The notes beneath the pieces were generated by a model. That model searched no databases and had not been told where the DNA came from. It saw only the letters and a program-made list of their open reading frames with translations. From Chloroflexota bacterium (lineage in GTDB: Bacteria > Chloroflexota > UBA11872 > VXOZ01), in assembly GCA_958295775.1 (NCBI GenBank), contig CATQHC010000008.1, positions 1 to 64,000 on the forward strand: a stretch of DNA of 64,000 nt, given 5' to 3'. Within the stretch, counting starts at the first letter, position 1; each line of letters begins with the position of its first letter. A program made the translations under genes and the position numbers. This document shows positions 1 to 64,000 of the stretch, one piece after another.

Positions 1-10
1 TCAGATTGCA

Positions 11-953
11 GTGCCCTCAGATGTCGCTAGAATCCTGGCTACTGACGGCGCGACAACTTGCGATGAGTACCTTCACTTCTTGGCGGAAGCAACTACATTT
101 CCGTCCCCCGCTTTAGGGAATTGGGTTCATACCGCAAATATCAGATGGCCCCTTGCATTTTCTCTCAAGTATATCCTAGCCAACATCGCAACAAAAAAAA
201 CTAACATCACCAACATTGGTGAAATCGTCGGTGCATTTATCGAAAGCAATTTTAGCGGGGACAGAATCTGTTGAGCAATATGTTGAGCTAATTGACACTG
301 AGAGGGACTACCGGTACATTAGTCAATTTCGTCAGGCCAGCGAAAGCATAAAATTCCTTTGTCAACTATCATATCTCCATACATCTAAGAATGACATCTT
401 TGCAACGCTCGACCCCAATGACGCGGCAGATATCTTTGAAGCCATTGAGCCAATAGATGGTTCTCCATTGCCTGACGGAGACGCTGAGATTCAGCGAATT
501 GCAAGCTGTTTTAGACATGGTACTTTGCATGACATATTTGACTACCCCCATACAGCCCTGTCGGACGCTTCAAGCAGCGGATTCATAGAGGGTAGCAGAG
601 CCAAGAAGTCTCACATGGTCATTGAACGCAACGCAAGCCTCCGAACCCTGTTTTTCGAGATGCAGCCGACTTCCACGTGCGAAGCTTGTGAGGTAGATAC
701 TCACACCAAGTACCCATGGACTGAGAGGGTACTGGACTTACACCACCTCCTGCCGCTTGCATCTGGGACTCGGGTAGACTCTAGGTTGGGCACCCTGCTG
801 GAAGATCTAAGAGCCATATGTCCAACTTGCCACAGATCGATTCACAGATTCTATGACGCCTACCTGGGAGACAAGGGAAGATCAGATTTTCTCGACAAGG
901 AAGAAGCAGTTCTCGCATATAATCAAGCCCGTGATTCTATTGTGCAGGCCTAG
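11..953 (+). pseudogene. HNH restriction endonuclease, frameshifted, left end open
   Basis: Two overlapping reading frames look like one gene. The first (GTG at 11, open to the window edge) ends at 274; the second (usable from 216) runs to 953. Skipping one G in the GGGG run at 257-260 joins them as ...ESNFSG-TESVEQYVELIDTE. The C-terminal part carries an HNH zinc-type nuclease motif: CEAC, then LDLHHLLPL with the catalytic His, then ICPTCHRSIH. It lies 5 bases before a C5-cytosine methyltransferase and near vsr, so it is probably the cognate restriction enzyme. The break may be a real inactivating mutation, phase variation or a sequencing error. A protein started at ATG 216 would keep the HNH domain. 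The true N-terminus may lie left of the window. Confidence 0.7.
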
Positions 954-958
954 CCGCT

Positions 959-2248
959 ATGCTCAAGAACCTCCCAAGTGAAGAACTAAAGAGAATGACC
1001 TATCAAGAACAGGTCAAGCTCTTTGAATTAGCCAAGGATCGCAGCATTGAGCTTCTGGACATCCTGAATCTCAACGGATATACCATTGACGACTTAGTCT
1101 ATCAAAACAGCGAAACTAGAGAATGGAGAGGAGGTCCGCCCAGGGAGTTGAATGACTTTGGTCGCCCACCAAATTCAATTCCGATTGTCAGTTTCTTTAC
1201 TGGGTGCGGCGGAATGGACCTTGGGTTCGAGGCCGCTGGATTCAATCATGTTGCGGCCTTTGAGTTTGACGAGCGATTCTGTAAGACTCTAAGACGAAAC
1301 AGGCCTCAATGGAATGTAGTCGGCCCACCTACAAGCTCTGGGGACATCTCTGATGTAGAAGGCACAATTGCTACATTGAAAACCATAATTCAAGACCCCT
1401 TTGACGGTGTATTCATTGGAGGCCCGCCTTGTCAGCCCTTCTCAGTAGCTGCGAGCCAGCGATTCACCAAACAGGGATCCAATTACAAGCGGATTGGATT
1501 TGAGCACGATATAAATGGCTGTCTGTTGCTTGACTACGTAGAGATAATTGAACGTTTCAAGCCTATGTGTTTTGTGATCGAGAATGTGCCCGGTTTGCGC
1601 GATCTAGACGGGGGCATGCAATTGCGTTCAACAATTGCCAGGCTTGAGCAGTGCGGATACGAGATTGAAGATCCCATAGTCATTAATGCGGCACACTTTG
1701 GAGTGCCTCAGTTTCGGGAGCGGCTGTTTGTGGTTGGGACAAGAAACGGGAGGCAGTTCAGATTCCCCCAAGGCTCTGGCAAACTGATTGGATGCGGATC
1801 AGTGCTGCTCCGAGGCATGGGTTACGCTCTCAATAGTGAGACGAGAGCACACAAACTCAATTCTGTCATTCGCTATTGCAGGTTGGAATACGGTCAGCGC
1901 GACTACCTTGGTCGAGTTGACAGGCTTGACCCTTGCATCCCGTCCAAAACTGTGATTGCAGGCGGCAGCCGCGGTGGAGGGCGATCACATCTCCATCCAG
2001 AGGTCCCTAGAACTTTGACAGTCCGAGAGTGCGCTAGGTTGCAGACTTTCCCAGACGACTATGTTTTTGTAGGCCCTACGGCCCGCCAATTCACACAGGT
2101 TGGAAATGCTGTTCCACCTCTCCTTGCGGCACAGTTGGCATTTTCAATGGCTGAATCTGTTTTTGGGGTTTGCAGTGACACTCCAACAACGAACCCAAAG
2201 ATGAGTGTATCTGCTGTTAGCGCCTACCATCAGAGATCTCTGGTATAG
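959..2248 (+). CDS. DNA (cytosine-5-)-methyltransferase
   Basis: This enzyme transfers a methyl group from S-adenosylmethionine to C5 of cytosine. Motifs are in the standard order: motif I FFTGCGGMDLGF (about 79-90), motif IV GGPPCQPFS with catalytic Cys158, motif VI ENVPG, motif VIII QFRERLFVVG, a target-recognition region, motif IX RTLTVRECARLQTFP and motif X QVGNAVPPLLA. The first 70 residues are a helical extension outside the catalytic core. It starts 5 bases after the HNH gene with no clear Shine-Dalgarno site, suggesting translational coupling. With the HNH nuclease and Vsr it forms a type II restriction-modification cassette. Target specificity cannot be read from sequence alone. Confidence 0.95.
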   Translation: MLKNLPSEELKRMTYQEQVKLFELAKDRSIELLDILNLNGYTIDDLVYQNSETREWRGGPPRELNDFGRPPNSIPIVSFFTGCGGMDLGFEAAGFNHVAAFEFDERFCKTLRRNRPQWNVVGPPTSSGDISDVEGTIATLKTIIQDPFDGVFIGGPPCQPFSVAASQRFTKQGSNYKRIGFEHDINGCLLLDYVEIIERFKPMCFVIENVPGLRDLDGGMQLRSTIARLEQCGYEIEDPIVINAAHFGVPQFRERLFVVGTRNGRQFRFPQGSGKLIGCGSVLLRGMGYALNSETRAHKLNSVIRYCRLEYGQRDYLGRVDRLDPCIPSKTVIAGGSRGGGRSHLHPEVPRTLTVRECARLQTFPDDYVFVGPTARQFTQVGNAVPPLLAAQLAFSMAESVFGVCSDTPTTNPKMSVSAVSAYHQRSLV

Positions 2249-2317
2249 GTCTGCGCCCGCTGGTTCAGCATCATTCGAATAGTTCAGGAGGCGCTTGCGC
2301 AAAAACGAATAGCCGTC

Positions 2318-2737
2318 ATGGTTGATACATTGGCCCCGGAAATCCGAAGTCACATAATGTCCAAGGTTAGGTCCAAGGATACTAAGCCAGAGATGATTCT
2401 TCGTCGGCTTCTGCATAGTTTGGGCTACCGATACCGGCTCCATAGGGCCGATTTGCCAGGCCGACCAGACATTACCTTTCCTTCGAGACGCAAAGTCATC
2501 TTTGTCAACGGTTGTTTTTGGCATCAACATTCGGATTGTTCCAACGTTCGCGTTCCCGCGTCCAACCGCGATTACTGGCTACCAAAACTGGAAAGGAATA
2601 GAGTCCGGGACAAACGCAATAAGGTCTTGCTTGAAGAAAGCGGTTGGTCTACAAGAACAGTTTGGGAGTGCGAGCTAACAGACTTGGACAAAGTCTCCAA
2701 ACGGCTGATTGAGTTCCTAGATTCGAGGGCCGACTAA
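2318..2737 (+). CDS. vsr: Very short patch repair endonuclease Vsr
   Basis: Vsr nicks at T:G mismatches left by deamination of 5-methylcytosine, starting repair back to C:G. The 139-residue length is typical. The core PGRPDITFPSRRKVIFVNGC carries Asp51, and FWHQH carries His69; both match the catalytic positions in E. coli Vsr. Cys and His residues around 66-74 and a later WECEL Cys fit the structural zinc site. It follows the methyltransferase by 69 bases in the same orientation, as expected for a repair partner protecting that enzyme's target sites. Base composition is lower in GC than the genes to the right, so the cassette was probably acquired together. Confidence 0.96.
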   Translation: MVDTLAPEIRSHIMSKVRSKDTKPEMILRRLLHSLGYRYRLHRADLPGRPDITFPSRRKVIFVNGCFWHQHSDCSNVRVPASNRDYWLPKLERNRVRDKRNKVLLEESGWSTRTVWECELTDLDKVSKRLIEFLDSRAD

Positions 2738-2870
2738 TGGAATAGAATGGAGATCTGAAGACGGTCATCGAGGACATAGCTCAAGTTGGACCATACTACA
2801 TTGCACAGTGGAATTGGGCATCTCTCCCGATGGGATTTAGCACTTCAGTCACACGTCAAGGTTGACGGCG

Positions 2871-4838
2871 CTACGTGAAAAACCGCTCCACATCGGCGAA
2901 TTCCCGTGCGCGCCGCGCGGGGGGCAGCGAGTTGAAGATGAGCCGTCCGTAGAACTTGGTGTGGATGCGCGCGTCGAGCAGCACCATCACCCCACTGTCT
3001 TCCGGACTCCGGATGAGCCTGCCAAAGCCCTGCTTGAGGTCGATGATGGCCTCCGGCAGCATGAGATCACGGAACCAGTTGCCGCCGGCGTCGGTCACCG
3101 CATCCAGTCGCGCTTGGGATAGCGGCGACGGCGCTGAGAACGGCAGCCGGTCGATAGCCACGACGGAGAGCGCCGCGCCCGGCACGTCTACGCCCTGCCA
3201 AAATGACTTGGTGGCACAGAGAATGGCGTTGCCGTCCTCCATGAAGACCCGCAACAGTTCGCGGCGCGGCATCTCGCCTTGCCGCAGACAGAGCAACCGG
3301 TCGCCAAGGCGGCGGGACAACTCCTGATAGCAGTGTTCGAGAGCCCGATAGCTCGTAAAGAGCAAGAACGCGCGTCCCTCGGACGCTGTGACCAGGCTCT
3401 CCAGACGCGCAACCAGCGCCGCCAGGTAGGCGTGGGCCTGCTCGCCTTCCCAACGGGATGGGGGTTCGGGAAGTTCGCGCGGCCGCGGCGACCAGATGAG
3501 CGCCTGCTCCTCAAAGATAAACGGGCTTTCACACGTGGCTTCCCGGTAGTTCTGCGCGCCGACACGAGAAGCAAAGAATTTCATGGTGCCGCCGACTGCC
3601 AGTGTCGCCGACGTGTACACCGTAGCCTGAGTCCGTTCCGCCACCCGCGCGAGCGGCTCCGACACATCGATGGGCGTGTAGTGCAACTGGATGCTGTTGC
3701 GGCCCTCTTCCACGTAACGGAGTGAACCCCGCAGCGTCGGCGCGCAGAAGCGCTCCATGCGGCTGATGACGCCGTCCACCTGCTCGATGCGTTTCTGCAG
3801 CTTTGCCTCTTCTTGTTCACTGGGCATTTGCGGCAGCCGCTCCTTGAGCAGTTGATAGTAGCGATTCAGCACGCGCGTCACCGGCGCTGCCGCGAATTCC
3901 AGGCTTTCCGGTACCGATACCTGGCGGCTGCCCCACTCGCCGCGGCCCTGTTTCAGCAACAAGGCCGTGAATTGCTCCCAGCACGTCGCGACGCCCCGCT
4001 GCAGTTCATCACGCAATCCCTCCAAGCCCTGCTCTTCCGGAACGAGGCGCGTGATGCTGCGCGGCGTCAGAGTATCCGTGAAGGCCGTATAGGCGAAGTT
4101 CTCAAGCTGGTGCGCCTCATCGATAATGAGGTACGCGTGCGCTGGGAGTATCTCTGCCAAGGTGCTCAGGCAGAGCAGCGCATGGTTGCAGATAACCACA
4201 TCGGCTTTGCTCAATTGTTCGCGCATGCGGTAATACCAGCATGAGTTGTCTTTGTAGTACTGACAGCGCCGCCCAATGCAATCGGTGTCGGTGGCAATTG
4301 TGCGTTCGCGGAGTTCCGGCGAGAGCGTGAAGCGCAGTTCATCCACGTCGCCGGTCGTTGTTTCGCCCAGCCACGCCACCATGCCTGCCAAGCCCTCCGG
4401 CGGGATCAGACTGCCGGTGGCCTCGTCCAGCTTGAGCTTGCACGCGTAGTTGCCCAACCCCTTCGCAACGATGGCATCGAACGTGATTCCAAACGGGGCC
4501 AGAAGCTGCTGCACGGCCGGCACGTCTTTGAAGAAGAGCTGGTCCTGCAGCACCTTGGTGGCCGTAGAGATGATGATGGGGCCGCAGTCCGGGTCGGTAT
4601 GCCGCGCCAAGACCGCCGGCATGAGATAGGCGAGGCTCTTCCCCACACCGGTGCCCGCCTCCACCACCAAGTGCTGCCGCTCGCTAAGGGCGGCGCTAAT
4701 GGCGGAGGCCATCGTGTGCTGTCCGGCGCGGTGCTCCCAGCCGGCCTGCACCAGCAGCCCCTCAGGGCCGTAAATTGCATCAACGGTGGCGTCATCTAAG
4801 CGCAGCGGCGGTGCGGCAGGAGATTCGTCTTGAGCCAT
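2871..4838 (-). CDS. DinG/XPD-type ATP-dependent DNA helicase
   Basis: This is a superfamily 2 helicase of the DinG/YoaA branch, likely unwinding damaged or structured DNA with 5'-3' polarity as known for the family. From the chosen start it has about 655 residues. Walker A EAGTGVGKS is at about 60-68, the DEAH box is IIDEAHQLEN, and the C-terminal core has FWQGVDVPG and a GFGRLIRS motif. Four cysteines (YACKL, DCIGRRC, NSCWY) match the XPD-family Fe-S cluster. An upstream in-frame start at 4973 would add 45 residues of no recognisable fold, so MAQDES at 4838 is preferred, although its Shine-Dalgarno site is weak. It runs opposite to the island on its left and diverges from the sensor gene on its right. 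Confidence 0.9.
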   Translation of the reverse strand: MAQDESPAAPPLRLDDATVDAIYGPEGLLVQAGWEHRAGQHTMASAISAALSERQHLVVEAGTGVGKSLAYLMPAVLARHTDPDCGPIIISTATKVLQDQLFFKDVPAVQQLLAPFGITFDAIVAKGLGNYACKLKLDEATGSLIPPEGLAGMVAWLGETTTGDVDELRFTLSPELRERTIATDTDCIGRRCQYYKDNSCWYYRMREQLSKADVVICNHALLCLSTLAEILPAHAYLIIDEAHQLENFAYTAFTDTLTPRSITRLVPEEQGLEGLRDELQRGVATCWEQFTALLLKQGRGEWGSRQVSVPESLEFAAAPVTRVLNRYYQLLKERLPQMPSEQEEAKLQKRIEQVDGVISRMERFCAPTLRGSLRYVEEGRNSIQLHYTPIDVSEPLARVAERTQATVYTSATLAVGGTMKFFASRVGAQNYREATCESPFIFEEQALIWSPRPRELPEPPSRWEGEQAHAYLAALVARLESLVTASEGRAFLLFTSYRALEHCYQELSRRLGDRLLCLRQGEMPRRELLRVFMEDGNAILCATKSFWQGVDVPGAALSVVAIDRLPFSAPSPLSQARLDAVTDAGGNWFRDLMLPEAIIDLKQGFGRLIRSPEDSGVMVLLDARIHTKFYGRLIFNSLPPARRAREFADVERFFT

Positions 4839-5056
4839 AAGATATCGGGTTTCGGTTGGGCCGTAAGCGGGCACTTGTAATTGTCCCATTCTAGCATGGC
4901 GGCCTTCTGAAACCCGCGTCGGCTGCCGCCCGGAAAGGAGTGAAGCAAGCGGGCAAAAAGCGCGCTGCTCCACTTACCAGGCATTTGGCACTGTGGTAGC
5001 TTTAATCAATGCAGCGCAAGTCGTTGCATCAGGAAAATTGATGAGGAAGGCGTAAC

Positions 5057-6553
5057 ATGTCCACGCGGCTCTATATTGCCGTGGTGACGACTACGGTACT
5101 TGCCGTCGCGCTGCTCTTGCTGAGTCTCGCGGCGTACGTCGTGCTCGCATACAGTTTGCACGCGCAACTCGACCGGGACCTGGCTGCGGAAAGTCGGCAA
5201 CTGAGCGGCTTCTTCCTCACCTCCACCGATTCACCCCTGACAGCCAACTCCCAGCCGGTTGCCACAACCCCGTATGAAGCGGTCGCTCCATCCGGCTCGA
5301 TCTTTCGGCTCGTTGGCGCAGACGGCCGCGTGCTGGCTCGATCGATCGGCAGCCATTTCGAGCCCCTTCTCCACAGCGCCTATGGCACAAGCGGCGCACG
5401 GCCGCAGGGAAACAGCTTCGAGACCGTGGCATATGCGGATTCGCGCTATCGCGTGATCTCTCTCCCTGTGCTCCTGCCCGCACAGGCGGAAGGCATTTTG
5501 CAAATTGCGCGGCCGCTCGCGCCCGTCGAACAAACGCTCGCGCACCTCCGCCTCGTGCTCATCGCCGGTTCTGGCGTGAGCCTGCTCTTTGCGGTGGGTC
5601 TGGGATTGCTGCTCGCGCACATTGCCGCAAAACCGATCGAAGACGTTGCCAGCGCCACCGCGCGCATCCGCGCCTTTGGCGAAGAAAACGAGCGTCTGGT
5701 GCCGCCAGGACCCTTGCAAGAGCCCACTTGGCTCGCACAGAGCTTGAATAATCTGCTGGATCGCGTTGAGGTGGCCGAGGAGGCCGCGGGCCGGACATCG
5801 GTATTTCGCGCGCAGTGCGCCGCCTATGTGCAGAGCCAACTGGAGCGGCTAATTGTGCAGCAACGCAGCCTCAACGACTTTCTGCGCACAGAATTGCGCC
5901 CCCACGACCCAAGCGCGCTTGAACTGCCGCCGGGGCAGCGGCGTACCTTGCGCGCCTTCTTGCAGACCGACCCGCGAGGCTGGGTGACGGCGTATGACGA
6001 TGTTGTGGTGTGGCTGGAGGCCCAGACGGAAGCGCTCGCCCGTTGGGCGCACAATCTCCCGCTCACCATCGGCGCACAGGAAGGGCTTGATCTGGAACGT
6101 GAGGTGGTGTCGCTCGCGCCGTTGCTCTTTGGTCTCTGCCAAGAAAAACGCGAGCACTACGGAGATTCTCTGCAAATCACGTGCCAACTGCCGAGCACCC
6201 CGCGGCTGCGGGTTGACCGCCGCGGCTTGCACGACGCGCTGGCTGCCATCATCGATGCCGCGTGCGAGCGTACACCGGCAGGGGGAGAGGTATCGGTAGA
6301 CCTGCACAGCACCGAGGAGTCCGTGACGATTACGGTTACGAATTCAGGCAATGCCATCGCGCCGGCTGAACTTCCGCATGTCTTTACGCGGTTCACCAGC
6401 GCTGCCAGTTCTCGTGAAAGCCTCGGCCTGGAATTGCCCTTTGCGCACGACGTGATAGTGCAGCACGGCGGCACGCTAACCGTCGCGAGCGCCGAGGGAG
6501 AAGGGAATTCGCTCACGGTTCGGTTGCCCCGGGAGGGGAGCCGTGGGCACTAA
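5057..6553 (+). CDS. Membrane sensor histidine pseudokinase
   Basis: The protein has the layout of a membrane sensor kinase: TM1 (about 5-32), an extracytoplasmic region (33-165), TM2 (166-190), a HAMP-like linker (190-243), a dimerisation-like helical region (245-345) and a HATPase-like domain (350-491). Key residues are missing. The H-box reads FLRTELRP with Thr278 where the phospho-acceptor His should be. The N-box reads IIDAACERTP with Ala401 in place of Asn. The G1 box is NSGNAI, lacking the Asp. The F-box (VFTRF) and LGLEL remain. It is therefore unlikely to autophosphorylate or bind Mg-ATP normally. No response regulator lies beside it; the next gene, an HtrA protease, overlaps it by 11 bases. 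The start has a modest GGAAGG-type site. Confidence 0.8.
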   Translation: MSTRLYIAVVTTTVLAVALLLLSLAAYVVLAYSLHAQLDRDLAAESRQLSGFFLTSTDSPLTANSQPVATTPYEAVAPSGSIFRLVGADGRVLARSIGSHFEPLLHSAYGTSGARPQGNSFETVAYADSRYRVISLPVLLPAQAEGILQIARPLAPVEQTLAHLRLVLIAGSGVSLLFAVGLGLLLAHIAAKPIEDVASATARIRAFGEENERLVPPGPLQEPTWLAQSLNNLLDRVEVAEEAAGRTSVFRAQCAAYVQSQLERLIVQQRSLNDFLRTELRPHDPSALELPPGQRRTLRAFLQTDPRGWVTAYDDVVVWLEAQTEALARWAHNLPLTIGAQEGLDLEREVVSLAPLLFGLCQEKREHYGDSLQITCQLPSTPRLRVDRRGLHDALAAIIDAACERTPAGGEVSVDLHSTEESVTITVTNSGNAIAPAELPHVFTRFTSAASSRESLGLELPFAHDVIVQHGGTLTVASAEGEGNSLTVRLPREGSRGH

Positions 6554-8132
6554 GCCGTATGATCCGCTGCGGCCCCGCGACCGCACGTGGCGGCAGCGCC
6601 TCATGGTGCCCGGCGCGATAGGTGCGTTGTTTCTCGTTGTGGCCGTTGGAACCACGCTCACGGTGATCGGCATCATGCGCCTATTGGACGGTCCCGGCGC
6701 CGCCGAGACGAGCACCGCCGCGCAGACCCCGGGGACAGCCGTCGCATCGGAGCAACGTCAGCCGCTCGTCCCCTTACCCACGGTAGCGCCCACGGCTGAA
6801 CCTACTCCAATCCCCACGGTCGCGCCCACAGCGGTGCCTACGGTCGCGCCCACGCCCGAACCTACGGCCGTCCCAACCGCCGTGCCCACAGCGCCGCCCG
6901 CGCCAACGCCAACGGCAGTTGTCGCGGCAGCAACGCTCAATCGGATTGGCGAAGTGTACGAGAGAATGGTAGGGAGCGTCGTGCGCATCTCAACAGCCTC
7001 CGACTCTGTCGGGATCGGCCAGCCATTCGGTGAGGCCGGCTCCGGCTTCGTGATAGATGAGGAAGGCCACATCTTGACGAATTATCACGTCATTAAGGAC
7101 GGTAGAGCGCTGCATCTTACGCTCAACGACGGCACGCCGCTCGTGGCACGCGTTGTCGGCACCGACCCGGGATCGGACGTTGCGCTGCTGAGAGCCAGCA
7201 TCCCGCCCAACAAGCTCGTCGTCGCCCCGCTTGGCTCCTCCGCATCCGTAAGAGTAGGGGACCAGGTCATCGCCATCGGCAGCCAGTTTTATACCTTGCT
7301 CAACACCATGACTCCGGGTTACGTGTCCGGATTAGGGCGTCCCTACTCTTTCTCCGGTCGCACTATTACGGGCATGATCCAGAGCAATGCGGCCATAAAC
7401 CAAGGGAGTTCCGGCGGGCCTCTCCTTGATCTGGAGGGGAATGTCATCGGCATAAACACCGCAATCCAGTCAAGGAGCTTTGTGGGCATCGCCTTTGCGC
7501 TGCCCATTGACCGGGTCAAGGCAATACTGCCCGATCTGCGCGCAGGCATAACGCCGAAGCACGCTTGGCTCCCAATCTACGGTTCCACCATCACGCCGCA
7601 GATGGGCGAGCAATGCAACCTTCCTGTAGATTACGGCGTAATCGTCTACAGCATTCTGCCCGGCGCAACGCTCGACCATGACTTTCACACCGGCGCCAAC
7701 GGCGACATCATTGTCAGCATCGACGACGTACCGGTCAGAGAACTGAACGACCTGAGCAAGTACATCGATGCCTACAAGAAGCCCGGCGACGTTGTGGAAC
7801 TCAGGGTCTACCGTGACCGCAAGATCAATAAGCTCGTAACGATTACGCTGGAAGAGTGGCCGAACAAGGTAGTAAGTCCCCTTACTCAAGCGGTAGATTG
7901 CTCCAGCCCGACGAGCGAACCGATTAACGCGCCCACGGTTCCGCCCATCACTGCGGAAACCACCACGAACGCCGCGAGTGGCAGATTCATCATTTCCGCG
8001 GAGCCACTGATGCCGGCGATTACCGCGGCAACGAGTCCGATCACGGCGCCGCCGGCAATGCCGGCCACGATGCCGCGGGCCGCCATGCGCTCGGACGATC
8101 CCATGGCTGCGGTGTCGGTGGCCGTTGCCTGA
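6543..8132 (+). CDS. Membrane-anchored HtrA-type serine protease with PDZ domain
   Basis: This is a trypsin-fold (S1C) quality-control protease facing the outside of the cytoplasmic membrane. The GTG start has a strong GGGAGG site inside the preceding gene. Order: cytoplasmic N-terminus, TM helix (21-48), a Pro/Thr-rich linker of VAPT/VPTA-like repeats (about 78-125), protease domain (135-330) with His182 (NYHVIK), Asp212 (GSDVALL) and Ser290 (GSSGGPLL), then one PDZ domain (about 345-440). The last 80 or so residues are low-complexity Ala/Pro/Thr and are read antisense to the convergent membrane-protein gene; they look like read-through after an ancestral stop near 7870. The 11-base overlap with the pseudokinase suggests coordinated synthesis and a sensory link. 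Confidence 0.9.
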   Translation: MGTKPYDPLRPRDRTWRQRLMVPGAIGALFLVVAVGTTLTVIGIMRLLDGPGAAETSTAAQTPGTAVASEQRQPLVPLPTVAPTAEPTPIPTVAPTAVPTVAPTPEPTAVPTAVPTAPPAPTPTAVVAAATLNRIGEVYERMVGSVVRISTASDSVGIGQPFGEAGSGFVIDEEGHILTNYHVIKDGRALHLTLNDGTPLVARVVGTDPGSDVALLRASIPPNKLVVAPLGSSASVRVGDQVIAIGSQFYTLLNTMTPGYVSGLGRPYSFSGRTITGMIQSNAAINQGSSGGPLLDLEGNVIGINTAIQSRSFVGIAFALPIDRVKAILPDLRAGITPKHAWLPIYGSTITPQMGEQCNLPVDYGVIVYSILPGATLDHDFHTGANGDIIVSIDDVPVRELNDLSKYIDAYKKPGDVVELRVYRDRKINKLVTITLEEWPNKVVSPLTQAVDCSSPTSEPINAPTVPPITAETTTNAASGRFIISAEPLMPAITAATSPITAPPAMPATMPRAAMRSDDPMAAVSVAVA

Positions 8133-8662
8133 GCAACCTCGGTGTTCTCCGCGTCAACGGTGTCTCCAAATGACCCGTAGATCAAGCCGAGCGTGGCCCC
8201 GTACACGATGTGCAAGATCAAGTTGCCGAGAATCGGCAAGAAGCCCGCATCGAGTCCCAATCCCAGAAAGCCGACGCCAACCAACGGCAGGAATACCACG
8301 AGCGAGAGCACCCACGGAATGAATGCGAACGCGAGTCCCCGCCCTACGTCCGGCCCGGGAATGCGCGGCTCGACAAAATAAGCGTAGATGAGGGCGAAGC
8401 CCAAACCGATAGCGAGATGGACCGCAATGGCTGCGTAGAATACATCGGTCGTGTATTCGACCAAGATGTTATCGGTCAGGCCCTTGAACCAGGTGGAATA
8501 GGTCTGAGCGCCAGCCTGATCGGAGGGCTCGACACTGGCCAGCGCGAAGGCAATGCCGTACGCGACCACGGCGGCCAGAATCATGAGTACGGTGGCAACA
8601 AAGCCGGAAAGCACCGCTCGCGCGAGCCAGCCCTGCCGCATGGTTGTTTGCGCGTTCAACAT
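7886..8662 (-). CDS. Polytopic membrane protein with glycine-rich helices
   Basis: The function is not recognised. About six hydrophobic segments are visible: ARAVLSGFVATVLMILAAVV, a segment near FYAAIAVHLAIGLGFALIYA, two in the middle (WVLSLVVFLPLVGVGFLG and NLILHIVYGATLGLIYG), and two Gly/Ala-rich C-terminal segments (GIAGGAVIGLVAAVIAGI and FVVVSAVMGGTVGALIGSLVG) that resemble glycine-zipper helices. A polar stretch with TVDAENTEVAQATATD separates the halves. ATG at 8662 is chosen because an AAAAGGAGG site lies just upstream; the frame extends 13 codons further without support. It converges on the HtrA gene and overlaps it by 247 bases. The layout resembles small DUF membrane proteins of Chloroflexota, but that is only an impression. 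Confidence 0.75.
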   Translation of the reverse strand: MLNAQTTMRQGWLARAVLSGFVATVLMILAAVVAYGIAFALASVEPSDQAGAQTYSTWFKGLTDNILVEYTTDVFYAAIAVHLAIGLGFALIYAYFVEPRIPGPDVGRGLAFAFIPWVLSLVVFLPLVGVGFLGLGLDAGFLPILGNLILHIVYGATLGLIYGSFGDTVDAENTEVAQATATDTAAMGSSERMAARGIVAGIAGGAVIGLVAAVIAGISGSAEMMNLPLAAFVVVSAVMGGTVGALIGSLVGLEQSTA

Positions 8663-8968
8663 GGTCACTACCTCCTTTTCAGGGCGAGGTATTGCGCACA
8701 CGTGGCCAAAGCTGCAGGCACTACGCGCAGCGAACAGGAGTGCCTGCTCACTAACTCGTCACCGTGTACTCAGCCTCCCGCCTGTGGCTGCCAACGGGCA
8801 GCGCTGCAAATAGAGAATACATCCGATAACTTCATTGTCATAAGAATGTCCTAAGCTGTCAACCACTTTAGCGGCGTTTGTGGGCAATTTCGTTCCCTCG
8901 TCACTCCTTGAGTCAGCGAACGCCGCCTCTGAGCCTCGGGAGACAACGATGAGGATTTGCAGGCAGCG

Positions 8969-10198
8969 TTATCCCGGCCTGTGAATGTCAGTGCCCCGTA
9001 GGATGCGGGCGGCCTGCAAGGCCAGTAGGACCGTGCCGAAATTCAGTGCGCCGGCAAGAACGAACGGAATAGGCGCAGCCACGCCAATTAGAATTCCCGC
9101 CGCGATGGTGCCGCCCAGATTGCCAAACGTCCACGCCGCCTCGGTGATGGCGGTGAGACGCCCTTGCTCGTGTCCCTCGCCCGACACGAATACAAGTGAC
9201 GGCATCAGAGACGCGAGCCATTGGCCCCCCAAGCTCGTAAAGATTGCCGACACGGCCAGCAGCAGCGCATTATCCACAAACAGCGCGCAGCCAAGCGGGC
9301 CTAGAGCGAGGGTGAGGCTGCTGGCTATCACCGGCAGAGCTCTGCCAATGCGATCGGAAAGCCAGCCGACCACAAGTCCCGTTGACCCGGTAATCAATGC
9401 GATGACGGTGCCGTACAAAGCAACCGCCGTCACCGATTCAGTGAGACGAAAGATGAGCAGGGGCAGCAACACCGAACTCGAGCCAAGCCACCAGGTCGGC
9501 AAGAAGCGAATACCAATGAGGCGCAGGATTAGCGGGCGTCGCCACAAGTCCTGATAGGAGCGCAGCATTTCCCACGCAGACGTATTCTGGACCTGTTCCA
9601 AGCGGATCGACGGCAGGAAGAGCACACCGAAGAACACAAGCAGCAGATTTCCCGCCAACATCACGATGCCCAACGTGCGAAAGCTAAGCTGCTCCGCAAT
9701 TGGGCCGGCCGCTGCATTGCCCAACGCGGTACCGATGGTCGGCCCGGTAAAGTAGAGCGCCCCCATCAAGCCCATGCTTCCCAACGGCGCCACCAGGGCA
9801 AGATACGCCCGGGAAGAAGTAGTGCGCAGCGTAAAGAGCGCGCCATACAAAATTGCCAAGAAGACGAGCAGCCGCGTGTCGGACACCATGAACATGAGTC
9901 CGCCGATGCTCACCGCGGTCATGCCCAGCAACAAGATGTACTTGGCGCCCACACGGTCAGCCAACAGGCCACTGCCAAAGAGCACGACGATGCGCACAAC
10001 GTTCTGGAGCGAGAAGAGCGTGGACGTCAGAATAGGCGAGCCGCCGAGCACCTTCTCAACGTACACGGGAAAGAGCAAACGGCCGGGTGAGCCCAAGGTG
10101 GCGTTGAGGAAGAAAATCGTAAGAAAGAGAATGAGCGGCTTAAGGTAGCGGTGTTCCGAGAGCGGAGGTCGGGGCGCTGCGTTGTCAGTTGAGGACAT
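8969..10198 (-). CDS. Major facilitator superfamily transporter
   Basis: A 409-residue permease with about 12 hydrophobic segments and the MFS loop motif GLLADRVGAKYILLLG between TM2 and TM3; the related GWLSDRIGRALPVIA follows in the second half, giving the usual two-fold repeat. It most likely moves a small solute or drug by proton exchange, but nothing identifies the substrate. The gene stands alone: the membrane-protein gene to its left is on the same strand about 300 bases away, and a repeat-bearing gap separates it from the dehydrogenase at 10442. The start is the first ATG, giving a short polar N-terminus before TM1. Confidence 0.88.
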   Translation of the reverse strand: MSSTDNAAPRPPLSEHRYLKPLILFLTIFFLNATLGSPGRLLFPVYVEKVLGGSPILTSTLFSLQNVVRIVVLFGSGLLADRVGAKYILLLGMTAVSIGGLMFMVSDTRLLVFLAILYGALFTLRTTSSRAYLALVAPLGSMGLMGALYFTGPTIGTALGNAAAGPIAEQLSFRTLGIVMLAGNLLLVFFGVLFLPSIRLEQVQNTSAWEMLRSYQDLWRRPLILRLIGIRFLPTWWLGSSSVLLPLLIFRLTESVTAVALYGTVIALITGSTGLVVGWLSDRIGRALPVIASSLTLALGPLGCALFVDNALLLAVSAIFTSLGGQWLASLMPSLVFVSGEGHEQGRLTAITEAAWTFGNLGGTIAAGILIGVAAPIPFVLAGALNFGTVLLALQAARILRGTDIHRPG

Positions 10199-10343
10199 GC
10201 GCGTGTGTCATTTGCACGTTGGATGCTCTATTAAAGGTGATAGCTAAGCCTTGTATTGTCGGACCTGCGCACATGGGTCGCCGCTACACGCCGGACTTTC
10301 GTTGCGCAGGGGTTTTTTTCTCCCGCCTCTGTACTTAGTTGCT

Positions 10344-10367
10344 GTAGCGCGGGGGCTTGCCCCCCGC
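10344..10367. repeat. Palindromic repeat, family A (GC-rich)
   Basis: GTAGCGCGGGGG-CTTG-CCCCCCGC forms a short hairpin between two minus-strand genes. Near-copies occur at 14576, 14685, 46528 (degenerate), 46585, 50400 and 55798, always between genes. Confidence 0.75.
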
Positions 10368-10441
10368 CTCGCCGCTAGGACCGTACCCAGAGACTGCGGC
10401 CCCGGCCTGCACGGCGGATTGCCTTTAGTGGATGGCGTCTC

Positions 10442-11467
10442 TTACAAGCTAATGTCCACCGGATCGCCATTCTGCTCTAGCGACTCATAGATGGCCCACG
10501 TAACGGCCAGGGCAGTGCGCGCGTCCGCCGCGCTCGCCTGCACCGGCTCCTCGCCGCGGATCGCCCGAATCGTGTGCTGGGTCAAGAGCACCTGACTGTC
10601 GCCGGTATACGGCCCGTACTCTTCGACAGCGCCGCCTTCGCGCAGGATCTTGAAGCCGTCTCGCGGCCGGCTCGGCGCCAGCGCCCCCTGGGGTCCAAGT
10701 ATGTCGTCAATCCGCCCTGCCGGCTGCACGCCCGGCGGTAATCCCCACGAGATGCTGAACGCCGCCAGGTCGCCGCTGCCGTATTCCAGCGCCACAGTGG
10801 CCGTATCCGGCGCTTTGTTTTGGAAGTGGGCAATTTCCGGCCGGTCTTTGGCAAGCGTGAACCCATGGGCGCTCACCCGCACCGGGTCCGTGCCCGTGAG
10901 CCAGCGCCAGTAGTCGAAATAGTGCGTCATGAAGTCGTTCAGCGGACCGCCGTTGCCGCGGTCCATGTCGTGCATGGCCAGCTTTGGCCGAATATGGGTG
11001 GCGGAATGCATGCGGAACATGAGCGGGCCGCCAAGGGCGCGCTCGCGCACACACTGGCGCACAGCCGCGGGCCCGTCGCCGAAGCGGCTTTGGAAGTTTA
11101 TGACAAACACTACACCAGTTGCGTCCAAGACAGCGATCATCCGGTCGGCTTGATCCAGCCGCATCGCTATTGGTTTCTCGCTCAACATGTGCTTGCCGTG
11201 CTCGGCGGCAAAGATCGTGACCTCTTCGTGGTAGAACGCCGGCGTGCAGATAGAGACCACGTCGATGTCGTCGCGCTGCACCGCTTCGCGATAGTCGGTG
11301 AAAACGTGAGGCGCTCCATACGCCGCCGCCAGTTCCCGCGCGCGGTCTTCCAGTACGTCGACCACTGCGACCACTTCCGCCTCACCGGATGCCGTCCACG
11401 CCTTGGCATGGGCATTCCCCCGGGCGCCGGTGCCCACGATACAGACGCGGAATTTGGCGTTAGCCAT
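10442..11467 (-). CDS. Gfo/Idh/MocA family NAD(P)-dependent oxidoreductase
   Basis: A 341-residue dehydrogenase of the glucose-fructose oxidoreductase/inositol dehydrogenase family. The N-terminal Rossmann fold begins VCIVGTGARGNAHAKAW. The family signature SEKPIAMRLDQADRM contains the conserved Lys of the EKP motif. The C-terminal alpha/beta domain includes GGPLNDFMTHYFDYWRW, where the His sits in the usual catalytic region. It probably oxidises or epimerises a sugar or cyclitol; the substrate is unknown. A GAGAGGAG site precedes the ATG. It is one of five such genes here, all monocistronic in appearance. Confidence 0.92.
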   Translation of the reverse strand: MANAKFRVCIVGTGARGNAHAKAWTASGEAEVVAVVDVLEDRARELAAAYGAPHVFTDYREAVQRDDIDVVSICTPAFYHEEVTIFAAEHGKHMLSEKPIAMRLDQADRMIAVLDATGVVFVINFQSRFGDGPAAVRQCVRERALGGPLMFRMHSATHIRPKLAMHDMDRGNGGPLNDFMTHYFDYWRWLTGTDPVRVSAHGFTLAKDRPEIAHFQNKAPDTATVALEYGSGDLAAFSISWGLPPGVQPAGRIDDILGPQGALAPSRPRDGFKILREGGAVEEYGPYTGDSQVLLTQHTIRAIRGEEPVQASAADARTALAVTWAIYESLEQNGDPVDISL

Positions 11468-11778
11468 CAGCTATTCGCTCCTCTCCAACTGAACCTGTCG
11501 GGAAGTCTTCTCTTCAAGTAGCATGGCGCGATCCTCGTCTCGGGATTACCTTTGCGATTCTCGCATGTGCCCTAGCATGGGGCATTGAGACCCGCACTGT
11601 CAACGCAGACATCAGGCAGCCCTGCGCTTTTCAAGCGGGGCGGTACGGCTGAGCGAGGTGTGACCCACGTTACGCTCAATTGCCGTGGGGAAGTGGCGCC
11701 TGTCTAAGGGCGTTTTCAGAATACTCAATGAGAATGAAAATATACGACAGATGCCTCACAGCAGGGAGGAGGTACCAC

Positions 11779-12912
11779 GTGACCTACGAGCGAAAACGAA
11801 GATATCTTGGTGTATTACTGCTGACTGCGGTCCTACTGTGCAGTGCGTGCAGTCCCGCAAGCCTGGTGACGACGTCATCCGCAGCCGCCGGGCCATCAAG
11901 CGCAGCGCTAACTGAAACCGAGGGCAGGACACCTGCGGTCGACACCACAGGAAACGTCCGTACCATCGTGGAAGAGGTTGTGAAGCAGGTGCGGCCGGCG
12001 GTGGTGCAGGTAGCAAACGAGCAGTTTTGGCAGGGGCCCTCTGGCGATCCGGTGCTGGTCCCGCTCGGCGCGGGCTCAGGATTCATCATCGATGCCGCCG
12101 GGCACATCATCACGAATAATCACGTAGTCGCCGAGGCCGAGCGGCTCACGGTCGCTCTACAGGACGGTCGGTCGTTCGCAGCAAAAATCATCGGCCGCGA
12201 CCCCCGCACCGATCTGGCGGTACTAAAAATCGAAGGCGATGATCTCCCAACAGTGGCGCTGGGGACATCAGAGGACTTGGCAATCGGACAATGGGTGATC
12301 GCAATTGGCAATGCCCTAGGCTTGCCCGGCGGCCCAACCGTAACTGTCGGTGTGGTCAGCGCCGTGGGACGCACCGCGCGCCCTGACGCGACCTTCCTCT
12401 TTGACCTCATCCAAACCGATGCGGCGATCAATCCCGGCAACTCCGGCGGACCCTTGATAGATCTGGACGGACGTGTCGTCGGTATCAACACGCTCACTGC
12501 CGGTCTGATCAGGCCTGGATTTCAAGCGCAGGGCATCGGCTTTGCCATCGCCATAGATACCGCCAAGCCGCTTGCGGCCCAAATCATCGAGAACGGTGAA
12601 GTTGTGCATCCGTACATTGGTGTGGGGCTAGACTACAACAGCCCGACGTTTGCGATCCAAAATGAGTTGCCCAACGTGGCCGGCCCAGTAATCCTGCGGG
12701 TGGAAGAAGGCGGCCCGGCGGCCAAGGCCGGACTGCAACCCCGGGACATCATCATCGCTGTGAACTCTGATGAGCTCGTCGACGAGAGTACGCTCTATCG
12801 CATCTTGTCCCGCCTCAAGCCGGGTGATCGGCTTGCACTGAACGTCCTGCGCGGCGAGAAGCAGGTCGAGATCAAGCTCACCCTCGGCGAGTCTCCAAAC
12901 TCTATCCAATAG
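11779..12912 (+). CDS. HtrA-type serine protease, probable lipoprotein, PDZ domain
   Basis: This second S1C protease is exported by a signal peptide (GVLLLTAVLLCSAC) with a lipobox-like site at Cys24; Cys at -3 is unusual, so lipidation is likely but not certain. The GTG at 11779 is chosen because a GGGAGGAGG site sits immediately upstream; the longer frame from 11680 lacks one and would bury the signal peptide. Catalytic residues are His115 (NNHVV), Asp145 (TDLAVL) and Ser222 (GNSGGP). One PDZ domain follows (about 265-370, with GPAAKAGLQPRDIIIAVN). It differs from the HtrA at 6543 in anchoring and has no coupled sensor gene. Confidence 0.92.
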   Translation: MTYERKRRYLGVLLLTAVLLCSACSPASLVTTSSAAAGPSSAALTETEGRTPAVDTTGNVRTIVEEVVKQVRPAVVQVANEQFWQGPSGDPVLVPLGAGSGFIIDAAGHIITNNHVVAEAERLTVALQDGRSFAAKIIGRDPRTDLAVLKIEGDDLPTVALGTSEDLAIGQWVIAIGNALGLPGGPTVTVGVVSAVGRTARPDATFLFDLIQTDAAINPGNSGGPLIDLDGRVVGINTLTAGLIRPGFQAQGIGFAIAIDTAKPLAAQIIENGEVVHPYIGVGLDYNSPTFAIQNELPNVAGPVILRVEEGGPAAKAGLQPRDIIIAVNSDELVDESTLYRILSRLKPGDRLALNVLRGEKQVEIKLTLGESPNSIQ

Positions 12913-12987
12913 CGATTTCCCACTGCGAACGCCTGCGAATTGCGGCGCGACCCCTGCCTCGTGCTTGCTGGTCACAGCGAAACTTCA

Positions 12988-13008
12988 CCGGCGAGAGGTA
13001 CTCGCCGG
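12988..13008. other. Intergenic inverted repeat
   Basis: CCGGCGAG-AGGTA-CTCGCCGG is a perfect 8-base stem between the converging protease and enolase-family genes. There is no T-run on either strand, so it is not a typical intrinsic terminator, though its position would suit one. Confidence 0.5.
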
Positions 13009-13166
13009 ACCGGACGCAGGGCGCGTGATCTACCGGCGCCGTCCGCCGCGGCGCGGTGATCCTACTATCGCAACGTGACGTGGTCGGGGAAATCGTGCGG
13101 CGCTGCGCGCCAGTCCACGCTTACGTTACTTCTATTCAGCGATACAGACGGTTTGGTAAAGTCGTG

Positions 13167-14345
13167 CTACCACCGCGGCCGCATAGGCAGCCAGCTTGGA
13201 TCGCGCTCCTGCATGGCGGAAACATCGTCTCTGGCCGCGGCCTTGTTCTGCAGGTAGCGTTCATGGGCCGCCTGCAAGCGGTCGTCGTCCACCTCCACGC
13301 CCAGACCCGGCGCCGACGGCACCGGCATAGCGCCGTCCACGAATTGCAGCGGCGCGCCCTGCACGATGTCGTCCTCTTCGTTCCACGGATAATGCGTGTC
13401 CGACGCATATATGAGATTTGGCGCAGCCGCCGCCCAGTGGGTCATGGCCGCCAGCGAAACGCCGGTGTGGCTGTTGCTGTGCTGGGAGATGCCAAGTCGG
13501 AAGGTCTCGCAAATCTTCGCCAGTTGAACTGATGCCAGCATCCCGCCCCAGTGGTGGTGGTCGGCCAACACTACCTGCACAGCGTCCATCTGCACGGCCG
13601 GCGCAATGTGCGGGAAGGCGGTTACGACCATATTCGTCGACAAGGGAATAGGCGTGGCCTGCGCCACGGCCGCCATGCCCGCCAGGTCCGGCGCGGGATC
13701 CTCAAGATATTCCAGGTCCAGGTCTTCCACCCAGCCCGCAAAGCGAATGCTCGTCTCCACCGACCAGATGGCATTGGGGTCGATGCGCAACTGGTGCTGG
13801 GGAAAGCGCTCGCGGAGCTGGCGCATGGTCTCGGCTTCTGCTTCCGGCGGCAGCACGCCTCCCTTGAGCTTTAGCGCCTGGAAACCGTAGCGGTCTACAA
13901 ACTTCTCCGCCTGGACCACAAGTTGCTCCGGACTCATGGCCTCACCCCATTCGTCGTCGCCCTCGTACTTGTAAAAGAGATACGCTGAGAATGGCACAGT
14001 AGCGCGGATCTTGCCGCCGAGCACGTCGCAGACGGGCCTGCCGCACTCTTTGCCCAGCAGATCGAGCATGGCGGTTTCATAGGCGGCGAAGACCGGCGGA
14101 TTGTTGATGAGGATGCGCGTCCGATTGAACTGGGCCGGGTCCTGGCCCCGCACGAGCGACGCGGCGCTTTGCAGCTTGTTCACTATTTCCTCACCGCCAT
14201 AGGTCTCGCCCCAACCCACGCAGCCGTCGTCCGTAGTCAGGCGCACGATGGAGCGGAGCGCAACGGGCTCGTGCACGCCCCAGGAGTTGCGCAACGGGGG
14301 ATCGCCTATGGCAATTGGAATTACGTCTACGTCTACGATGCGCAT
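13167..14345 (-). CDS. Glucarate dehydratase-type enolase superfamily enzyme
   Basis: A member of the mandelate racemase/muconate lactonising branch, about 392 residues from the chosen start. The catalytic KxK is ALKLKGG (Lys159 and Lys161). Metal ligands fit RIDPN (Asp189), EYLEDP (Glu215) and STN (Asn238). QHSNSHTG (His289) with SLAAMTHWAAAAP matches the glucarate/galactarate dehydratase subgroup, so it likely dehydrates an aldarate such as D-glucarate to a keto-deoxy product; exact specificity is inferred. ATG 14345 has AAAAGGAG at proper distance; the frame extends 37 codons upstream without support. It lies among Gfo/Idh/MocA genes and fits sugar-acid catabolism, but no downstream aldolase is adjacent. 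Confidence 0.85.
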   Translation of the reverse strand: MRIVDVDVIPIAIGDPPLRNSWGVHEPVALRSIVRLTTDDGCVGWGETYGGEEIVNKLQSAASLVRGQDPAQFNRTRILINNPPVFAAYETAMLDLLGKECGRPVCDVLGGKIRATVPFSAYLFYKYEGDDEWGEAMSPEQLVVQAEKFVDRYGFQALKLKGGVLPPEAEAETMRQLRERFPQHQLRIDPNAIWSVETSIRFAGWVEDLDLEYLEDPAPDLAGMAAVAQATPIPLSTNMVVTAFPHIAPAVQMDAVQVVLADHHHWGGMLASVQLAKICETFRLGISQHSNSHTGVSLAAMTHWAAAAPNLIYASDTHYPWNEEDDIVQGAPLQFVDGAMPVPSAPGLGVEVDDDRLQAAHERYLQNKAAARDDVSAMQERDPSWLPMRPRW

Positions 14346-14422
14346 TGGTTGTTGCTCCTTTTGCAGACTTCGTGCTCTTGCGTCGATGGTTCGAAGCATC
14401 CACATCGATAGGCTGTGGCGCC

Positions 14423-14447
14423 GGTAGCGTAGGTTTACAACCTGCGC
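14423..14447. repeat. Palindromic repeat, family B
   Basis: GGTAGCGTAGGTT-T-ACAACCTGCGC, a stem around AGGTT/AACCT. Related copies are at 14493 (inverted), 46293 and 55637. Confidence 0.7.
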
Positions 14448-14492
14448 GATATTCATGTGACGTGGGGTAATCCCGCCAATCCACCGAATTGA

Positions 14493-14517
14493 GCACAGGT
14501 TACAAACCTATGCTACC
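14493..14517. repeat. Palindromic repeat, family B, inverted copy
   Basis: Reads GGTAGCATAGGTTTG on the minus strand, then TAACCTGTGC. It faces the copy at 14423 about 45 bases away. Confidence 0.7.
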
Positions 14518-14575
14518 GCTCACTCCATCCGTAAACTCAAAGCCGCCACAAGACGGCAGCTTTCGATAGGATACC

Positions 14576-14599
14576 GTAGCGCGGGGGCTTTTCCCCCGC
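14576..14599. repeat. Palindromic repeat, family A
   Basis: GTAGCGCGGGGG-CTTTT-CCCCCGC, nearly the same as the copies at 10344 and 14685. Confidence 0.75.
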
Positions 14600-14632
14600 T
14601 AGCGTATCACTGCGCGGAGTGAGCGAAGAAGA

Positions 14633-14660
14633 GATGGATTCCCGCATGGGCGGGAATGAC
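14633..14660. repeat. Palindromic repeat, family C
   Basis: GATGGATTCCCGC-ATG-GGCGGGAATGAC. The stem CCCGC/GCGGG sits in the frame GATGGATTC...GAATGAC. Relatives are at 22127, 28126, 35841, 35940 and 36038. Confidence 0.75.
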
Positions 14661-14684
14661 GTTCGTGTCTCCACCCCCATCTTC

Positions 14685-14708
14685 GTAGCGCGGGGGCTTG
14701 TCCCCCGC
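14685..14708. repeat. Palindromic repeat, family A
   Basis: GTAGCGCGGGGG-CTTG-TCCCCCGC, about 85 bases from the copy at 14576, with a family C unit between them. Confidence 0.75.
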
Positions 14709-14758
14709 CTCTTCGCTTGCCATGCAAACACCGTTTCGAGCAAGGCACTGCGATCGCA

Positions 14759-15625
14759 CTAAAGCACTGACGACAAATCTACCTGCTCGCCGGTCTCGCC
14801 CGACTGTTCCGCCGCGACGAGCATGCCAATGACCTCCAGCATCTCCTCGTGTGGGATGGGGTTCTCGCGGGTCTGTATCATGCGGACCACATTGCGCATC
14901 TGTTCGGCGTAGAAGAAATTGGCGTCGCGTACGGCGATTTCCGCGCAGCCTTCCGTGCCGTAGACGTTGAGCAGAAACCCATAGCGAGCCGAGCGGATGA
15001 TCTGCATGGTGACGGCGCGGCCGTCAGTATAGCGCACGTGGACGATGTCGTACTCGTCCGTGTACTCGTTCCGCACCCACGCGATGCCGGGTCCCATCAC
15101 CGTGTAGAAAAGCTCCGCGGCGTGGATGCCGTAGTAGACGAGCTCATTCGGTCCGGTCGCCACCGCGACCCGTGCCTCACCCACGAGTTCCTTTTCCTTG
15201 GCCTTGAAATCAATGACCTCTCGCGCATAGCGGAGCGCCGACGACGACATGAGCGGCGTATCGTGCGCCTGCGCCAGCCGCACCATCTCTTTGGCGTGTT
15301 CGATGCCGAGCGCGAAGGGCTTATCCACAAAGGTCGGCACGCCAGCCTCCAGGTACGGCCGCGCCAACTCCAGATGCGTATCGCCGGGATCCTCCAGCAC
15401 CAGCACGCCATCGGCCTTGCCGATCGCCGCGGTTGGATCATCCAGCACGGTCTCCAACCCGTGCTCAGCCACGAATTCCTCCGCCGCCGCCCGGTCACGG
15501 TCCCAGAGCATCGAGATGCGGGCCACGCCGTTGAGGCCTTCCCCGTTGGGATTCTCCTCATTGATTAGCTGGGAAAAAGAACGCGGGTGCTGGGGGCTGA
15601 GCCCGATGATGGCAAGATCAAGCAT
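14759..15625 (-). CDS. Gfo/Idh/MocA family oxidoreductase (short form)
   Basis: About 288 residues, shorter than the usual 330-360. It begins MLDLAIIGLSPQHPRS, where the normal GxGxxG nucleotide loop is replaced by GLSPQHP, so NAD(P) binding may be altered. The family block is retained as FVDKPFALGIEHAKEMV, with DKP in place of EKP and the Lys kept. The C-terminal domain is present but compact (ELVYYGIHAAELFYTVMG carries the usual region His). Start 15625 is supported by GAAAGGAAA upstream; ten in-frame codons before it look untranslated. Function could be sugar redox or a non-catalytic relative. It lies 413 bases downstream, in transcription order after a 220-base gap, from the methyltransferase gene. 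Confidence 0.82.
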   Translation of the reverse strand: MLDLAIIGLSPQHPRSFSQLINEENPNGEGLNGVARISMLWDRDRAAAEEFVAEHGLETVLDDPTAAIGKADGVLVLEDPGDTHLELARPYLEAGVPTFVDKPFALGIEHAKEMVRLAQAHDTPLMSSSALRYAREVIDFKAKEKELVGEARVAVATGPNELVYYGIHAAELFYTVMGPGIAWVRNEYTDEYDIVHVRYTDGRAVTMQIIRSARYGFLLNVYGTEGCAEIAVRDANFFYAEQMRNVVRMIQTRENPIPHEEMLEVIGMLVAAEQSGETGEQVDLSSVL

Positions 15626-15844
15626 GGAGAATTTCCTTTCGAATATTGAACGCAATTCGGATTCGCTACTTCTGGATAGGTCTAATGATACTGAATTGTA
15701 ATCAATGTGGTGAGATACGCAGGAAATATGAGACGCTTAGACCGTCTCGCATTAGTGCGCGCGAACTCTTGGCTTGTCAGTGCATGGGCCTGGCGCCACT
15801 TCCACTCACCGCCAGGTCTAATGGACAAACACGCGCGACGCCGG

Positions 15845-16705
15845 TCACGGCGACGCAGAGGAAAACCTAAAACTCTTGACTAAGTCATTGTAGGATTCCG
15901 TGTTCCCGAACACAATTGGCGATGACGCCAATTGTGACGGCCTTTCGCTGCATTTGTCTCCAGAACTCGCCAACTCATAGATAGACACATGAGAGCCACT
16001 TTGTGACGTGAACGGCGCACGTTGCCAATCGCCCCACCGCTCGCGCAGTCGAAGCCCGGCGAGGCGCGCCATCAGATCCAGTTCCGCCGGCCACACGTAG
16101 CGCAATCGTCCGGGATACATGCGGATGCCGTCTTCCGTCAGATGCAGGTGGCGGAAATCTACCACCTGGTTCACGGCGTCATGGACCGAAACGTCGAGCC
16201 GGACCGAGTCTAAGTCAGGCAAGCTCGCGCGCAGATGTTGGTTGTCGTCGTAGCGGGAAACGTCTGGGACAAACGCGTGAACCAGGAAGACGCCGGACTC
16301 CTGTAGATGCGATGCGACGTTCTTAAAGCACCTGACTTGCTCCTCCTGAGAGGTGAGCATCAGGAAGGTGTTGTTGATGACGTAGACAAGCGAGAATGCG
16401 CCCTCCACCGCAACGTCCGCAAAGTCTCCCATAGTCACCGGCAATGCCGCTCCGCCTTCCTTAGCTCGGAGCCTGTCGACCATTGCCTTAGAAGCCTCTA
16501 TCCCGTGTACCGCTACACCGCGCGCCGCCAGGGGCAGCGCGTACGTCCCGGTCCCAATCCCGAGCTCAAGCGCCCGGCCGCCTGCCGCGAATTCGGCGAG
16601 GACGTCGACACGTTTCGTCACGTTAGCCGGTCGGTAGAACTCATCGTACACGCCGGCGATGCGGTCGCCATACGTTGCAGCCGAATACTCTTTCACTGCG
16701 TTCAT
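15845..16705 (-). CDS. SAM-dependent class I methyltransferase
   Basis: The Rossmann-type methyltransferase core starts at about residue 30. Motif I is ALELGIGTGTYALPLA; motif II is AVHGIEASKAMVDRLR, with the ribose-binding acidic residue; the acidic post-motif is VTMGDFADV; and VYVINNTFLMLTSQEEQVRC marks motif IV. The substrate is unknown. The normal fold ends near SHVSIYEL; the last 40 residues (from ASSGDKC) have no recognisable fold and may be a read-through tail. AAGGAGAAAG precedes the ATG. A strong hairpin with a T-run lies only 29 bases upstream of the start, hinting at attenuation. Confidence 0.88.
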   Translation of the reverse strand: MNAVKEYSAATYGDRIAGVYDEFYRPANVTKRVDVLAEFAAGGRALELGIGTGTYALPLAARGVAVHGIEASKAMVDRLRAKEGGAALPVTMGDFADVAVEGAFSLVYVINNTFLMLTSQEEQVRCFKNVASHLQESGVFLVHAFVPDVSRYDDNQHLRASLPDLDSVRLDVSVHDAVNQVVDFRHLHLTEDGIRMYPGRLRYVWPAELDLMARLAGLRLRERWGDWQRAPFTSQSGSHVSIYELASSGDKCSERPSQLASSPIVFGNTESYNDLVKSFRFSSASP

Positions 16706-16733
16706 CTTTCTCCTTGAACCAGCTACAAAACAG

Positions 16734-16760
16734 AAGGCCTCCCGCTGTACGGGAGGCCTT
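16734..16760 (-). terminator. Hairpin with T-run, possible attenuator
   Basis: AAGGCCTCCCG-CTGTA-CGGGAGGCCTT is a perfect 11-base stem. Read on the minus strand it is followed by CTGTTTTG, so it resembles an intrinsic terminator inside the leader of the methyltransferase gene. There is no upstream minus-strand gene for it to end. Confidence 0.6.
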
Positions 16761-16978
16761 TATGACTCATTCTCTTGAAAGCGCGGTCGTTAGGTCCTCC
16801 CCAATACAAAGAGCCACCGTGGCGGTGCCGCCGCAATGTGGTTGGCTGCATTTGAGAAGAAGCAAGCCGCAGATATCATGCCTATTGTCCTTCTACGTGC
16901 AGAGGGAGTATGGCACAAGTCTCACTCCACTAGCAACTGTCCATGCTCAATGTAGAGTGCGACTCCGCGCCTAGGGGC

Positions 16979-17007
16979 TTGTCATATTGCCAAACACCTG
17001 CTATACC
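16979..17007 (+). promoter_or_regulatory. Sigma-70-like promoter for binding-protein gene
   Basis: TTGTCA, 17-base spacer, TATACC, about 87 bases before the ATG at 17094. A second TATAAT at 17015 lacks a good -35. Confidence 0.5.
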
Positions 17008-17093
17008 TAATACATATAATCACTCTTTCCCTTACGTATAGGAGAGGGTTGATATGTTGTGTAATGTGCGCAGTTTTTTAGAGGAGGCCAACC

Positions 17094-18488
17094 ATGCGTA
17101 CCTCAAGACGGCGATTACTCGGTACCGGCATCGGCTTTGCGGGCAGTGCGGTGTTGCTAGCCGCCTGCGGCACAGCGGCGGCGCCCATGGAGGATGCGCC
17201 CGAGGCAGAAGCTCCCAAGGCGGAAGAGGAAAAACCCGCAGCGCCTATGGAAGCCAGTGAGGTTGTTTACTGGTCGCTCACGTCGGCGTGGGGTTCCTTC
17301 AACGAGGAAATCGGCGCGGAGCTCGTGGCGGAGTTCAACGAGACCTTCGAGGCTTACAACGTTACCACCGTTCCCAAAACCGGCAGGGACAATCGCGACA
17401 CCCTGCCAGCGGCGGTGGCGGGCGGCGCGGCGCCCGATATGGCGTTTCAGGACCGCTACATTCCCAAGACCATGGCGGTGAACGGCATTGTGCGCGACAT
17501 CACGGACATGGTGAAGGTGTCATCCATCATCAACACGTCCGACATGTGGGAGCGCATTCTCAATGACGTCACCTACCGCGGCCACCACTTCGGCCTGCCG
17601 TGGTCGGCGGACGTGCGCACGTTGTTCTTGAACAACGACGCGCTGCTTGAGGTGGGGCTGGATCCCGAAAGCCCGCCCGCCTCGTGGGACGATTTCCACG
17701 AAGCCATCAACCTGACTTTCAAGAAAGACGGCGCCAATATTGAACGTCTCGGCTACGTGCCGTTGTGGGGCAGCGGCGGCGCGCTGGCCGGGTGGATGAT
17801 CCCCTACTGGCAGCAAGGCGGTAATCTGACCTCAGCCGACGACAGCACGTCCACCATGGACAACGAGTTGATGGTGAACGCGTTCGAGCATACGCTGCGC
17901 ATGTACGAGGCCCAGGACGGCTACGACGCCATCGCGGACTTCCGCGGCGAAATTCGCACCCAGCAGATCTTCATCGACAGCAAGCTGGCGATGTACTTCG
18001 AGATATACGACATCCCGAATTTCCCCGACTACCGCGAGGGCTTTGCGGCGCTCAACTACGGCTTGGCAGTGGAACCGATCCCGCCCGGCGGCTCGCCCGC
18101 CACCTACGGCGGCGGCGGCTCCAAGGTGCTGCCCAACGCTTCAGCCAATCCGGAAGGCGCGTTCGCGTTCCTCGAGTGGCTCTACGACGCGCCGCAAGAG
18201 TTGCGCTTCAACGACGCCAAGGGCCGCCTGCCGGTGCAGAAGGCCATCGCGAACAGTCCCGAGTGGACCCAGGACGACCCGCTGCGCTTGCAGGCCTCTA
18301 TCGAAATGGCCGGCGCGCACTGGGTGGTGACCGCTCCCGGCGGCATCGAAATCCTCGGCCTGCACGTGGCGCTGCCGCGCACCATCTACCAGGGCGAAAA
18401 GACCATCCAGGAAGCCATCGCCGAGACCAACGAGCAGACCCAGATCGTCCTGGACGAGACACTCGCCAACTCGGTGCTGGACTTCTAG
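17094..18488 (+). CDS. Extracellular solute-binding lipoprotein (sugar ABC type)
   Basis: A 464-residue periplasmic/cell-surface binding protein of the carbohydrate ABC transporter class 1 type. The N-terminus has a Tat-like TSRRRLLGTG motif, a hydrophobic stretch and the lipobox VLLAAC, then an acidic-Ala/Pro linker (EDAPEAEAPKAEEE). The mature part has the usual WSLTSAWGSFNEEIGAELV start and a SBP hinge pattern. GAGGAGG lies just before the ATG. No permease or ATPase gene is near, so its transporter must be encoded elsewhere. It is a clear paralogue of the protein at 24932, sharing the ending pattern from FLEWL(Y/F) to NSV(L/V)DF. The ligand is unknown. Confidence 0.93.
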   Translation: MRTSRRRLLGTGIGFAGSAVLLAACGTAAAPMEDAPEAEAPKAEEEKPAAPMEASEVVYWSLTSAWGSFNEEIGAELVAEFNETFEAYNVTTVPKTGRDNRDTLPAAVAGGAAPDMAFQDRYIPKTMAVNGIVRDITDMVKVSSIINTSDMWERILNDVTYRGHHFGLPWSADVRTLFLNNDALLEVGLDPESPPASWDDFHEAINLTFKKDGANIERLGYVPLWGSGGALAGWMIPYWQQGGNLTSADDSTSTMDNELMVNAFEHTLRMYEAQDGYDAIADFRGEIRTQQIFIDSKLAMYFEIYDIPNFPDYREGFAALNYGLAVEPIPPGGSPATYGGGGSKVLPNASANPEGAFAFLEWLYDAPQELRFNDAKGRLPVQKAIANSPEWTQDDPLRLQASIEMAGAHWVVTAPGGIEILGLHVALPRTIYQGEKTIQEAIAETNEQTQIVLDETLANSVLDF

Positions 18489-18550
18489 GCACTAAGGGAA
18501 TACGTGGGATAAAGTTGCTGAGAAGCGCTTTTCCTCACTATTGCGAATTG

Positions 18551-18589
18551 AAGGAAAAGGACAACCCGTAGTGGTTGTCCTTTTTCCTT
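18551..18589 (+). terminator. Intrinsic terminator
   Basis: AAGGAAAAGGACAACC-CGTAGT-GGTTGTCCTTTTTCCTT forms a 16-base, nearly perfect stem whose 3' arm is T-rich, 62 bases after the binding-protein stop. Confidence 0.88.
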
Positions 18590-18777
18590 TCGTAGGGGTG
18601 CGGAGATGAGCAGCTAACAGGCAATGGTGTTGTATGGACGAGCGAGTTGAGCGGATTACAATTGTATTTGGGATACCAGAAGAATGCACGAATGCGTGGG
18701 CGGCAATGATGGGCGCTGAAGCGTGCCACGCAGTCAAGGATGAAACAAGGAAATTGCAGGTAAATGTGGTTGGCTAC

Positions 18778-18804
18778 TTGACAAACTGTGTTAGGCTATA
18801 TTCT
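18778..18804 (+). promoter_or_regulatory. Promoter of small-peptide/secreted-protein cluster
   Basis: A consensus TTGACA at 18778 is followed by TATTCT at 18799 (15-base spacer) or TTCTAA at 18801 (17-base spacer). It lies 30 bases before a strong Shine-Dalgarno site. Confidence 0.5.
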
Positions 18805-18833
18805 AAGAGTAGTATTAGCAAAGGAGGCGCGAC

Positions 18834-18905
18834 ATGGTCTGTAGCTGTTCGTCGCCCTCTATGGGCGGCAAAGACCTTGGTCGTTCCTTAGTCCAAGGAG
18901 ATTAG
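18834..18905 (+). CDS. Possible 23-residue peptide
   Basis: ATG follows AAAGGAGG at 18820-18827 with ideal spacing. The product is MVCSCSSPSMGGKDLGRSL plus VQGD. It ends 2 bases before the next ATG (18908). It could be a leader peptide or a small Cys-containing peptide; only the ribosome site and promoter support it. Confidence 0.35.
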   Translation: MVCSCSSPSMGGKDLGRSLVQGD

Positions 18906-18907
18906 CC

Positions 18908-19136
18908 ATGCGCATTGCCACACTAGTCCTGGCAACGCTGCTGGTGGGTTGCAGTACTGCCGACTAGCTTGATAAGGAAGAGTCACTCAGGGGAAACCGC
19001 TGAGCAGGTGGGAGTGCTTATTGCCGCGCAGCAATGGGCTGAGTTACACCGGAGCCCACACCAGAGAATTGACTCAGATACACTGACTAGTCGTCATCGT
19101 AGTCGGGACGTACCTGTAAAGGAGGTCGATAAATGA
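18908..19136 (+). pseudogene. Small lipoprotein, frameshifted after the lipobox
   Basis: AAGGAG at 18895 leads to ATG 18908, encoding MRIATLVLATLLVGCSTAD then TAG at 18965. This is a complete lipoprotein signal peptide (lipobox LVGC) with a five-residue mature part. Dropping one base at the stop opens a frame (SLIRKSHSGETAEQVGVLIA, then AAQQWAELHRSP) that continues to a TGA at 19134, overlapping the next gene's ATG at 19133. A single indel therefore separates the observed 19-codon gene from a 75-residue lipoprotein coupled to the secreted-protein gene. If the sequence is right, only the 19-residue peptide is made. Confidence 0.5.
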
Positions 19137-19672
19137 GGATTCTCAAGACAGTGAGATTGGCGGTAATTGTCATTGGCGTCGTTCTGCTGGCAAGCCCAGA
19201 CGGTGCCCTTGCCAATGACCTTCCCCCTAACGAGACTGCCCCGGCGGGGCCGGGAAGCGTGAACGAAGTCCGCCCCCTCGTCACATACACGCTTGAGGGC
19301 GATAGTGCAGGGGATACGGCCAATGCAGTGAATTGGCGGTGTCTCGCTCCGACGCATAACCCGCATAAGTCGCATCATGTCACGCCAAACATAAATGTAG
19401 AGGCTGAGATCGAGTGTAACGTGGTGATGGCGCAACTCAGGGTATCCGTAACCCTTCAGAAGCAGAAGTGCATAGCGTTCATCTGTTGGTTTACCGACTA
19501 TGGTCCCAGGGCAGTGGAAGTACGTTATCTCTCCAGTTGGGTTAACGTCTTCTCTCCCGCTCCTTGCGAGGATGGGACGTATCGTGGCTTCAGCTATCAC
19601 TACATGCTGTTTCCAAACGGTCACCTAAGGACTGGCTACGGGTATTCAAGAACCGTGAACATCACTTGTTGA
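19133..19672 (+). CDS. Secreted cysteine-containing protein of unknown function
   Basis: A 179-residue protein with a clear Sec signal peptide (ILKTVRLAVIVIGVVLLASP, cleavage likely near GALAN-D). AAAGGAGG precedes the ATG. The mature part has six cysteines (NWRC, IECN, QKC, FIC, APC, NITC), several aromatic residues and pairs like YHYMLFPNGHLRTGYGYS, suggesting a disulfide-stabilised beta-rich domain. No family is recognised. It is the last gene of a small cluster behind the promoter at 18778 and ends 38 bases before the convergent gene at 19711. Confidence 0.75.
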   Translation: MRILKTVRLAVIVIGVVLLASPDGALANDLPPNETAPAGPGSVNEVRPLVTYTLEGDSAGDTANAVNWRCLAPTHNPHKSHHVTPNINVEAEIECNVVMAQLRVSVTLQKQKCIAFICWFTDYGPRAVEVRYLSSWVNVFSPAPCEDGTYRGFSYHYMLFPNGHLRTGYGYSRTVNITC

Positions 19673-19710
19673 GATTGGACGTGTGGCAGCACTCGGTCAT
19701 TCATGGCGCT

Positions 19711-20655
19711 TCATGTCATGTGTGAGCCTTCGTCCGACAACCACAGCCATCTGACAAACCCGCTCGCGCCTATGTCGCCTTCCACAGACGCGAGCGGGGT
19801 CCCCGCGCGCAGGAAGTCCCCCTGCAGCCACAGTATGCCCTCCGTATCCCACGACCACAGCATGGTGGTTCCGGCCGCTGAGCTATGGCGCACGAACGGC
19901 GCGGTCAGGAGCCCCATGAACGCCAGGTGAACGCCGTCCCACTGCGTGGCGGCGCGGCCCCAATCCGGCGAAAGCGTGCCGACCCCGGCCGGACTATTAG
20001 GATGCTGATTGACGCGTGGAAAGGAGACGCAGAGGGCGTGCCAGTCGGCGGGACCGGCAACCTCAAAGACGCGGGCGGATTCGTCGATCTCGGCTGCGAA
20101 TCTGCGGTGCGTTTCTACCGCCCCCCAGTCCCCGACGCCCAAGGCGATCACAGTGTCGAGGCATGCATAGCCTCCGTGGAGCGTAGATGTGATTCGCCAT
20201 TTCTTGGGCCGTTGTGCGTAATCCTCCCAGCGGAAAGCCGACTTGGGCGACGTCGCGCGGGAGGACGTTCGCTTGAATATGCGATGTATGCGCTCCCAAA
20301 TGGGGTGAGGTGGCGGCTCGGGGGTGGAGGTCGGATATGACGTCTCGTCAATTACGAGCACCTGACGGGTCGGGTCCATAGGAGCAGTCCACCAGCGGCT
20401 ATGCGGATGTGAAACAACCGCGCGCGCCAGGCTTGCCAGGTCTGCGCCGCGTGAAAGCGCGGCCGTGACGGCTCGTTCGAAATCCGCCGACCAGGGATTG
20501 AGAGCCTTCAAGGCAATCGCGGCGCGCGCGATCGCCTGAGGCGGCGTGACCGCGATGTCAATGGGCACCTCATCCCGTACTATCGTCAGCAAGAAAGCGC
20601 ATCCCACCGGGCAGCGCAGCAGCCGGGCAGCCAAATCGTCCATCCGGGATTCCAT
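19711..20655 (-). CDS. Hypothetical protein
   Basis: This 314-codon frame is preceded by AAGGAAC at fair distance and is the best frame in its interval, but no family is recognised. It has no signal peptide or membrane helix. The N-terminal 90 residues are helical and Ala-rich (PPQAIARAAIALKALNPWSA); then comes a Pro-rich linker (TSTPEPPPHPIW) and a Trp-rich C-terminal part (WDGVHLAFMGLLTAPFV, TTMLWSWDTEGILWLQ, GFVRWLWLSD). The last part resembles a beta-rich sensing or immunity-like module, but this is only an impression. It faces the secreted-protein gene and diverges from the dehydrogenase at 20844. Confidence 0.6.
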   Translation of the reverse strand: MESRMDDLAARLLRCPVGCAFLLTIVRDEVPIDIAVTPPQAIARAAIALKALNPWSADFERAVTAALSRGADLASLARAVVSHPHSRWWTAPMDPTRQVLVIDETSYPTSTPEPPPHPIWERIHRIFKRTSSRATSPKSAFRWEDYAQRPKKWRITSTLHGGYACLDTVIALGVGDWGAVETHRRFAAEIDESARVFEVAGPADWHALCVSFPRVNQHPNSPAGVGTLSPDWGRAATQWDGVHLAFMGLLTAPFVRHSSAAGTTMLWSWDTEGILWLQGDFLRAGTPLASVEGDIGASGFVRWLWLSDEGSHMT

Positions 20656-20765
20656 AGAGCACTGTTCCTTGCCTCTTAAACGACCGCTACCGCGCAGTCA
20701 CCCTCTGCTACGCCCAGACGGCGGCCCCTCACAACCAAGCATAGCATACCGATTTGCTTTTTCCC

Positions 20766-20796
20766 TTGACAGCTAGCCGCGAATACGCTGTACTGT
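20766..20796 (+). promoter_or_regulatory. Sigma-70-like promoter
   Basis: Consensus TTGACA, with TGTACT at 17 bases or TACTGT at 19 bases, about 50-70 bases before the ATG of the dehydrogenase at 20844. Confidence 0.5.
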
Positions 20797-20843
20797 AGCC
20801 ACGTTTCGTTGAACGTAATGTTGGAATTTTGGGAGGATTAGCG

Positions 20844-21890
20844 ATGACAGACAATGGCAAGCTTGGGGTTGGTGTGGTCGGCATCGGCTGGGTCTCGCAC
20901 CAGCACATCGATACCTTGGTGAAAAATCCCCATACCGAGGTGGTCGGTCTCTGCAGCGGCAGTCGCGAAAACGCCGAGAACGCCAAGGAAGAGCACGGGC
21001 TAACCAACGCGCACGTCTACACCGATTACGAGCAGATGCTCAAGCAGGACAACCTGGACATGGTCTTCATCTGCTCCACCAATGAGAAACACGTGCCGCA
21101 GGTGCTGGCGGCGGCGGATGCCGGCAAGCACATGCTGATCGAAAAGCCCGCCGCGCTCAGTTGGGAAGACATGAAAGCCATCACGGCGGCGGTGGACAAA
21201 GCTGGTGTCGTGGCCTGCGAGGGCTTCGAGCTGCACTGGAGTCCCTACTTCCTGATCGTGCACAAACTCATCAAGGCCAATGCCTTCGGCAACATCTTCT
21301 ACGGCGAGTGCGACTACTTCAGCGCCAACTGGCCCCAGTGGTACGTTGGTTACAACTGGGTAAAGACCCGCGAGCAAGGCGGTTCCGCGCTGGCGGCCGC
21401 GGGCTGTCACGCGGTAGACGCGCTGCTCCAATTCATGCCCGGCGAGGTCGATCACGTGGTGGGCCATTGGGGCAACTTCACGAAGACGTTCGATTGGGAA
21501 GGCACCGTGCTCAGCGTGATTAGCTACAAGGACGGCCGCATCGGCAAGGTCGGCTGCATCCTGGAGGGCAATAACCCCTATTCGTTCAACGTGCGCCTGC
21601 ACGGCGACCGCGGCACGTTGGTGGGGAATAAGTTCCATTCGGAAACCCTGATCGGCGAGCGCATGACCGAGCAGACCGACTGGGCGACCTTCGAGACGAT
21701 CATGCCGGATACGCCCGAGGTCGCGCACCACCCCTTCCAGCCGCAGACGGACCACATCATCGACTGCATCCTGAACAACAAAAAGCCGGAAGTGGACATC
21801 CACGACGCCCTGAAGATCGACGAGGTCATCTTCGCGGCGGAGCGGTCTGCGAGCTTGGGCGGCGAGCCGGTCAAGCTGCCGTTGGAGTAA
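20844..21890 (+). CDS. Gfo/Idh/MocA family NAD(P)-dependent oxidoreductase
   Basis: About 348 residues. The Rossmann loop is GVVGIGWVSHQHIDTL; the family motif is LIEKPAALSWEDMKAI with Lys in EKP; and AAAGCHAVDALLQFMPG carries the catalytic-region His. The residues point to a sugar dehydrogenase, substrate unknown. ATG 20844 has GGGAGGA just upstream; five extra in-frame codons to 20829 lie across the ribosome site and are excluded. It has its own promoter. No transporter or kinase genes are beside it. Confidence 0.92.
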   Translation: MTDNGKLGVGVVGIGWVSHQHIDTLVKNPHTEVVGLCSGSRENAENAKEEHGLTNAHVYTDYEQMLKQDNLDMVFICSTNEKHVPQVLAAADAGKHMLIEKPAALSWEDMKAITAAVDKAGVVACEGFELHWSPYFLIVHKLIKANAFGNIFYGECDYFSANWPQWYVGYNWVKTREQGGSALAAAGCHAVDALLQFMPGEVDHVVGHWGNFTKTFDWEGTVLSVISYKDGRIGKVGCILEGNNPYSFNVRLHGDRGTLVGNKFHSETLIGERMTEQTDWATFETIMPDTPEVAHHPFQPQTDHIIDCILNNKKPEVDIHDALKIDEVIFAAERSASLGGEPVKLPLE

Positions 21891-22234
21891 GCGGCTAGGA
21901 GTACCGGATTGGCCCGTTGCGACAGGGTGGGTTGTAGCCTGCAAGCCTGACCCGCGTTGGCGCGGATGAGAGAGAATCGTCCATTGAGCCTGCTGCCACA
22001 TTGACGTGGACAGGGATTTCGGTAGCGAGACGCGCCGGAGAGATTCTTAACTTTCCGGCGCGCTATCATGCTCAAAGAAGCAAACGGCTTCCAGTCGACC
22101 ATACCTGAGTAGACTCGCCCTGCCCCCTGGATTCCGGCTTGCGCCGGAGTGACGGACTGCATTGGACCTCCGCATGAAATTACCCGCTATTAATCGCGCC
22201 GTGTTCACTCCATGCACCGGATAGCCAGGCAACG
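21891..22234. other. Intergenic region
   Basis: This gap of 344 bases holds one family C palindrome (22127) and otherwise nothing recognised. The stretch at 22025-22060 has an incomplete inverted repeat around GCGCCGG and CCGGCGC. Confidence 0.5.
22127..22155. repeat. Palindromic repeat, family C
   Basis: CTGGATTCCGGC-TT-GCGCCGGAGTGACGG, a variant with CCGGC/GCCGG stem. Confidence 0.7.
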
Positions 22235-22813
22235 ATGACTCTTTTCACTTCCCGGCGCGAACGCCGCCTATGGCTGTCGGTGCTGATCGTCATGGTGGCG
22301 ATCTACGCCACCCTGGGTCTAGCGCAGCGGCTAGCCGAGACGCTGATAGAGTGGGGCTTGCTGGATTTCACCGTCGGCCTCTTCCTGCTCTGCATGTTCC
22401 TGGTGGGGCTGACCATCCTCACGCAAGGGCTGAAAGTGCGGCCGGGTGGGTCGGAAGTCGCCGTCGGCATCGGCGTCGCGACTGCTTATCTGCTGGTCTT
22501 CACGCGCATGACGGTGCCGACAGAGCGCTCGCATCTCATCGAATACAGCATCATTGGCGTCCTCATCTGCGAAGCCCTCACCGAGCGCAAGAGCCAGGGC
22601 CGCCGCGTGCCCTTACTGCCCGTGCTCGCCGTCCTGGTTACAGTCGCATTGGGCGCGCTGGACGAGGGCATCCAGTGGCTGCTGCCCAACCGGGTGTTCG
22701 ATCCGGTAGACATCCTGTTCAACACCCTCGCCGGAATCATGGCAGTGGCCGCCAGCGTGGCGCTGACGTGGGCCCGGCGGTGGACGATGGTGCAACGACT
22801 GGGGTTGAAGTGA
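22235..22813 (+). CDS. VanZ-like family membrane protein
   Basis: A 192-residue protein with five hydrophobic segments and the VanZ signatures HLIEYSIIGVLICEAL and LGALDEGIQWLLPNRVFDP followed by DILFNTLAG. VanZ is known for low-level teicoplanin resistance, but most homologues have no proven role; the conserved acidic and Glu residues lie at membrane borders. It appears to be a single-gene unit, with a weak ribosome site (GGCAACG) before the ATG. The C-terminus is short and basic (RRWTMVQRLGLK). Confidence 0.85.
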   Translation: MTLFTSRRERRLWLSVLIVMVAIYATLGLAQRLAETLIEWGLLDFTVGLFLLCMFLVGLTILTQGLKVRPGGSEVAVGIGVATAYLLVFTRMTVPTERSHLIEYSIIGVLICEALTERKSQGRRVPLLPVLAVLVTVALGALDEGIQWLLPNRVFDPVDILFNTLAGIMAVAASVALTWARRWTMVQRLGLK

Positions 22814-22958
22814 GCGTGTTCCTCCGTGGAGGCGCCAAGAGCGGCCCCGGCGACCTGAATGCGGCGGATGGGGTACAATTTTGCTTGTAGATTCCCTAGA
22901 TTCCGGCAATTAGATCGTGGCATCTCGTATCCTTCTCATTTCGCTGCACTGCCGAATC

Positions 22959-22993
22959 GCCCTCACCCTAACCCTCTCCCCCAGGAGAAGGGA
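22959..22993. repeat. Repeat, family D
   Basis: CCCTCACCCTAACCCTCTCC followed by CCCAGGAGAAGGGAC. A related copy with CTCGAGGGAGAGGGGAC is at 46388. It can fold by pairing CCCTCTCC with GGAGAAGGG. Confidence 0.7.
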
Positions 22994-23088
22994 CATGCTT
23001 GGTGCATGGGTACGTGCCGAACTAATCTGGACACCGAACAAGCCGGGAACACACTGACGTCTATCAGGAACAAGCGGGAGAAGATTGC

Positions 23089-24687
23089 ATGAGCAAAGAC
23101 ACCGGTCTACTGGCGCACTGGAAATTCAACGGAGATTGTCAGGATTCGTCCGGCAACGGCAATCACGGCGTGAACCGCGGCGTCGATCTGGCGGCGGTGG
23201 GTCGGGACGGAAGAGCCTATAGCGCCGCGGGCTTTGACGGTCGCGCCGCGCATGTAGAAGTGCCTGCCGGCGACGCGCTGGCGTTCGCTGAGGGTGACTT
23301 CACACTCTCCGCCTGGGTGGAGTTGCCGCCCGACGGCGCCAACCTGCACGGCGACATCCTCAGCAAGTACGATCCCGCCACCCGCGCCGGCCTGAACTTC
23401 GGCACCTTGAACTACGCCGGGGTCACCGCCGCCCAAGCCCACCACCGCAATCTGCACTTCGGCATCGACGACGGTCTGCAAGAGCCGTCATGGGTCGACT
23501 GCGGCCGGCCGGGCAACAACCTGCGCGTCTACTCTCTGGCCGTCTACAACGGCGACCTGTACACCGGCACCTTCGAATGGGGCGCGGACGAGGCCGGGCA
23601 CGTGTACCGGTACGCGGGCGGCCAGACCTGGGCAGACTGCGGCAGTCCCGATCAGAGCAATACCGTAGCGTCGCTGGCGGTCTTCAGGGGCGACCTCTAT
23701 GCCGGTACCTCCTGCTACCGGGCCGGCGGTTCCGCGCTGGAGGATTCGCCGAATAAGCATCCCGGCGGCGCCATTTACCGCTACACCGGAGAGGCAGGCT
23801 GGGAGTACTGCGGGCGGTTGGAAGGGGCCGAATCAATTGCCGGCATGGTCGTGTACAACGGCGAACTCTACGCCATACCGCTCTACAGCCAGGGCGTCTT
23901 TCGCTACCTGGGCGGCCAAGACTGGGAAAACTGCGGCACGCCCGGCCGCCGCATGATGGCAATCACCGTCTTCAAGGGACACCTCTACGGCGCGGGCAAC
24001 GAGGGCGGCGGCGTCTTTCGCTACGACGGCGGCGCCACGTGGACGCCCTGCGGCTTCCAGGAGGGCGTCACGCAGGTGTATTCCTTTGCCGCCTATCAGG
24101 GCGAGCTCTACGTGGGCACGTGGCCCAACGGCACCGTCTTTCGTTGGGACGGTCGGGAAACGTGGGAGGACGTAGGCAGCCTGGAGGACGAGAAAGAAGT
24201 GATGGCCATGGCGGTGTACAACGGCAAGCTCTACGCGGGCACGCTGCCGCTAGCAAACGTCTACCGCTACGAGGGCGGCGCGACCTGGACGAACACCGGA
24301 CAACTGGACACCACGCCTGACGTAAAATACCGGCGGGTGTGGTCGATGGCGATATTTGAAGGTAAGCTCTTTGGCGGCACGCTGCCGTCGGGACGCGTCT
24401 ACTCCCTGCAGGCCGGCGCGAACGTGACGTACGACCGTGCCCTGGCCGCGGGGTGGCGCCATCTCACCGCCGTGCGGGAAGCAAAACAGCTCAAGCTCTA
24501 CGTCGACGGCGTTCAGGTGGCAGTATCCGCTGCCACAGCGCACTTCCCTACCTCCATAGCGAACAACCAGCCCTTGCGCATTGGCTTGGGGCAGCACGAC
24601 CACTTCAACGGCAAGCTGGCCGACGTGCGCGTGCACGGCCGCGCCCTGAGCGCGGAGGAAATAGCGGCGCTCTCGCAGACAAACTAA
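23089..24687 (+). CDS. LamG-like lectin domain interrupted by seven-repeat beta-propeller
   Basis: A 532-residue protein. Residues 4-130 form the start of a concanavalin A-like/LamG jelly-roll (LLAHWKFNGDCQDSSGNGNH, then FTLSAWVELP and ILSKYD). Residues about 135-443 are seven repeats, each starting W-x-x-C/V-G, with a core like VYNGDLYTGT and ending VYRYAGG, a pattern expected for a seven-bladed propeller. Residues 445-525 then complete the LamG fold (WRHLTAVREAKQLKLYVDG and LRIGLGQHDHFNGKLADVRV). It has no signal peptide, odd for a probable glycan-binding module. The start has only a GGAGAAG-like site. It lies beside carbohydrate-binding and oxidoreductase genes, suggesting a glycan-related role. 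Confidence 0.82.
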   Translation: MSKDTGLLAHWKFNGDCQDSSGNGNHGVNRGVDLAAVGRDGRAYSAAGFDGRAAHVEVPAGDALAFAEGDFTLSAWVELPPDGANLHGDILSKYDPATRAGLNFGTLNYAGVTAAQAHHRNLHFGIDDGLQEPSWVDCGRPGNNLRVYSLAVYNGDLYTGTFEWGADEAGHVYRYAGGQTWADCGSPDQSNTVASLAVFRGDLYAGTSCYRAGGSALEDSPNKHPGGAIYRYTGEAGWEYCGRLEGAESIAGMVVYNGELYAIPLYSQGVFRYLGGQDWENCGTPGRRMMAITVFKGHLYGAGNEGGGVFRYDGGATWTPCGFQEGVTQVYSFAAYQGELYVGTWPNGTVFRWDGRETWEDVGSLEDEKEVMAMAVYNGKLYAGTLPLANVYRYEGGATWTNTGQLDTTPDVKYRRVWSMAIFEGKLFGGTLPSGRVYSLQAGANVTYDRALAAGWRHLTAVREAKQLKLYVDGVQVAVSAATAHFPTSIANNQPLRIGLGQHDHFNGKLADVRVHGRALSAEEIAALSQTN

Positions 24688-24754
24688 CCTCATTCTCCTC
24701 TCGGGACCACACGGTGAATTTCGCTCATTCGAGTTGAATTCACCGTTTGCACCC

Positions 24755-24784
24755 TTGACTACACGGCATTAATCGCGCTAGAAT
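24755..24784 (+). promoter_or_regulatory. Sigma-70-like promoter for binding-protein gene
   Basis: TTGACT, 18-base spacer, TAGAAT, leaving a leader of about 140 bases before the ATG at 24932. Confidence 0.5.
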
Positions 24785-24931
24785 TCGTTTCAAGCCTTAA
24801 GGGAGCCACGGCAACAGCAATGACTCCTAGAGAAGTGGTGGCGGGATACGGCAAGAACGGAAGTCCCTCACCTCGCGAGGCGGTGGTACGAGATTGGAAT
24901 AGCGCCTATAGGGCAGGAGGTATCGGTACCG

Positions 24932-26329
24932 ATGAAGAGTCGTATTGCAACTCACATGACACGGCGACGCATGCTCGCGGGCACGGGAGCCGCGGCAGGC
25001 GCGGTGCTCTTTGCTGCGTGCGCGCAGGGCGGCATGGCGCCCGCAACCGGGGAAGCGCCTGAGTCCGAGGACATGAAGTCAGAAGAAATGCCGATGGAAG
25101 AGCAGTTGCCCGTGAACTTCTGGGCCATCGACATGGGCGGCAGTAACTGGGTGCAGGGCATCGGCGAGGAGATTGTTGCCGAGTTCCACGAGGCCAATCC
25201 CAACGAGCAGGTCAACGTCATCGTCACGACGTATGGCGACACCATCAACAAGCTGCCGACGGTGGTCGCTGGCGGCATCTCGCCCGACATCTCGTATATC
25301 GACGCCTACTTGCCGAAAGACTTCGGCGTGCGCGGAATTGCCGCCGACATCACGAATTACGTCAAGGCATCGACCGTCATCGACCCGGAAGACTATTACC
25401 CCCGCGTCGTTTTCGACTCGACCTACCGCGACCACTGGTTCGGGTTGCCCTGGGCGCCCACGGTCTTTACATACTTCTACAACAAAGACGTCTTCGTGGA
25501 AGTGGGTCTGGATCCAGACGCGGGGCCCTCGAACTGGGACGAGCTGGACGCAGCCATCCAGCAAACGCTCAAGAAAGATGGCGACAACATCGAGCGCCTC
25601 GGCTTCTGGTACGGCAATAGCTCCCTGGTGTGGTGGCTGGTGCCGTTCTGGCAGCAGGGCGGCCGGCTGCTCAGTGACGATGAGCTGACGTCCACCATCG
25701 ACAACGAGACGATGGAGACTGCGTTCAACTTGACGCTGCGCTTCTTCGACCTGCAGGGCGGACTGGACGCCATGAACGCCTTCAGGGGCGACGAGCGGCA
25801 TCAACACCTCTTCTCCACCGGCCGTTGCGCCATGTGGACCGACGTGATGAACATCACGCGGTTCGCGCAGTATGAGGAGGCCTTTGCCACGATCGACGTG
25901 GGCGTGGATACGTATCCGGTGGCGGAGGGCGGCTCGCCCGCAGCCTATCGCGGCGGCGGCGCGCACCTGATGCCGGAAGGCTCCAACAACCCGGACGGCG
26001 CGTTCAAGTTCCTCGAGTGGCTCTTCCTGGAGCCGAACGACCGCCGCTTCAACGACGTGCGCGACAGTTTGCCGGCCCGCCGTTCGGTGGCCCAAAGCCC
26101 CGAATTCACCCAGGGCGACCCGCTGCGCATCCAAGGCGCCCGCGAGATGGACGGCGCCCAGTGGGTGGTCAGCGCCCCCGGCGGACGCAGGATCATCGGC
26201 ATCCACGTGGGCATGGCCAATTCCATCTGGAAGCGTGAGATGACCGTGCCGGAAGCCCTCGCCGACGGCAACGCAAAGGTGCAGCAGGCGCTGGACGAAG
26301 CGTTGGAGAACTCGGTCGTCGATTTCTAG
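24932..26329 (+). CDS. Extracellular solute-binding lipoprotein (sugar ABC type)
   Basis: A 465-residue paralogue of the protein at 17094. The N-terminus has a Tat-like MTRRRMLAGTGAAAG motif, a hydrophobic segment and lipobox LFAAC, then a short acidic/Met linker. The ligand-binding part starts FWAIDMGGSNWVQGIGEEIV and shares the ending FLEWLFLEPNDRRFND with its paralogue. AGGAGGT lies upstream of ATG 24932; ATG 24956 would keep the Tat motif and is possible. A strong terminator follows directly, so it is monocistronic, with no permease partner in the window. Confidence 0.93.
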   Translation: MKSRIATHMTRRRMLAGTGAAAGAVLFAACAQGGMAPATGEAPESEDMKSEEMPMEEQLPVNFWAIDMGGSNWVQGIGEEIVAEFHEANPNEQVNVIVTTYGDTINKLPTVVAGGISPDISYIDAYLPKDFGVRGIAADITNYVKASTVIDPEDYYPRVVFDSTYRDHWFGLPWAPTVFTYFYNKDVFVEVGLDPDAGPSNWDELDAAIQQTLKKDGDNIERLGFWYGNSSLVWWLVPFWQQGGRLLSDDELTSTIDNETMETAFNLTLRFFDLQGGLDAMNAFRGDERHQHLFSTGRCAMWTDVMNITRFAQYEEAFATIDVGVDTYPVAEGGSPAAYRGGGAHLMPEGSNNPDGAFKFLEWLFLEPNDRRFNDVRDSLPARRSVAQSPEFTQGDPLRIQGAREMDGAQWVVSAPGGRRIIGIHVGMANSIWKREMTVPEALADGNAKVQQALDEALENSVVDF

Positions 26330-26356
26330 TCTAAGAGAACTGCAACGCACTTTGCG

Positions 26357-26396
26357 TGAGACGCACGCGTGGGCTTTTACCCACGCGTGCGTCTCA
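26357..26396 (+). terminator. Intrinsic terminator
   Basis: TGAGACGCACGCGTGG-GCTTTTAC-CCACGCGTGCGTCTCA, a perfect 16-base stem, followed by TTTA, 28 bases after the binding-protein stop. Confidence 0.85.
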
Positions 26397-26619
26397 TTTA
26401 AAGTGGGAGGACTCAAAGTGGCACGCTCAGTCTGCCATTGACCCACTCGCTCCGGCGCCAGTAACAGGCTTTTCCCTTAGTGCACTCTTCGCGGTTGTCC
26501 ACTCGCGGTGAGGCTGTCTATGCTCGCCTAGACATCAAGCATGCCAAGAAAAGATACTTCGCCATGCGTGGTATAGTTGCACAGGAGAATATTCTGTTTC
26601 GCGGATATTACTATTCACC

Positions 26620-28023
26620 ATGAGCATGGCCGCACCCACGCTTGCCCCGGTCGAAACCCTGCGTGAAGAGGACGTCGCCCAACTCTGGCAGGCGTGCCCC
26701 TGGGGCGCCAAGCTCCTCCCCACGACGGCCGGCGAGCAAATCCAGGTGGTCTATCCGGGGCGGCGCAACCTCGGTCCCGGCCCGGACTTCCTCGACGCCA
26801 TCATCGCGTTGGACGGCCGCCGGGTACGGCACGGCCACGTTGAAGTCCACACGGCCACGTCCGGCTGGCGCGCCCACGGCCACGCCGCCGACCCAGCCTA
26901 CCACAACGTCATGCTCCACGTGGTGTGGGATGAAGACGGCCCGGTGGCGGGCGGACCGCTGCGCACGGTGGCGCTGGCTCAGTTCTTCCCCAACGGGCTT
27001 CCGGTTACGTACGCGGCACAGCCGCTCCCCGCCTTTCAGCCCTGCGCCGACCTGCACACCAAGTCCGACGCCATGACCGTCGGCATGCTCTTCGCGACTC
27101 TGGGCGAACGGCGCCTCCGCAAGAAAGCAACGCAGATGCTGGCGGCCATCGAAAGTCTCGGCCCGGAGCAAGCACTCTATGCGGGTTTGCTGGAGGCGCT
27201 TGGCTACAGCCAAAACCGGGAGCCGTTCCGCCGGCTCAGCGAGGGACTGCCCTGGCAAGTGGTGGCAGCGCTGCTGGGCGGCAAGCCCAACGCACCGCAA
27301 CACGGCGAAGCGCTTTTTCTCGGCGCTGCAGGCCTGTTGCCATCGCAGCGTGACGGGAATCTGCGTAGGGGCACGACATGTCGTGCCCCTACGCCCACCG
27401 AACTGCGGCACGTGCAGGAGCTTGAAGCGCGATGGCGGCAGTTTCAATTGGAACAGATACTACCCGCCACTGCCTGGGTGCGCCGGGGCGTGCGACCGGC
27501 CAACGCGCCCGCCCGGCGGGTGGCGGCGGCGGGGCGCCTTTGCGCCCGGTTGGTCGAGACCGGCCCGGTGCAGGCCTGCCTTGCCTTTAGGGACGAAACT
27601 GATTGGGCGCAGATTCTCCGTCACTTTCAGCAAGCGTTCGCGCTGCCTGCGGCGCGCTCGACATACTGGGCGACGCACTGTGACATCGGCGTGCCGCTGC
27701 GGGGAGGACCGCAGAGCCTCGTCGGCACGGAGCGCGTCCGCGAAATGCTCACAAACGTGATCCTGCCGTTTGCGCTGGCCTACGCTGAAGTTACCGGCGA
27801 CGCCGTTCTTTCAGACTGGGCCGTGAACCTCTTGCGCCGCGCGCCGGCCGGCGGCATGAACCGCCTCGTGCGGAGCATGCGCGACGACGTGTTTGGCCTG
27901 CCGCCAAAGTACGTGCCCATGACGGCCGCGCGCCAGCAGGGGCTGCTGCACATCTACCACGAATGGTGCCGCGAGAAGCGCTGCGACGCGTGTGCCGTCG
28001 GGCGGATGCTTAGCGAGCAGTAA
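26620..28023 (+). CDS. DUF2851 family protein
   Basis: A 467-residue soluble protein matching the DUF2851 layout: an N-terminal block with LREEDVAQLWQACPWG, YPGRRNLGPGPDFLDA and GHVEVHTATSGWRAHGH, then HNVMLHVVWDEDG; a middle helical block (YAGLLEALGYSQNREPFRRL); and a C-terminal YHEWCREKRCDACAVGR Cys cluster. Biochemical function is unknown; the N-terminal D/H/E residues look catalytic or metal-binding, an inference only. A perfect DNA palindrome at 27363-27394 lies in frame and adds RRGTTCRAPTP at about residues 248-258, probably an inserted repeat that the protein tolerates. The ATG has no good ribosome site. Confidence 0.85.
   Translation: MSMAAPTLAPVETLREEDVAQLWQACPWGAKLLPTTAGEQIQVVYPGRRNLGPGPDFLDAIIALDGRRVRHGHVEVHTATSGWRAHGHAADPAYHNVMLHVVWDEDGPVAGGPLRTVALAQFFPNGLPVTYAAQPLPAFQPCADLHTKSDAMTVGMLFATLGERRLRKKATQMLAAIESLGPEQALYAGLLEALGYSQNREPFRRLSEGLPWQVVAALLGGKPNAPQHGEALFLGAAGLLPSQRDGNLRRGTTCRAPTPTELRHVQELEARWRQFQLEQILPATAWVRRGVRPANAPARRVAAAGRLCARLVETGPVQACLAFRDETDWAQILRHFQQAFALPAARSTYWATHCDIGVPLRGGPQSLVGTERVREMLTNVILPFALAYAEVTGDAVLSDWAVNLLRRAPAGGMNRLVRSMRDDVFGLPPKYVPMTAARQQGLLHIYHEWCREKRCDACAVGRMLSEQ
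27363..27394. repeat. Perfect 32-base palindrome inside the DUF2851 gene, family E
   Basis: GCGTAGGGGCACGACA joined to its exact reverse complement with no loop. It lies in frame, with no stop codon, between helices of the encoded protein. Confidence 0.85.
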
Positions 28024-28125
28024 CGGCGCTTGCACAACCTGCGCCCAAACAGGCAACGGACACGACCGCTTACCGATCAGCCTTCACAGCGCCCTGCGTA
28101 GAGGTTTGCTCCCGCAACTGGCAAA

Positions 28126-28153
28126 GATGGATTCCGGCTTCCGCCGGAATGAC
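28126..28153. repeat. Palindromic repeat, family C
   Basis: GATGGATTCCGGC-TTCC-GCCGGAATGAC, followed by a run of nine or so C residues, between convergent genes. Confidence 0.75.
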
Positions 28154-28227
28154 GCCCCCCCCCAAGGCCGGCCCACCCGTAGCCGACCATGCTTGTCCTG
28201 ACGGGTTTGAGGTCATGTCTACTTGGT

Positions 28228-29223
28228 TTATCCCTGCAAGCGCACGCGCTCGCCGCTTGCCGACGCCTGGTATATCCCCTGTATGATGGCCACGGCCCGC
28301 TTGCCGTCCTCGCCAGTGACGCTCGGCGCACGTTGCTCCAGGATACTCATTACAAATTCGCCGTCTTCGCGTATGAACTGGCTGCGGTCGCGGGGGAACG
28401 TCATGGTTTCCCATTCCTGGTCCTCCGCCCCTGTTACCTTGACATGCCGCCACGTGGCAATCTCCATCGCGCCGTCTGCACCCGTCACCTCGGCGCGGCA
28501 GCGGCCCATCGCGGGCGCCGCAATCAACGAGATTTCCATGGTCGCCGTGACGCCGTTGGCAAATTCAAGGTGCGCCACACCGAAATCCTCCCCCTCGGTA
28601 CGCGCGCCGTAGTGGCCGATGTTGGCGGTGACCGCCGTCACCTCCGACCCAATCCACCAGCGCAGCCGGTCCGCGCTGTGCACGCCATTGTCCATGAACA
28701 CTCCGCCGCCGGCCAGCGCGGGCACGCCCCGCCAGCCCAAGTCCTTGTGGCGGGTAGCGCCGGTGACGGAGTCGTGAATGTGGAGCACGTCGCCGATCGC
28801 TCCCGCGCGTAACAGCTCGAGCGCCCGCAGGTGCTCCAACATGAAACGATGGGTATGGCCCACCATGAGGTTCACCTGGGCCGCTGCGCAGGCGGCGATG
28901 ATCGCATCGCACTCGGCAACGGAAACGCCCAGCGGCTTCTCGCAGAGCACGTGCTTGCCCGCCTGCGCCGCGGCAATCGCCGCTGGGCCGTGCAACGCAT
29001 GGGGCAGGCAGATGATAACCGCATCGACCGCCGGGTTTTCCAGCACGGCGCGGTAGTCCGTGGCGACCTGGGCCACGTCCTGCGCAACGGCGAACTCGCC
29101 CGCAGCCGCTTCATTGACATCCGCCGCCGCCACAATCCGCGCTTGGGGGACCTCTGCCAGTCCGCGGGCATGCGACCGCGCTATGCCTCCCGTGCCTGCA
29201 AAGCCAATATTTACAAACTCCAT
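28228..29223 (-). CDS. Gfo/Idh/MocA family NAD(P)-dependent oxidoreductase
   Basis: 331 residues with Rossmann loop IGFAGTGGIARSHARGL, the motif LCEKPLGVSVAECDAI, and the C-terminal GGGVFMDNGVHSADRLRW, with His in the expected catalytic region. Substrate unknown. GAAGGAGAGGAG precedes the ATG. It diverges from the thiamine operon leader with about 165 bases between its start and the leader's promoter-like -10, and it is unrelated to thiamine. Confidence 0.92.
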   Translation of the reverse strand: MEFVNIGFAGTGGIARSHARGLAEVPQARIVAAADVNEAAAGEFAVAQDVAQVATDYRAVLENPAVDAVIICLPHALHGPAAIAAAQAGKHVLCEKPLGVSVAECDAIIAACAAAQVNLMVGHTHRFMLEHLRALELLRAGAIGDVLHIHDSVTGATRHKDLGWRGVPALAGGGVFMDNGVHSADRLRWWIGSEVTAVTANIGHYGARTEGEDFGVAHLEFANGVTATMEISLIAAPAMGRCRAEVTGADGAMEIATWRHVKVTGAEDQEWETMTFPRDRSQFIREDGEFVMSILEQRAPSVTGEDGKRAVAIIQGIYQASASGERVRLQG

Positions 29224-29387
29224 ACCGACCGCTCCTCTCCTTCATGCTCACGTGCTCGCAGCCAAATTCAGGGAGGCAACGACACCGGTTACAGGCGGGG
29301 GCGCGCCAACTGCCTGCGCCGCTTGCGTACCCGACAAAGTCTCCCGCCTCATTCTAATCGCACTCGCTGTGCCTCTGCACATGATGG

Positions 29388-29393
29388 TATACT
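29388..29393 (+). promoter_or_regulatory. Probable -10 of the thiamine operon
   Basis: TATACT about 40 bases before the aptamer. The -35 (near TCGCTG) is weak. Confidence 0.4.
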
Positions 29394-29432
29394 GAAACAG
29401 TCTCAATGGCGTATGTGTTTTGCGCCACTAGG

Positions 29433-29525
29433 GCCGCTAGGGGAGCCACAAGGCTGAGAGCAACTGCTTGCACGCAGGACAACCCTTGGAACCTGAACTG
29501 GATCATCCCAGCGGAGGGAAGCGGC
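29433..29525 (+). promoter_or_regulatory. TPP (thiamine pyrophosphate) riboswitch
   Basis: The conserved THI-box blocks are present: AGGGGAGCC, CTGAGA, then CCTTGGAACCTGAACTGGAT and a closing GGAGGGAA. P1 pairs GCCGCT (29433-29438) with AGCGGC (29520-29525). The 3' P1 arm (29515-29524) can instead pair with 29550-29560 in the downstream terminator, with one bulge, so TPP binding should release that segment and let the terminator form. It controls the thiG-thiE-thiS-thiO genes. Confidence 0.95.
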
Positions 29526-29547
29526 AGAATTTGAATACTCCGCTGCG

Positions 29548-29577
29548 AACCGCTTTCCCTCAGTAAAGCGGTTTTTT
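29548..29577 (+). terminator. Riboswitch-controlled intrinsic terminator
   Basis: AACCGCTTT-CCCTCAGT-AAAGCGGTT followed by TTTTG. Its 5' arm competes with the aptamer's P1 3' arm. Confidence 0.9.
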
Positions 29578-29650
29578 GTTTTGACAAGAGTGCGCGCCTG
29601 CCTGGAGCGTGCGCGCCCATCCGCTTGCAGCTTGTGAAAAGGGAATGAAC

Positions 29651-30427
29651 ATGAACGACGCGCTTGAGATTGCGGGCAAGCAGTTTAGCTCGCGGCTGAT
29701 GATCGGCACCGGCAAGTACCGCACGCCTGAAGAGATGGTCCAAGCAATTGCGGCGTCGGGCGCGGAAATTATTACAGTAGCGATACGGCGTCTTGATCTC
29801 AGCAACCCCACGCAGAAGACTATTCTCGATTACATAGATTGGGAGCGCTACACGATTTTACCGAACACGGCCGGCGCGCGCACCGCGGACGAGGCCATTG
29901 TGACCTCTAAGCTGGCGCGCGAACTCACGGGTTCCGACTGGGTCAAGCTGGAGGTGCAGCCGGACCCGGCTTCGCTCCTGCCGGACCCGGTGGATACGCT
30001 CCATGCCGCCGAGGCGCTCGTCAAAGACGGCTTTGTGGTGCTGCCGTATATCCACGCCGATCCGATTCTGGCGCGGCGTTTGGAAGACGTGGGCTGCGCT
30101 ACCGTGATGCCCCTCGGCTCGCCGATCGGCTCCGGCCAAGGCATATTTACGCGGGAAGAGATCGAACTGATCGTCGAGCAGGCCAACGTGCCCGTCGTCG
30201 TGGACGCCGGGCTCGCCGTGCCGTCCGAAGCCTCCCAGTCGCTTGAGATCGGGGCGGACGCGGTGCTGATTAACACGGCCATTGCCCGTGCCGAGGATCC
30301 GGTGCTCATGGCGGAAGGCTTCCGTCTCGGTGTGGAGGCCGGCCGCAAAGCCTACCTGGCCGGGCGCATCGCGCAGCAGAAATTCGCCACGCCCAGCAGT
30401 CCGGTTGCGGGCGTGGTGCACGCGTAG
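29651..30427 (+). CDS. thiG: Thiazole synthase ThiG
   Basis: ThiG condenses DXP, dehydroglycine and the sulfur carried on ThiS thiocarboxylate to form the thiazole phosphate of thiamine. The TIM-barrel protein shows [31 protein letters not shown] (Lys for the DXP imine), [14 protein letters not shown] and [23 protein letters not shown] 29651 is preferred over 29645 because AAAAGGGA lies six bases before it; the frame continues upstream into the leader without support. It is the first gene after the TPP riboswitch. Confidence 0.95.
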
Positions 30428-30447
30428 CACGCCGGTTGCCACGCTGC

Positions 30448-31164
30448 ATGAAACCCCAACTGCCTTACCCCTGCCTCACGCTCATAACGCGCCTCAGCCC
30501 GCCTAAGGGCGTGGCGCCGCAGGATTCGGGTCCCGCCCTGCGGCCCGGCTTCTCTCTGCAAACGCGAAATCCACTTGCGAGCACGCTTATCCAGCGTGTC
30601 CGGGAAGGCGTGGAGGGCGGAGCGCACGTCGTGCAGGTGCGGGAGAAAGAGTCGTCTGCCAAGGAACTTTACACGCTCGCACAGCAATTGCGGCATGTGA
30701 CCGCAGACCGCGCGCTCTTGCTCGTCAACGATCGCATCGACGTTGCGCTCGCCGTCGGCGCGGATGGAGTCCACCTGCCTGAAGACGGCCTGACCGTGCA
30801 AGCGGCCCGCCGTCTGCTGGGCGAGGACAAACTGATCGGCTGTTCGGTGCATAATGTCGCCAGCGCCCTGCAATGCGCCCAGGCCGGCGCGGACTTCGTG
30901 CACGTCGGCACTCTGTATGCGACGGACTCCAAGCCGGGGCGCGCCCCGGCCGGGCCGCAGTTGGCGCGTGACGTGGCGGCGGCAGTCGACATTCCCGTTA
31001 TCGGCGTGGGAGGCATCTCGGCGCAGAATGCGTCAACCGTCGTGGCAGCCGGCGCTCACGGCGTAGCCGCAATTGGCGCCCTGCTCGACGCTCCCGATAC
31101 GACCGAGGCAGCACGTCTTTTGATTAGCGCCCTGAGCGGGCAGACACAGGTGCAACCGCGATGA
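30448..31164 (+). CDS. thiE: Thiamine-phosphate synthase ThiE
   Basis: ThiE joins HMP-PP to the thiazole phosphate to form thiamine phosphate. The barrel has LPYPCLTLITRL at the start, VQVREKESSAKELY, LLVNDRIDVALAVGADGVHL, LIGCSVHNVASA, HVGTLYATDSKPG and PVIGVGGISAQNA, all family motifs. A stretch from SPPKGVAPQDSG to LASTLIQRV is longer than usual between strand 1 and the first barrel helix. It starts 20 bases after thiG and overlaps thiS by four bases (ATGA), so translation is coupled. Confidence 0.95.
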   Translation: MKPQLPYPCLTLITRLSPPKGVAPQDSGPALRPGFSLQTRNPLASTLIQRVREGVEGGAHVVQVREKESSAKELYTLAQQLRHVTADRALLLVNDRIDVALAVGADGVHLPEDGLTVQAARRLLGEDKLIGCSVHNVASALQCAQAGADFVHVGTLYATDSKPGRAPAGPQLARDVAAAVDIPVIGVGGISAQNASTVVAAGAHGVAAIGALLDAPDTTEAARLLISALSGQTQVQPR

Positions 31165-31424
31165 CGGCGGAGGGACGAGTCCCCCATACTGAAGAGGAAC
31201 AACCGCAATCGGCGCGCATCCGCGTCAGGGTGAACGGGGAAGACCGACGGCTGGCTGCAAGCACACCATTGGCTACCTTTCTCAAAGCGCAAGACGTGCC
31301 GGCGCAGTTTGTCGCCGTGGCCGTGAACAGCGAAGTAGTCCGCCGCGCCGACCACGCCCGCGTCACACTCCAAGACGGCGACGTCGTGGAGATCGTCCGT
31401 ATGGTCGGCGGCGGCGGTCGGTAG
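31161..31424 (+). CDS. thiS: Sulfur carrier protein ThiS
   Basis: An 87-residue ubiquitin-fold carrier. The core is RIRVRVNGEDRRLAAS, TPLATFLKAQ and VAVNSEVVRRADHARV. The protein ends MVGGGGR, with an Arg after the glycines; ThiS normally ends exactly at Gly-Gly, the residue adenylated by ThiF. It carries an extra N-terminal tail of about 18 residues. It overlaps thiE by four bases. No thiF is in the window. Confidence 0.93.
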   Translation: MTAEGRVPHTEEEQPQSARIRVRVNGEDRRLAASTPLATFLKAQDVPAQFVAVAVNSEVVRRADHARVTLQDGDVVEIVRMVGGGGR

Positions 31425-31523
31425 AACAATGGTCCTTCTGGCCCGGCTGCCGCGCACAGCGGTCCCGGCCCCCGTACTCAGAGTGAAGAACTGGTGGATT
31501 GACCGGCAGAAAGCGAGCGCACG

Positions 31524-32639
31524 TTGTCTCTGACCACAGAAGTCGCCATCGTCGGCGGCGGCATCATCGGCTGTGCCTTGGCCTACACGCTGGCTAAGTC
31601 CGGGGCGCGGGTAGCTCTCTTCGAAAAGGAGCGCGTGGGCGGCCAAGCGCGCATCGCCGCGGCCGGCATTCTCGGCTCCGGCGTGGAGGGCAACCGTGAC
31701 GACCATGCGCTCAATTTAGCCGCGCGGTCCGCCAAGCTCTACCCCGATTTTGCGGCAGAGCTTGAGGCCGCCACCGGTCTGGACGCCACCTACACACGTT
31801 CCGGCGCGCTCTCCGTCGTCTTTGGGGACAAACAAGCGGACTTCCTCTCCGCGCAGGCTAACGCACTTGCCGAGCGGGGTCAGCGCGTTGCCTGGCTTGA
31901 TGCCAAAGCGCTGCGCCGCGCAGAGCCGCTGCTAAGCACAGCCGCGCGCGGCGCCGTGCACTTTCAAGACGACGCCCACGTGTACGCGCCGCAACTCATG
32001 CACGTTCTCACACTGGCAGCCGTCGCCCGAGGCGTGAAAATACACGAATACACCCCTGTGCATGGCTTCCTTACCGCCGGTGCGCGCGTCACCGGCGTAC
32101 AAACTGCCGCGGGCCCGGTGTCTGCCGAACACGTCGTCATCGCGGCCGGAGCGTGGAGCCGCCTGCTCGGCGATTTGCTTGACATTGACCTCCCATTGAG
32201 ACCGACACGGGGTCAAGTGATGGTATTGGAGACCTACGACCGCCCACTGCAGCGCGTCGCCTTTGGCGCGGGCGGCTACCTGGCGCCAAAGCAGGACGGC
32301 CGCATCGTGGTCGGCGCGACGGAAGAGGACGCGGGATTCGAGTGCGAAAATACCGCCGGCGGAGTCGCCTATCTTGTCAAAATCCTGCAGAAGCTCGCGC
32401 CGGACCTGGCCGACGCGCGGGTGCATCACTTTGGCGTGGGTTTGCGCCCGACTCCTGCCGACGGGCTGCCGCTGCTCGGACCGGTCGCCGACCGGCCCGG
32501 ACTCTGGGTTGCCGCCGGACATCACCGCAACGGCATCCTGCTCACACCCATTACCGCGCGTCTCATGGGCAATGCGCTTTGCAACGGCGACCTCGCGCCG
32601 CTGCAGCCGTATGCTCCCGAGAGATTCGCAGAACAGTGA
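31524..32639 (+). CDS. thiO: Glycine oxidase ThiO (FAD-dependent)
   Basis: ThiO oxidises glycine to the imine used by ThiG. The FAD-binding N-terminus is VAIVGGGIIGCALAYTLAKS; the second FAD strand and GARVALFEKERVGGQ follow; VIAAGAWSRLLGDLL, PTRGQVMVLE and GLRPTPADGLPLLGPV match the DAO fold. The start is a TTG at 31524 with a poor ribosome site. The C-terminus (LWVAAGHHRNGILLTPITAR) has the usual active-site loop. It lies 99 bases after thiS, same strand, and completes the thiazole branch. Confidence 0.93.
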   Translation: MSLTTEVAIVGGGIIGCALAYTLAKSGARVALFEKERVGGQARIAAAGILGSGVEGNRDDHALNLAARSAKLYPDFAAELEAATGLDATYTRSGALSVVFGDKQADFLSAQANALAERGQRVAWLDAKALRRAEPLLSTAARGAVHFQDDAHVYAPQLMHVLTLAAVARGVKIHEYTPVHGFLTAGARVTGVQTAAGPVSAEHVVIAAGAWSRLLGDLLDIDLPLRPTRGQVMVLETYDRPLQRVAFGAGGYLAPKQDGRIVVGATEEDAGFECENTAGGVAYLVKILQKLAPDLADARVHHFGVGLRPTPADGLPLLGPVADRPGLWVAAGHHRNGILLTPITARLMGNALCNGDLAPLQPYAPERFAEQ

Positions 32640-32663
32640 CCGGCAACGAGCAAGCTACTGCTG

Positions 32664-32669
32664 TATAAT
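32664..32669 (+). promoter_or_regulatory. Consensus -10 before the glycosyltransferase gene
   Basis: TATAAT 53 bases before the ATG at 32722; no good -35 is seen. Confidence 0.4.
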
Positions 32670-32721
32670 CTCCCCAGCTTCGCTCCACGCGCGTCCGACT
32701 CCCGCAACTATTCTCATTCTC

Positions 32722-34302
32722 ATGCGCATAGGTATCTTTAACCGGTGGCTCCAAACTCAGGGCGGTGGCGAGCGGCAGACTGGCGCCGCCGCCCAGGCGC
32801 TTGCTGCGGACGGTCACGAAGTAACGTTCATCACAACTACCCCAACTGACCTCAGCGCCCTCGCCCGCCGGCTAAACCTCGACCTCGCCAACGTCGCGCT
32901 GCGGGTGATCCCGGACCTCCCTTACTCGGAAATCGCGGCGCTTACCGCCGAGTATGACCTGTTCATCAACGGTTCGCACATGGACGCCATACCGAACAGA
33001 GCGCCCGCGAGTATTCTCTTCATCTATTTTCCCCGGCCCCGCGACCTCGCTCCGCTTGCGCGGCTCACGCTCCAGGTAGTCAAACAGTGCGCGGCGCTCC
33101 TGGGTCGCGTGCGCTATGAATACGGCTTCTACGGCATGGAGTTGGTGGACGTCGGCTGGTACCGCGCCATGAGCGGCCGGGCCGGTTTCTCCGTGCCCGG
33201 CAAGAGACGGGGCGTGACCGTGCAGCTTGCGATTGGCAACTTTGCCGCGGCAGTGCCGCTGCGCGTGCGCTTTTCGTGCCAGGGCGTTGTGCTCGCCGAA
33301 GTTGACGCAGCGCCGTCGGGAGGCAATTTCCGCCTGCTCACGCTGCAGGTCCCAGCCGCGCTGAGCCAGGCCGAACGGGTGCACGTCGACGTGGAGAGTG
33401 AGGTCGTGGAACCCGATCCGGCGACACCGGCAGAGCGCCGTCCGCTCGGCATTGCCATCAGCCAAGTCACGGCCGGCGCAGCCTTCAGCCGCTTCTCCCG
33501 GCGCTTGATCGAGCGTAATCTGCCCCGGCTGCTGCTAAGGACACGGACGCTCTTGGAAGAAACCGAAACGGGCTACCTGCATACCTACGACCGCATTCTC
33601 GCCAATTCGGAATTCACGGCCGGCTGGCTGCAGCGCTACTGGGGCGCTGACAGCGACGTACTCTATCCGCCCGTTGACATCACGAGCTTTGCGCCGAAAG
33701 CAAAACAGCCGATAATCTTCTCCATCGGCCGCTTCTTCGTTGGCGAACACAGCAAGCGCCAAGATGTGTTGGTCGAAGCCTTCCGTGCGCTTGTCGCCAG
33801 CGGCGAAGAGGAGTGGCGCCTGCATTTGGTCGGCAATGTCGGCGAGACTCCGGCAGATCAAGCCTACTTTGCCCACGTCCAGGCGCTGGCAAAAGACCTG
33901 CCCGTGACATTTCATGCCAATGCGGACTTTGCCACGCTGCAAGAACTCTCGGCCCAGGCGAGCCTCTACTGGCACGCCACCGGCTTTGGCGTGAATGACG
34001 AAAAGGAGCCGCTCCGGGTGGAGCATTTTGGCATCAGTGTGGTCGAGGCCATGGCCGCCGGCGCGGTGCCAATGGCTGTAGGCAAAGGCGGGGTAAACGA
34101 AATCATCACGCCGGGTGAGACCGGCATCCTCTGGGACACGCCTGCCGAACTCGTCGCCGCCACCCAGCAGCTCATAGGCGACCCCGGACACCGCGCGCAA
34201 CTCAGCGCCGCGGCGCAGCGGCGCAGCAGAGATTTCTCGCAGCAACGCTATGGCGACGCTATGCAGCAAATTGTGCGGCAACTCGCAACCAGAGATGCAT
34301 AG
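32722..34302 (+). CDS. GT4-type glycosyltransferase with inserted beta-rich module
   Basis: A 526-residue group 1 glycosyltransferase. The N-domain begins MRIGIFNRWLQTQGGGERQT; the C-domain carries IIFSIGRFFVGEHSKRQDVL and the nucleotide-sugar motif VEHFGISVVEAMAAGAVPMA followed by a GGVNEII loop. It transfers a sugar from a nucleotide donor to an unknown acceptor. Residues about 137-252 (YGFYGMELVDVGWYRAMSGR to LGIAISQV) look like a beta-sandwich insert absent in ordinary GT4 enzymes. The ATG at 32722 fits the family start; the frame runs back into thiO without support. Confidence 0.9.
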   Translation: MRIGIFNRWLQTQGGGERQTGAAAQALAADGHEVTFITTTPTDLSALARRLNLDLANVALRVIPDLPYSEIAALTAEYDLFINGSHMDAIPNRAPASILFIYFPRPRDLAPLARLTLQVVKQCAALLGRVRYEYGFYGMELVDVGWYRAMSGRAGFSVPGKRRGVTVQLAIGNFAAAVPLRVRFSCQGVVLAEVDAAPSGGNFRLLTLQVPAALSQAERVHVDVESEVVEPDPATPAERRPLGIAISQVTAGAAFSRFSRRLIERNLPRLLLRTRTLLEETETGYLHTYDRILANSEFTAGWLQRYWGADSDVLYPPVDITSFAPKAKQPIIFSIGRFFVGEHSKRQDVLVEAFRALVASGEEEWRLHLVGNVGETPADQAYFAHVQALAKDLPVTFHANADFATLQELSAQASLYWHATGFGVNDEKEPLRVEHFGISVVEAMAAGAVPMAVGKGGVNEIITPGETGILWDTPAELVAATQQLIGDPGHRAQLSAAAQRRSRDFSQQRYGDAMQQIVRQLATRDA

Positions 34303-34538
34303 CGGTGCGCACTGTATCCTCCGACACATGGCACAAGCCCAAACGATTGTGATCGGTGCTGTATTCTGCTTACAGGCATGCCCATAAAACGCACTGGTAC
34401 GCATTCCAGGGCCCACAGGAGGTTGCTCGCTTGGCGTGGTACAGTTAGAAAGAAGATTCCCCCTCTTCTCTGCGCTTACGCCTCCATCACAACCGGCATT
34501 CACTTGCTCGCAAGGATGCGCACGACAAGGGTTAGCCC

Positions 34539-35513
34539 ATGTCACAACAAGAATCGAACGATCCCCTGCTCTCGAACGATTTAGTCACGCTTGTCCCGCA
34601 GACCGAATTCTGCGGCCCAAAGCTCACGTTCGACTATCCCAGTATGGCCGTCGGCGTGGCCGAGTACGTGGCGGGCCCGACGGGGTGCACAGTCTTTCAA
34701 TTCGACCATGGCGCCGTCGGCGCCGTGGACATCCGCGGCGGCGCGCACGCAACGCTCTATACCGAAGCGCTGCAAAACGGAGAGGGCAAGCTGGATGCAA
34801 TCTGCCTGGCGGGCGGGTCCTTCTACGGTCTGGAGGCAGCCACCGGCGTGGCGGCGGAGCTGCTCGCCCGGCAGAACTATTCGCCCCATTGGGGCAATAT
34901 CGCCCTCGTTTCCGGCGCGATCATCTATGACTTCGGCCCACGAGACAATGCCGTCTACCCCGACAAAGCCTTGGGGCGCGCGGCGCTCAAGGCGGCACGA
35001 TCCGGCGTCTTTCCGCTCGGCCCCCGCGGCGCCGGCCGCTCGGCAACGGTGGGCAAGTGGTTGCAGAAACCCTACCGGAGTGAGTCTGCCGGCCAGGGCG
35101 GCGCCTTTCGGGAGATAGACGGCGTGAAAGTCGCGGTCTTCACGGTGGTGAACGCCGTGGGCGCCATCGTCAACCGCCAGGGCAACGTGGTACGCGGCTC
35201 GCTGGACCCGCGCTCAGGCGAACGCCCTCACGTGGCTGACGCCGGGCTGCCGCCCCCAAGCGGTAATACAACCCTGACGGTTGTGGTCACCAATCAGATA
35301 CTCGGCGGGTGGTCGCTGCGCCAACTGGCGCGCCACGTTCACACGTCCATGGCGCGCGCCATCCAGCCCCTCCACACCATCTCCGACGGCGACGTGCTCT
35401 TCGCCGTGACCACCAACGAAGTTGCGCAAGGCCAAGGACTCAATGAATATGTCCTTGGGGTTCTTGCTTCCGAAGTAGCCTGGGACGCGGTGTTGACGTC
35501 GTTCATTGAATGA
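34539..35513 (+). CDS. P1/S58 family N-terminal nucleophile peptidase (DmpA-like)
   Basis: This belongs to the DmpA/NylC peptidase S58 family, whose members self-cleave and then act as aminopeptidases or amidases. The family pattern includes TDYP-like FDYPSMAVGVAEY, CLAGGSFYGLEAATGVA and GDVLFAVTTNE. The self-cleavage site is SGN-TTLTVVV: Asn243-Thr244, with Thr244 as the new N-terminal nucleophile. At 324 residues it is slightly short but complete. The substrate is not evident. The ribosome site before the ATG is weak. Confidence 0.9.
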   Translation: MSQQESNDPLLSNDLVTLVPQTEFCGPKLTFDYPSMAVGVAEYVAGPTGCTVFQFDHGAVGAVDIRGGAHATLYTEALQNGEGKLDAICLAGGSFYGLEAATGVAAELLARQNYSPHWGNIALVSGAIIYDFGPRDNAVYPDKALGRAALKAARSGVFPLGPRGAGRSATVGKWLQKPYRSESAGQGGAFREIDGVKVAVFTVVNAVGAIVNRQGNVVRGSLDPRSGERPHVADAGLPPPSGNTTLTVVVTNQILGGWSLRQLARHVHTSMARAIQPLHTISDGDVLFAVTTNEVAQGQGLNEYVLGVLASEVAWDAVLTSFIE

Positions 35514-35680
35514 AGTGACCAACTAACTGTTGAACCTATGATGAGTCGTTATGTATCGGGAAAACGGCTTTCCAAGAGGCATCAGGATGGTCCAGAGTTG
35601 CTTGTTTGCTGGTGCCATTCCTGTACGTGTCGGGTAATTCGTTGACAGAATTTCCTGTTCACTGGGCAGTGTCGACCGAA

Positions 35681-35712
35681 CATGTCATTCCGAGCGCAGC
35701 GAGGAATCTAGA
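35681..35712. repeat. Repeat, TGTCATTCCGAGCGCAGCGA type
   Basis: CATGTCATTCCGAGCGCAGC followed by GAGGAATCTAGA. This is a short repeat common in many bacterial genomes; only one copy is seen in this window. Confidence 0.6.
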
Positions 35713-35840
35713 GTGTCTTGCCACTATTACGCATCGACGGCTACTTCAGTGTTCTTTCGCTCACGGATCCCGCCAAATCTCTGGTGAACGAACTTACGAG
35801 ACGCCACTCACGCTAGCAACGGTTGTGCCAAAAGCAGAGA

Positions 35841-35892
35841 AGATGGATTCCCGCCCTGAATCAGGTACGGGGCAAGCATGCGCGAGAATGAC
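35841..35892. repeat. Palindromic repeat, family C, long variant
   Basis: Begins AGATGGATTCCCGCCCTGAA and ends GCGCGAGAATGAC, with a longer loop than other copies. Confidence 0.6.
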
Positions 35893-35939
35893 GAGATAGT
35901 CGGGCAAGATACGCAGACTATAGTCTTGCGCTACCGTCC

Positions 35940-35968
35940 CGTCACTCCGGCGAAAGCCGGAGTCCAGG
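35940..35968. repeat. Palindromic repeat, family C, inverted
   Basis: GTCACTCCGGC-GAAA-GCCGGAGTCCAGG, the reverse-oriented form. Confidence 0.65.
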
Positions 35969-36037
35969 AGGTTGGCAGGGCCAAGAACGTGCCGTACAAG
36001 CATACCTCCCGCTGGGTAGGGGCGTTGACAAAGAGAA

Positions 36038-36067
36038 GATGGATTCCCGCGAAAGCGGGAATGACGG
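36038..36067. repeat. Palindromic repeat, family C
   Basis: GATGGATTCCCGC-GAAA-GCGGGAATGACGG, with a GNRA loop and a perfect stem. Confidence 0.75.
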
Positions 36068-36185
36068 AAGCGGGATTCGCTTGCTCTAGGGTCGCAGGTT
36101 GGCTAATTCTCTGTGCTTCGCCATAGTCAAGCACGCCCTTGCGTCTAAGAGAATTGTCCCGACACAGGCAATTTGCGAGCGCCAA

Positions 36186-36908
36186 TTGAGTACCACACCG
36201 ACGATCGGCACCTATCAGGAAAAGTCGCTGCACGCGGCGCTTAAGGCCTGGTACGCCCGGCCCGGCGATCAGGCGGAACAGCCCGTGGACGGCTACGTCG
36301 TAGACCTGGTGCGCGGCGATGAACTCATTGAAATCCAGACGCGGAATTTCGCTGCAATTAAGCGCAAGCTTGCCGCGTTGCTGCCCCAACACCCGGTGCG
36401 TCTCGTGCATCCGATTCCGGCGCAGAAGTGGATCGTGCGGCTGGACCGCGACGGCGCAACCGTGCTCAGCCGCCGCCGTTCGCCGAAGCGCGGTACGGTG
36501 CTCGATGTCTTCGATGAGCTTGTGAGCATCCCGCACCTCGTCGCTCACCCGCAGTTTTCGTTGGAGGTGCTGCTGGTTGAGGTCGAGGAAACGCGCTGCC
36601 AGGACGGCCGCGGCAGTTGGCGGCGGCGCGGTTGGAGCATTCAAGACCAGATCCTCGTCGGCGTAGAAAGCCGGCATTGCTTTCACGGACCGGAAGACTT
36701 TGCCGCCCTCTTACCGGCGACACTCCCGGACATGTTTACCAGCAGCCAGATTGCCGCCAGACTTGGCGTGCGCCACGGTCAGGGACAGAAAATTGCCTAC
36801 TGCCTGCGCCACATGGGAGCCATCGAAGTCGTCGGCAAGCAGGGCAACGCCTTCCTCTATCAGCGCGAGCAATTACAAGTGCCTTCACCGGCCGTGGCTG
36901 GCTGCTGA
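36186..36908 (+). CDS. Hypothetical protein, possible PD-(D/E)XK-like nuclease with winged helix
   Basis: 240 residues from a TTG start (another TTG at 36099 would add 29 residues, part of which crosses the repeat region). The N-terminal half shows EKSLHAALKAWYA, then VDGYVVDLVRGDELIEIQT, a strand-D-strand-ExQ arrangement similar to PD-(D/E)XK nucleases, followed by FAAIKRKLAALL. The middle has a Trp- and Arg-rich segment (GSWRRRGWSIQDQILV). The C-terminal FTSSQIAARLGVRHGQGQKI and YCLRHMGAIEVVG look like a winged helix. DNA binding or cleavage is an inference; no close family is recognised. Confidence 0.65.
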   Translation: MSTTPTIGTYQEKSLHAALKAWYARPGDQAEQPVDGYVVDLVRGDELIEIQTRNFAAIKRKLAALLPQHPVRLVHPIPAQKWIVRLDRDGATVLSRRRSPKRGTVLDVFDELVSIPHLVAHPQFSLEVLLVEVEETRCQDGRGSWRRRGWSIQDQILVGVESRHCFHGPEDFAALLPATLPDMFTSSQIAARLGVRHGQGQKIAYCLRHMGAIEVVGKQGNAFLYQREQLQVPSPAVAGC

Positions 36909-36998
36909 CCCAGCAGCAAGAACGCCAGGCTATCGACCGGTCGGCGACCCCTCTTGGTCAAAGCCACGACTGAGACCGCGTAGGCCGTAAAGCAAAGA

Positions 36999-37036
36999 GA
37001 GAAGGAGGGCGAGCTCTGCGCTCTGCCCTCCTTCTC
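36999..37036 (-). terminator. Intrinsic terminator
   Basis: GAGAAGGAGGGC pairs with GCCCTCCTTCTC (12 bases, perfect). Read on the minus strand it follows the stop of the dehydrogenase at 37065 by 28 bases and is trailed by TCTTTGCTTT. Confidence 0.75.
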
Positions 37037-37064
37037 AACCTATCAATTCTGTGTAGGCTATAGC

Positions 37065-38132
37065 CTAGTCCAGCGGAAAGTTCACCGGCGCGGGTGAGAT
37101 TTTGCCGGCCTTCTGGATGCCAACGGCGATTTCCAGGGCGTGGCGGGCCTCTGTGCCGGTGATCGCGGGTGGGCGGCCTTCGTGGATGGCCTGCACCATG
37201 TCTTCCACCTGAACCTGGTGGCCGTTCCAACCCTTCACGGTGGGGTCAGCGGCGGCGGTCATACGCGCGGAGAAGCGGTCCTTCATTTCCTGCTCTTCCT
37301 CTTCCTCGCGGTCGCCCTGGATGCGCCAGGTCTCGACACCGGCGTTGGTCAAGCAAATGCTGCCCTTTTCGCCGAAGAAGTGGAAGTTGTGATCAAGCCC
37401 CGGATACGCCGACGTGGTGAAGACCATGTTGCCGAAAGACCCGTTGGCAAAGCGCGCATTCACCACGGCCAGGTCTTCCGTCTCGATGTCGTGCGTAAAG
37501 GTGCCGAGTTGGGCCGTCAGTGATTCTACCGGCCCCATGATCCACTGCAGCAGATCGATGCTGTGGATGCCCTGGTTCATGGAAGCGCCGCCGCCGTCGA
37601 ACTCATAGGTTCCGCGCCAGCTCACGGGTCCGCCGCCCGCAAAGTACTCCGACGTGCGCAGCCAGTAGAGCTGCACGTCCGCATAGAACACGCGGCCCAA
37701 ACGTCCGGCAGCGATGGTCTCTTTCACCTTGGCATAGAGCGGATGGAGACGCGACTGAAAGATCGCCGCCAGCTTTACGCCATTTTCCGCGCACGCCGCC
37801 ATCAGCGCGTCGGCCTTTTCCAGGGTGACGTCCAGCGGTTTCTCGCAAATGACGTGCTTGCCGGCCTGCGCCGCTTGGATGCCCAACGCGGCGTGGGTGC
37901 CGGTGGGCGTGCAAATGTTCACCACCTGCACCGCATCGTCGGCCAGGAGCTCTGCCACGGAGCCGTAGGCCGTAACGTTATGTTTCCCGGCGAGGCCCAC
38001 GGCAAACTGCGGCTCCATGTCGGCAATGCCGATCAGTTCCGCTCCGGCCGCGTCCTTGATTGCCTGCGTGTGGGAGCCCGCAATGCCCCCGGCGCCAATG
38101 ACGCCGAATCCAACCGTCTGTTGTGTCGCCAT
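37065..38132 (-). CDS. Gfo/Idh/MocA family NAD(P)-dependent oxidoreductase
   Basis: 355 residues: Rossmann loop FGVIGAGGIAGSHTQAIK, family motif VICEKPLDVTLEKADALM, and C-domain GGGASMNQGIHSIDLLQWI with His in the catalytic region. It likely oxidises a sugar or inositol; the ligand is unknown. GAGGAGAAG precedes the ATG. It is followed by its own terminator and lies 76 bases after purA on the same strand, possibly co-transcribed. Confidence 0.93.
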   Translation of the reverse strand: MATQQTVGFGVIGAGGIAGSHTQAIKDAAGAELIGIADMEPQFAVGLAGKHNVTAYGSVAELLADDAVQVVNICTPTGTHAALGIQAAQAGKHVICEKPLDVTLEKADALMAACAENGVKLAAIFQSRLHPLYAKVKETIAAGRLGRVFYADVQLYWLRTSEYFAGGGPVSWRGTYEFDGGGASMNQGIHSIDLLQWIMGPVESLTAQLGTFTHDIETEDLAVVNARFANGSFGNMVFTTSAYPGLDHNFHFFGEKGSICLTNAGVETWRIQGDREEEEEQEMKDRFSARMTAAADPTVKGWNGHQVQVEDMVQAIHEGRPPAITGTEARHALEIAVGIQKAGKISPAPVNFPLD

Positions 38133-38208
38133 GTTGTCTTCTCCTCTTTGCTCTCACTAACGGCGCTATCCCGCCCGCGCCTCTCAGAGCGGGCAAGAAT
38201 CTTGAGCG

Positions 38209-39510
38209 CTAAGCCACTTCCGAGTGCTGCTGGTCGAGAAAGAGCGTGTCCTTGCGGTGGGGGCCAACCCCTACCATGCAAATATTGACACCGCCGGCCA
38301 ACTCGCTAATTCGCGCCAAGTATGCCTGCGCGTTGGGGGGAAGGTCATGCCACGTGCGGGCGCTTGTGGTCGGCTCCTGCCACCCGGGCAGCTCTTCGTA
38401 GATGGGCCGGGCGCGCGCCATCACCCGCGTATCCGGCACCGTCTCATAGCGCTCGCCATCCACATCGTACGCCACGCACACCTTGATAGTCGGCAATTGA
38501 TCGAGCACGTCAATCTTGGTGACGGCAATCGACGAAAAGCCACAGAGCTCGGCAGCATAGCGTACCGCGACGGCGTCGAACCAGCCGCAGCGGCGGGGCC
38601 GTCCCGTGGTAGCGCCGTACTCCTCGCCAACCTCCCGCAGCGTCTCGCCCATGGGGTCCGTCAGCTCCGTCGGCACCGGGCCTTCGCCTACGGCGGTGGT
38701 GTAAGCCTTCACGACACCGATGATGTTGCTGATTCTATGCGGCGGCACCCCGGCGCCGGTGGCGCTGCCGCCAGTGATGGGGGACGACGAGGTAACGTAC
38801 GGATAAATCCCCCAGTCGATATCGCGCAACGCGCCCAACTGGCCTTCCAGAAGGATTGTGCGATCCTCTCGCAACGCCTGTTGCACCAAAGGATGCGTAT
38901 TCTTGATATAAGGGGCGAGTTGCCGGCCCCAGTCAAGCAACTGCTCGAACAGATCGTCGTAAGAGAGCGGCTCGTGATCGTATACGCGCGTCAAAAGGCG
39001 GTTCTTGACGTCCAGAACCTGGCGCAAGTATGCGCCGAGGTGGCCCGCGTCCGTCAGATCGCCCATGCGCAGCCCCACACGCGCGGCCTTGTCCGTGTAG
39101 CAGGGTCCGATGCCGCGCTTGGTGGTGCCCTGTGCGTTCCCACCTCGCGCCTCTTCCTCAAGACCGTCGATGAGGACGTGGTAGGGCATAACAACCTGCG
39201 CCCGCTCCGAGATGTGTACGCGGTTCGGCGCAGTCTCTACCCCCGCGTCATTCAGCACCTTCATTTCGGTGAGAAATGACCGTGGATTGACGGCCATGCC
39301 CGTGCCGAGCACGTTGTGCACGTGAGGGAAGAAAATCCCACAGGGAAAGAGATGCAATGCAAACTTGCCATGGTTGTTGACGACGGTATGGCCCGCATTG
39401 TCGCCACCTTGAAAGCGAATCACCATATGGGCTTGCGAGGCCATTACGTCGACCACGCGCCCTTTGCCTTCATCTCCCCACTGGGCTCCAACCACGGCTG
39501 TTACTGGCAT
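38209..39510 (-). CDS. purA: Adenylosuccinate synthetase PurA
   Basis: PurA catalyses the GTP-dependent conversion of IMP and aspartate to adenylosuccinate, the first step to AMP. The P-loop AVVGAQWGDEGKGRVVDV, RFQGGDNAGHTVV with the IMP-binding residues, GTTKRGIGPCYTDKAAR, TSSSPITGGSATGAG, TTGRPRRCGWFD and AVTKIDVLD are all present. The usual EGAQG segment reads LEGQLGALRDIDWG, a small deviation. ATG 39510 has GAGGGAGG upstream; six earlier codons are excluded. Confidence 0.96.
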   Translation of the reverse strand: MPVTAVVGAQWGDEGKGRVVDVMASQAHMVIRFQGGDNAGHTVVNNHGKFALHLFPCGIFFPHVHNVLGTGMAVNPRSFLTEMKVLNDAGVETAPNRVHISERAQVVMPYHVLIDGLEEEARGGNAQGTTKRGIGPCYTDKAARVGLRMGDLTDAGHLGAYLRQVLDVKNRLLTRVYDHEPLSYDDLFEQLLDWGRQLAPYIKNTHPLVQQALREDRTILLEGQLGALRDIDWGIYPYVTSSSPITGGSATGAGVPPHRISNIIGVVKAYTTAVGEGPVPTELTDPMGETLREVGEEYGATTGRPRRCGWFDAVAVRYAAELCGFSSIAVTKIDVLDQLPTIKVCVAYDVDGERYETVPDTRVMARARPIYEELPGWQEPTTSARTWHDLPPNAQAYLARISELAGGVNICMVGVGPHRKDTLFLDQQHSEVA

Positions 39511-39836
39511 GGATGCCTCCCTCAACACAAGCTAAACCAAGCCCTCAGTTTAGCAAAATTACCGTACCCCGGCATCACCGGCGTGACGCACCATTGCTCA
39601 TGGTACCCTAAGCCCGTGCGACGGACAAACCGCGGGAGAATCGGGAATTATAAGAAACAGACTTGACTGCGGATTGCCTGCTTGTTAGGATGGTCATTGC
39701 TACAGCTCAAATAGTCTAGGCTTGGGTCTTCCAAGAGACGCTAAGGGACATTGGTTTGCCATGTCTCCTTGCGGCCCGGTCTAGGCATTGGGCTGTAGCA
39801 AGACCAAACCCTTTAGCGTGCTGCGAGGAGGCACCC
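39511..39836. other. purA upstream region and IS left end
   Basis: The first 130 bases are the purA leader and promoter region, without a clear promoter match. From 39643 the sequence belongs to the insertion element. Confidence 0.6.
39643..39670 (+). repeat. IS left terminal inverted repeat
   Basis: GGGAATTATAAGA-AACA-GACTTGACTGC, the 28-base left end, adjacent to the target duplication at 39635-39642. Confidence 0.9.
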
Positions 39837-39992
39837 ATGTCTTTTGCTGATCGTCTAATGTCGTTCTTCGTGTTTCTTCTTCTCACGGTGATTACGTTCG
39901 GTACCTACCCGATCTACTTCTACATCACCACCAAGCGAGAGGAGATCGCCTTGCTGAGACAGATAAGCGAAAAGTTAGACCGCATCAGGTGA
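39837..39992 (+). CDS. Small membrane protein, IS passenger
   Basis: A 51-residue protein, MSFADRLMSFFVFLLLTVIT then FGTYPIYFYITT and the helical tail REEIALLRQISEKLDRIR. GAGGAGG is just before ATG 39837. It has one or two membrane helices and a charged coiled-coil-like tail. No function is recognised. It lies inside the insertion element and points toward the transposase gene, so it is a passenger rather than a transposition gene. Confidence 0.7.
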   Translation: MSFADRLMSFFVFLLLTVITFGTYPIYFYITTKREEIALLRQISEKLDRIR

Positions 39993-40031
39993 TTAAGCCT
40001 CTGGTAAAATAGAGTCAATACAAAAGCAAAC

Positions 40032-40060
40032 CCCCGCCAGTGTAGTCAGCACTGGCGGGG
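40032..40060 (-). terminator. Hairpin inside the insertion element
   Basis: CCCCGCCAGTG-TAGTCAG-CACTGGCGGGG, an 11-base perfect stem. On the minus strand it is followed by GTTTGCTTTTG, so it may terminate transcripts coming from the transposase gene. Confidence 0.6.
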
Positions 40061-40089
40061 CAAGTCTCCCGAAGGAGTTGTATCGCGAT

Positions 40090-40311
40090 ATGGACACTAT
40101 AAACGGTTTCTCCATCTTCGTCAACATATTCCAGTCTACAGTATCCGCCTTGCTGGGAGCGGCTATCTATGCGGCGTTCCCGAAAGCGAAACGTATCTTT
40201 AGGCGGCGCGCCCCAGTGAAGGTGGGTTTGCCGTCGTCTCATCTTGCCGATAACACAACTTGGGTGAGAATCAACTCATGGGAAGACCTGCGCAATATGG
40301 CAAGACGGTGA
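40090..40311 (+). CDS. Small hydrophobic-segment protein, IS passenger
   Basis: 73 residues: MDTINGFSIFVNIFQSTVSA and LLGAAIYAAFPKAKRIFRRR, then a polar tail (TTWVRINSWEDLRNMARR). GAAGGAG lies 12 bases before ATG 40090; a TTG at 40078 sits directly on that site and is unlikely. The single membrane-like helix is followed by a basic cluster. It ends 3 bases before the transposase stop on the other strand. Function unknown. Confidence 0.6.
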   Translation: MDTINGFSIFVNIFQSTVSALLGAAIYAAFPKAKRIFRRRAPVKVGLPSSHLADNTTWVRINSWEDLRNMARR

Positions 40312-40314
40312 TAG

Positions 40315-41178
40315 CTAAGCCACTCCGCAAGCCCGCACCATGAAGTCCGCGAACGGTGTTTCCGACTTCCGCGTGTTGTACTTGTAGCTCGCCTCGTCAA
40401 TGTAGCGGTCTGCCCAATCCAGCGTGTAGTGGTGGTGCTGGCCGGAGATCGCCCGCTTCACCAACGCCCAAAAGCCCTCGATGGTATTCGTGTGGATGCC
40501 GCCGTCGCGCACGTACTCTTTCGAGTGGTTGATGCGCTCGTGATAAATCCAGTCGCGGGCTTCGTTGTAGCCTGGGTATTGGTCGGTAATGAGCATGGCG
40601 CGGGGATCGATGTTGCGGCGCAAGAAGTGATTGATGAGCTTGGTGGTAACACGCGGCGCGGAGATTGCCTTGACCTTGCCACCGCGCTCGACTGCGCCAA
40701 TGATGGGAGCCTTCTTGCTCTCGCGGCGTTGCCCTGGGGTTTTCGGCCCGCGTGGCTTGCCGCCAATGTAGGTTTCGTCCGCTTCAACGATACCGCGTAG
40801 GAACGCGCCGTCCTCTTGCATGGCTTTACGGATGCGCATCGCCATGTACCACGCCGTAGGCTGTGTGAGGTCTAAGTCACGGGCAAGCTGGCAGCTTGAT
40901 ACTGACTTCTTCGCGTTCAACAGGATGGCGATAGCCGCGAACCACTTAGGTAGAGGAATCTTGGTGCCCTGGAAAATTGTGCCAGACGTGACCTTGAATG
41001 CAGACAGGCAATTGTGGCAATTCCAGCGGCCTACGTTCTCGTTGTTCTTGATGCGGCGCGCCACGTCTTCGCTCTGGCAGTAGGGGCAGTAGGGTTTGCC
41101 TTGCCACTTGACTTGCTCTAGTAGGGATATGCAGGAATCCTGGGTACCGAACTGCTGGACGATGCTGATTACGTTCAT
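40315..41178 (-). CDS. IS1595-family (ISXO2-like) transposase
   Basis: From ATG 41178 (AGGAGGT upstream) about 287 residues. The N-terminal zinc ribbon has CPYC and CHNC pairs (WQGKPYCPYCQSEDV, RWNCHNCLSAF). The DDE-type core shows EADETYIGGKPRG (first Asp), ITDQYPGYNEARD (second Asp) and HTNTIEGFWALVKRAI, the family's third acidic region. The frame has 16 extra upstream codons with no ribosome site. The gene fits between the terminal repeats and has no frameshift, so the element may still be active. Confidence 0.95.
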   Translation of the reverse strand: MNVISIVQQFGTQDSCISLLEQVKWQGKPYCPYCQSEDVARRIKNNENVGRWNCHNCLSAFKVTSGTIFQGTKIPLPKWFAAIAILLNAKKSVSSCQLARDLDLTQPTAWYMAMRIRKAMQEDGAFLRGIVEADETYIGGKPRGPKTPGQRRESKKAPIIGAVERGGKVKAISAPRVTTKLINHFLRRNIDPRAMLITDQYPGYNEARDWIYHERINHSKEYVRDGGIHTNTIEGFWALVKRAISGQHHHYTLDWADRYIDEASYKYNTRKSETPFADFMVRACGVA

Positions 41179-41218
41179 GACTTCACCTCCTATAAGTATT
41201 GTACCAAACCCCCTACAG

Positions 41219-41246
41219 GCAGTCAAGTCCTAATCTTATAATTCCC
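41219..41246 (-). repeat. IS right terminal inverted repeat
   Basis: Reads GGGAATTATAAGA-TTAG-GACTTGACTGC on the minus strand, matching the left end. GGAGAATC at 41247-41254 is the target duplication. Confidence 0.9.
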
Positions 41247-41287
41247 GGAGAATCGCACGACGCTTTGCAGAAGACATCGAGTGACTA

Positions 41288-41881
41288 TTAGCGCGCGCGT
41301 CGCGCCCTCCTGCCGCCCGGCTTCTCCTGATCGCCGTCTAGCGCAGCGACAAACAGCAATGCGGCGATCAGCAGAAACCCACCAAGCGCCATCACGGGAA
41401 TGGAGACAAAGCCAAACTCGCGCACCCACATCACGTTACACGGAGCCTGCGCGCTACAGCTAGTTGCCCCCTGCAACCCGGGCACCCGTTGCAAGAGCGC
41501 ATGGTAGCCGGCCAGCGCAGCGCCAATGGCGGCCAGCGGCAGCGCGTACCAGCGCACGGCGCGTTCACTCCGAATTGCGCCGATGCCAAGGATTACGACC
41601 AGGGGATACATAGCGATGCGCTGCAGCCAGCAGAGGGTACACGGTTCGAAGTGAGCAATCTCGGAGAGGTAGAGACTGCCCAGAGTTGCGACGAGCGCCA
41701 CAATCCATGCAAGCCCGAGGGCGGATTCCCGGCCGTACGTCCACGCGCCCCGCAGGGTCGTGTTTCGTTCAGCAACCTGGGCCGCCCGCGCCCGTTCCCA
41801 TAACCCAGCGACCGCAATAAGCACTGCCGCCGCATACGCGAGCAACGTGAGCACGGCCAGGAGCTGAGGCACAGTCCACAT
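41288..41881 (-). CDS. Disulfide bond formation protein DsbB/BdbC type
   Basis: A membrane thiol oxidase that passes electrons from a DsbA-like partner to quinone. From MWTVPQ it has about 197 residues, with five hydrophobic segments; the first redox pair is EPCTLCWLQR and the second SCSAQAPC lies in an external loop. The five-segment layout with an extra helix before the core is closer to BdbC-like proteins. GGAGGTG is upstream at slightly long distance; an earlier ATG (41911) is possible. No dsbA gene is nearby. Confidence 0.88.
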   Translation of the reverse strand: MWTVPQLLAVLTLLAYAAAVLIAVAGLWERARAAQVAERNTTLRGAWTYGRESALGLAWIVALVATLGSLYLSEIAHFEPCTLCWLQRIAMYPLVVILGIGAIRSERAVRWYALPLAAIGAALAGYHALLQRVPGLQGATSCSAQAPCNVMWVREFGFVSIPVMALGGFLLIAALLFVAALDGDQEKPGGRRARRAR

Positions 41882-41991
41882 GGGATACGTTACACCTCCA
41901 ACCGGCTGCACCGCCTCCAGCCGCAGGATCAGCCGGGATTCACGTCATCTGAGAAACGGGGTCCAGGAGCGGTCAGGCCCGATACAGCCGA

Positions 41992-43221
41992 CTAAGTCGC
42001 GACGGCTGTCCGTTTTTCCACTTCCTTGACCTCAAACCGGCCCACTGGCGGCAAGGGATCGCCAATCAGCGGCGCGGCATATTCGCGGAATGCCGCCGAA
42101 GGCATGTTGCCTTCCTTGTTGATGAACGCGCGGGGCAAGTAGTTCTCCGCGTTCGCTACTGCCGCCAGCGGCGCCGTGCCGGTCGTGCATCGATAGGGAT
42201 CGTTGCCAGTGCGCTCCAGAGTAATCATCACACCGCTCGCGCCGCCCAGCGCCTCCCGCACCGCGGCCTGCCCGACCATATAGGCCTCCTCGCGGTCCAC
42301 CGCGGAGGCAGCGATCATTGCCGACCGCTGCAAAGTGCCGGGGCGATTCGCCCGGGCCTTGATGCCCAGCCGCTCGCGCACGCGCCGCGCCAGGTAGTTG
42401 GCGCTGCCCGCGACGATGATGTGGCCGAAGGAATCGGAGTTCACCGTAGCCTCAGACAGCCCGACTATCTCACCTTCCGCCGTCTTCAGCATTTCCGCTA
42501 CGGCGACGGTGGCGAAACCGAATTTCACGAAGCAGCGAGACACATCGTCGAGAAAGCGCTCTTCGCTAAACGGCACCTCGGGCAGATAGACCAGGTGCGG
42601 GGGATCGATCTCGTGCTCCTTGCCCAGACAGCTCGCCGCCGTGAGCCAGCCGGCGTGACGACCCATGCTCTCGTATAGCGCCACTCTGTCGTAGCCCGCC
42701 ATCGCTTCCACGTCACGCCCCATGTCCCGTACAGACATTGCACAGTAGCGCGCGGCACTGCCAAACCCGGGACTATGGTCGGTGTACATGAGGTCGTTGT
42801 CTATTGTCTTGGGCACACCGATTACACGGAGTTCATAGCCCTCGCGTTCGGCCAAGTCGGCAATGCGCTGACACGTATCCATGGAGTCGTTGCCGCCGTT
42901 ATAGAGGAAATACCTAATGTCGTGCGCGCGAAACACTTCAAGGATACGCGCGTAGTCGTCTGCACGCAGTTTGCGGCGGCACGAACCCAAGGCAGCAGCC
43001 GGTGTATGTCGTATGCGCTCCAGCAGTTCCTCATCGGCCCCGCCCAAGTCCATCAAGTCCTCTTTGAGCAAGCCTTCCACGCCGTGTCGCAAGCCGTAGA
43101 CGTTCTTGACGGCAGCATGCGTGCGCGCCTCTCGCAGCACGCCCACGAGCGTCGCGTTGATTACGGCGGTCGGCCCGCCCGACTGGCCTACTGCCAAATT
43201 GCCGCGTAGAGTACTAGGCAT
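41992..43221 (-). CDS. 6-phosphofructokinase, probably pyrophosphate-dependent
   Basis: 409 residues of the PFK family. GQSGGPTAVINATLVG is the phosphate-binding start. The phosphoryl-donor region reads GGNDSMDTCQ and the substrate loop reads GVPKTIDNDL; Lys in PKTIDND is the mark of PPi-type enzymes (ATP types have PGTIDND). Fructose 6-phosphate binding fits MGRHAGWLT and RRVRERLG. It phosphorylates fructose 6-phosphate in glycolysis, likely reversibly with PPi. It lies 23 bases downstream of the aldolase-like gene, same strand, suggesting an operon for sugar phosphates. Confidence 0.88.
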   Translation of the reverse strand: MPSTLRGNLAVGQSGGPTAVINATLVGVLREARTHAAVKNVYGLRHGVEGLLKEDLMDLGGADEELLERIRHTPAAALGSCRRKLRADDYARILEVFRAHDIRYFLYNGGNDSMDTCQRIADLAEREGYELRVIGVPKTIDNDLMYTDHSPGFGSAARYCAMSVRDMGRDVEAMAGYDRVALYESMGRHAGWLTAASCLGKEHEIDPPHLVYLPEVPFSEERFLDDVSRCFVKFGFATVAVAEMLKTAEGEIVGLSEATVNSDSFGHIIVAGSANYLARRVRERLGIKARANRPGTLQRSAMIAASAVDREEAYMVGQAAVREALGGASGVMITLERTGNDPYRCTTGTAPLAAVANAENYLPRAFINKEGNMPSAAFREYAAPLIGDPLPPVGRFEVKEVEKRTAVAT

Positions 43222-43244
43222 AGAAGTATCCCACTCCTCTCACA

Positions 43245-44285
43245 TCACGCAAGAGCGTACTGAGTCAGCATGTCAATGTCTTTATCGCGATACTGGGACA
43301 ACTTGCGCAAGGCGTCGTCGGCGCTCACACCGTGGTGGATGATCTCACTGATGACTGTGCCCACGGCCAGCGGATCGTCCTGCCCGGGGTAGAGCACGTT
43401 GCGGCCTACCATCGCGCCGCGCACGTTCGGCCCGCCCTGCAAACCACGGGCGAACTCGCGAATTGTCGGCTCGGGATCATTGTGGGACGCGCCGCCCAGC
43501 ATCAGGAGCGGCATGGTCGTCGCGCGCACTACGCGTTCGTAATCCTCGCATACGGGAATCTTCAGCCACGTGCGGGCGGTGTTGCCACCCAGGCCGGCCA
43601 GCACCCCGATCTGCTTGAGCAGTTCGATGGGGTCCTTTACCGGTTGGTAGCCGTTTTCGGTCCGCTTAACCGGCAGCGGCTCCAGGAAGCTCGGCAGACC
43701 CACGGCGCTGAGCTCACTCACCGCCTCTGCTATGTACATGAGCGTCTTGCCGGAACCCGGCTCATTTGGATCGAGCCGCCACAGCACCTTGGCCCCATCC
43801 AGGTTCGCCTCCACGATACCGTCAGCGGTGTAGGCGCTCATGTCGTCATCCATCTCGAAGACGGTATTGGAGAGTCCCGAGCGGTTCATGGAGCCCAACA
43901 ACACCTTGCCGTCCAGGAAACTCGGCCCGCCGCCCTGCTTCACCAAGTGATTCACAATGAAGACATCATCCAGAATGTCAGGCGTCGCCATGAGGCCGTC
44001 AACCAAGTCACTCAGCAACGGCCGCAGCACGCGGCCTAGGTAGGCGTGGCGGTTGGTCATGCCCAGGGGATCGGTGGGTGTGGCCGTGGACATGCGGGCG
44101 GGATGGTCCGCCGCGAGAATGACGAGCTTGCCGTCCGGCGCGAGTTGGGTGCGCCGCTTGCGCGACCGCTGCTCCAACGCCACAACCTCCGGCTTATCCA
44201 CCCGCACGTCCGTAATGCGCCAAAAGACGTCTTCAGGGAAGAACCGGTAGAGATCAAATGCGTACGTAGTGGACGCCTCTGTCAT
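43245..44285 (-). CDS. Class I aldolase-like TIM-barrel protein (Cgl0159/LacD/DeoC type)
   Basis: About 346 residues, starting MTEASTTYAFDLYRF with CTGGAGGCG upstream. Features are KLVILAADHPARMSTAT, DGKVLLGSMNRSGLSNTVFE, GAKVLWRLDPNEPGSGKTLM, ARTWLKIPVCEDYERVV (Lys in the usual Schiff-base strand) and LLMLGGASHNDPEP, all consistent with the barrel of class I aldolases. It probably cleaves or forms a sugar phosphate; the exact reaction is not known. Its position before the PFK gene supports a role in glycolysis or a branch of sugar catabolism. Confidence 0.72.
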   Translation of the reverse strand: MTEASTTYAFDLYRFFPEDVFWRITDVRVDKPEVVALEQRSRKRRTQLAPDGKLVILAADHPARMSTATPTDPLGMTNRHAYLGRVLRPLLSDLVDGLMATPDILDDVFIVNHLVKQGGGPSFLDGKVLLGSMNRSGLSNTVFEMDDDMSAYTADGIVEANLDGAKVLWRLDPNEPGSGKTLMYIAEAVSELSAVGLPSFLEPLPVKRTENGYQPVKDPIELLKQIGVLAGLGGNTARTWLKIPVCEDYERVVRATTMPLLMLGGASHNDPEPTIREFARGLQGGPNVRGAMVGRNVLYPGQDDPLAVGTVISEIIHHGVSADDALRKLSQYRDKDIDMLTQYALA

Positions 44286-44603
44286 GTATCGCCTCCAGCT
44301 AAGGCCGTTCGTAGCTGCAAATGCCTGCACTCCATCTTATACCAATTCGTTTTGCCCACGCTACACAGTAGACATGGCGAAGACTTACCATTCGCCGGTA
44401 AAATGTATACGTGCCATTAACTACTGCTGCGTAGGCAGCGACAATGAGGCTGGCGCTTGAGCCACTTGCCAGGACCGCCTGCGACAAACACAGTGCGAGC
44501 GAGCAACCGGCAGAGAAAGTCGATCAGAGCCAATCGGACGCAATCCACGACTAGCAGGAGAACGTGCCCGGCCCCCTTTTTGGGGGAAGTGAGGAAGTCC
44601 CAG
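44286..44603. other. Divergent intergenic region
   Basis: This gap of 318 bases separates the aldolase-like gene from the receiver-like gene. It contains a perfect CCCCC-TTTTT-GGGGG hairpin (44572-44586) just before the ribosome site of the latter. No gene is seen. Confidence 0.55.
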
Positions 44604-45023
44604 ATGCCAAATGATGCGACGCCGCAACCCCACGTGCCTGCTGAGACTAAAGGGCGGCACAAGACCATCGCCGTCGTTGCCGCAGAGTGGCACCTGCGGA
44701 TGCTCGTGCGCGCCGCCGTGGAGAACAAACGGACGAGCATTGTTGAGGCATCGACTTTGCAGGAACTGGCCGCAGTTGCCCAAGACGAGCGACTAGACCT
44801 CGTGATACTGGATGGCGACCTTGCGCCCGGCGGCACGGCAGCGCCGCCGGCGCAAAGCAAGCTGGACGCCGCATTCGCAGGCATTCCCCTGCTCCTGCTT
44901 ACCGACCGCGCTGTTTCAAAACTCTCATTGCCTGATGGAGCACTTCAGCCTATTCGCACGCTCCACAAGCACTTCAGCCCCTTTGAGCTTCTGAATATTG
45001 TCTATGCCCTCACCGGCTACTGA
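44604..45023 (+). CDS. Degenerate response-regulator receiver domain protein
   Basis: 139 residues from ATG 44604 (GAGGAAG upstream). The order of strands resembles CheY-like receivers: TIAVVAAEWHLRMLVRAAVE, DLVILDGDLAPGG with the would-be phospho-Asp, IPLLLLTDRAVS, and LHKHFSPFELLNIVYAL with Lys. The acidic pair usually after strand 1 (DD) is reduced to Ala-Glu, so phosphorylation may be impaired. It stands alone, with a 27-residue disordered N-terminus. A longer frame from 44457 lacks a ribosome site. Confidence 0.7.
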   Translation: MPNDATPQPHVPAETKGRHKTIAVVAAEWHLRMLVRAAVENKRTSIVEASTLQELAAVAQDERLDLVILDGDLAPGGTAAPPAQSKLDAAFAGIPLLLLTDRAVSKLSLPDGALQPIRTLHKHFSPFELLNIVYALTGY

Positions 45024-45250
45024 GCCTCAACTTTCTACGTCTGCGCCTCTGCCAAGTCTTCGGCGCTGAGATCGGTGCGGCGCATCTGCTCCCGATGCTA
45101 CGCTGGGCCTAGCAGAGAATACGCGCGTCTCGGGCCCGTTGCAGGGGGGTCTACAAGTGTGCCATGCTGGAGGCGAGAGGCCCCTGTCAATTGTTGTTGA
45201 CTGCTAATTATACAAACAGAAGCCGGATGACTCGTCCTGGGGGAGCGACT

Positions 45251-46135
45251 ATGCAGAGCTTTCGCGTCACGGCGGTCTCGCTGCGCAGCCGGCCGGCGTC
45301 GCCTCTAGAAAACCTCGACCATCACGCCGCCTGGGTCGCCCGCGCCAAGGCGGACAATCCGGATATCATCTGCTTTCCTGAACTTGGTCTAAGCGGCTAT
45401 TCGATTACTCCGGCAATCTGGGAAGCGTCGGAACCGGTGCCGGGGCCTTCCACGCAGGCGCTCGTCGACCTGGCGCGTGCGCACAACGTCATGCTCGCCG
45501 CCGGTATCGCCGAGAACGACCGCGACATTGTCTATAACACCTACGTAATTGTTGGGCCCGACGGGTATATCGGCAAGTCGCGGAAAATTCATATTCCACC
45601 GGGTGAAGTGGGCTACTGGCGCGGCGGCGGTATTCCCCCGGTGATCGACATCGGCGTCGCCAAAGTCGGCGTGAACATCTGCTTCGACAACTGGCTGCCG
45701 GAGTCCGGCCGCATGGTGGCGCTGCAGGGGGCCGAGGTCATTCTGGCTCCCTATGTCTGGTCGGTCGGCGACTGGGCCGACCCGCCGGACCACGTCAGCC
45801 GCAACCAGGCCTGGAAAGACTACGCCGGCCGCACATTTCCGGCGCGCGCCATCGACAACGGGGTCTTTTTCGTTGCCATCAATGCCTGCGGGCCCCCGCC
45901 CACCGGCGCGAGCACGCACTACAGCAATCCCATGGTCGTGATCTACAATCCCCTGGGGAAACTCGTGGCGGCCTCGCCGGACGAGGCCGGTGATGAGGTG
46001 ATGGTGACCGCCGACCTCGATAAGCAGCTCCTCGCGGAACGACGCTCGCAAGGCGTCTTTCATCCCCGCTTCCGCCGACCGGAATTATACGGCCTGCTGG
46101 CGGAAGGCGACATCGGCCCGCAAGACCCACGCTGA
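45251..46135 (+). CDS. Carbon-nitrogen hydrolase (nitrilase/amidase superfamily)
   Basis: About 294 residues from ATG 45251 (GGGGGAG upstream). The catalytic triad is visible: Glu44 (CFPELGLSG), Lys112 (SRKIHIPPGE) and Cys144 (VNICFDNWLPE). It likely hydrolyses an amide, possibly a carbamoyl compound; the substrate is unclear. The protein ends with a beta-strand region (EVMVTADLDKQLLAERR) typical of the superfamily. It is a single gene, unrelated to its neighbours. Confidence 0.92.
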   Translation: MQSFRVTAVSLRSRPASPLENLDHHAAWVARAKADNPDIICFPELGLSGYSITPAIWEASEPVPGPSTQALVDLARAHNVMLAAGIAENDRDIVYNTYVIVGPDGYIGKSRKIHIPPGEVGYWRGGGIPPVIDIGVAKVGVNICFDNWLPESGRMVALQGAEVILAPYVWSVGDWADPPDHVSRNQAWKDYAGRTFPARAIDNGVFFVAINACGPPPTGASTHYSNPMVVIYNPLGKLVAASPDEAGDEVMVTADLDKQLLAERRSQGVFHPRFRRPELYGLLAEGDIGPQDPR

Positions 46136-46292
46136 CTGGGGAGGGAGTCTCTCTTCAGCCGCACTCACGCGTGTTTGCAGTACTTTCTCACTCCAAGCAA
46201 TGCCTGCGCCGTTTTGAGCGGAGAGCGGCGCAATATTGCTCCAGGCACACGACTGAAAACCGCTAAGAATGTAGAGTCCCGGGCAACACTCC

Positions 46293-46320
46293 GGCAGCGC
46301 AGGTTTGAAACCTGCGCTGC
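46293..46320. repeat. Palindromic repeat, family B
   Basis: GGCAGCGCAGGTTT-GA-AACCTGCGCTGC, a long perfect stem. Confidence 0.75.
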
Positions 46321-46387
46321 GCCCGCAAACCAAGTGGCAATCTCGGTGCGTATCCAACCCTTCAATCTGTAGCGTCTCTTATCGTTC

Positions 46388-46424
46388 CCACTCACCCTAG
46401 CCCTCTCCCTCGAGGGAGAGGGGA
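46388..46424. repeat. Repeat, family D
   Basis: CCACTCACCCTAGCCCTCTC then CCTCGAGGGAGAGGGGAC; a hairpin CCCTCTCCCT/AGGGAGAGGG. Confidence 0.75.
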
Positions 46425-46527
46425 CAAGACGCGGAAACGGAGAACGCACGCGTGCGCCTCCCCCGTGGCGCGAAACTGCGCGGGCGAGGATAATCGCATC
46501 GTTCTGCTTGGCGGTCTGAGCGCCGCA

Positions 46528-46553
46528 TCGCGTGGGGGACAAGCACCTACGCT
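46528..46553. repeat. Palindromic repeat, family A, degenerate
   Basis: TCGCGTGGGGGACAAGCACC then TACGCT, reading as a damaged inverted copy. Confidence 0.5.
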
Positions 46554-46584
46554 ACTCCCTCCTGGCAGTCCCCATGCCGCTCCG

Positions 46585-46608
46585 GGCGGGCGACAAGCCC
46601 CCGCGCTA
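46585..46608. repeat. Palindromic repeat, family A
   Basis: GGGCGGGCGACAAGCCCCCG then CGCTA, inverted orientation relative to 10344. Confidence 0.65.
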
Positions 46609-46700
46609 TTTAATGTGCTTGTATTAGCCCACCAACATTGGAGGAAGGGTCCATAGCACATGTCGGAATCGGTATGTAGGCGTTTCATGACGTTGCCGCT

Positions 46701-46709
46701 TGCTATACT
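46701..46709 (+). promoter_or_regulatory. Extended -10 promoter for dop
   Basis: TGC-TATACT is an extended -10 element 33 bases before ATG 46743. The -35 is weak. Confidence 0.4.
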
Positions 46710-46742
46710 AGAATTCAGCAATGCAAAGTCAGGAAACCCCTT

Positions 46743-48257
46743 ATGAATCGCCCGGTGGGCATTGAGACTGAGTACGGCATGCTCTGCGCCAACGAGTCGC
46801 AGAAAGTGGACTTCGCCTATGAAGCGGCTATGCTGGTCCGCAGCGCGCCCCTGGCGGAGTGCTTTCGCGGGTGGGACTATGCCGCGGAGGACCCGCGCCT
46901 AGACCTCCGCGGCACGCGGGTCGAGCGCCTCGATCAGGAGCCCCACGACCTGCGCGGCAACGCCGCCAAGAGCAAACAGCTATCCCGCCGGGAACTCCTG
47001 GCCGACACCGTGCTTGCCAACGGCGCGCGTCTCTACAACGATCACAACCATCCCGAATACTGCACGGATGCGTGCCTCTCGCTCGCCGATCTCGTGGCGC
47101 ACGACAAAGCCGGCGAGCGTGTGGTCTTTCGCGCGCAGCAGGCCCGGAACGCCGCCATCGGCTCCGAATCTCACGTGCGCCTTGTCAAGAATAACTCCGA
47201 CTACCACGGGCGCAGCTACGGTTGCCACGAGAACTACCTGGTCAGCCGCGCGGTGTCGCTAAACTATCTGATTGCCGCGTGCATCCCTTTCTTCGTCACC
47301 CGTCAGATCTACGCAGGCGCGGGCAAAGCCGCCTATGAGACGGCAAAGAGCCGCACGGGCGGTTTCCAGATCAGCCAGCGCGCGGACTTCTTCGAGACCG
47401 AAGTCGGCATCAACACCACCACCAAACGCCCTATCTTCAATACGCGTGACGAACCGCACGCCAATCCGCAGAAGTACCGCCGGCTGCACGTCATCATCGG
47501 CGATGCCAATTGCTCGGAATTTGCCACGGCCCTGCGCGTGGGCGCCACGGCCTTGCTGCTCGATCTCGTGGAGGACGGGGTGGCGCCGCGCCTGCAATTA
47601 CAGCAACCGGTGCAGGCGTTGCAGACAGTCTCGCGCGACCTCGAACTGCAGCAGCCGCTGGCAATGACCGGCGGCGCCACCATGCGCGCGATCGACATCC
47701 AGCGCCGCTATTGGGAAGCCGCCCAAAGGTACCGCGGCCGCGACGCGGAGACTGACTGGGTACTCAATGAATGGGGCGCCGTCCTCGATCTGCTCGACAC
47801 CAACCCGACGCGATTGCGCGACCGCCTAGACTGGGTAGCCAAGCTGGCGCTCTTCGCGCAAGTCAGCGGCGATACCGCCATCAACTGGGAAGATCCGTCC
47901 GTGCTCCGGCTCGATCTCGCGTACCATCTTGTCGATCCTCACGTGAGTCTCTACCATACGCTCGCCCGCGCGGGACGCATGCATCGAATCGTGACGGACG
48001 CTGACATTGACAGGGCCGAGCATACGGCGCCCCAAGGCACGCGGGCAACGGTCCGGGCGGCCTGTATTGCGAAGTTCGCCCCGCACATTACCGAAATGGA
48101 GTGGGGCTCGATTACTTTTCAGCACAACGGAACGTCATTCAGCCTCGGCCTCAACGAACTATGGGGAGACACCGTAGAGAGGCAACAGAGAATGGTGGAT
48201 GCGTGTCAGACAATCGCAGACCTCTACCAAGCAGTGCAACAAGGAGGCGGCGCGTGA
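46743..48257 (+). CDS. dop: Dop, Pup deamidase/depupylase
   Basis: 504 residues of the Pup-ligase/Dop family. VGIETEYGMLC starts the ATP-binding sheet. Asp100 in NGARLYNDHNHPEY is the catalytic Asp position. Family blocks are LVKNNSDYHGRSYGCHENYL, PFFVTRQIYAGAG, FQISQRADFFETEVG and RPIFNTRDEPHANPQKYRRL with HVIIGDANCSE. An insertion after the first strand (WDYAAEDPRLDLRGTRVERL) matches the Dop-specific loop region and favours Dop over PafA. Dop removes Pup from proteins and, where Pup ends in Gln, deamidates it. It overlaps the pup start by four bases, as in actinobacterial dop-pup pairs. Confidence 0.88.
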   Translation: MNRPVGIETEYGMLCANESQKVDFAYEAAMLVRSAPLAECFRGWDYAAEDPRLDLRGTRVERLDQEPHDLRGNAAKSKQLSRRELLADTVLANGARLYNDHNHPEYCTDACLSLADLVAHDKAGERVVFRAQQARNAAIGSESHVRLVKNNSDYHGRSYGCHENYLVSRAVSLNYLIAACIPFFVTRQIYAGAGKAAYETAKSRTGGFQISQRADFFETEVGINTTTKRPIFNTRDEPHANPQKYRRLHVIIGDANCSEFATALRVGATALLLDLVEDGVAPRLQLQQPVQALQTVSRDLELQQPLAMTGGATMRAIDIQRRYWEAAQRYRGRDAETDWVLNEWGAVLDLLDTNPTRLRDRLDWVAKLALFAQVSGDTAINWEDPSVLRLDLAYHLVDPHVSLYHTLARAGRMHRIVTDADIDRAEHTAPQGTRATVRAACIAKFAPHITEMEWGSITFQHNGTSFSLGLNELWGDTVERQQRMVDACQTIADLYQAVQQGGGA

Positions 48258-48478
48258 CGTGGTATGCTGGGAACAGACCGCAGAAGGTAGGCCCCGGAAG
48301 TGCAGGAACCGCGAATTTGACTCAGCAGCATTTGCGAACCGCAACGGCAGGTACCGAAACGCCGACGGAGACGCCCACAGAGGCGCCGGACAAGACCGAA
48401 GCCGACGATCTCGATGAAGAGATCAAGCGCATCATTCGCGAGGTCCCCGACCCGACGCCGCAACCGGGCGGCGAGTAG
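48254..48478 (+). CDS. pup: Pup, prokaryotic ubiquitin-like protein (ends GGE)
   Basis: A 74-residue protein from GTG 48254 (AAGGAGG six bases upstream), overlapping the dop stop. The N-terminal half is basic and disordered; a Thr/Pro/Glu linker (TETPTETPTEAP) follows; then an acidic helix, ADDLDEEIKRIIREV, and the tail PDPTPQPGGE. The final Gly-Gly-Glu is the Pup conjugation end, needing no deamidation. In ordinary Pup the C-terminal helix runs on into a stretch ending KGGQ or KGGE; here it is cut short by prolines. Position between dop and pafA strongly supports the call. Confidence 0.88.
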   Translation: MTWYAGNRPQKVGPGSAGTANLTQQHLRTATAGTETPTETPTEAPDKTEADDLDEEIKRIIREVPDPTPQPGGE

Positions 48479-48723
48479 TCTCAGCCGGCTCAGCGAAATA
48501 CGCTTTGCCTATAACGCTGGCGTGGGCAATCGCGTTTACCCGCACATTGCGTGGGCCCGTATGCGTTCAATTTGTGCGCATCCGCTCTACATGGTTTTCG
48601 TGAAAGTAGCGCATTCATTCCTTCTCGATAGTTTCCGTCAATTGTGCAAACCTCCCGCGCTCGCACATAAGACAACGGTGTAAGACATGCCCGCCACACC
48701 ATCGCTCTCTTCGGATACCTAGC

Positions 48724-50238
48724 ATGGAAGACGCACTGTTTGGCACAGAAATTGAATACGGCTGCATCGGCAGCGTGCAGCCCATACGCGCCGCCCAGCA
48801 AGTCAAGGATGCCATCTTCCGCGATTGCCGGTTCGGACTCATAGACCCGCCGCCGCGCGAATGGGGCGAGGTGCCGGGCAACGGCGGCTTTCTTTTCAAC
48901 GGCGGGCGCATGTACCTGGACTTGGGCCATCTGGAGCACGCCACCGCGGAATGCCGTACCTTGACGGACATCGTGGCCCACGAGCGGGCCGGCGAGAACA
49001 TTGTCAACCAGGCTGCGCAGGCCGCCGAACTCACGTCACAGGCCTACTTCGTCAAGAACAACACCGACTATTTCGGCAATACGTTCGGCTACCACGAGAA
49101 CTATTGCATCCGTCAGAGTCCCTACGATAGCGCGCTGGTGGACGGCATGCTGCCGTTTCTCGTTACCCGCCAAATCTATGCCGGCGCCGGCTGCCTGCTG
49201 CCGCGCGGCGAGGACACCCCGGCCGCCTTCGCGCTCTCTCAGCGCGCACAGTTCGTGACGATAGACGTGAGTCACCGCGTGCGGTTTGGTGGTCGGCCCA
49301 TCATCAATCTCCGTGACGAGCCGCTAGCGGAACGCCGGTATCGCCGCCTGCACGTGATCGTGGGCGACGTGAACCGCTCTGAGTTCACTACCGCCCTGAA
49401 GATTGGCACGACCGCCTTGGTTGCGCAACTGCTGGAGCAAGGCTGGAACCCCCAGCTTGCGCTTGCCGATCCCGTGCGCGACCTGCGCCGCATTGCCGCC
49501 ACCACCGGCGGCAATTGGACCGTGGGCACGGAGGACGATAGGTATATACCAGCAACTGAGGTGCAGCGCGTCTATCTCCGTGAGGCCGAGCGCCGTTTCG
49601 CCGGGCGCGACGCGGATACCATTTGGACTCTCGAAAACTGGGCCTGGGTGCTGGACGAACTCGAGCAGGACCCGGCGCGGCTCGACGGCTACCTTGACTG
49701 GGTGACCAAGCATGAGCAGATCAAGCGCTTCGCCGGCGCCGGTCAGGCCTGGACGGACCCGGACCTCATCAAGCTCGATCTCTCCTACCACCAGATAGAC
49801 CCCTCGGTGAGTCTGTTTGACGTTCTGGCAAAGCGGCGCCGCGAACTCCTGTGGGTGGAGAGCGCTGCGGTAGCCGCTGCGGAGCAGAGCGCGCCGACGG
49901 ACACCCGCGCGCACGGGCGCGGCCGGACCCTGCGCGCGCTTGCCGCGGCCGGGGCGGATACGGCGATCCCGTGGCGCGACCTGAAGGGCTACCTGGAAAA
50001 CCTGCTCTGGGACCGCCGCTACTTCTTTCTCGCCTACGACTACATCGACGATTGGCAGGACGTCGCCGCCAACGACAGTTGGGACGTCATACCCTACGTG
50101 CTGGACTGGAAAGCCATCGCGGTCTGCGGCCGGGTGCTGGAAATGCCCGACCCCTTTGCGACGTACAACGAAGAAGCGCAGAATTTTGGGGAGAGCATTC
50201 AGGACATCTTCGAGGAAGAGTTACCAGACACCACCTAA
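48724..50238 (+). CDS. pafA: PafA-like Pup-protein ligase
   Basis: 504 residues of the same family as Dop. The N-terminus FGTEIEYG leads to NGGRMYLDLGHLEHATAEC with catalytic Asp66, without the long Dop-type insert, which favours PafA. YFVKNNTDYFGNTFGYHENY, LPFLVTRQIYAGAG, FALSQRAQFVTIDVS and INLRDEPLAERRYRRLHVIV with GDVNRSE match. PafA uses ATP to link Pup's C-terminal Glu to a lysine of target proteins. The C-terminal part is about 50 residues longer than in the M. tuberculosis enzyme (from GYLENLLWDRRYFFLAYDYI) and ends acidic (QDIFEEELPDTT). It lies 245 bases after pup. Confidence 0.83.
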   Translation: MEDALFGTEIEYGCIGSVQPIRAAQQVKDAIFRDCRFGLIDPPPREWGEVPGNGGFLFNGGRMYLDLGHLEHATAECRTLTDIVAHERAGENIVNQAAQAAELTSQAYFVKNNTDYFGNTFGYHENYCIRQSPYDSALVDGMLPFLVTRQIYAGAGCLLPRGEDTPAAFALSQRAQFVTIDVSHRVRFGGRPIINLRDEPLAERRYRRLHVIVGDVNRSEFTTALKIGTTALVAQLLEQGWNPQLALADPVRDLRRIAATTGGNWTVGTEDDRYIPATEVQRVYLREAERRFAGRDADTIWTLENWAWVLDELEQDPARLDGYLDWVTKHEQIKRFAGAGQAWTDPDLIKLDLSYHQIDPSVSLFDVLAKRRRELLWVESAAVAAAEQSAPTDTRAHGRGRTLRALAAAGADTAIPWRDLKGYLENLLWDRRYFFLAYDYIDDWQDVAANDSWDVIPYVLDWKAIAVCGRVLEMPDPFATYNEEAQNFGESIQDIFEEELPDTT

Positions 50239-50399
50239 ACCCGGTTCACGCCGTTCATGCTCTGATCCTTGGTCAAGCTCAGGGCAGGCAAGGGCAGCAT
50301 GAGAGGCCAGGCTATTATCTCGGCCAGCCGCGACTTGCAGGGGGAGTGTACGCCTTGTCGCTATATCTAAAGAGGCGTGCCGGCGTTCTGTCTATCTTG

Positions 50400-50421
50400 G
50401 TAGCGGGGGGTTGTCCCCCGC
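50400..50421. repeat. Palindromic repeat, family A
   Basis: GGTAGCGGGGGG-TT-GTCCCCCGC, between pafA and cysS. Confidence 0.7.
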
Positions 50422-50470
50422 TTCGGTCTTCAGCCTGAGGGGAGAACTCCCGTTCAATTGGCCGTATATG

Positions 50471-50498
50471 AAACGCCCCACGGAGGTGTGGGGCGTTT
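50471..50498. terminator. Bidirectional terminator between pafA and cysS
   Basis: AAACGCCCCAC-GGAGGT-GTGGGGCGTTT, an 11-base perfect stem with T or A tails, 29 bases beyond the cysS stop. Confidence 0.8.
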
Positions 50499-50527
50499 GA
50501 ACTGCCATGTTTCGCGCAGGTTTGCCG

Positions 50528-51943
50528 CTACGACTTCTTGCGCCACACCGTGCCGCCGGGGGCATCTTCCAACGCGATGCCCAGCGCCACCAGCTCATCG
50601 CGCACCTTGTCCGCCAGCGCAAACTGCTTCTCTTTGCGCAGGTCCGCCCGCAGCTCTACCAGCAGGTCGATGAAGGCCCCCGCATCGCCGTCGCCTGTTG
50701 CCAATTCAGCTTCCAGCATCTCTTGCAGGTCGATGCCAATGATGTCGGCGAGGTTCACCAGTGTCTCCTGCGCGGCCTGCAGGGTGGCGGGCAGCGCCCG
50801 CGCGCCGAGGCGATTGATCTCGCGGACAAGTTCGTAGAGTTGGCCCAACGCGCCGGCAGAGTTGAAGTCGCTATCCATGGCGGCAAAGAAGCCGCTCTCC
50901 GCCCGCTCCCTTGCCTGCGCAAGTTCGGCATCCGCGCTGTGCTCGCCGCTGCTCTGCACGCGCAACGCGCCTGTCATACGCCCCATGCCGGCCCGCGCCT
51001 GTTCGAGACTATCCGGAGAATAGGTAAGGGGCGAACGGTAATGCACGGAGAGCAGGTAGAGCCGCAGCACCGGCCCATGGTACTCCTTGAGAATATCCTC
51101 GATGGTGATGAAATTGCCGAGCGAATGGGCCATCTTCTGGCCGTTGATCGTGAGCAGACCGGTGTGCAGCCAGTACTTCGTGAAGGGGCTCTTGCCCGTA
51201 AACGCTTCGCTCTGCGCGATCTCGTTTTCGTGATGGGGGAATATGAGGTCGGCCCCGCCGCCGTGAATGTCGATCTGCTCACCCAGCGTCTCATAGATCA
51301 TGGTGCTGCACTCGATGTGCCAGCCGGGGCGTCCCTGCCCCCAGGGGCTCTGCCACCACGGCTCACCGGGCTTGGCCGGTTTCCACAAGGCGAAGTCGCG
51401 GGGATCGCGTTTGCCCGGCTCCTCATCCACCCGGCCCGAGGCGCCCGCCTGAATGCCGCTCTCCTCGGTCCGCGTTGAGAGCGCGCCGTATTCCCGAAAT
51501 CCCGGCACGGAGAAGTACACCGCATCTTCAACCGCATAGGCTGCCTGCTTCTCGATTAAGCCCTCGATCATTGCGATGATCTGCGGCAGGGTCTCGGTAA
51601 CCTTGGGAAACTCATGCGCCCGCAGCACGTTGAGGTTGCCCATCACGGCATCGTAGGCATCCGTGTACTTTTGCGCCACCTCATCAGCCGTCACGCCCTC
51701 ACGTTCCGCCGCCGCAATGATCTTGTCGTCTACGTCGGTGATATTCTGGATATGCTGCACTTCATAGCCGCAATACGTGAGGTAACGGCGGATCATGTCC
51801 ATAGCCACGAACAAGCGGGCATGGCCGATGTGAGGCTCGCGCTTCGGCGTCATGCCGCATACGTACATCTTGACGTCCTTGCCGTCAAGGGGCGCAAACG
51901 CTTCTCTCTGACCGCCAAGCGTGTTGGATATGCTAAGCGTCAC
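50528..51943 (-). CDS. cysS: Cysteinyl-tRNA synthetase CysS
   Basis: CysS charges tRNA-Cys with cysteine. The class I HIGH motif is [11 protein letters not shown]; zinc ligands fit [16 protein letters not shown] and [10 protein letters not shown]; the KMSKS motif reads KMAHSLGNF, a noticeable variant. The anticodon-binding helices follow. GTG 51943 is preferred (GGAGAGA upstream), overlapping cysE by 11 bases; a longer frame to 51994 lies fully inside cysE. About 471 residues, normal length. It ends the cysE-cysS unit. Confidence 0.95.
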
Positions 51944-52622
51944 GGCATCTCTCCAGCGTCTCCTCGCGCTCCGGGGACGCTCCTTCTTTTTCAAAGCGCG
52001 CCAGCCGCGCTTCCAGGTCTACTACACGTTTCTGCAACCTGTAGAGCGCCTCCGCCATGGGATCGGGCTGCACCACCCGCGCGCTCTCGCCCGTATGCGG
52101 GTCACGCATAGCCACCACGTGCCCCGGCACGCCGACCACAGTGGCATGCGGCGGCACGTCATTTACAACAACGGCGCCCGCGCCGATAACGGTCTCTTCA
52201 CCAACCGTCACGGGGCCCAGGATCTTTGCGCCCGCGCCCACGATGACATTGTCGCACAACGTGGGGTGGCGCTTGCCGGTATGCAGCGTCTGCGCCCCCA
52301 GGGTCACGCCCTGGTACAGCGTGACGTTCGTGCCAACTTCCGCCGTCTCGCCGATTACTACACCCATGCCGTGGTCGATGAAGAGACCCGGCCCCAGCAA
52401 TGCGCCGGGATGGATCTCAATTCCGGTGAGAAAGCGCGCAAAATGGGAGAGAACGCGGGGAAGGACCGGTACTCCCGCGTTCCACAGAGCGTGCGTGAGG
52501 CGATAGAACCAGATAGCGTGCACGCCCGGATAGGCTAGAATGACTTCGATTACGTTGCGCGCAGCAGGATCACGCTCAAGCGTTACACGAATGTCCTGCC
52601 GCAGCGTGTGCAGAATGCTCAT
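51933..52622 (-). CDS. cysE: Serine O-acetyltransferase CysE
   Basis: CysE makes O-acetylserine from serine and acetyl-CoA, the precursor of cysteine. About 229 residues from ATG 52622. The left-handed beta-helix hexapeptides are seen in [55 protein letters not shown] and [20 protein letters not shown]. The catalytic His sits in IDHGMG. The C-terminal tail is a long helix ([20 protein letters not shown]), not the usual CysK-binding Ile end. It overlaps cysS and follows ispF. Confidence 0.94.
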
Positions 52623-52712
52623 GACCTCTACTTCCCTCGTTACAACACTGCGCCCCAAACACTTCGGATCGCGCATGAGAGGCTCCTGCCCGTGCGCAAT
52701 CACTCCAGGCCC

Positions 52713-53336
52713 CTAGCGGGGCGTCATACACGCGCAGTCTTGCAGAGAGGGATCGTGCAGCAGAAGCGCCACGGCGTGCGCGCCGATACCCTTGACGGCA
52801 CCGATCGCGTCCAGTCCTTCAGTTGTGGTGGACTTTATGCCTACGGACACTTCCTTCACTCCCAGAGTTTGAGCGATGTTGACCTGCATCGCAGGGATAT
52901 GGCCCGCCAGCCGGGGCCTTTGCGCCAGTATTGTACTGTCTATGTTTAGCACGCGCCACTGTCGTTCAGCCAGTAGCGTACGCACCTTGCCCAACAATTG
53001 CAAGCTGTCGGCGCCTGCGTACTGCGGATCATCCGCTGGGAATTGGCGGCCGATGTCGGGCAAGCCCGCGGCGCCCAGCAGCGCGTCGATCATGGCGTGC
53101 ACCAAGACATCCGCGTCCGAGTGCCCCGCAAGACCTTGGTCAAACGGCACGTGCACGCCGCCAAGGATAAGCGGCCGTCCCGGTACAAGCCGATGCACGT
53201 CGTAGCCGCTGCCAACGCGCAGCCCAGCGACCGCCCGCGCTGCCGCGGCTGCCTCTTTCTCTTCGCTTGCGGCAGTCGGCGTATCGGTTTGCCCTGCCTC
53301 CACTAGCCGACTCCATCGCTCCGCTGCACCTGCCAT
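52713..53336 (-). CDS. ispF: 2-C-methyl-D-erythritol 2,4-cyclodiphosphate synthase IspF
   Basis: IspF cyclises CDP-ME 2-phosphate in the MEP isoprenoid pathway. Motifs are RVGSGYDVHRLVPG (metal Asp and His), LAGHSDADVLVHAMIDALLG, DIGRQFPADDP and IKSTTTEGLDAIG. The frame starts 34 bases inside ispD; its first 38 or so residues are an Ala/Glu-rich extension before the normal start region, so a later start is possible. ispD lies directly upstream on the same strand. Confidence 0.95.
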   Translation of the reverse strand: MAGAAERWSRLVEAGQTDTPTAASEEKEAAAAARAVAGLRVGSGYDVHRLVPGRPLILGGVHVPFDQGLAGHSDADVLVHAMIDALLGAAGLPDIGRQFPADDPQYAGADSLQLLGKVRTLLAERQWRVLNIDSTILAQRPRLAGHIPAMQVNIAQTLGVKEVSVGIKSTTTEGLDAIGAVKGIGAHAVALLLHDPSLQDCACMTPR

Positions 53337-54007
53337 TGGGCGAATGCCAAGTCCCTTGGCGTGGTGATTTTCATGTTACCATAGTCCCCCGGCACCACAT
53401 AGACGACCGCGCCGCAGGCCTCCACTACGGCCGCGTCATCGGTAAACCCGGCCAAATGGGCTTGCTGTTCCGCATAGGCACGCTCAAGCAACGCGCGCGC
53501 AAAGACTTGAGGAGTCTGTACGGCCCGCAACTCGCTGCGCGGGAGCGTTTCCCTGGCACGCTCATTCTTGTCAACGCGCTTGATGGTGTCGGCGCAGGGC
53601 ACCCCAGGTACCGCCGCTCCGTGCTGCTGTGCCGCGGTGAACCCGCGCAGGATGAGTTCTTGGGTTACGAAGGGACGCGCCGCATCGTGCACGGCTACGT
53701 ATGCGGCCGGCACGTTTCGCAAGGCCCGCAGACCGTGCGCCACCGAGTGGCTGCGGCTCGCGCCGCCCGCGCAGACGGCGTTCACCTTGCGCCAGCCTTG
53801 CTCCCGGACCAATTCCTGGCAAGAGGCTACTCTGTCCGCTGCCACCACGAGTATGATCGCAGTGACCGCCGCTGCCGCCTCAAAGACCGCCACGGTGGCG
53901 GCAAGCAGCGGCCGCCCGCCCAGAGGCGCATAGAGCTTGTCGTGTCCCTGCATGCGGCTGCTGCGTCCGCCGCCGACGATGATGGCCGCCAAACCTGTAT
54001 CCGTCAC
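53303..54007 (-). CDS. ispD: 2-C-methyl-D-erythritol 4-phosphate cytidylyltransferase IspD
   Basis: IspD transfers CMP to MEP. From GTG 54007 (GGAGG nine bases upstream) about 234 residues. The CTP-binding loop reads AAIIVGGGRSSRMQGHDKLY; AVHDAARPFVTQEL, AVQTPQVFARALLERAY and FTDDAAVVEACG follow. Sixteen more in-frame codons before the GTG are unsupported. It overlaps ispF and follows radA by 60 bases. Confidence 0.94.
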   Translation of the reverse strand: MTDTGLAAIIVGGGRSSRMQGHDKLYAPLGGRPLLAATVAVFEAAAAVTAIILVVAADRVASCQELVREQGWRKVNAVCAGGASRSHSVAHGLRALRNVPAAYVAVHDAARPFVTQELILRGFTAAQQHGAAVPGVPCADTIKRVDKNERARETLPRSELRAVQTPQVFARALLERAYAEQQAHLAGFTDDAAVVEACGAVVYVVPGDYGNMKITTPRDLAFAQWQVQRSDGVG

Positions 54008-54067
54008 GTGTGCAGGCCTCCACCAGCCAGGAGCCGTTTTCCAGTTAGTCCGCACATCAGTAGTGTA

Positions 54068-55531
54068 TTATGCCTGCAATCGGGGCGACGCCGCTTCCTC
54101 GGCGCCTGTGTGAACGCGCTCCTGAGCGCCTTCAGGCCCGTCCTCCCGGTCCTTCCGTGGCGGCTTGCCCAAGGCGAGCCGAATGGCCTGGCGCACACTC
54201 TCCGCGCGGAGAAGATCGAGGTTGTCCGCGCCCAGTTGCGTAGGCTTGCTCGTGCGCGACACCAGAACCCGATTGAAACCGCGTCGCGTTGCCTCCAGCA
54301 CCCGTTCATCCAGCTTGAAGACACTGCGCAACTCGCCAGCCAGCCCTACCTCGCCAATCGCGACCAAGTCTCCCGGCAGCGCTACATCCACGACACTGGA
54401 GGCGATTGCCAAACAGACTGCGAGATCCACGGCGGGTTCATCCAATTCCAGGCCGCCGACTACATTCACGTAGACGTCCTGATCGGCCAGGCGCAAGCCC
54501 GCGCGCTTGGTGAGCACCGCAATCAGCATATGCAGCCGGCTCTGATCGACGCCATTGGCCATGCGCCGCGGCACCGCCAGCGGGCTGTACGTCACCAACG
54601 CCTGTACCTCGACGAGGAGCGGACGGGAACCCTCCAGCGGCACGGCAATGGCAGAGCCGGGGCTGGGTTCGCGCTCCGCGAGAAATGCCGCCGAGGGATT
54701 GGTGACTTCCACCAAGCCCCGCTCCTGCATGGCGAATATGCCCACCTCGTTCGTGGACCCAAAACGGTTCTTGGTGGCCCGGAGAATGCGGTAGTTGTGG
54801 TGCTGATCGCCCGCCAAGGCCAGCACTGTGTCGACCATGTGCTCCAACGTCTTCGGCCCTGCCACGGCGCCTTCTTTCGTAACGTGGCCGACCATGAAGA
54901 GCGTGACCCCGGTCTGCTTAGCTGTAGCGACTAACTGTGAAGCGCATGCGCGCACCTGTCCGATGCTGCCGGGCACGCCGCTCAACTCCGCACTCACCAA
55001 CGTCTGAATGGAATCAATGATGACGAGACCCGGACGCACCTGGGCGACGGCATCCTGTATTGCGTCCAGATCGACTTCTGCAAGGACGTACAGCTCTTGG
55101 GGGTCGAGACCAAGCCGCGAGGCGCGCAGGCGTATTTGCGCCGCGCTTTCCTCGCCTGAAACATACAGCACCGGCCGCTCGGCGCACGCGAGCGCAATCG
55201 CGAATTGCAGCAGGAGCGTAGACTTGCCGATGCCCGGATCGCCGGAGAGGAGCACCGCGCTTCCCGGCACCAGTCCGCCGCCCAAAACGCGGTGGAGTTC
55301 GCCGATGCGCACCGGTATGCGCAAGAGGTCGCCGGGCGGAATATCCTGCAACTTCCGCGCCTGCATTACCGTGCCCCTTGCCGGAGCAGTCCGACCGGCG
55401 GCCGCGGAGCCCTCGCGGTGCACCGTCTCCACCAGGCTGTTCCAGGCTTCGCAGGAAGGACATTGCCCGGCCCACTTCGGGGCCTCATACGCGCACTGCT
55501 GGCATATGAATACGGTCTTCGCTTTGCTCAC
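54068..55531 (-). CDS. radA: DNA repair protein RadA
   Basis: RadA helps process recombination intermediates. The N-terminal four-Cys zinc finger is CQQCAYEAPKWAGQCPSC. The RecA-like ATPase has Walker A SGDPGIGKSTLL, then VIIDSIQTL, and the RadA motif ATKNRFGST. The C-terminal Lon-like domain is YSPLAVPRRMANGVDQSRLH to GEVGLAGELRSV. The start is GTG (VSKAKT). It leads the radA-ispD-ispF-cysE-cysS order typical of Firmicutes-like genomes (disA and gltX are absent). Confidence 0.96.
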   Translation of the reverse strand: MSKAKTVFICQQCAYEAPKWAGQCPSCEAWNSLVETVHREGSAAAGRTAPARGTVMQARKLQDIPPGDLLRIPVRIGELHRVLGGGLVPGSAVLLSGDPGIGKSTLLLQFAIALACAERPVLYVSGEESAAQIRLRASRLGLDPQELYVLAEVDLDAIQDAVAQVRPGLVIIDSIQTLVSAELSGVPGSIGQVRACASQLVATAKQTGVTLFMVGHVTKEGAVAGPKTLEHMVDTVLALAGDQHHNYRILRATKNRFGSTNEVGIFAMQERGLVEVTNPSAAFLAEREPSPGSAIAVPLEGSRPLLVEVQALVTYSPLAVPRRMANGVDQSRLHMLIAVLTKRAGLRLADQDVYVNVVGGLELDEPAVDLAVCLAIASSVVDVALPGDLVAIGEVGLAGELRSVFKLDERVLEATRRGFNRVLVSRTSKPTQLGADNLDLLRAESVRQAIRLALGKPPRKDREDGPEGAQERVHTGAEEAASPRLQA

Positions 55532-55636
55532 CGGCTACCTGCTTCCGCCTGTTGGTAGAATAGTTTTCAAGGAAATTGTCATCACCCTTCAGAGAAATGA
55601 ATTCGGCTGACTCTGTCAATGATGCGGTTTCGTTCC

Positions 55637-55661
55637 GGTAGCGCAGGTTTGCAACCTGCGC
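55637..55661. repeat. Palindromic repeat, family B
   Basis: GGTAGCGCAGGTT-T-GCAACCTGCGC. Confidence 0.75.
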
Positions 55662-55797
55662 CCGCTGCCGTCCTTGCAATCAGGTAGGCGGAGCCTACTT
55701 CCGTTATTCGGGCGCACGCCGGATTCCATCTGTGCCGCGCAGCCTCGACTCCGGCGCCAGCGTGTCGGAGGGGGCGCTCCTGCACAGCATCGCAAAG

Positions 55798-55813
55798 CGG
55801 GGGACAAGCCCCC
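55798..55813. repeat. Palindromic repeat, family A, short copy
   Basis: CGGGGGACAAGCCCCC, the core of family A in inverted orientation. Confidence 0.6.
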
Positions 55814-55931
55814 AGACTAAATCCACCCAATGGACCGCTTGGGCGCTGTCCGCCCTGCCGGCCAGGCCCGTGCCGCAGTCTGCAGCTTGCTTCTCCATTC
55901 TACCGCAGGCACAATTCGCGACCATACCAAA

Positions 55932-55959
55932 GAACCGCCCAGTTTTCACTGAGCGGTTC
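55932..55959 (-). terminator. Terminator of clpC
   Basis: GAACCGCCCAGT-TTTC-ACTGAGCGGTTC (one mismatch). On the minus strand it is followed by TTTGG, 28 bases after the clpC stop. Confidence 0.7.
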
Positions 55960-55987
55960 ATTCAATTCCGATTGAATTCTCCAGAGG

Positions 55988-58453
55988 CTACGCCTGCTCC
56001 ACAAGCACCCGCACCTCTAGGCGCAATTCCTCGCCGTCGCGGTCAACCACCACGGTATCACCCGCGTGGAACTTATCTGCCAGCAAGCCTTCCGCGAGCT
56101 CGTTTTCAATCAGATTTTGAATCACGCGCCGCAGCGGCCGCGCGCCATTGTCAGGATCATAGCCCTGCTCTACCAGTAGTTCCTTGGCATCGTCGGTAAC
56201 TTCCAGCGCAATGTCCTGCTCGGTCAGGCGGGCCTGTACCTCTGCAAGCTGAATATCAACGATGCTAATGATGTCTTCTTTCGACAGATGGCGGAAGACC
56301 ACGACGCTATCCACGCGATTGAGAAACTCAGGACGGAACGTTTTCTTAATCTCCGCCATGACCCGCTCCCGCATCTCTTTGTAGAATTGGCCCTCCGTGC
56401 GGAGGTCCGACGCTTCCAACCTGAAACCAATGGCGGCGTCACGCTTGATGAGGTGCGCGCCGACATTGGAGGTCATGATGAGGATCGTATTGCGAAAGTC
56501 CACCGTGCGGCCCTTGCCGTCGGTGAGCCTGCCGTCTTCCATGATTTGGAGCAGCACGTTGAAGACATCGGGGTGGGCCTTCTCAATCTCGTCCAGCAGT
56601 ACCACCGAGTAGCTGCGCCGCCGCACGGATTCCGTGAGCTGGCCGCCTTCCTCATAGCCCACGTAGCCGGGAGGCGCCCCGACCAGACGCGAGATGGTGT
56701 GCTTTTCCATGTATTCCGACATATCGAGCCGCACCATGGCATCGCTGCTGCCAAACATGAACTCCGCCAGCGCCCGTGCCAGGTACGTCTTACCGGAGCC
56801 GGTGGGGCCCACGAATATGAAGGAGCCAATCGGCCGCTTGGGGTCCTTGAGTCCGGCGCGCGCGCGCCGGACGGCCTTGGAGACGTTGCTGATGGCTTCT
56901 TCCTGGCTGACGACTTTTTCGTGGAGGTTCTCCTCCATGTGGAGCAACCGCGCGGATTCCTCCTGCGCGATGCGGGTCACCGGAATGCCCGTCCACATGG
57001 AGACCACCGTCGCCACGTCCTCTTTCGTAACTTCCGGCCACTTCTCTTCTTTGTCCGGCCAGTCCGATTCCAAGTCTTCTATCTTCTTGCGCAGTTCCGC
57101 TTCTTTCTCGCCCAGCCCGACCGCCTCGTCATATTGGCGGCTCTCGATGGCGTCTTCTTTCTCCCGCACAATGCCGTCGAGATCCTTCACCGCATTGCGC
57201 AATGCGTTCGACGTATTTGCCTGTTGGATGCGCACCCGCGACGAAGCCTCATCGATGAGGTCGATTGCCTTATCCGGCAAAAAGCGATCGGTCACGTAGC
57301 GGCCCGACATTTCCGCTGCTACTTTGACGGCTTCATCAACAATGTGCACCTTGTGGTGCTCCTCATAGCGCTCTTTCACGCCCTGCAGCACCGCGATTGT
57401 CTCCTCGATATCGAGCTCGCGCACGTGCACCGGTTGGAATCTGCGCTCCAGAGCCGCGTCGCGTTCGATGTACTTGCGGTATTCGTCCAGCGTGGTTGCG
57501 CCGATGCACTGCAATTCCCCGCGTGACAGCGCCGGCTTGAGGATATTTGCCGCATCCACCGCGCCTTCCGCGGCGCCGGCGCCGACGAGTGTATGCAACT
57601 CGTCGATAAAGAGCATGCAATCGCCGGACCCGCGAATCTCCTCGAGGATCTTCTTCAGCCGTTCTTCGAATTCACCGCGATACTTGGTACCGGCCACCAG
57701 CGCGCCAATGTCCAAGGTGAGCAACCGTTTGCCAAGCAACGTTTCCGGCACGTCACCTGCGATGACCCGCTGCGCCAGCCCTTCCACAATTGCGGTCTTG
57801 CCAACGCCGGGTTCACCGATCAGGGCGGGGTTATTCTTCGTGCGGCGGGAGAGTATTTGCACCACACGTTCGATCTCCTGCTCACGGCCGATCACCGGAT
57901 CGAGTTTCTCCGCGCGGGCCGCGGCGGTGAGGTCGATGCCCATTTGGTCGATCAGAGGAGTGCGTGAGGAAGCCTGGCGACCGCCACTCTCATGGGTGAG
58001 CCGCGAGGGCTGCTGGCTGACCGATTGAATGACCTGCTGCCGCACTTTCTCCAGGCTCACGCCCAAACTCTCCAGCACGCCTGCCGCAATGCCCTCGCCT
58101 TCACGCACGAGGCCCAACAGCAGGTGTTCGGTGCCGATGTAGTTGTGACCTAAGCGGCGCGCCTCTTCTGCCGCCAGTTCGATAACCTTCTTCGCACGCG
58201 GCGTGAGGCTGATATCCCCCTGATTGACTCGCTCACCGCGTCCGATGATAAACTCCACGGCACTGCGCACTTTGGTGAGGTCCACACCCATGTCGTAGAG
58301 CACCTTCGCGGCAATGCCTTCGCCTTCACGGACGAGGCCCAGCAGCAGGTGCTCGGTGCCGATGTAGTTATGGTTGAAGCGACGGGCCTCTTCCTGGGCA
58401 AGCATGAGAACCCGCTTCGCTCGGTCGGTGTATTTGTCGAACAGGGGGCTCAC
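55988..58453 (-). CDS. clpC: ATP-dependent Clp protease ATPase subunit ClpC
   Basis: ClpC unfolds proteins for ClpP. 821 residues from a GTG start with GGAGAA upstream. Two Clp-N repeats ([20 protein letters not shown] and [20 protein letters not shown]), AAA1 with Walker [11 protein letters not shown] and Walker [16 protein letters not shown], a UVR-like middle region ([20 protein letters not shown]), and AAA2 with [12 protein letters not shown] and [16 protein letters not shown]. It starts four bases inside the preceding Clp-N-only gene (GTGA overlap), so the two are co-translated. No ctsR, mcsA or mcsB is nearby. A Clp protease would be a candidate fate for tagged or damaged proteins. Confidence 0.97.
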
Positions 58454-59148
58454 AACGATTCTCCTTGGCTCACCGCTTGTCTGACCTGTTTCCGCAGTCT
58501 TTGCAGATTCACACCCAAGCCCTGCAAAATGCGTGCTCCAATCCCTTCACCTTCGCGCACCAAGCCTATGAGCAAGTGCCCGGTGCCGATTTGGCTGTGA
58601 CCGAACCGGCGCGCCTCTTCCGCCGCCAACTCGAGCGCCTTTATCGCGCGCGGTGTCAGCCTGACCTCGGTTGCCTCGGCGCGCTCCTCTCGTCTGATGG
58701 GCGCCGCCTGACCACCGGTAGTCTCTAGCGCACTGCGCAACTCAGCCAAGTCCACACCCAGACTTTCCAGCACGGCTGCCCCAATGCCTTCCCCTTCGCG
58801 CAGGAGGCCCAACAACAGGTGTTCGGTGCCGATGTAGTTGTGGTCTAAGCGCCGCGCCGCTTCCGCAGCCAACTCGATCACCTTCTTCGCGCGCGGCGTG
58901 AGGTTGATGTTGCCTGCTTCGCTGCGCTCACCGCGTCCAACGATAAACTCCACGGCGCTGCGTGCTTTGGTCTGATCCACACTCCGGTCGAATAGCGTCT
59001 CGGCGGCAATACCCTCGCCTTCTCGTACCAGGCCCAGCAGCAGGTGTTCGGTGCCGATGTAGTTGTGCTTTAAGCGGCGCGCCTCTTCCTGCGCAAGCAT
59101 GAGTACCCGCTTCGCTCCGTCCGTGTACTTGTCGAACAGTGGACTCAC
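58450..59148 (-). CDS. Stand-alone Clp-N repeat protein (three repeats)
   Basis: 232 residues made of three Clp-N-like repeats and no ATPase: [40 protein letters not shown] and [20 protein letters not shown], each followed by a [20 protein letters not shown]-like segment (the third as [20 protein letters not shown]). The first two are highly similar to ClpC's own N-domain, so the gene arose by duplication. GTG 59148 has GGAGAG upstream. The gene overlaps clpC by four bases, suggesting a regulated ratio. It may bind ClpC substrates or adaptors in place of the ClpC N-domain, an inference. Confidence 0.9.
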   Translation of the reverse strand: MSPLFDKYTDGAKRVLMLAQEEARRLKHNYIGTEHLLLGLVREGEGIAAETLFDRSVDQTKARSAVEFIVGRGERSEAGNINLTPRAKKVIELAAEAARRLDHNYIGTEHLLLGLLREGEGIGAAVLESLGVDLAELRSALETTGGQAAPIRREERAEATEVRLTPRAIKALELAAEEARRFGHSQIGTGHLLIGLVREGEGIGARILQGLGVNLQRLRKQVRQAVSQGESL

Positions 59149-59233
59149 GACAACTCTCCTGGGCTCATCTGCCGCCCCTGACGGCACGCACGCATCCCTG
59201 GAATCGCGAGATCGCTCCTAGGCAGCCCGCCGG

Positions 59234-60421
59234 CTATTCCTCTGAACTAGTGCGCTCTTCCTCCGGTTGCTCCTCTGCCGATTCCTCTGCTCTTGCCGCT
59301 GCGGCCATCATGTGCCCTAGTTTCTCTTCTAAGTCCGTCGGCGACAAGCGCATGCGGTGTCGCTGTGGATCGGCGCTGAGCACACGGAAAGTGAACTCCT
59401 GCCCTTCTTCCAACATGTCCCTGCCTTCCAGCGACATCTCGGAATTGTGCGCCAAGCCCTCGACGCCGTCTTCGACGCGCACGAAGGCGCCAAACGGCGC
59501 TATCTTAATTATCTTCCCAGGCACCTCAATGCCGACGGGATAGCGCGCCTCAATTCCTTCCCATGGATCTTTTTCGGTGCGTTTGATCGAAAGGCCGATC
59601 TTCTTGCTCTCGTGATCCAAGCTGAGCACGGCCACTTGGACCTTCTCGCCTACGCCGAGCACCTCGCTGGGGTCTTCTACCCGGCTCCAAGAAATCTCGG
59701 AAATATGGACCAGGCCGTCGGCCCCGCCCAAGTCCACAAACGCGCCAAAACTGCAGAGGTTGCTGACCACACCCTCGCGGGTCTGCCCCACTTCGAGCTC
59801 GTTGAGCAACTGCTCGCGCTGCTGCGCGCGCATCTCGCGTTCGGCTAGGCGTTCTGAAAGAATCAGCCGATTGCGGCGGCGGTCTACTTCAATGATCTTC
59901 AGCTTGAGCGAGCGCCCGATAAGCTCTGAGAGACGCGCCAGCAGGTCTTCTTCACTCGCATCGCGGTTTGGCGGCCGCTCCAACGAAACTAGCTGGGAAC
60001 TGGGCACGAAACCACGCAACCCAATATCAACGATGACACCGCCTTTGTTGGCGTCAATCACTGAAGTCTCAAGGATTTCCCCATTGTGGTAACGCTCTTC
60101 GATCTCTCGCCACGCGCGTTCCGCCATCGCGCGGCGGATGGAAAGCAGCGCATGCCCTTCCGCGGTCTCCGGGTTAACGACGTACACCAGCACCTTCTCA
60201 CCAACACTCATGTCTACCGCTTCTTCCATTCGCGATAGTTCCCGGCCGGAGACGATACCCTCCGCCTTGAGACCAATGTCGACCATGATCTCATCCTCGG
60301 CAGCCTGCACCACTACCCCTTCAACCACATCACCGCGCCGCACCGTGCGGATGGAACTCTCGATTTCGCTCAGCAACGACTCCATCGTCATTGCGGCTTC
60401 AGTCGTTGGTGATTCTTGCAC
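59234..60421 (-). CDS. rpsA: Ribosomal protein S1 (four S1 domains)
   Basis: S1 binds mRNA and helps the 30S ribosome engage it. Four OB-fold S1 repeats are visible: GDVVEGVVVQAAEDEIMVDI, GEILETSVIDANKGGVIVDI, GQTREGVVSNLCSFGAFVDL and GIEVPGKIIKIAPFGAFVRV, the last two with the FGAF motif. Four repeats is typical of Gram-positive-like bacteria. The start is GTG 60421 with a GGGCGAG site; ATG 60391 is an alternative. The acidic tail (EESAEEQPEEERTSSEE) is common. It diverges from ybaB. Confidence 0.93.
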   Translation of the reverse strand: MQESPTTEAAMTMESLLSEIESSIRTVRRGDVVEGVVVQAAEDEIMVDIGLKAEGIVSGRELSRMEEAVDMSVGEKVLVYVVNPETAEGHALLSIRRAMAERAWREIEERYHNGEILETSVIDANKGGVIVDIGLRGFVPSSQLVSLERPPNRDASEEDLLARLSELIGRSLKLKIIEVDRRRNRLILSERLAEREMRAQQREQLLNELEVGQTREGVVSNLCSFGAFVDLGGADGLVHISEISWSRVEDPSEVLGVGEKVQVAVLSLDHESKKIGLSIKRTEKDPWEGIEARYPVGIEVPGKIIKIAPFGAFVRVEDGVEGLAHNSEMSLEGRDMLEEGQEFTFRVLSADPQRHRMRLSPTDLEEKLGHMMAAAARAEESAEEQPEEERTSSEE

Positions 60422-60611
60422 TGCTCGCCCTTACCCCTTATACGTTTTGCCTCATTTAGCAAAGCCACAGTATAGCTCACGCTATCTGTGTGGCCTGGCA
60501 CCATTATAGTCATCGAGCTTCGCAAAAGTAAAGAACGGCGCGGGGGTCTATCCGTGCCGCAATGCTTCTGGTATGCTTGGATAACACAGCAGCTACTGAG
60601 GAGAACTGCGC

Positions 60612-60938
60612 ATGTCAATGAAGATGCTGCGGCAAATGCAGCAAAAGATGGAGAAAATCCAGGAAGAATTGGGTCGGGAGACGGTGGAAAGCACCGCTGG
60701 CGGCGGGGCCGTTAAAGTGGTGATGACCGGACACCAGCAAGTCCAAGCGATTGAAGTCCATCCCGATGTCCTGGAATCCGCGGTTGCGCCGGAAGGCGAA
60801 GTCGACGAAGAGGGCATTGCCATGTTGCAGGACCTGCTGGTTGCCGCCGTCAATGATGCTGTGGGCAAGTCACAGGAACTCGCAAGCCGCCGCCTCTCCG
60901 CAGTTACCGGCGGCATGAACATCCCCGGTTTGACCTAA
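60612..60938 (+). CDS. Nucleoid-associated protein, YbaB/EbfC family
   Basis: 108 residues. A long N-terminal helix (LRQMQQKMEKIQEELGRETV), then VESTAGGGAVKVVMTGHQQV and a C-terminal helix, the YbaB dimer layout. It binds DNA with low specificity. GAGGAGAAC precedes the ATG. It directly precedes recR, the usual ybaB-recR pair. Confidence 0.95.
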   Translation: MSMKMLRQMQQKMEKIQEELGRETVESTAGGGAVKVVMTGHQQVQAIEVHPDVLESAVAPEGEVDEEGIAMLQDLLVAAVNDAVGKSQELASRRLSAVTGGMNIPGLT

Positions 60939-60974
60939 TCATACTTCCCTAAGACTCAAGGAGACAGCATAGCG

Positions 60975-61583
60975 GTGACACGAATGAGCCTGCCTGCACC
61001 TGTAGCGCGGCTCATTGAAGAGCTTTCCCGCTTGCCCGGCATCGGACCGCGCACCGCACAACGACTCGCATTCCACCTGCTGCGTTCCGCGCCGGAACTC
61101 GCCCAGAACCTCGCCACGGCCCTCCAGAACTTGCATTTGCAGACGGTGTGGTGTTCCCGCTGCTTCAATCTCAGCGAGCAGGACCCTTGTCCCGTGTGTG
61201 AGGACCCGGAGCGAGACCAAGACCGCATCTGCGTCGTTGAGGAGCCGCTGGACCTCCTCGCCATCGAGCGCACCGGACTCTACGCGGGCCTCTACCACGT
61301 GCTGCACGGCTCGCTTTCGCCGTTGGAAGGCCGCAATGTGGAAGACGTGAAGATTGCCGAGCTTGTGGAGCGTTTGCGAGCCCGGCCTGTGGAAGAGCTG
61401 ATCTTGGCCATGGACGCCGACCACGAAGGCGATACCACCGCCAGCTACGTAGCCCAGGTCTCCGCCGCGTTCGCCTCGCGCATCACACGCCTCGCCCGCG
61501 GCCTGCCGACCGGCGCGGACCTGGAATACGCTGACGAGAGCACCATTGCGAGCGCCCTGCAAGGGCGACAGGATAGCTCCTAA
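60975..61583 (+). CDS. recR: Recombination mediator RecR
   Basis: RecR helps load RecA on gapped DNA. 202 residues: helix-hairpin-helix (IEELSRLPGIGPRTAQRLAF), a zinc finger CSRCFNLSEQDPCPVC, and a Toprim domain (RICVVEEPLDLLAIERTGLY, then HGSLSPLEGRNVEDVKI). The GTG at 60975 has AAGGAG at fair distance; ATG 60984 is too far from it. It follows ybaB by 36 bases and precedes the M14-type gene by 3 bases. Confidence 0.96.
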   Translation: MTRMSLPAPVARLIEELSRLPGIGPRTAQRLAFHLLRSAPELAQNLATALQNLHLQTVWCSRCFNLSEQDPCPVCEDPERDQDRICVVEEPLDLLAIERTGLYAGLYHVLHGSLSPLEGRNVEDVKIAELVERLRARPVEELILAMDADHEGDTTASYVAQVSAAFASRITRLARGLPTGADLEYADESTIASALQGRQDSS

Positions 61584-61586
61584 GCG

Positions 61587-62375
61587 ATGCCACGCCGCGA
61601 TCCAAACCGCGTGTGGGAACTCGTACATGGGTACCAAGCGCTCGCCTCTCGTTTTCCCCAATTTACGTTGACCGAGATCGGCGTGGTGGAGCGGTTCGGT
61701 CTGCGCTTTCCGGTTCTTGCCGGAAGTGTGGGAGACGGCCCGCGCAGCGCTATAATCCTCGCAGGCACGCACGGCGACGAGATTGCGGGGCCGCTCGCGT
61801 TACGCCAATTCTGGGAAGACGCGGCTACCCACGCCATGCTGGCACGCTGCCGTATTCTGTTTCTGCCCCTGATCAACCCAGTCGGCTATGCGCGCGGCAT
61901 TCGCGGCAACGGGAATGTAGACCTAAACCGCCACTTCGAGCGGCCCACGGCACAGCCGGAAAACGAGATTGTGCTGGACTTCCTCCGCCGCGAACGAGCG
62001 GAACTCTTGGTCTCGCTCCACGAAGACGTGTCCGCACACTGCTTCTACATGTATGAGAGCGGCGTCCGGGAGCGCGCGCTATTTTCCCAAATCATCGCTG
62101 ACGACGTGGCGCTGTTGGATGCAATCGAGTCCCAGGGGTACGCCGTCTGCGCCGGCAATCAGGTGGACGGCAACTACAACCGCAACGGGCTCGTAGTCTC
62201 GAACCCCGGCTCCGTGCGCGCGAGCCGCTCAGGCGCGCTCGAACCCACGCTGCTGCGGCACGGCGTCATCCGGCGGGTAGTGGGCTTCGAAACACCGGGC
62301 CGGCTGCCTCTCTCCGACCGTATCCAGCAACAACTGGTCGCGCTGCGTCACGTTCTCGAGTCATTTCTGGTGTAG
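61587..62375 (+). CDS. Succinylglutamate desuccinylase/aspartoacylase-like M14 hydrolase
   Basis: 262 residues. The zinc motif AGTHGDEIAGPLAL holds His and Glu; LVSLHEDVSAHCFYMY holds the third ligand His; NGNVDLNRHFERP matches DLNR of M14 enzymes. It likely removes an acyl or amino acid group from an amide, product unknown. It starts 3 bases after recR, sharing a transcript by position rather than by function. Confidence 0.88.
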   Translation: MPRRDPNRVWELVHGYQALASRFPQFTLTEIGVVERFGLRFPVLAGSVGDGPRSAIILAGTHGDEIAGPLALRQFWEDAATHAMLARCRILFLPLINPVGYARGIRGNGNVDLNRHFERPTAQPENEIVLDFLRRERAELLVSLHEDVSAHCFYMYESGVRERALFSQIIADDVALLDAIESQGYAVCAGNQVDGNYNRNGLVVSNPGSVRASRSGALEPTLLRHGVIRRVVGFETPGRLPLSDRIQQQLVALRHVLESFLV

Positions 62376-62545
62376 TGGCACTATGTCCTGTCATTGCGCA
62401 CTGTTCGCTGCGTCCAGGACAAACGGCGCGGCAAGCCGCTCGTCTTGCGGCTGCCTTGAGGTACATATAGGGCTACTGCACAGTATCGGGGCAATTCTGG
62501 GCGTGCGAACGGGAGCGGCCTCAGTCGAAATACTTAGTAAAGGCA

Positions 62546-62567
62546 GAAGCGCCCCAGAGGGCGCTTC
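62546..62567 (-). terminator. Probable tRNA-Cys terminator
   Basis: GAAGCGCCC-CAGA-GGGCGCTTC, a perfect nine-base stem, followed on the minus strand by TGCCTTTAC, about 40 bases beyond the tRNA 3' end. Confidence 0.6.
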
Positions 62568-62608
62568 GAAGACAGACTGTCACAGGTTGGTGTAGCAACT
62601 AGAATTGT

Positions 62609-62683
62609 TGGAGGCGACGAGCGGAATCGAACCGCTGTATAAGGGTTTTGCAGACCCTCGCCTTACCACTTGGCTACGTCGCC
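62609..62683 (-). tRNA. tRNA-Cys (GCA anticodon), CCA encoded
   Basis: On the minus strand the acceptor GGCGACG (62683 down) pairs with CGTCGCC (62619 down). The anticodon loop reads CTGCAAA with anticodon GCA. The T arm has GGTTCGATTCC. The discriminator is U, an identity element of tRNA-Cys, and CCA is encoded at 62611-62609. It is the tRNA charged by CysS, whose gene is about 11 kb away. Confidence 0.95.
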
Positions 62684-62800
62684 GCTCTGCGCAAGGATGG
62701 ATTTATTCACCCCATTTTGCTACCTAAAGTATAGCCCTGGGAGTATTGCGAGTCAAAAGCGAAAACGTGCTATGCTGCCCCTTGGGAGTAGACACGCACC

Positions 62801-63556
62801 GTGCGAGACTGGTACCAACGACTACAATTCGATCGCCTCTTCGTGCTGAGCGCGATCGCTACCACTGGCGTCCTGCTCACATTGCGGGCCACCATGCCGC
62901 TCCTGGCCATCGCGGTCGTTGTACTGCTGGCCGTCGAAATAGCGGCATTACGTCAAGTGGTTTCCGCTGGCGGCGGTGATCCAGCGTGGATGCTGACGCC
63001 ACTCCTGCTGACGATAGCGAGCACCCTGTTTTGGCGGACCATACCTAACGAACGGGCAGCCTTACTTGGGAGCGCTCTCTTCGGCATTCTGTTCCTCATC
63101 GCAATTGTGGACTATCACCAGAGCCACTTCAGCCGCCCCGCGCGTCCCATCACCTGGCCCAACCAAGCAATTGTCTACATTGCGGTCACCATGCTCTTTG
63201 CCACGTTCAACACGTGGAATCTGCACATCGCGCTGCATGCCGCGCTTGGCGCCATTGCTGCGTACGCTGCCGGTGTCTCCATCCTCTTTCGCGAAGGACT
63301 GCCGCGCGACGCCACGCAGCGGTATAGCGTTTTGATTGCGATCGTCACAGGTGAGGTTGCGTGGGCGCTCACCTATTGGCCGCTGCCGACATTCCAGGTA
63401 GCGCTTGCGCTCTTGCTGCACGTTCACATTGTTCTTGGCATGGCCCGTGCCTTCCATGCCAAACAGCTTGGCTTCTCGCGCGTGTTGGAATATGGCGCCG
63501 TAGGCGCGATAGCCGCCGTCCTGCTCATGTGGAATGTGTTCCGTCCGTTAGGGTAA
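62801..63556 (+). CDS. Polytopic membrane protein of unknown function
   Basis: 251 residues, with about seven to eight hydrophobic segments (LFVLSAIATTGVLLTL, MPLLAIAVVVLLAVEIAAL, LTPLLLTIASTLFW, LLGSALFGILFLIAIVDYH, VYIAVTMLFATFNTW, VALALLLHVHIVLGMARAF, EYGAVGAIAAVLLMWNVF). No family is recognised with confidence. The start is GTG. It overlaps the convergent asparaginase gene by 32 bases. Confidence 0.7.
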   Translation: MRDWYQRLQFDRLFVLSAIATTGVLLTLRATMPLLAIAVVVLLAVEIAALRQVVSAGGGDPAWMLTPLLLTIASTLFWRTIPNERAALLGSALFGILFLIAIVDYHQSHFSRPARPITWPNQAIVYIAVTMLFATFNTWNLHIALHAALGAIAAYAAGVSILFREGLPRDATQRYSVLIAIVTGEVAWALTYWPLPTFQVALALLLHVHIVLGMARAFHAKQLGFSRVLEYGAVGAIAAVLLMWNVFRPLG

Positions 63557-64000
63557 TTCGCGGCCGTATCTCTCCCACCGCGACCCCGGCGGTGTTGCAG
63601 ACTTCCGGAGCGTGGAGTTCGCGAAGCCGGTATTGTTGATCTGCGCTTATTACCCCCAGCGCCGCCAAGACCTGCGGCACCAAGATTGGATGCGCGCGCG
63701 CGTTGCCATCTTCGATCTTGATGGCAATGCCCAAGCCCTGGGACAACGCACCGGCGCAAAAGAGCGCTTCCGCGCCACTCTTGGAAACGATGTTGTCGCC
63801 CGCAACGCGCATGAGGTCGGTGGTAAAGCCGCCGGTACCGTCTACCATTTCTGGATGCGCACGCATCGCACGGGAGATGCGGTGGGCTGCGGCCTCACGC
63901 TCAGCCGAAACGCCGGCAGGTCGCGCAAGCACCCCGAATGCGCGAGCAATGTTCTTCAGTGGAATCGCGAACACCGGCGCGTTGCACCCGTCTACGGCCA
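63525..64000 (-). CDS. L-asparaginase II family protein, C-terminal part
   Basis: The gene runs off the right edge; the frame is open to 64000 and reads VDGCNAPVFAIPLKNIARAF, matching the asparaginase_II motif DGCxxPVFALPL. HPEMVDGTGGFTTDLMR, SKSGAEALFCAGA and GIAIKIEDGNARAHPI are the family's C-terminal blocks. It hydrolyses asparagine to aspartate and ammonia. It overlaps the membrane-protein gene by 32 bases. Confidence 0.9.
   Translation of the reverse strand, partial: AVDGCNAPVFAIPLKNIARAFGVLARPAGVSAEREAAAHRISRAMRAHPEMVDGTGGFTTDLMRVAGDNIVSKSGAEALFCAGALSQGLGIAIKIEDGNARAHPILVPQVLAALGVISADQQYRLRELHAPEVCNTAGVAVGEIRPRITLTDGTHST

Follow-up and report, generated by a model that had tools for sequence, protein, structure and literature searches.

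Small insertion elements are usually seen as a transposase and its ends. In IS10, IS50 and IS200, RNA structure limits the translation of the transposase. In the leader of the phage MS2 maturation gene, ribosomes can reach their site while the RNA is still nascent, and the site is closed once a distal pairing forms, and other cis-acting translational leaders, among them riboswitches, RNA thermometers and ribosomal-protein leaders, set an internal anti-Shine-Dalgarno strand against the Shine-Dalgarno (SD) sequence, with a competing local hairpin.

The window analysed here, a stretch of 64,000 nucleotides from a Chloroflexota bacterium, contains a complete IS1595-family element, which shares with its family the zinc ribbon, the DDE_Tnp_IS1595 domain, the terminal inverted repeats and the 8-bp duplications. 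Although its transposon part is that of an ordinary IS1595 member, the element adds a structured RNA leader and a small exported or membrane cargo, whereas in close IS1595 relatives outside the genus the cargo is more often a DNA methyltransferase. The leader resembles the cis-acting leaders named above in its internal anti-SD and competing hairpin, but differs in that two of its pairings, x1:Y and x2:SD, cross, in having no recognised ligand site and in being transposon-borne. With the MS2 leader it shares the proposed logic, while sequence and structure are unrelated and the kinetics are here inferred. Unlike the RNA structures of IS10, IS50 and IS200, which control the transposase, the window leader would control the cargo; its transposase has a predicted promoter of its own and an unmasked ribosome site. 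Elsewhere in the window there are a TPP riboswitch (29429-29536, plus strand) and a tRNA gene (62612-62683, minus strand).

Searches against the 4227 families of Rfam 15 gave no match to the leader at E values up to 1-2 over the leader loci, and a search at relaxed thresholds returned tRNAs and chance matches only. Neither this RNA nor any leader in an IS1595 element was found described in the literature searched, which included few subscription journals. Relative to Rfam 15 the leader is an uncatalogued RNA; Transposase-resistance, a candidate RNA motif named for its transposase link and tabulated without an accession in PMC2864571, enters this comparison by name alone and not by alignment.

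The IS1595 element and its relatives

The element proper spans 1604 bp, and its parts other than leader and cargo are as follows.

39635-39642, no strand: left 8-bp target duplication, GGAGAATC
39643-39671, plus strand: left terminal inverted repeat region, GGGAATTATAAG...CTTGACTGC
40318-41178, minus strand: IS1595-family transposase, 287 aa (Pfam, NCBIfam; pN/pS 0.06)
41198-41226, minus strand: promoter predicted for the transposase within the right end, TTGACT, 17-nt spacer, TACAAT (from sequence)
41218-41246, minus strand: right terminal inverted repeat
41247-41254, no strand: right 8-bp target duplication, GGAGAATC

The original prediction of an intact IS1595-type element with perfect 8-bp duplications was accurate: the exact ends are 39643 and 41246, with GGAGAATC on both sides. 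The terminal inverted repeat of 29 nt is 86% complementary (39642-39670 with 41219-41247), and both it and the duplications agree with the IS1595 family. The ISXO2-like DDE transposase with an N-terminal zinc ribbon that characterises the family is likewise present, with matches to DDE_Tnp_IS1595 (5e-33) and Zn_ribbon_IS1595 (5e-8) in Pfam and to transpos_IS1595 (1e-53) in NCBIfam.

The search for further copies proposed at the outset was fruitful in the 3.4-Mb genome that contains the window. Copy C2 has no mismatch over the 1604 bp and is flanked by GCATGTTC, and copy C6 matches at 92% and is flanked by AGGAAGTC; both matches are well beyond chance. A related element, B (2406 bp), is present in two identical copies in the same genome, and each of the three copies of the window element (A) and the two of B has its own 8-bp repeat. 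With the element removed and its flanks joined, the sequence aligns over its full length, at 75-78% identity, with three relatives (G004, G001 and G003), in which the two flanking genes have no insertion between them. The proposed empty site could be found as an absence of the insertion, but the intergenic bases are too diverged to show an exact single GGAGAATC. The identical second copy, the clean duplications, the intact transposase and the absence at this site in three relatives bear out the recent insertion that had been proposed, and the element was recently active.

Relative to A, the transposase is 81% identical in B, 72% in the element G004C25 and 37% in G004C5. All four have the same order of promoter, leader, SD, ORF and convergent transposase. 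Many more distant relatives have a DNA methyltransferase-like protein of ~545 aa, named from its sequence, adjoining or overlapping the transposase, or have no passenger; this protein is also seen in IS1595 elements of other phyla (loci L074, L080, L082, L107, L108 and others). Two complete IS1595-family elements with target duplications contain tRNA genes: tRNA-Ser(GCT) at L064:4905-4979 within the element L064:1210-5596 (G001:C17), and tRNA-Asn(GTT) at L068:842-917 within L068:649-3233 (G005:C123).

The leader RNA and its pairings

The conserved part of these elements is, judging from the sequences compared, the structured leader 5' of ORF1, which the original prediction had overlooked, rather than the passengers. 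Its parts in the window are as follows.

39663-39691, plus strand: predicted promoter, -35 TTGACT (39663-39668), 17-nt spacer, extended -10 TGTTAGGAT (39683-39691; from sequence)
39697-39836, plus strand: whole structured leader, ~140 nt (fold z, covariation)
39697-39710, plus strand: P1 5' strand, TTGCTACAGCTCAA
39714-39728, plus strand: P2 5' strand
39738-39756, plus strand: x1, partner of linker Y (x1'); the 5' half can instead join x2 as hairpin P4
39765-39773, plus strand: x2, internal anti-SD, CTCCTTGCG
39773-39786, plus strand: P2 3' strand
39788-39801, plus strand: P1 3' strand, TTGGGCTGTAGCAA
39802-39819, plus strand: linker Y (x1'), complementary to x1
39822-39832, plus strand: x2' or SD, TGCGAGGAGGC, complementary to x2

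The predicted promoter shares its spacing with B, G004C25, G004C77 and many others, and the predicted transcript start, ~39697, would be the 5' base of P1. The letters of the leader are conserved in P1, x2 (consensus CYCCTTGYG) and the SD. Conservation of the outer P1 in sequence (GCYACAG/CTGTRGC) may reflect a protein partner.

The leader folds far better than shuffled sequence (z = -3.8). In an alignment of 26 sequences, 90.3% of the cells of P1 and P2 are paired, against 30-42% when the strands are slid; two-sided changes occur in 27 of 28 pairs, and covariation is 0.686 vs 0.07-0.11. Covariation reaches 0.723 in 44 rows and 0.647 in 44 loci outside model building, and over the three alignments 88-91% of cells are paired, against 30-49% in slid controls; these alignments were fitted to the structure and hence lean toward P1 and P2. 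Two antisense matches of the palindromic domain (L257:1547 and L296:1544) were removed by hand but are included in the pair counts of the 44 rows, which otherwise comprise 42 sequences.

The pairings x1:Y and x2:SD lie outside every covariance model. Across 38 leaders, the x1:Y duplex formed by a leader's own strands averages -17.6 kcal/mol, against -10.2 for swapped strands, a difference equalled in 0 of 20000 permutations, and in 32 held-out leaders the values are -17.3 and -11.2 kcal/mol (0 of 20000). For x2:SD, own strands give -20.6 and swapped ones -17.8 kcal/mol (0 of 20000; held out, 1 of 20000). These permutation counts are not exact probabilities because related leaders were treated as independent. 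The pairing test omits five held-out leaders whose x2 or SD motif is changed, and three without a recognisable x2 (G002C27, which is L258; L341; and the upstream tandem leader L296:1129) were excluded from the x1 and x2 tests. In x1:Y the partners are, for example, ACGCTAAGGG:CCTTTAGCGT in A1, CACTGTAG:CTACAGTG in G004C5, CAGTCGGACG:CGTCCGACTG in G007C11 and CAGCGGGATG:CATCCCGCTG in G020C146. The alternative hairpin P4, judged by eye and from single folds, is GGGACAT/ATGTCTCC in A1 and GGGCGC/GCGCCC in Caldilineaceae.

The copies A1 and A3 have diverged by 2.9% across the leader, against 10.1% across the transposase, and at the two positions where their SD differs the pairing is preserved through GU. 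The leader has the conserved, covarying secondary structure expected of a cis-regulatory leader, and covariation of x2:SD places the SD, its expression platform, within that structure. Taken together, the alignments and duplex comparisons strongly support P1, P2, x1:Y and x2:SD.

Cargo, genomic settings and distribution

The ribosome site of the first cargo gene, ORF1, is part of the leader itself. A second small cassette at 40002-40090, with an extended -10, a perfect hairpin, an SD-masking mini-hairpin and the short ORF2, follows ORF1; its layout is repeated with unrelated sequences in B (L010) and G004C25 (L034:1840-1930).

39837-39992, plus strand: ORF1, 51 aa, one hydrophobic segment, DUF4234-like (Pfam 26.9 bits, cut-off 25.3)
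40002-40010, plus strand: predicted second promoter, extended -10 TGGTAAAAT (from sequence; counterparts in B and G004C25)
40032-40060, no strand: perfect 11-bp hairpin 5' of ORF2 (counterparts in B and G004C25)
40066-40077: small SD-masking hairpin CTCCCGAAGGAG, between the 11-bp hairpin and ORF2
40090-40311, plus strand: ORF2, 73 aa, possible membrane-associated peptide, no family

The second promoter corresponds to TGTTAGAAT in B and TGATATAAT in G004C25, and the hairpin at 40032-40060 is a possible terminator for the minus-strand transposase transcript. The SD-like GGAG closest to ORF2 is 12 nt 5' of its ATG.

Both small ORFs point toward the transposase, as had been described, and the description of two membrane passengers holds for one of them. 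Between A1 and A3, the membrane peptide ORF1 has seven synonymous changes and one non-synonymous change, and its pN/pS of 0.04 shows it to be a genuine protein constrained by purifying selection; ORF2, with a pN/pS of 0.36 against 0.06 for the transposase, is less clearly real and only plausible as a membrane passenger. The idea that the passengers define or maintain the element found no support in the comparison: B, despite its similar ends and 81% identical transposase, carries unrelated ones, namely a protein of 274 aa that has a signal-like start and the motif HELFH, and a different second ORF, and others have methyltransferases or none. Loss of passengers and ends in relatives had been named as evidence to the contrary; relatives without the passengers exist, but they retain the same kind of ends.

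In G004C25 the cargo is a lipoprotein-like protein and in G004C5 another membrane protein, and homologous leaders precede exported proteins of 180-300 aa. Most genes after leaders encode membrane or exported proteins, and in the held-out set, among the 22 downstream ORFs with 40 aa or more, 18 have a strongly hydrophobic segment. Domain searches of the passengers gave weak matches only (DUF4234, DUF5067 below its cut-off, DUF4352 and YccF), and PADLOC returned nothing informative on them. Chromosomal copies of the leader precede, for example, proteins with tRNA_anti-like, DUF4352 or YccF-type domains, and the leader L358:5089-5226 (G007:C11) lies in a prophage-like region with a Terminase_6C terminase and an N6 DNA methylase. 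No obvious start codon follows the SD in L318, L322, L399 and L405. An ORF of ~29-39 codons (ITARxxLLFSSPCPxxDNLKPK) is conserved 3' of the leader in many Caldilineaceae loci (L376, L377, L378, L379, L385, L382 and L391).

In the first set, 18 of 42 leaders have an IS1595 transposase, or a remnant of one, no more than about 3 kb away; among the held-out leaders, 18 of 44 have one within 4 kb. Such a transposase is therefore near ~42% of the leaders examined, and more than half have none nearby; as a rough estimate, a random site in the genus genomes would be within 3 kb of one ~1% of the time, a figure based on 1-7 transposase matches per ~3.3-Mb genus genome, while Caldilineaceae genomes may contain more. 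The elements that are complete and have both duplications and a leader comprise A (three copies), B (two), G004C5 (2562 bp), G004C25 (duplication TGATGGCA, read by eye), L319 (4562 bp), L323 (2975 bp) and L321 (2666 bp) and, from the same end search, L381, L390, L392, L393, L394 and L409. The leaders of A1 and G004C5 are 79% identical over 90 bases, against 37% for their transposases, which suggests that the leader and its cargo are exchanged between elements as a unit.

Homologues were sought by BLAST, by pattern search and then by covariance models built from 5 (R1), 10 (R2) and 26 (R3) sequences. Covariance models were used instead of a single DNA pattern because, in 400 Chloroflexota genomes, the pattern gave mostly chance matches outside the genus. 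A MAFFT alignment with element B was poor, and B was excluded until the model found it. R1 and R2 matched every genome of the genus searched, as well as Caldilineaceae, a Dehalococcoidia bin and others. In a sample of 400 Chloroflexota genomes, R3 found the leader in 13 of the 41 that belong to the window's class and in none of the 359 outside that class; in the order of G402 (Caldilineaceae) it was found in 20 of 46 genomes, all of them among the first 21 listed and with up to 13 copies each, whereas the remaining 25 had none. Well over 100 matches have E <= 1e-4; a few of these come from the palindromic domain being matched in antisense. In viral contigs, nothing was found with two DNA patterns based on the anti-SD/SD pair. 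The hosts probably live in sponges, to judge from the names of sister MAGs and from the phyla involved (Poribacteria, Entotheonella and similar bins). Several Caldilineaceae genomes have leaders in pairs ~385-396 nt apart (G404:C95 350-854, G437:C379 1747-2254, G442:C11 77273-77780 and G440:C189 1612-2141); the pair in G404 has no clear start codon after the SD.

A proposed translational switch

The reading preferred here, with a probability of about two in three (0.68), is that the leader acts as a switch controlling the translation of exported or membrane cargo and is moved by IS1595 elements. The promoter at the left end would drive the cargo through the ~140-nt leader, which would fold as P1-P2 around a loop bearing x1 and x2. 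P4 and the combination of x1:Y with x2:SD are alternatives because they share strands. In the ON state, the local hairpin P4 would occupy x2 and leave the ribosome site free; in the OFF state, Y would capture x1, and the freed x2 would cover the ribosome site. Since x1:Y and x2:SD cross each other and P1/P2, it may be that not all of these pairings form at once. For 35 of the 39 leaders compared, x1:Y with x2:SD is favoured over local folds by more than 10 kcal/mol, in a crude comparison that ignores pseudoknot costs. If the OFF state is favoured once the tail is made, translation would need either the nascent transcript or something acting in trans to hold the local fold; a ligand, protein or condition could thus keep P1-P2-P4 in place. 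Promoter, start site, switching and trigger are what we infer at this stage. The leader and passenger would together form a regulated cassette that IS1595 elements carry and apparently exchange, and that is also seen at chromosomal and prophage-like loci.

A simpler account, which we regard as unlikely though worth serious attention, is a constitutive leader, in which stable 5' structure lowers and insulates the translation of a passenger, giving cheap cargo without regulated switching. The strongly favoured appearance of the closed state fits it, as does the lack, in the leader alignments, of the conserved unpaired pocket typical of small-molecule riboswitches. Masking, however, needs x2:SD alone, and the long covarying x1:Y with the overlapping P4 resembles the parts of a rearrangement. 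A type I toxin-antitoxin or addiction module, in which a small hydrophobic toxin with a structured mRNA helps to retain the element, comes close to the role in maintenance first suggested for the passengers but is improbable. In its favour, ORF1 is a membrane peptide of 51 aa that evolves under purifying selection, and masking of the SD resembles toxin mRNAs in general, but in other elements the same leader precedes the 274-aa HELFH protein, a lipoprotein-like protein of 183 aa and a secreted protein of 260 aa, which do not seem toxin-like, and no antisense RNA gene was identified.

It is more improbable still that the conserved fold acts in DNA, as an attC-like or transposase-binding structure. 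The leader does lie close to the element end in A, B, G004C5 and G004C25, yet it is 500-2300 bp from the end in L319, L323, L321 and others, and many copies are outside any recognised element. One partner of its pairing is a Shine-Dalgarno sequence, and among mispairs GU far exceeds AC (114:36 and 116:20), a pattern that suggests RNA with the sense of the passenger strand. Within the preferred reading of a translational switch, a bolder version is tentative and has odds well short of even: that the leader represents a new, lineage-restricted class of two-state RNA switch, a plug-in expression module of IS1595 elements for exported cargo, which these elements have spread between distantly related Chloroflexota inhabiting the same sponges.

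The IS1595 elements assembled here carry a sizeable and strongly covarying RNA control element with exchangeable cargo. Its more than 100 copies in two Chloroflexota lineages are natural variants for the study of translation control by a crossing anti-SD and linker, and they raise the question of the signal on which mobile exported proteins are expressed in uncultured bacteria that are probably associated with sponges.

Follow-up and report, generated by a model that had tools for sequence, protein, structure and literature searches.

We have identified a dop-pup-pafA locus in a class of Chloroflexota in which neither a convincing 20S proteasome nor the Mpa/ARC ATPase was found. With a probability of about 0.75, its products form a working and reversible system for Pup-type conjugation, independent of both; the figure covers proteasome-independent, reversible conjugation only, and the fate of the tagged proteins lies outside it. 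The conclusion is based on gene content and order, conservation, selection, catalytic residues, fold, and the absence of 20S subunits and Mpa/ARC, and the chemistry attributed to the enzymes is drawn from knowledge of their family. Because the proteasome is missing from the class together with the unfolding motor, the Pup tag must serve another role there.

A divergent Pup encoded between dop and pafA

The window analysed here is a 64,000-nucleotide stretch of a Chloroflexota contig (CATQHC010000008.1). The original prediction had placed a complete dop-pup-pafA locus in it, flanked by a nitrilase-family gene and cysS, with a ClpC about 6 kb away as the nearest unfoldase. All three genes are present, and the flanks and distance are as predicted (Table 1). 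Pup itself had also been recognized, although its divergent type was overlooked.

Table 1. Features of the dop-pup-pafA locus and its flanks (positions in the window)
Feature	Position	Strand	Remarks
CN_hydrolase gene	45164-46135		flank on dop side
dop	46743-48257	+	504 aa; PF03136 511 bits, 3e-153
Shine-Dalgarno AAGGAGG of pup	48241-48247	+	6/6 match to AGGAGG
pup	48254-48478	+	74 aa; GTG 48254 to TAG 48478; GGE C-terminus
pup conjugation tail RIIRE[IV]PDPTPQPGG[EQ]	48428-48475	+	final 16 codons; near-invariant
pafA	48724-50238	+	504 aa; PF03136 368 bits, 8e-110
cysS	50528-51994		flank on pafA side
ClpC	55988-58453		~5.7 kb past pafA

The start of pup overlaps the stop of dop (GTGA), and the GTG start is supported by a locus from the same genus (L045) that has ATG at this place. 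A small protein is encoded between dop and pafA in all 38 readable loci of the class; its gene begins close to the dop stop and ends 6-549 bases ahead of pafA, and the order dop-pup-pafA is retained in all five families. The window protein ends in PDPTPQPGGE. The last 16 residues, RIIRE[IV]PDPTPQPGG[EQ], recur in 38/38 loci, with at most two exceptions at positions -14 and -9, I, V or M at -11, and E or Q at -1. The C-terminus is GGE in 24 loci and GGQ in the other 14. A DNA pattern for the tail and stop matched once in each of 38 of the 41 class genomes, and the reversed control pattern had zero matches in the 41; a chance open reading frame is thereby ruled out for pup in the window. Over the final 17 codons, pN was 0.056 against a pS of 0.62 (pN/pS 0.09), and pN rose to 0.33 in the seven codons preceding the tail; the tail is therefore under purifying selection. 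The N-terminal arm is variable and rich in P, T and E, with ~80% disorder-promoting residues.

The combination of a small GG[EQ]-ended protein and an adjacent ligase, by which a Pup is recognized, is found throughout these loci. None of the 14 class Pups searched, nor the window Pup, matched the Pup models PF05639 and TIGR03687, which detected a Nonomuraea Pup at 1.5e-30 and 8.9e-21 as a positive control (locus L182, with ARC, dop and pup). The canonical tail FVRxYVQKGG[EQ] gives way to RIIRE[IV]PDPTPQPGG[EQ], so that a proline-rich stretch stands where the canonical Pup has its second helix, FVRxYVQK. By its sequence, the class Pup is a divergent family outside the Pfam and NCBIfam Pup models. 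Since it escapes these models, kindred systems have probably been overlooked in annotation. The class tail was not found in the viral contigs searched. An actinobacterial-type dop-pup pair was seen in an UNVERIFIED 'Bacteriophage sp.' record that is probably a bacterial contig; it provides a second example of the canonical Pup tail only.

The system is near-universal in the class and is not a local split of one genome. Both Pup-ligase-family enzymes, as two genes, occur in 39/41 class genomes. In a sample of 400 Chloroflexota genomes, 34 were positive, all of them among the 35 class members drawn, and Pup ligases were found in none of the 365 genomes sampled outside the class. The two exceptions are G007, which is 76% complete, and G020 (1.9 Mb, 93% complete), which lacks the whole locus and has probably truly lost it. 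Relatives are Chloroflexota MAGs of sponges, lakes, groundwater and soil, judging by isolate names and known projects. Because they include UBA2235 itself, the class is taken to be the UBA2235/UBA11872 lineage of PMC10608941. No open-access paper linking Chloroflexi to a pupylation locus was found, and a 2020 survey that reported pupylation in Actinobacteria, Nitrospirae and, sporadically, other phyla did not have Chloroflexota among them (PMC7947786).

Proposed conjugation and fate of tagged proteins

By analogy with the family, PafA would phosphorylate Pup on its C-terminal Glu side chain and join it to lysines of target proteins. Dop would take Pup off again, and in members with a Gln-ended Pup it would first deamidate it. 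The near-invariant tail is presumably the part bound by both enzymes, and the variable N-terminal arm is predicted to be disordered. Dop has been kept although deamidation is unnecessary for the 24 of the 38 Pups that already have a terminal Glu, which argues that tag removal matters. This retention favours a reversible mark, and a non-degradative one is our slightly preferred, though uncertain, view of what becomes of tagged proteins. We also offer, tentatively, the suggestion that the new Pup family acts as a free-standing modifier, a signal in its own right that is recognized by a reader other than the proteasome or its ATPase and that forms a class-wide signature trait.

A possible but less probable alternative is that Pup serves as a degron read by one of the housekeeping AAA+ proteases, with ClpCP the most plausible and ClpXP, FtsH or Lon as other candidates. 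ClpC (or ClpX, FtsH or Lon) would then thread the disordered Pup arm in place of Mpa. The machinery is available: a single ClpP, encoded beside clpX, is present along with ClpX, Lon, FtsH, ClpC, ClpB and an Hsp100 paralogue, with two ClpC-like Hsp100s among them, and the long disordered arm fit for threading has been retained. No Pup-specific domain was found on these candidate proteins, however, and the suggested link to Clp is weak. In the window, the closeness of clpC to dop is explained by a cysS-cysE-ispF-ispD-radA-clpC housekeeping run. The order is also known from Firmicutes. Since clpC belongs to this run, its proximity is a weak hint; it is confined to the genus of the window, and a functional link to the nearby clpC is not supported. 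Of eight further class genomes checked, just two, G021 and G024 of family f3, have an Hsp100 within 10 kb of dop. The protein in question is not ClpC but a divergent paralogue that carries an IGF-type ClpP loop, 8-10 kb from dop, which is in favour of a degron. Against this, G003, G012, G019, G026 and G031 have no Hsp100 near dop, the divergent paralogue lies elsewhere in the genome in other families, and the Pup-less G020 also has a match of this type. The original reading of a Pup system operating without a proteasome stands in so far as the proteasome is absent; its hint that proteins are tagged for Clp, and for ClpC in particular, is unsupported.

There is a smaller chance that tagged proteins are received by a dedicated reader of an unrecognised kind. 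No conserved neighbour of dop or pafA was found across the five families within ~8-10 kb. The f3 Hsp100 is the only candidate, seen in that family alone, and a match of its type also occurs in G020.

The two enzymes and the absence of a proteasome

The two enzymes, P0001 and P0002, score far above the PF03136 cut-off of 25 bits (Table 1) and belong to this family by profile over their length, aligned catalytic Asp, GS-like cradle motifs and fold. The E-x-E, KNN, HENY and RDEP motifs and the catalytic Asp are retained in both. P0001 matched the Dop model TIGR03688 at 446 bits, compared with 360 for the PafA model TIGR03686, and P0002 matched TIGR03686 at 294 bits, compared with 268 for TIGR03688. 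As these scores fall under the NCBI equivalog cut-offs (492 for TIGR03688 and 551 for TIGR03686), both proteins are divergent in sequence. We identify them as putative Dop and PafA, respectively, from profile matches, catalytic residues and predicted folds. A tree with only three actinobacterial references did not tell a shared Dop/PafA split from a repeated one, nor did it settle one-to-one orthology with actinobacterial Dop and PafA.

P0001 contains the Dop-loop motif WDY..EDP..D.RG, and its candidate catalytic Asp, D100, aligns with D94 of Acidothermus cellulolyticus Dop. Its AlphaFold model (pLDDT 84) is closest to Dop 7oxv among solved structures (TM 0.85). The alpha-loop, which tells ligase from depupylase (PMC7947786), reads VGINTTTK and resembles the Dop type.

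P0002 is very divergent (30% identical to solved PafA). Its candidate catalytic Asp, D66, corresponds in alignment to D64 in C. glutamicum PafA, and D66, E9 and E11 do not vary in 25 class relatives. The protein also carries a LDLGHLEHATAEC motif. It is improbable that P0002 is a second Dop-like hydrolase or that both enzymes act away from Pup-lysine bonds, even though the PafA model outscores the Dop model on P0002 by just 26 bits and its alpha-loop, VSHRVRFGG, is typical of neither enzyme. The Dop-loop is absent from P0002, a PafA-type ATAEC follows the catalytic Asp, the best solved match to its AlphaFold model (pLDDT 78) is the PafA-Pup complex 4bjr (TM 0.75), and the pair is strictly accompanied by a GG[EQ]-ended protein. 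P0002 is likely to act as a ligase, an activity that we infer, since the alpha-loop is atypical and modelled at low confidence.

That no proteasome gene lies near the locus, as originally pointed out, holds for the whole genome and for the class. The window genome (G000; 3.42 Mb in 9 contigs, 95% complete) has no match to PF00227, a profile that also detects HslV, so that neither a 20S nor an HslV subunit was found across it. In the same genome, the matches of the Mpa/ARC model TIGR03689 were confined to AAA cores, FtsH among them, and fell far below its cut-off; the OB domain revealed no Mpa/ARC there either. A search of this genome for prcA, prcB, mpa and arc had been proposed, with a split locus named as the outcome that would overturn the prediction; none of these genes was found in it.

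In the class, TIGR03689 was above cut-off in 0/41 genomes, with matches limited to the AAA core. The OB domain PF16450, which is detected in C. glutamicum as a positive control, gave just two borderline 22-bit matches in the class, both in 447-aa frames. PF00227 is absent from 38 of the 41 genomes. Its three matches are weak. Two genomes share an Ntn-hydrolase-like protein of 246 aa, which was rejected as evidence of a working 20S proteasome, and in the third, a MAG with 6% contamination, the match is a PrcA-like fragment where a contig ends, which was rejected likewise. A 20S proteasome linked to the Pup system occurs in none of the 41 genomes. HslV-like matches were seen elsewhere in Chloroflexota and none in this class.

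Nearly all class genomes are MAGs, and MAGs are incomplete (the window genome is 95% complete), which could suggest an ordinary Pup-proteasome system with its proteasome genes elsewhere or lost in assembly. This is very improbable: Mpa/ARC above cut-off and a convincing 20S pair were each found in 0/41 genomes, including G019, a single 3.0-Mb contig with both enzymes and no PF00227 match, and the proteasome and ATPase searches gave matches in control genomes. The split-locus explanation is refuted as far as the available assemblies reach. Just as improbable is a decaying remnant left after proteasome loss, which would fit the missing proteasome and ATPase and the loss of the whole locus from G020 but not the full-length enzymes with retained catalytic residues in most loci or a tail strongly constrained across families that are ~50-55% identical.

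Comparison with known Pup systems

The class system falls outside both the Pup-proteasome tests and the described Pup models, and inside the Pup-ligase/Dop enzyme family (PF03136); judged by its anatomy, it should operate as pupylation does. Like the Mycobacterium Pup-proteasome system, it has neighbouring genes for a ligase, a depupylase and a small, disordered tag that ends in GG[EQ]; unlike that system, it lacks prcA, prcB and Mpa. The actinobacterial tail FVRxYVQKGG[EQ] contrasts with PDPTPQPGG[EQ] in the class, and the class order dop-pup-pafA, with no gene between pup and pafA, differs from that of the actinobacterial Pup-proteasome system.

UBact systems are generally accompanied by proteasome genes. 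A Pup-like tag and ligase outside Actinobacteria, as in the Nitrospirae-type system of Leptospirillum (PMC3511204), is a point of likeness to the class, and UBact is set apart from it here by its description. In Plesiocystis and Rhodopirellula, Pup and a ligase occur with no proteasome genes linked to them (Iyer 2008, PMC2588565). Their ligases carry four inserted membrane helices (PMC2588565), and certain Planctomycetes encode just one Dop/PafA homologue (PMC7947786), whereas the class has two separate soluble enzymes. No inserted transmembrane segments were found in 25 PafA or 14 Dop sequences, in which the maximum 19-residue hydropathy was 1.0-1.7 and 0.9-1.9, respectively, and the alignment was continuous.

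Corynebacterium glutamicum resembles the class in having Dop, Pup and PafA but no 20S subunits. Corynebacteria lack these subunits and keep the ATPase (PMC3511204). In C. glutamicum, pupylation reportedly acts in the disassembly of ferritin: ARC is believed to unfold the pupylated protein, which is not degraded (PMC8223512). The question whether Pup can do more than mark proteins for the proteasome dates from the time when Corynebacterium was noticed to lack one, but there ARC still gives a route to unfolding. In the class, ARC, the reader in C. glutamicum, is absent, and Pup falls outside known Pup models. Here a whole class is without proteasome and ARC, yet the tag, the ligase and the de-tagging enzyme are under selection, and the class offers a natural setting for testing pupylation without Mpa and the proteasome. 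Corynebacterium and Plesiocystis/Rhodopirellula are partial precedents for this system.

Proteasome-fold matches and the member without the locus

A proteasome-fold, Ntn-hydrolase-like protein occurs in two genomes of the class (G012 and G014), and the 166-aa ORF upstream of it is SocA/Panacea-like by eye. A PrcA-like fragment at a contig edge (L037) of G027, a soil MAG with 6% contamination, is probably an actinobacterial contaminant. Among the class members with a good assembly, G020 alone lacks dop, pup and pafA; its genome is small (1.9 Mb), and it provides a natural comparison for what the system does.

Features recorded near the locus and elsewhere in the class
Feature	Location	Strand	Remarks
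IS1595-type transposase	window 40315-41226	-	~5.5 kb upstream of dop
Stand-alone Clp_N-repeat protein, 245 aa	window 58450-59187	-	PF02861, 1e-52
Third, shorter Pup-ligase-family protein, 479 aa	G030, L073:9653-11092	-	
Cdc48-like tandem AAA protein	G030, L115:1294-3453	-	
Proteasome-fold Ntn-hydrolase-like protein, 246 aa	L035:1243-1983	-	PF00227, 41 bits
Second ClpC-like Hsp100	G000:C9, L148:4847-7348		

Additional Pup-related records

Both G030 proteins were found in a single groundwater MAG. The UNVERIFIED record MT835496.1 (L183), deposited as 'Bacteriophage sp.', carries dop and pup (GGQ), both of actinobacterial type, and is therefore probably a bacterial contig.

Clp-related proteins

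A second, divergent ClpC-like Hsp100 is found across the class (also L149, L153, L155, L156 and L157); the family f3 version no longer carries a Clp_N domain, and dop lies 8-10 kb downstream of it. In the window, the gene for the stand-alone Clp_N-repeat protein shares 4 bases with the clpC start, and the protein is similar to the ClpC2-type proteins of mycobacteria.
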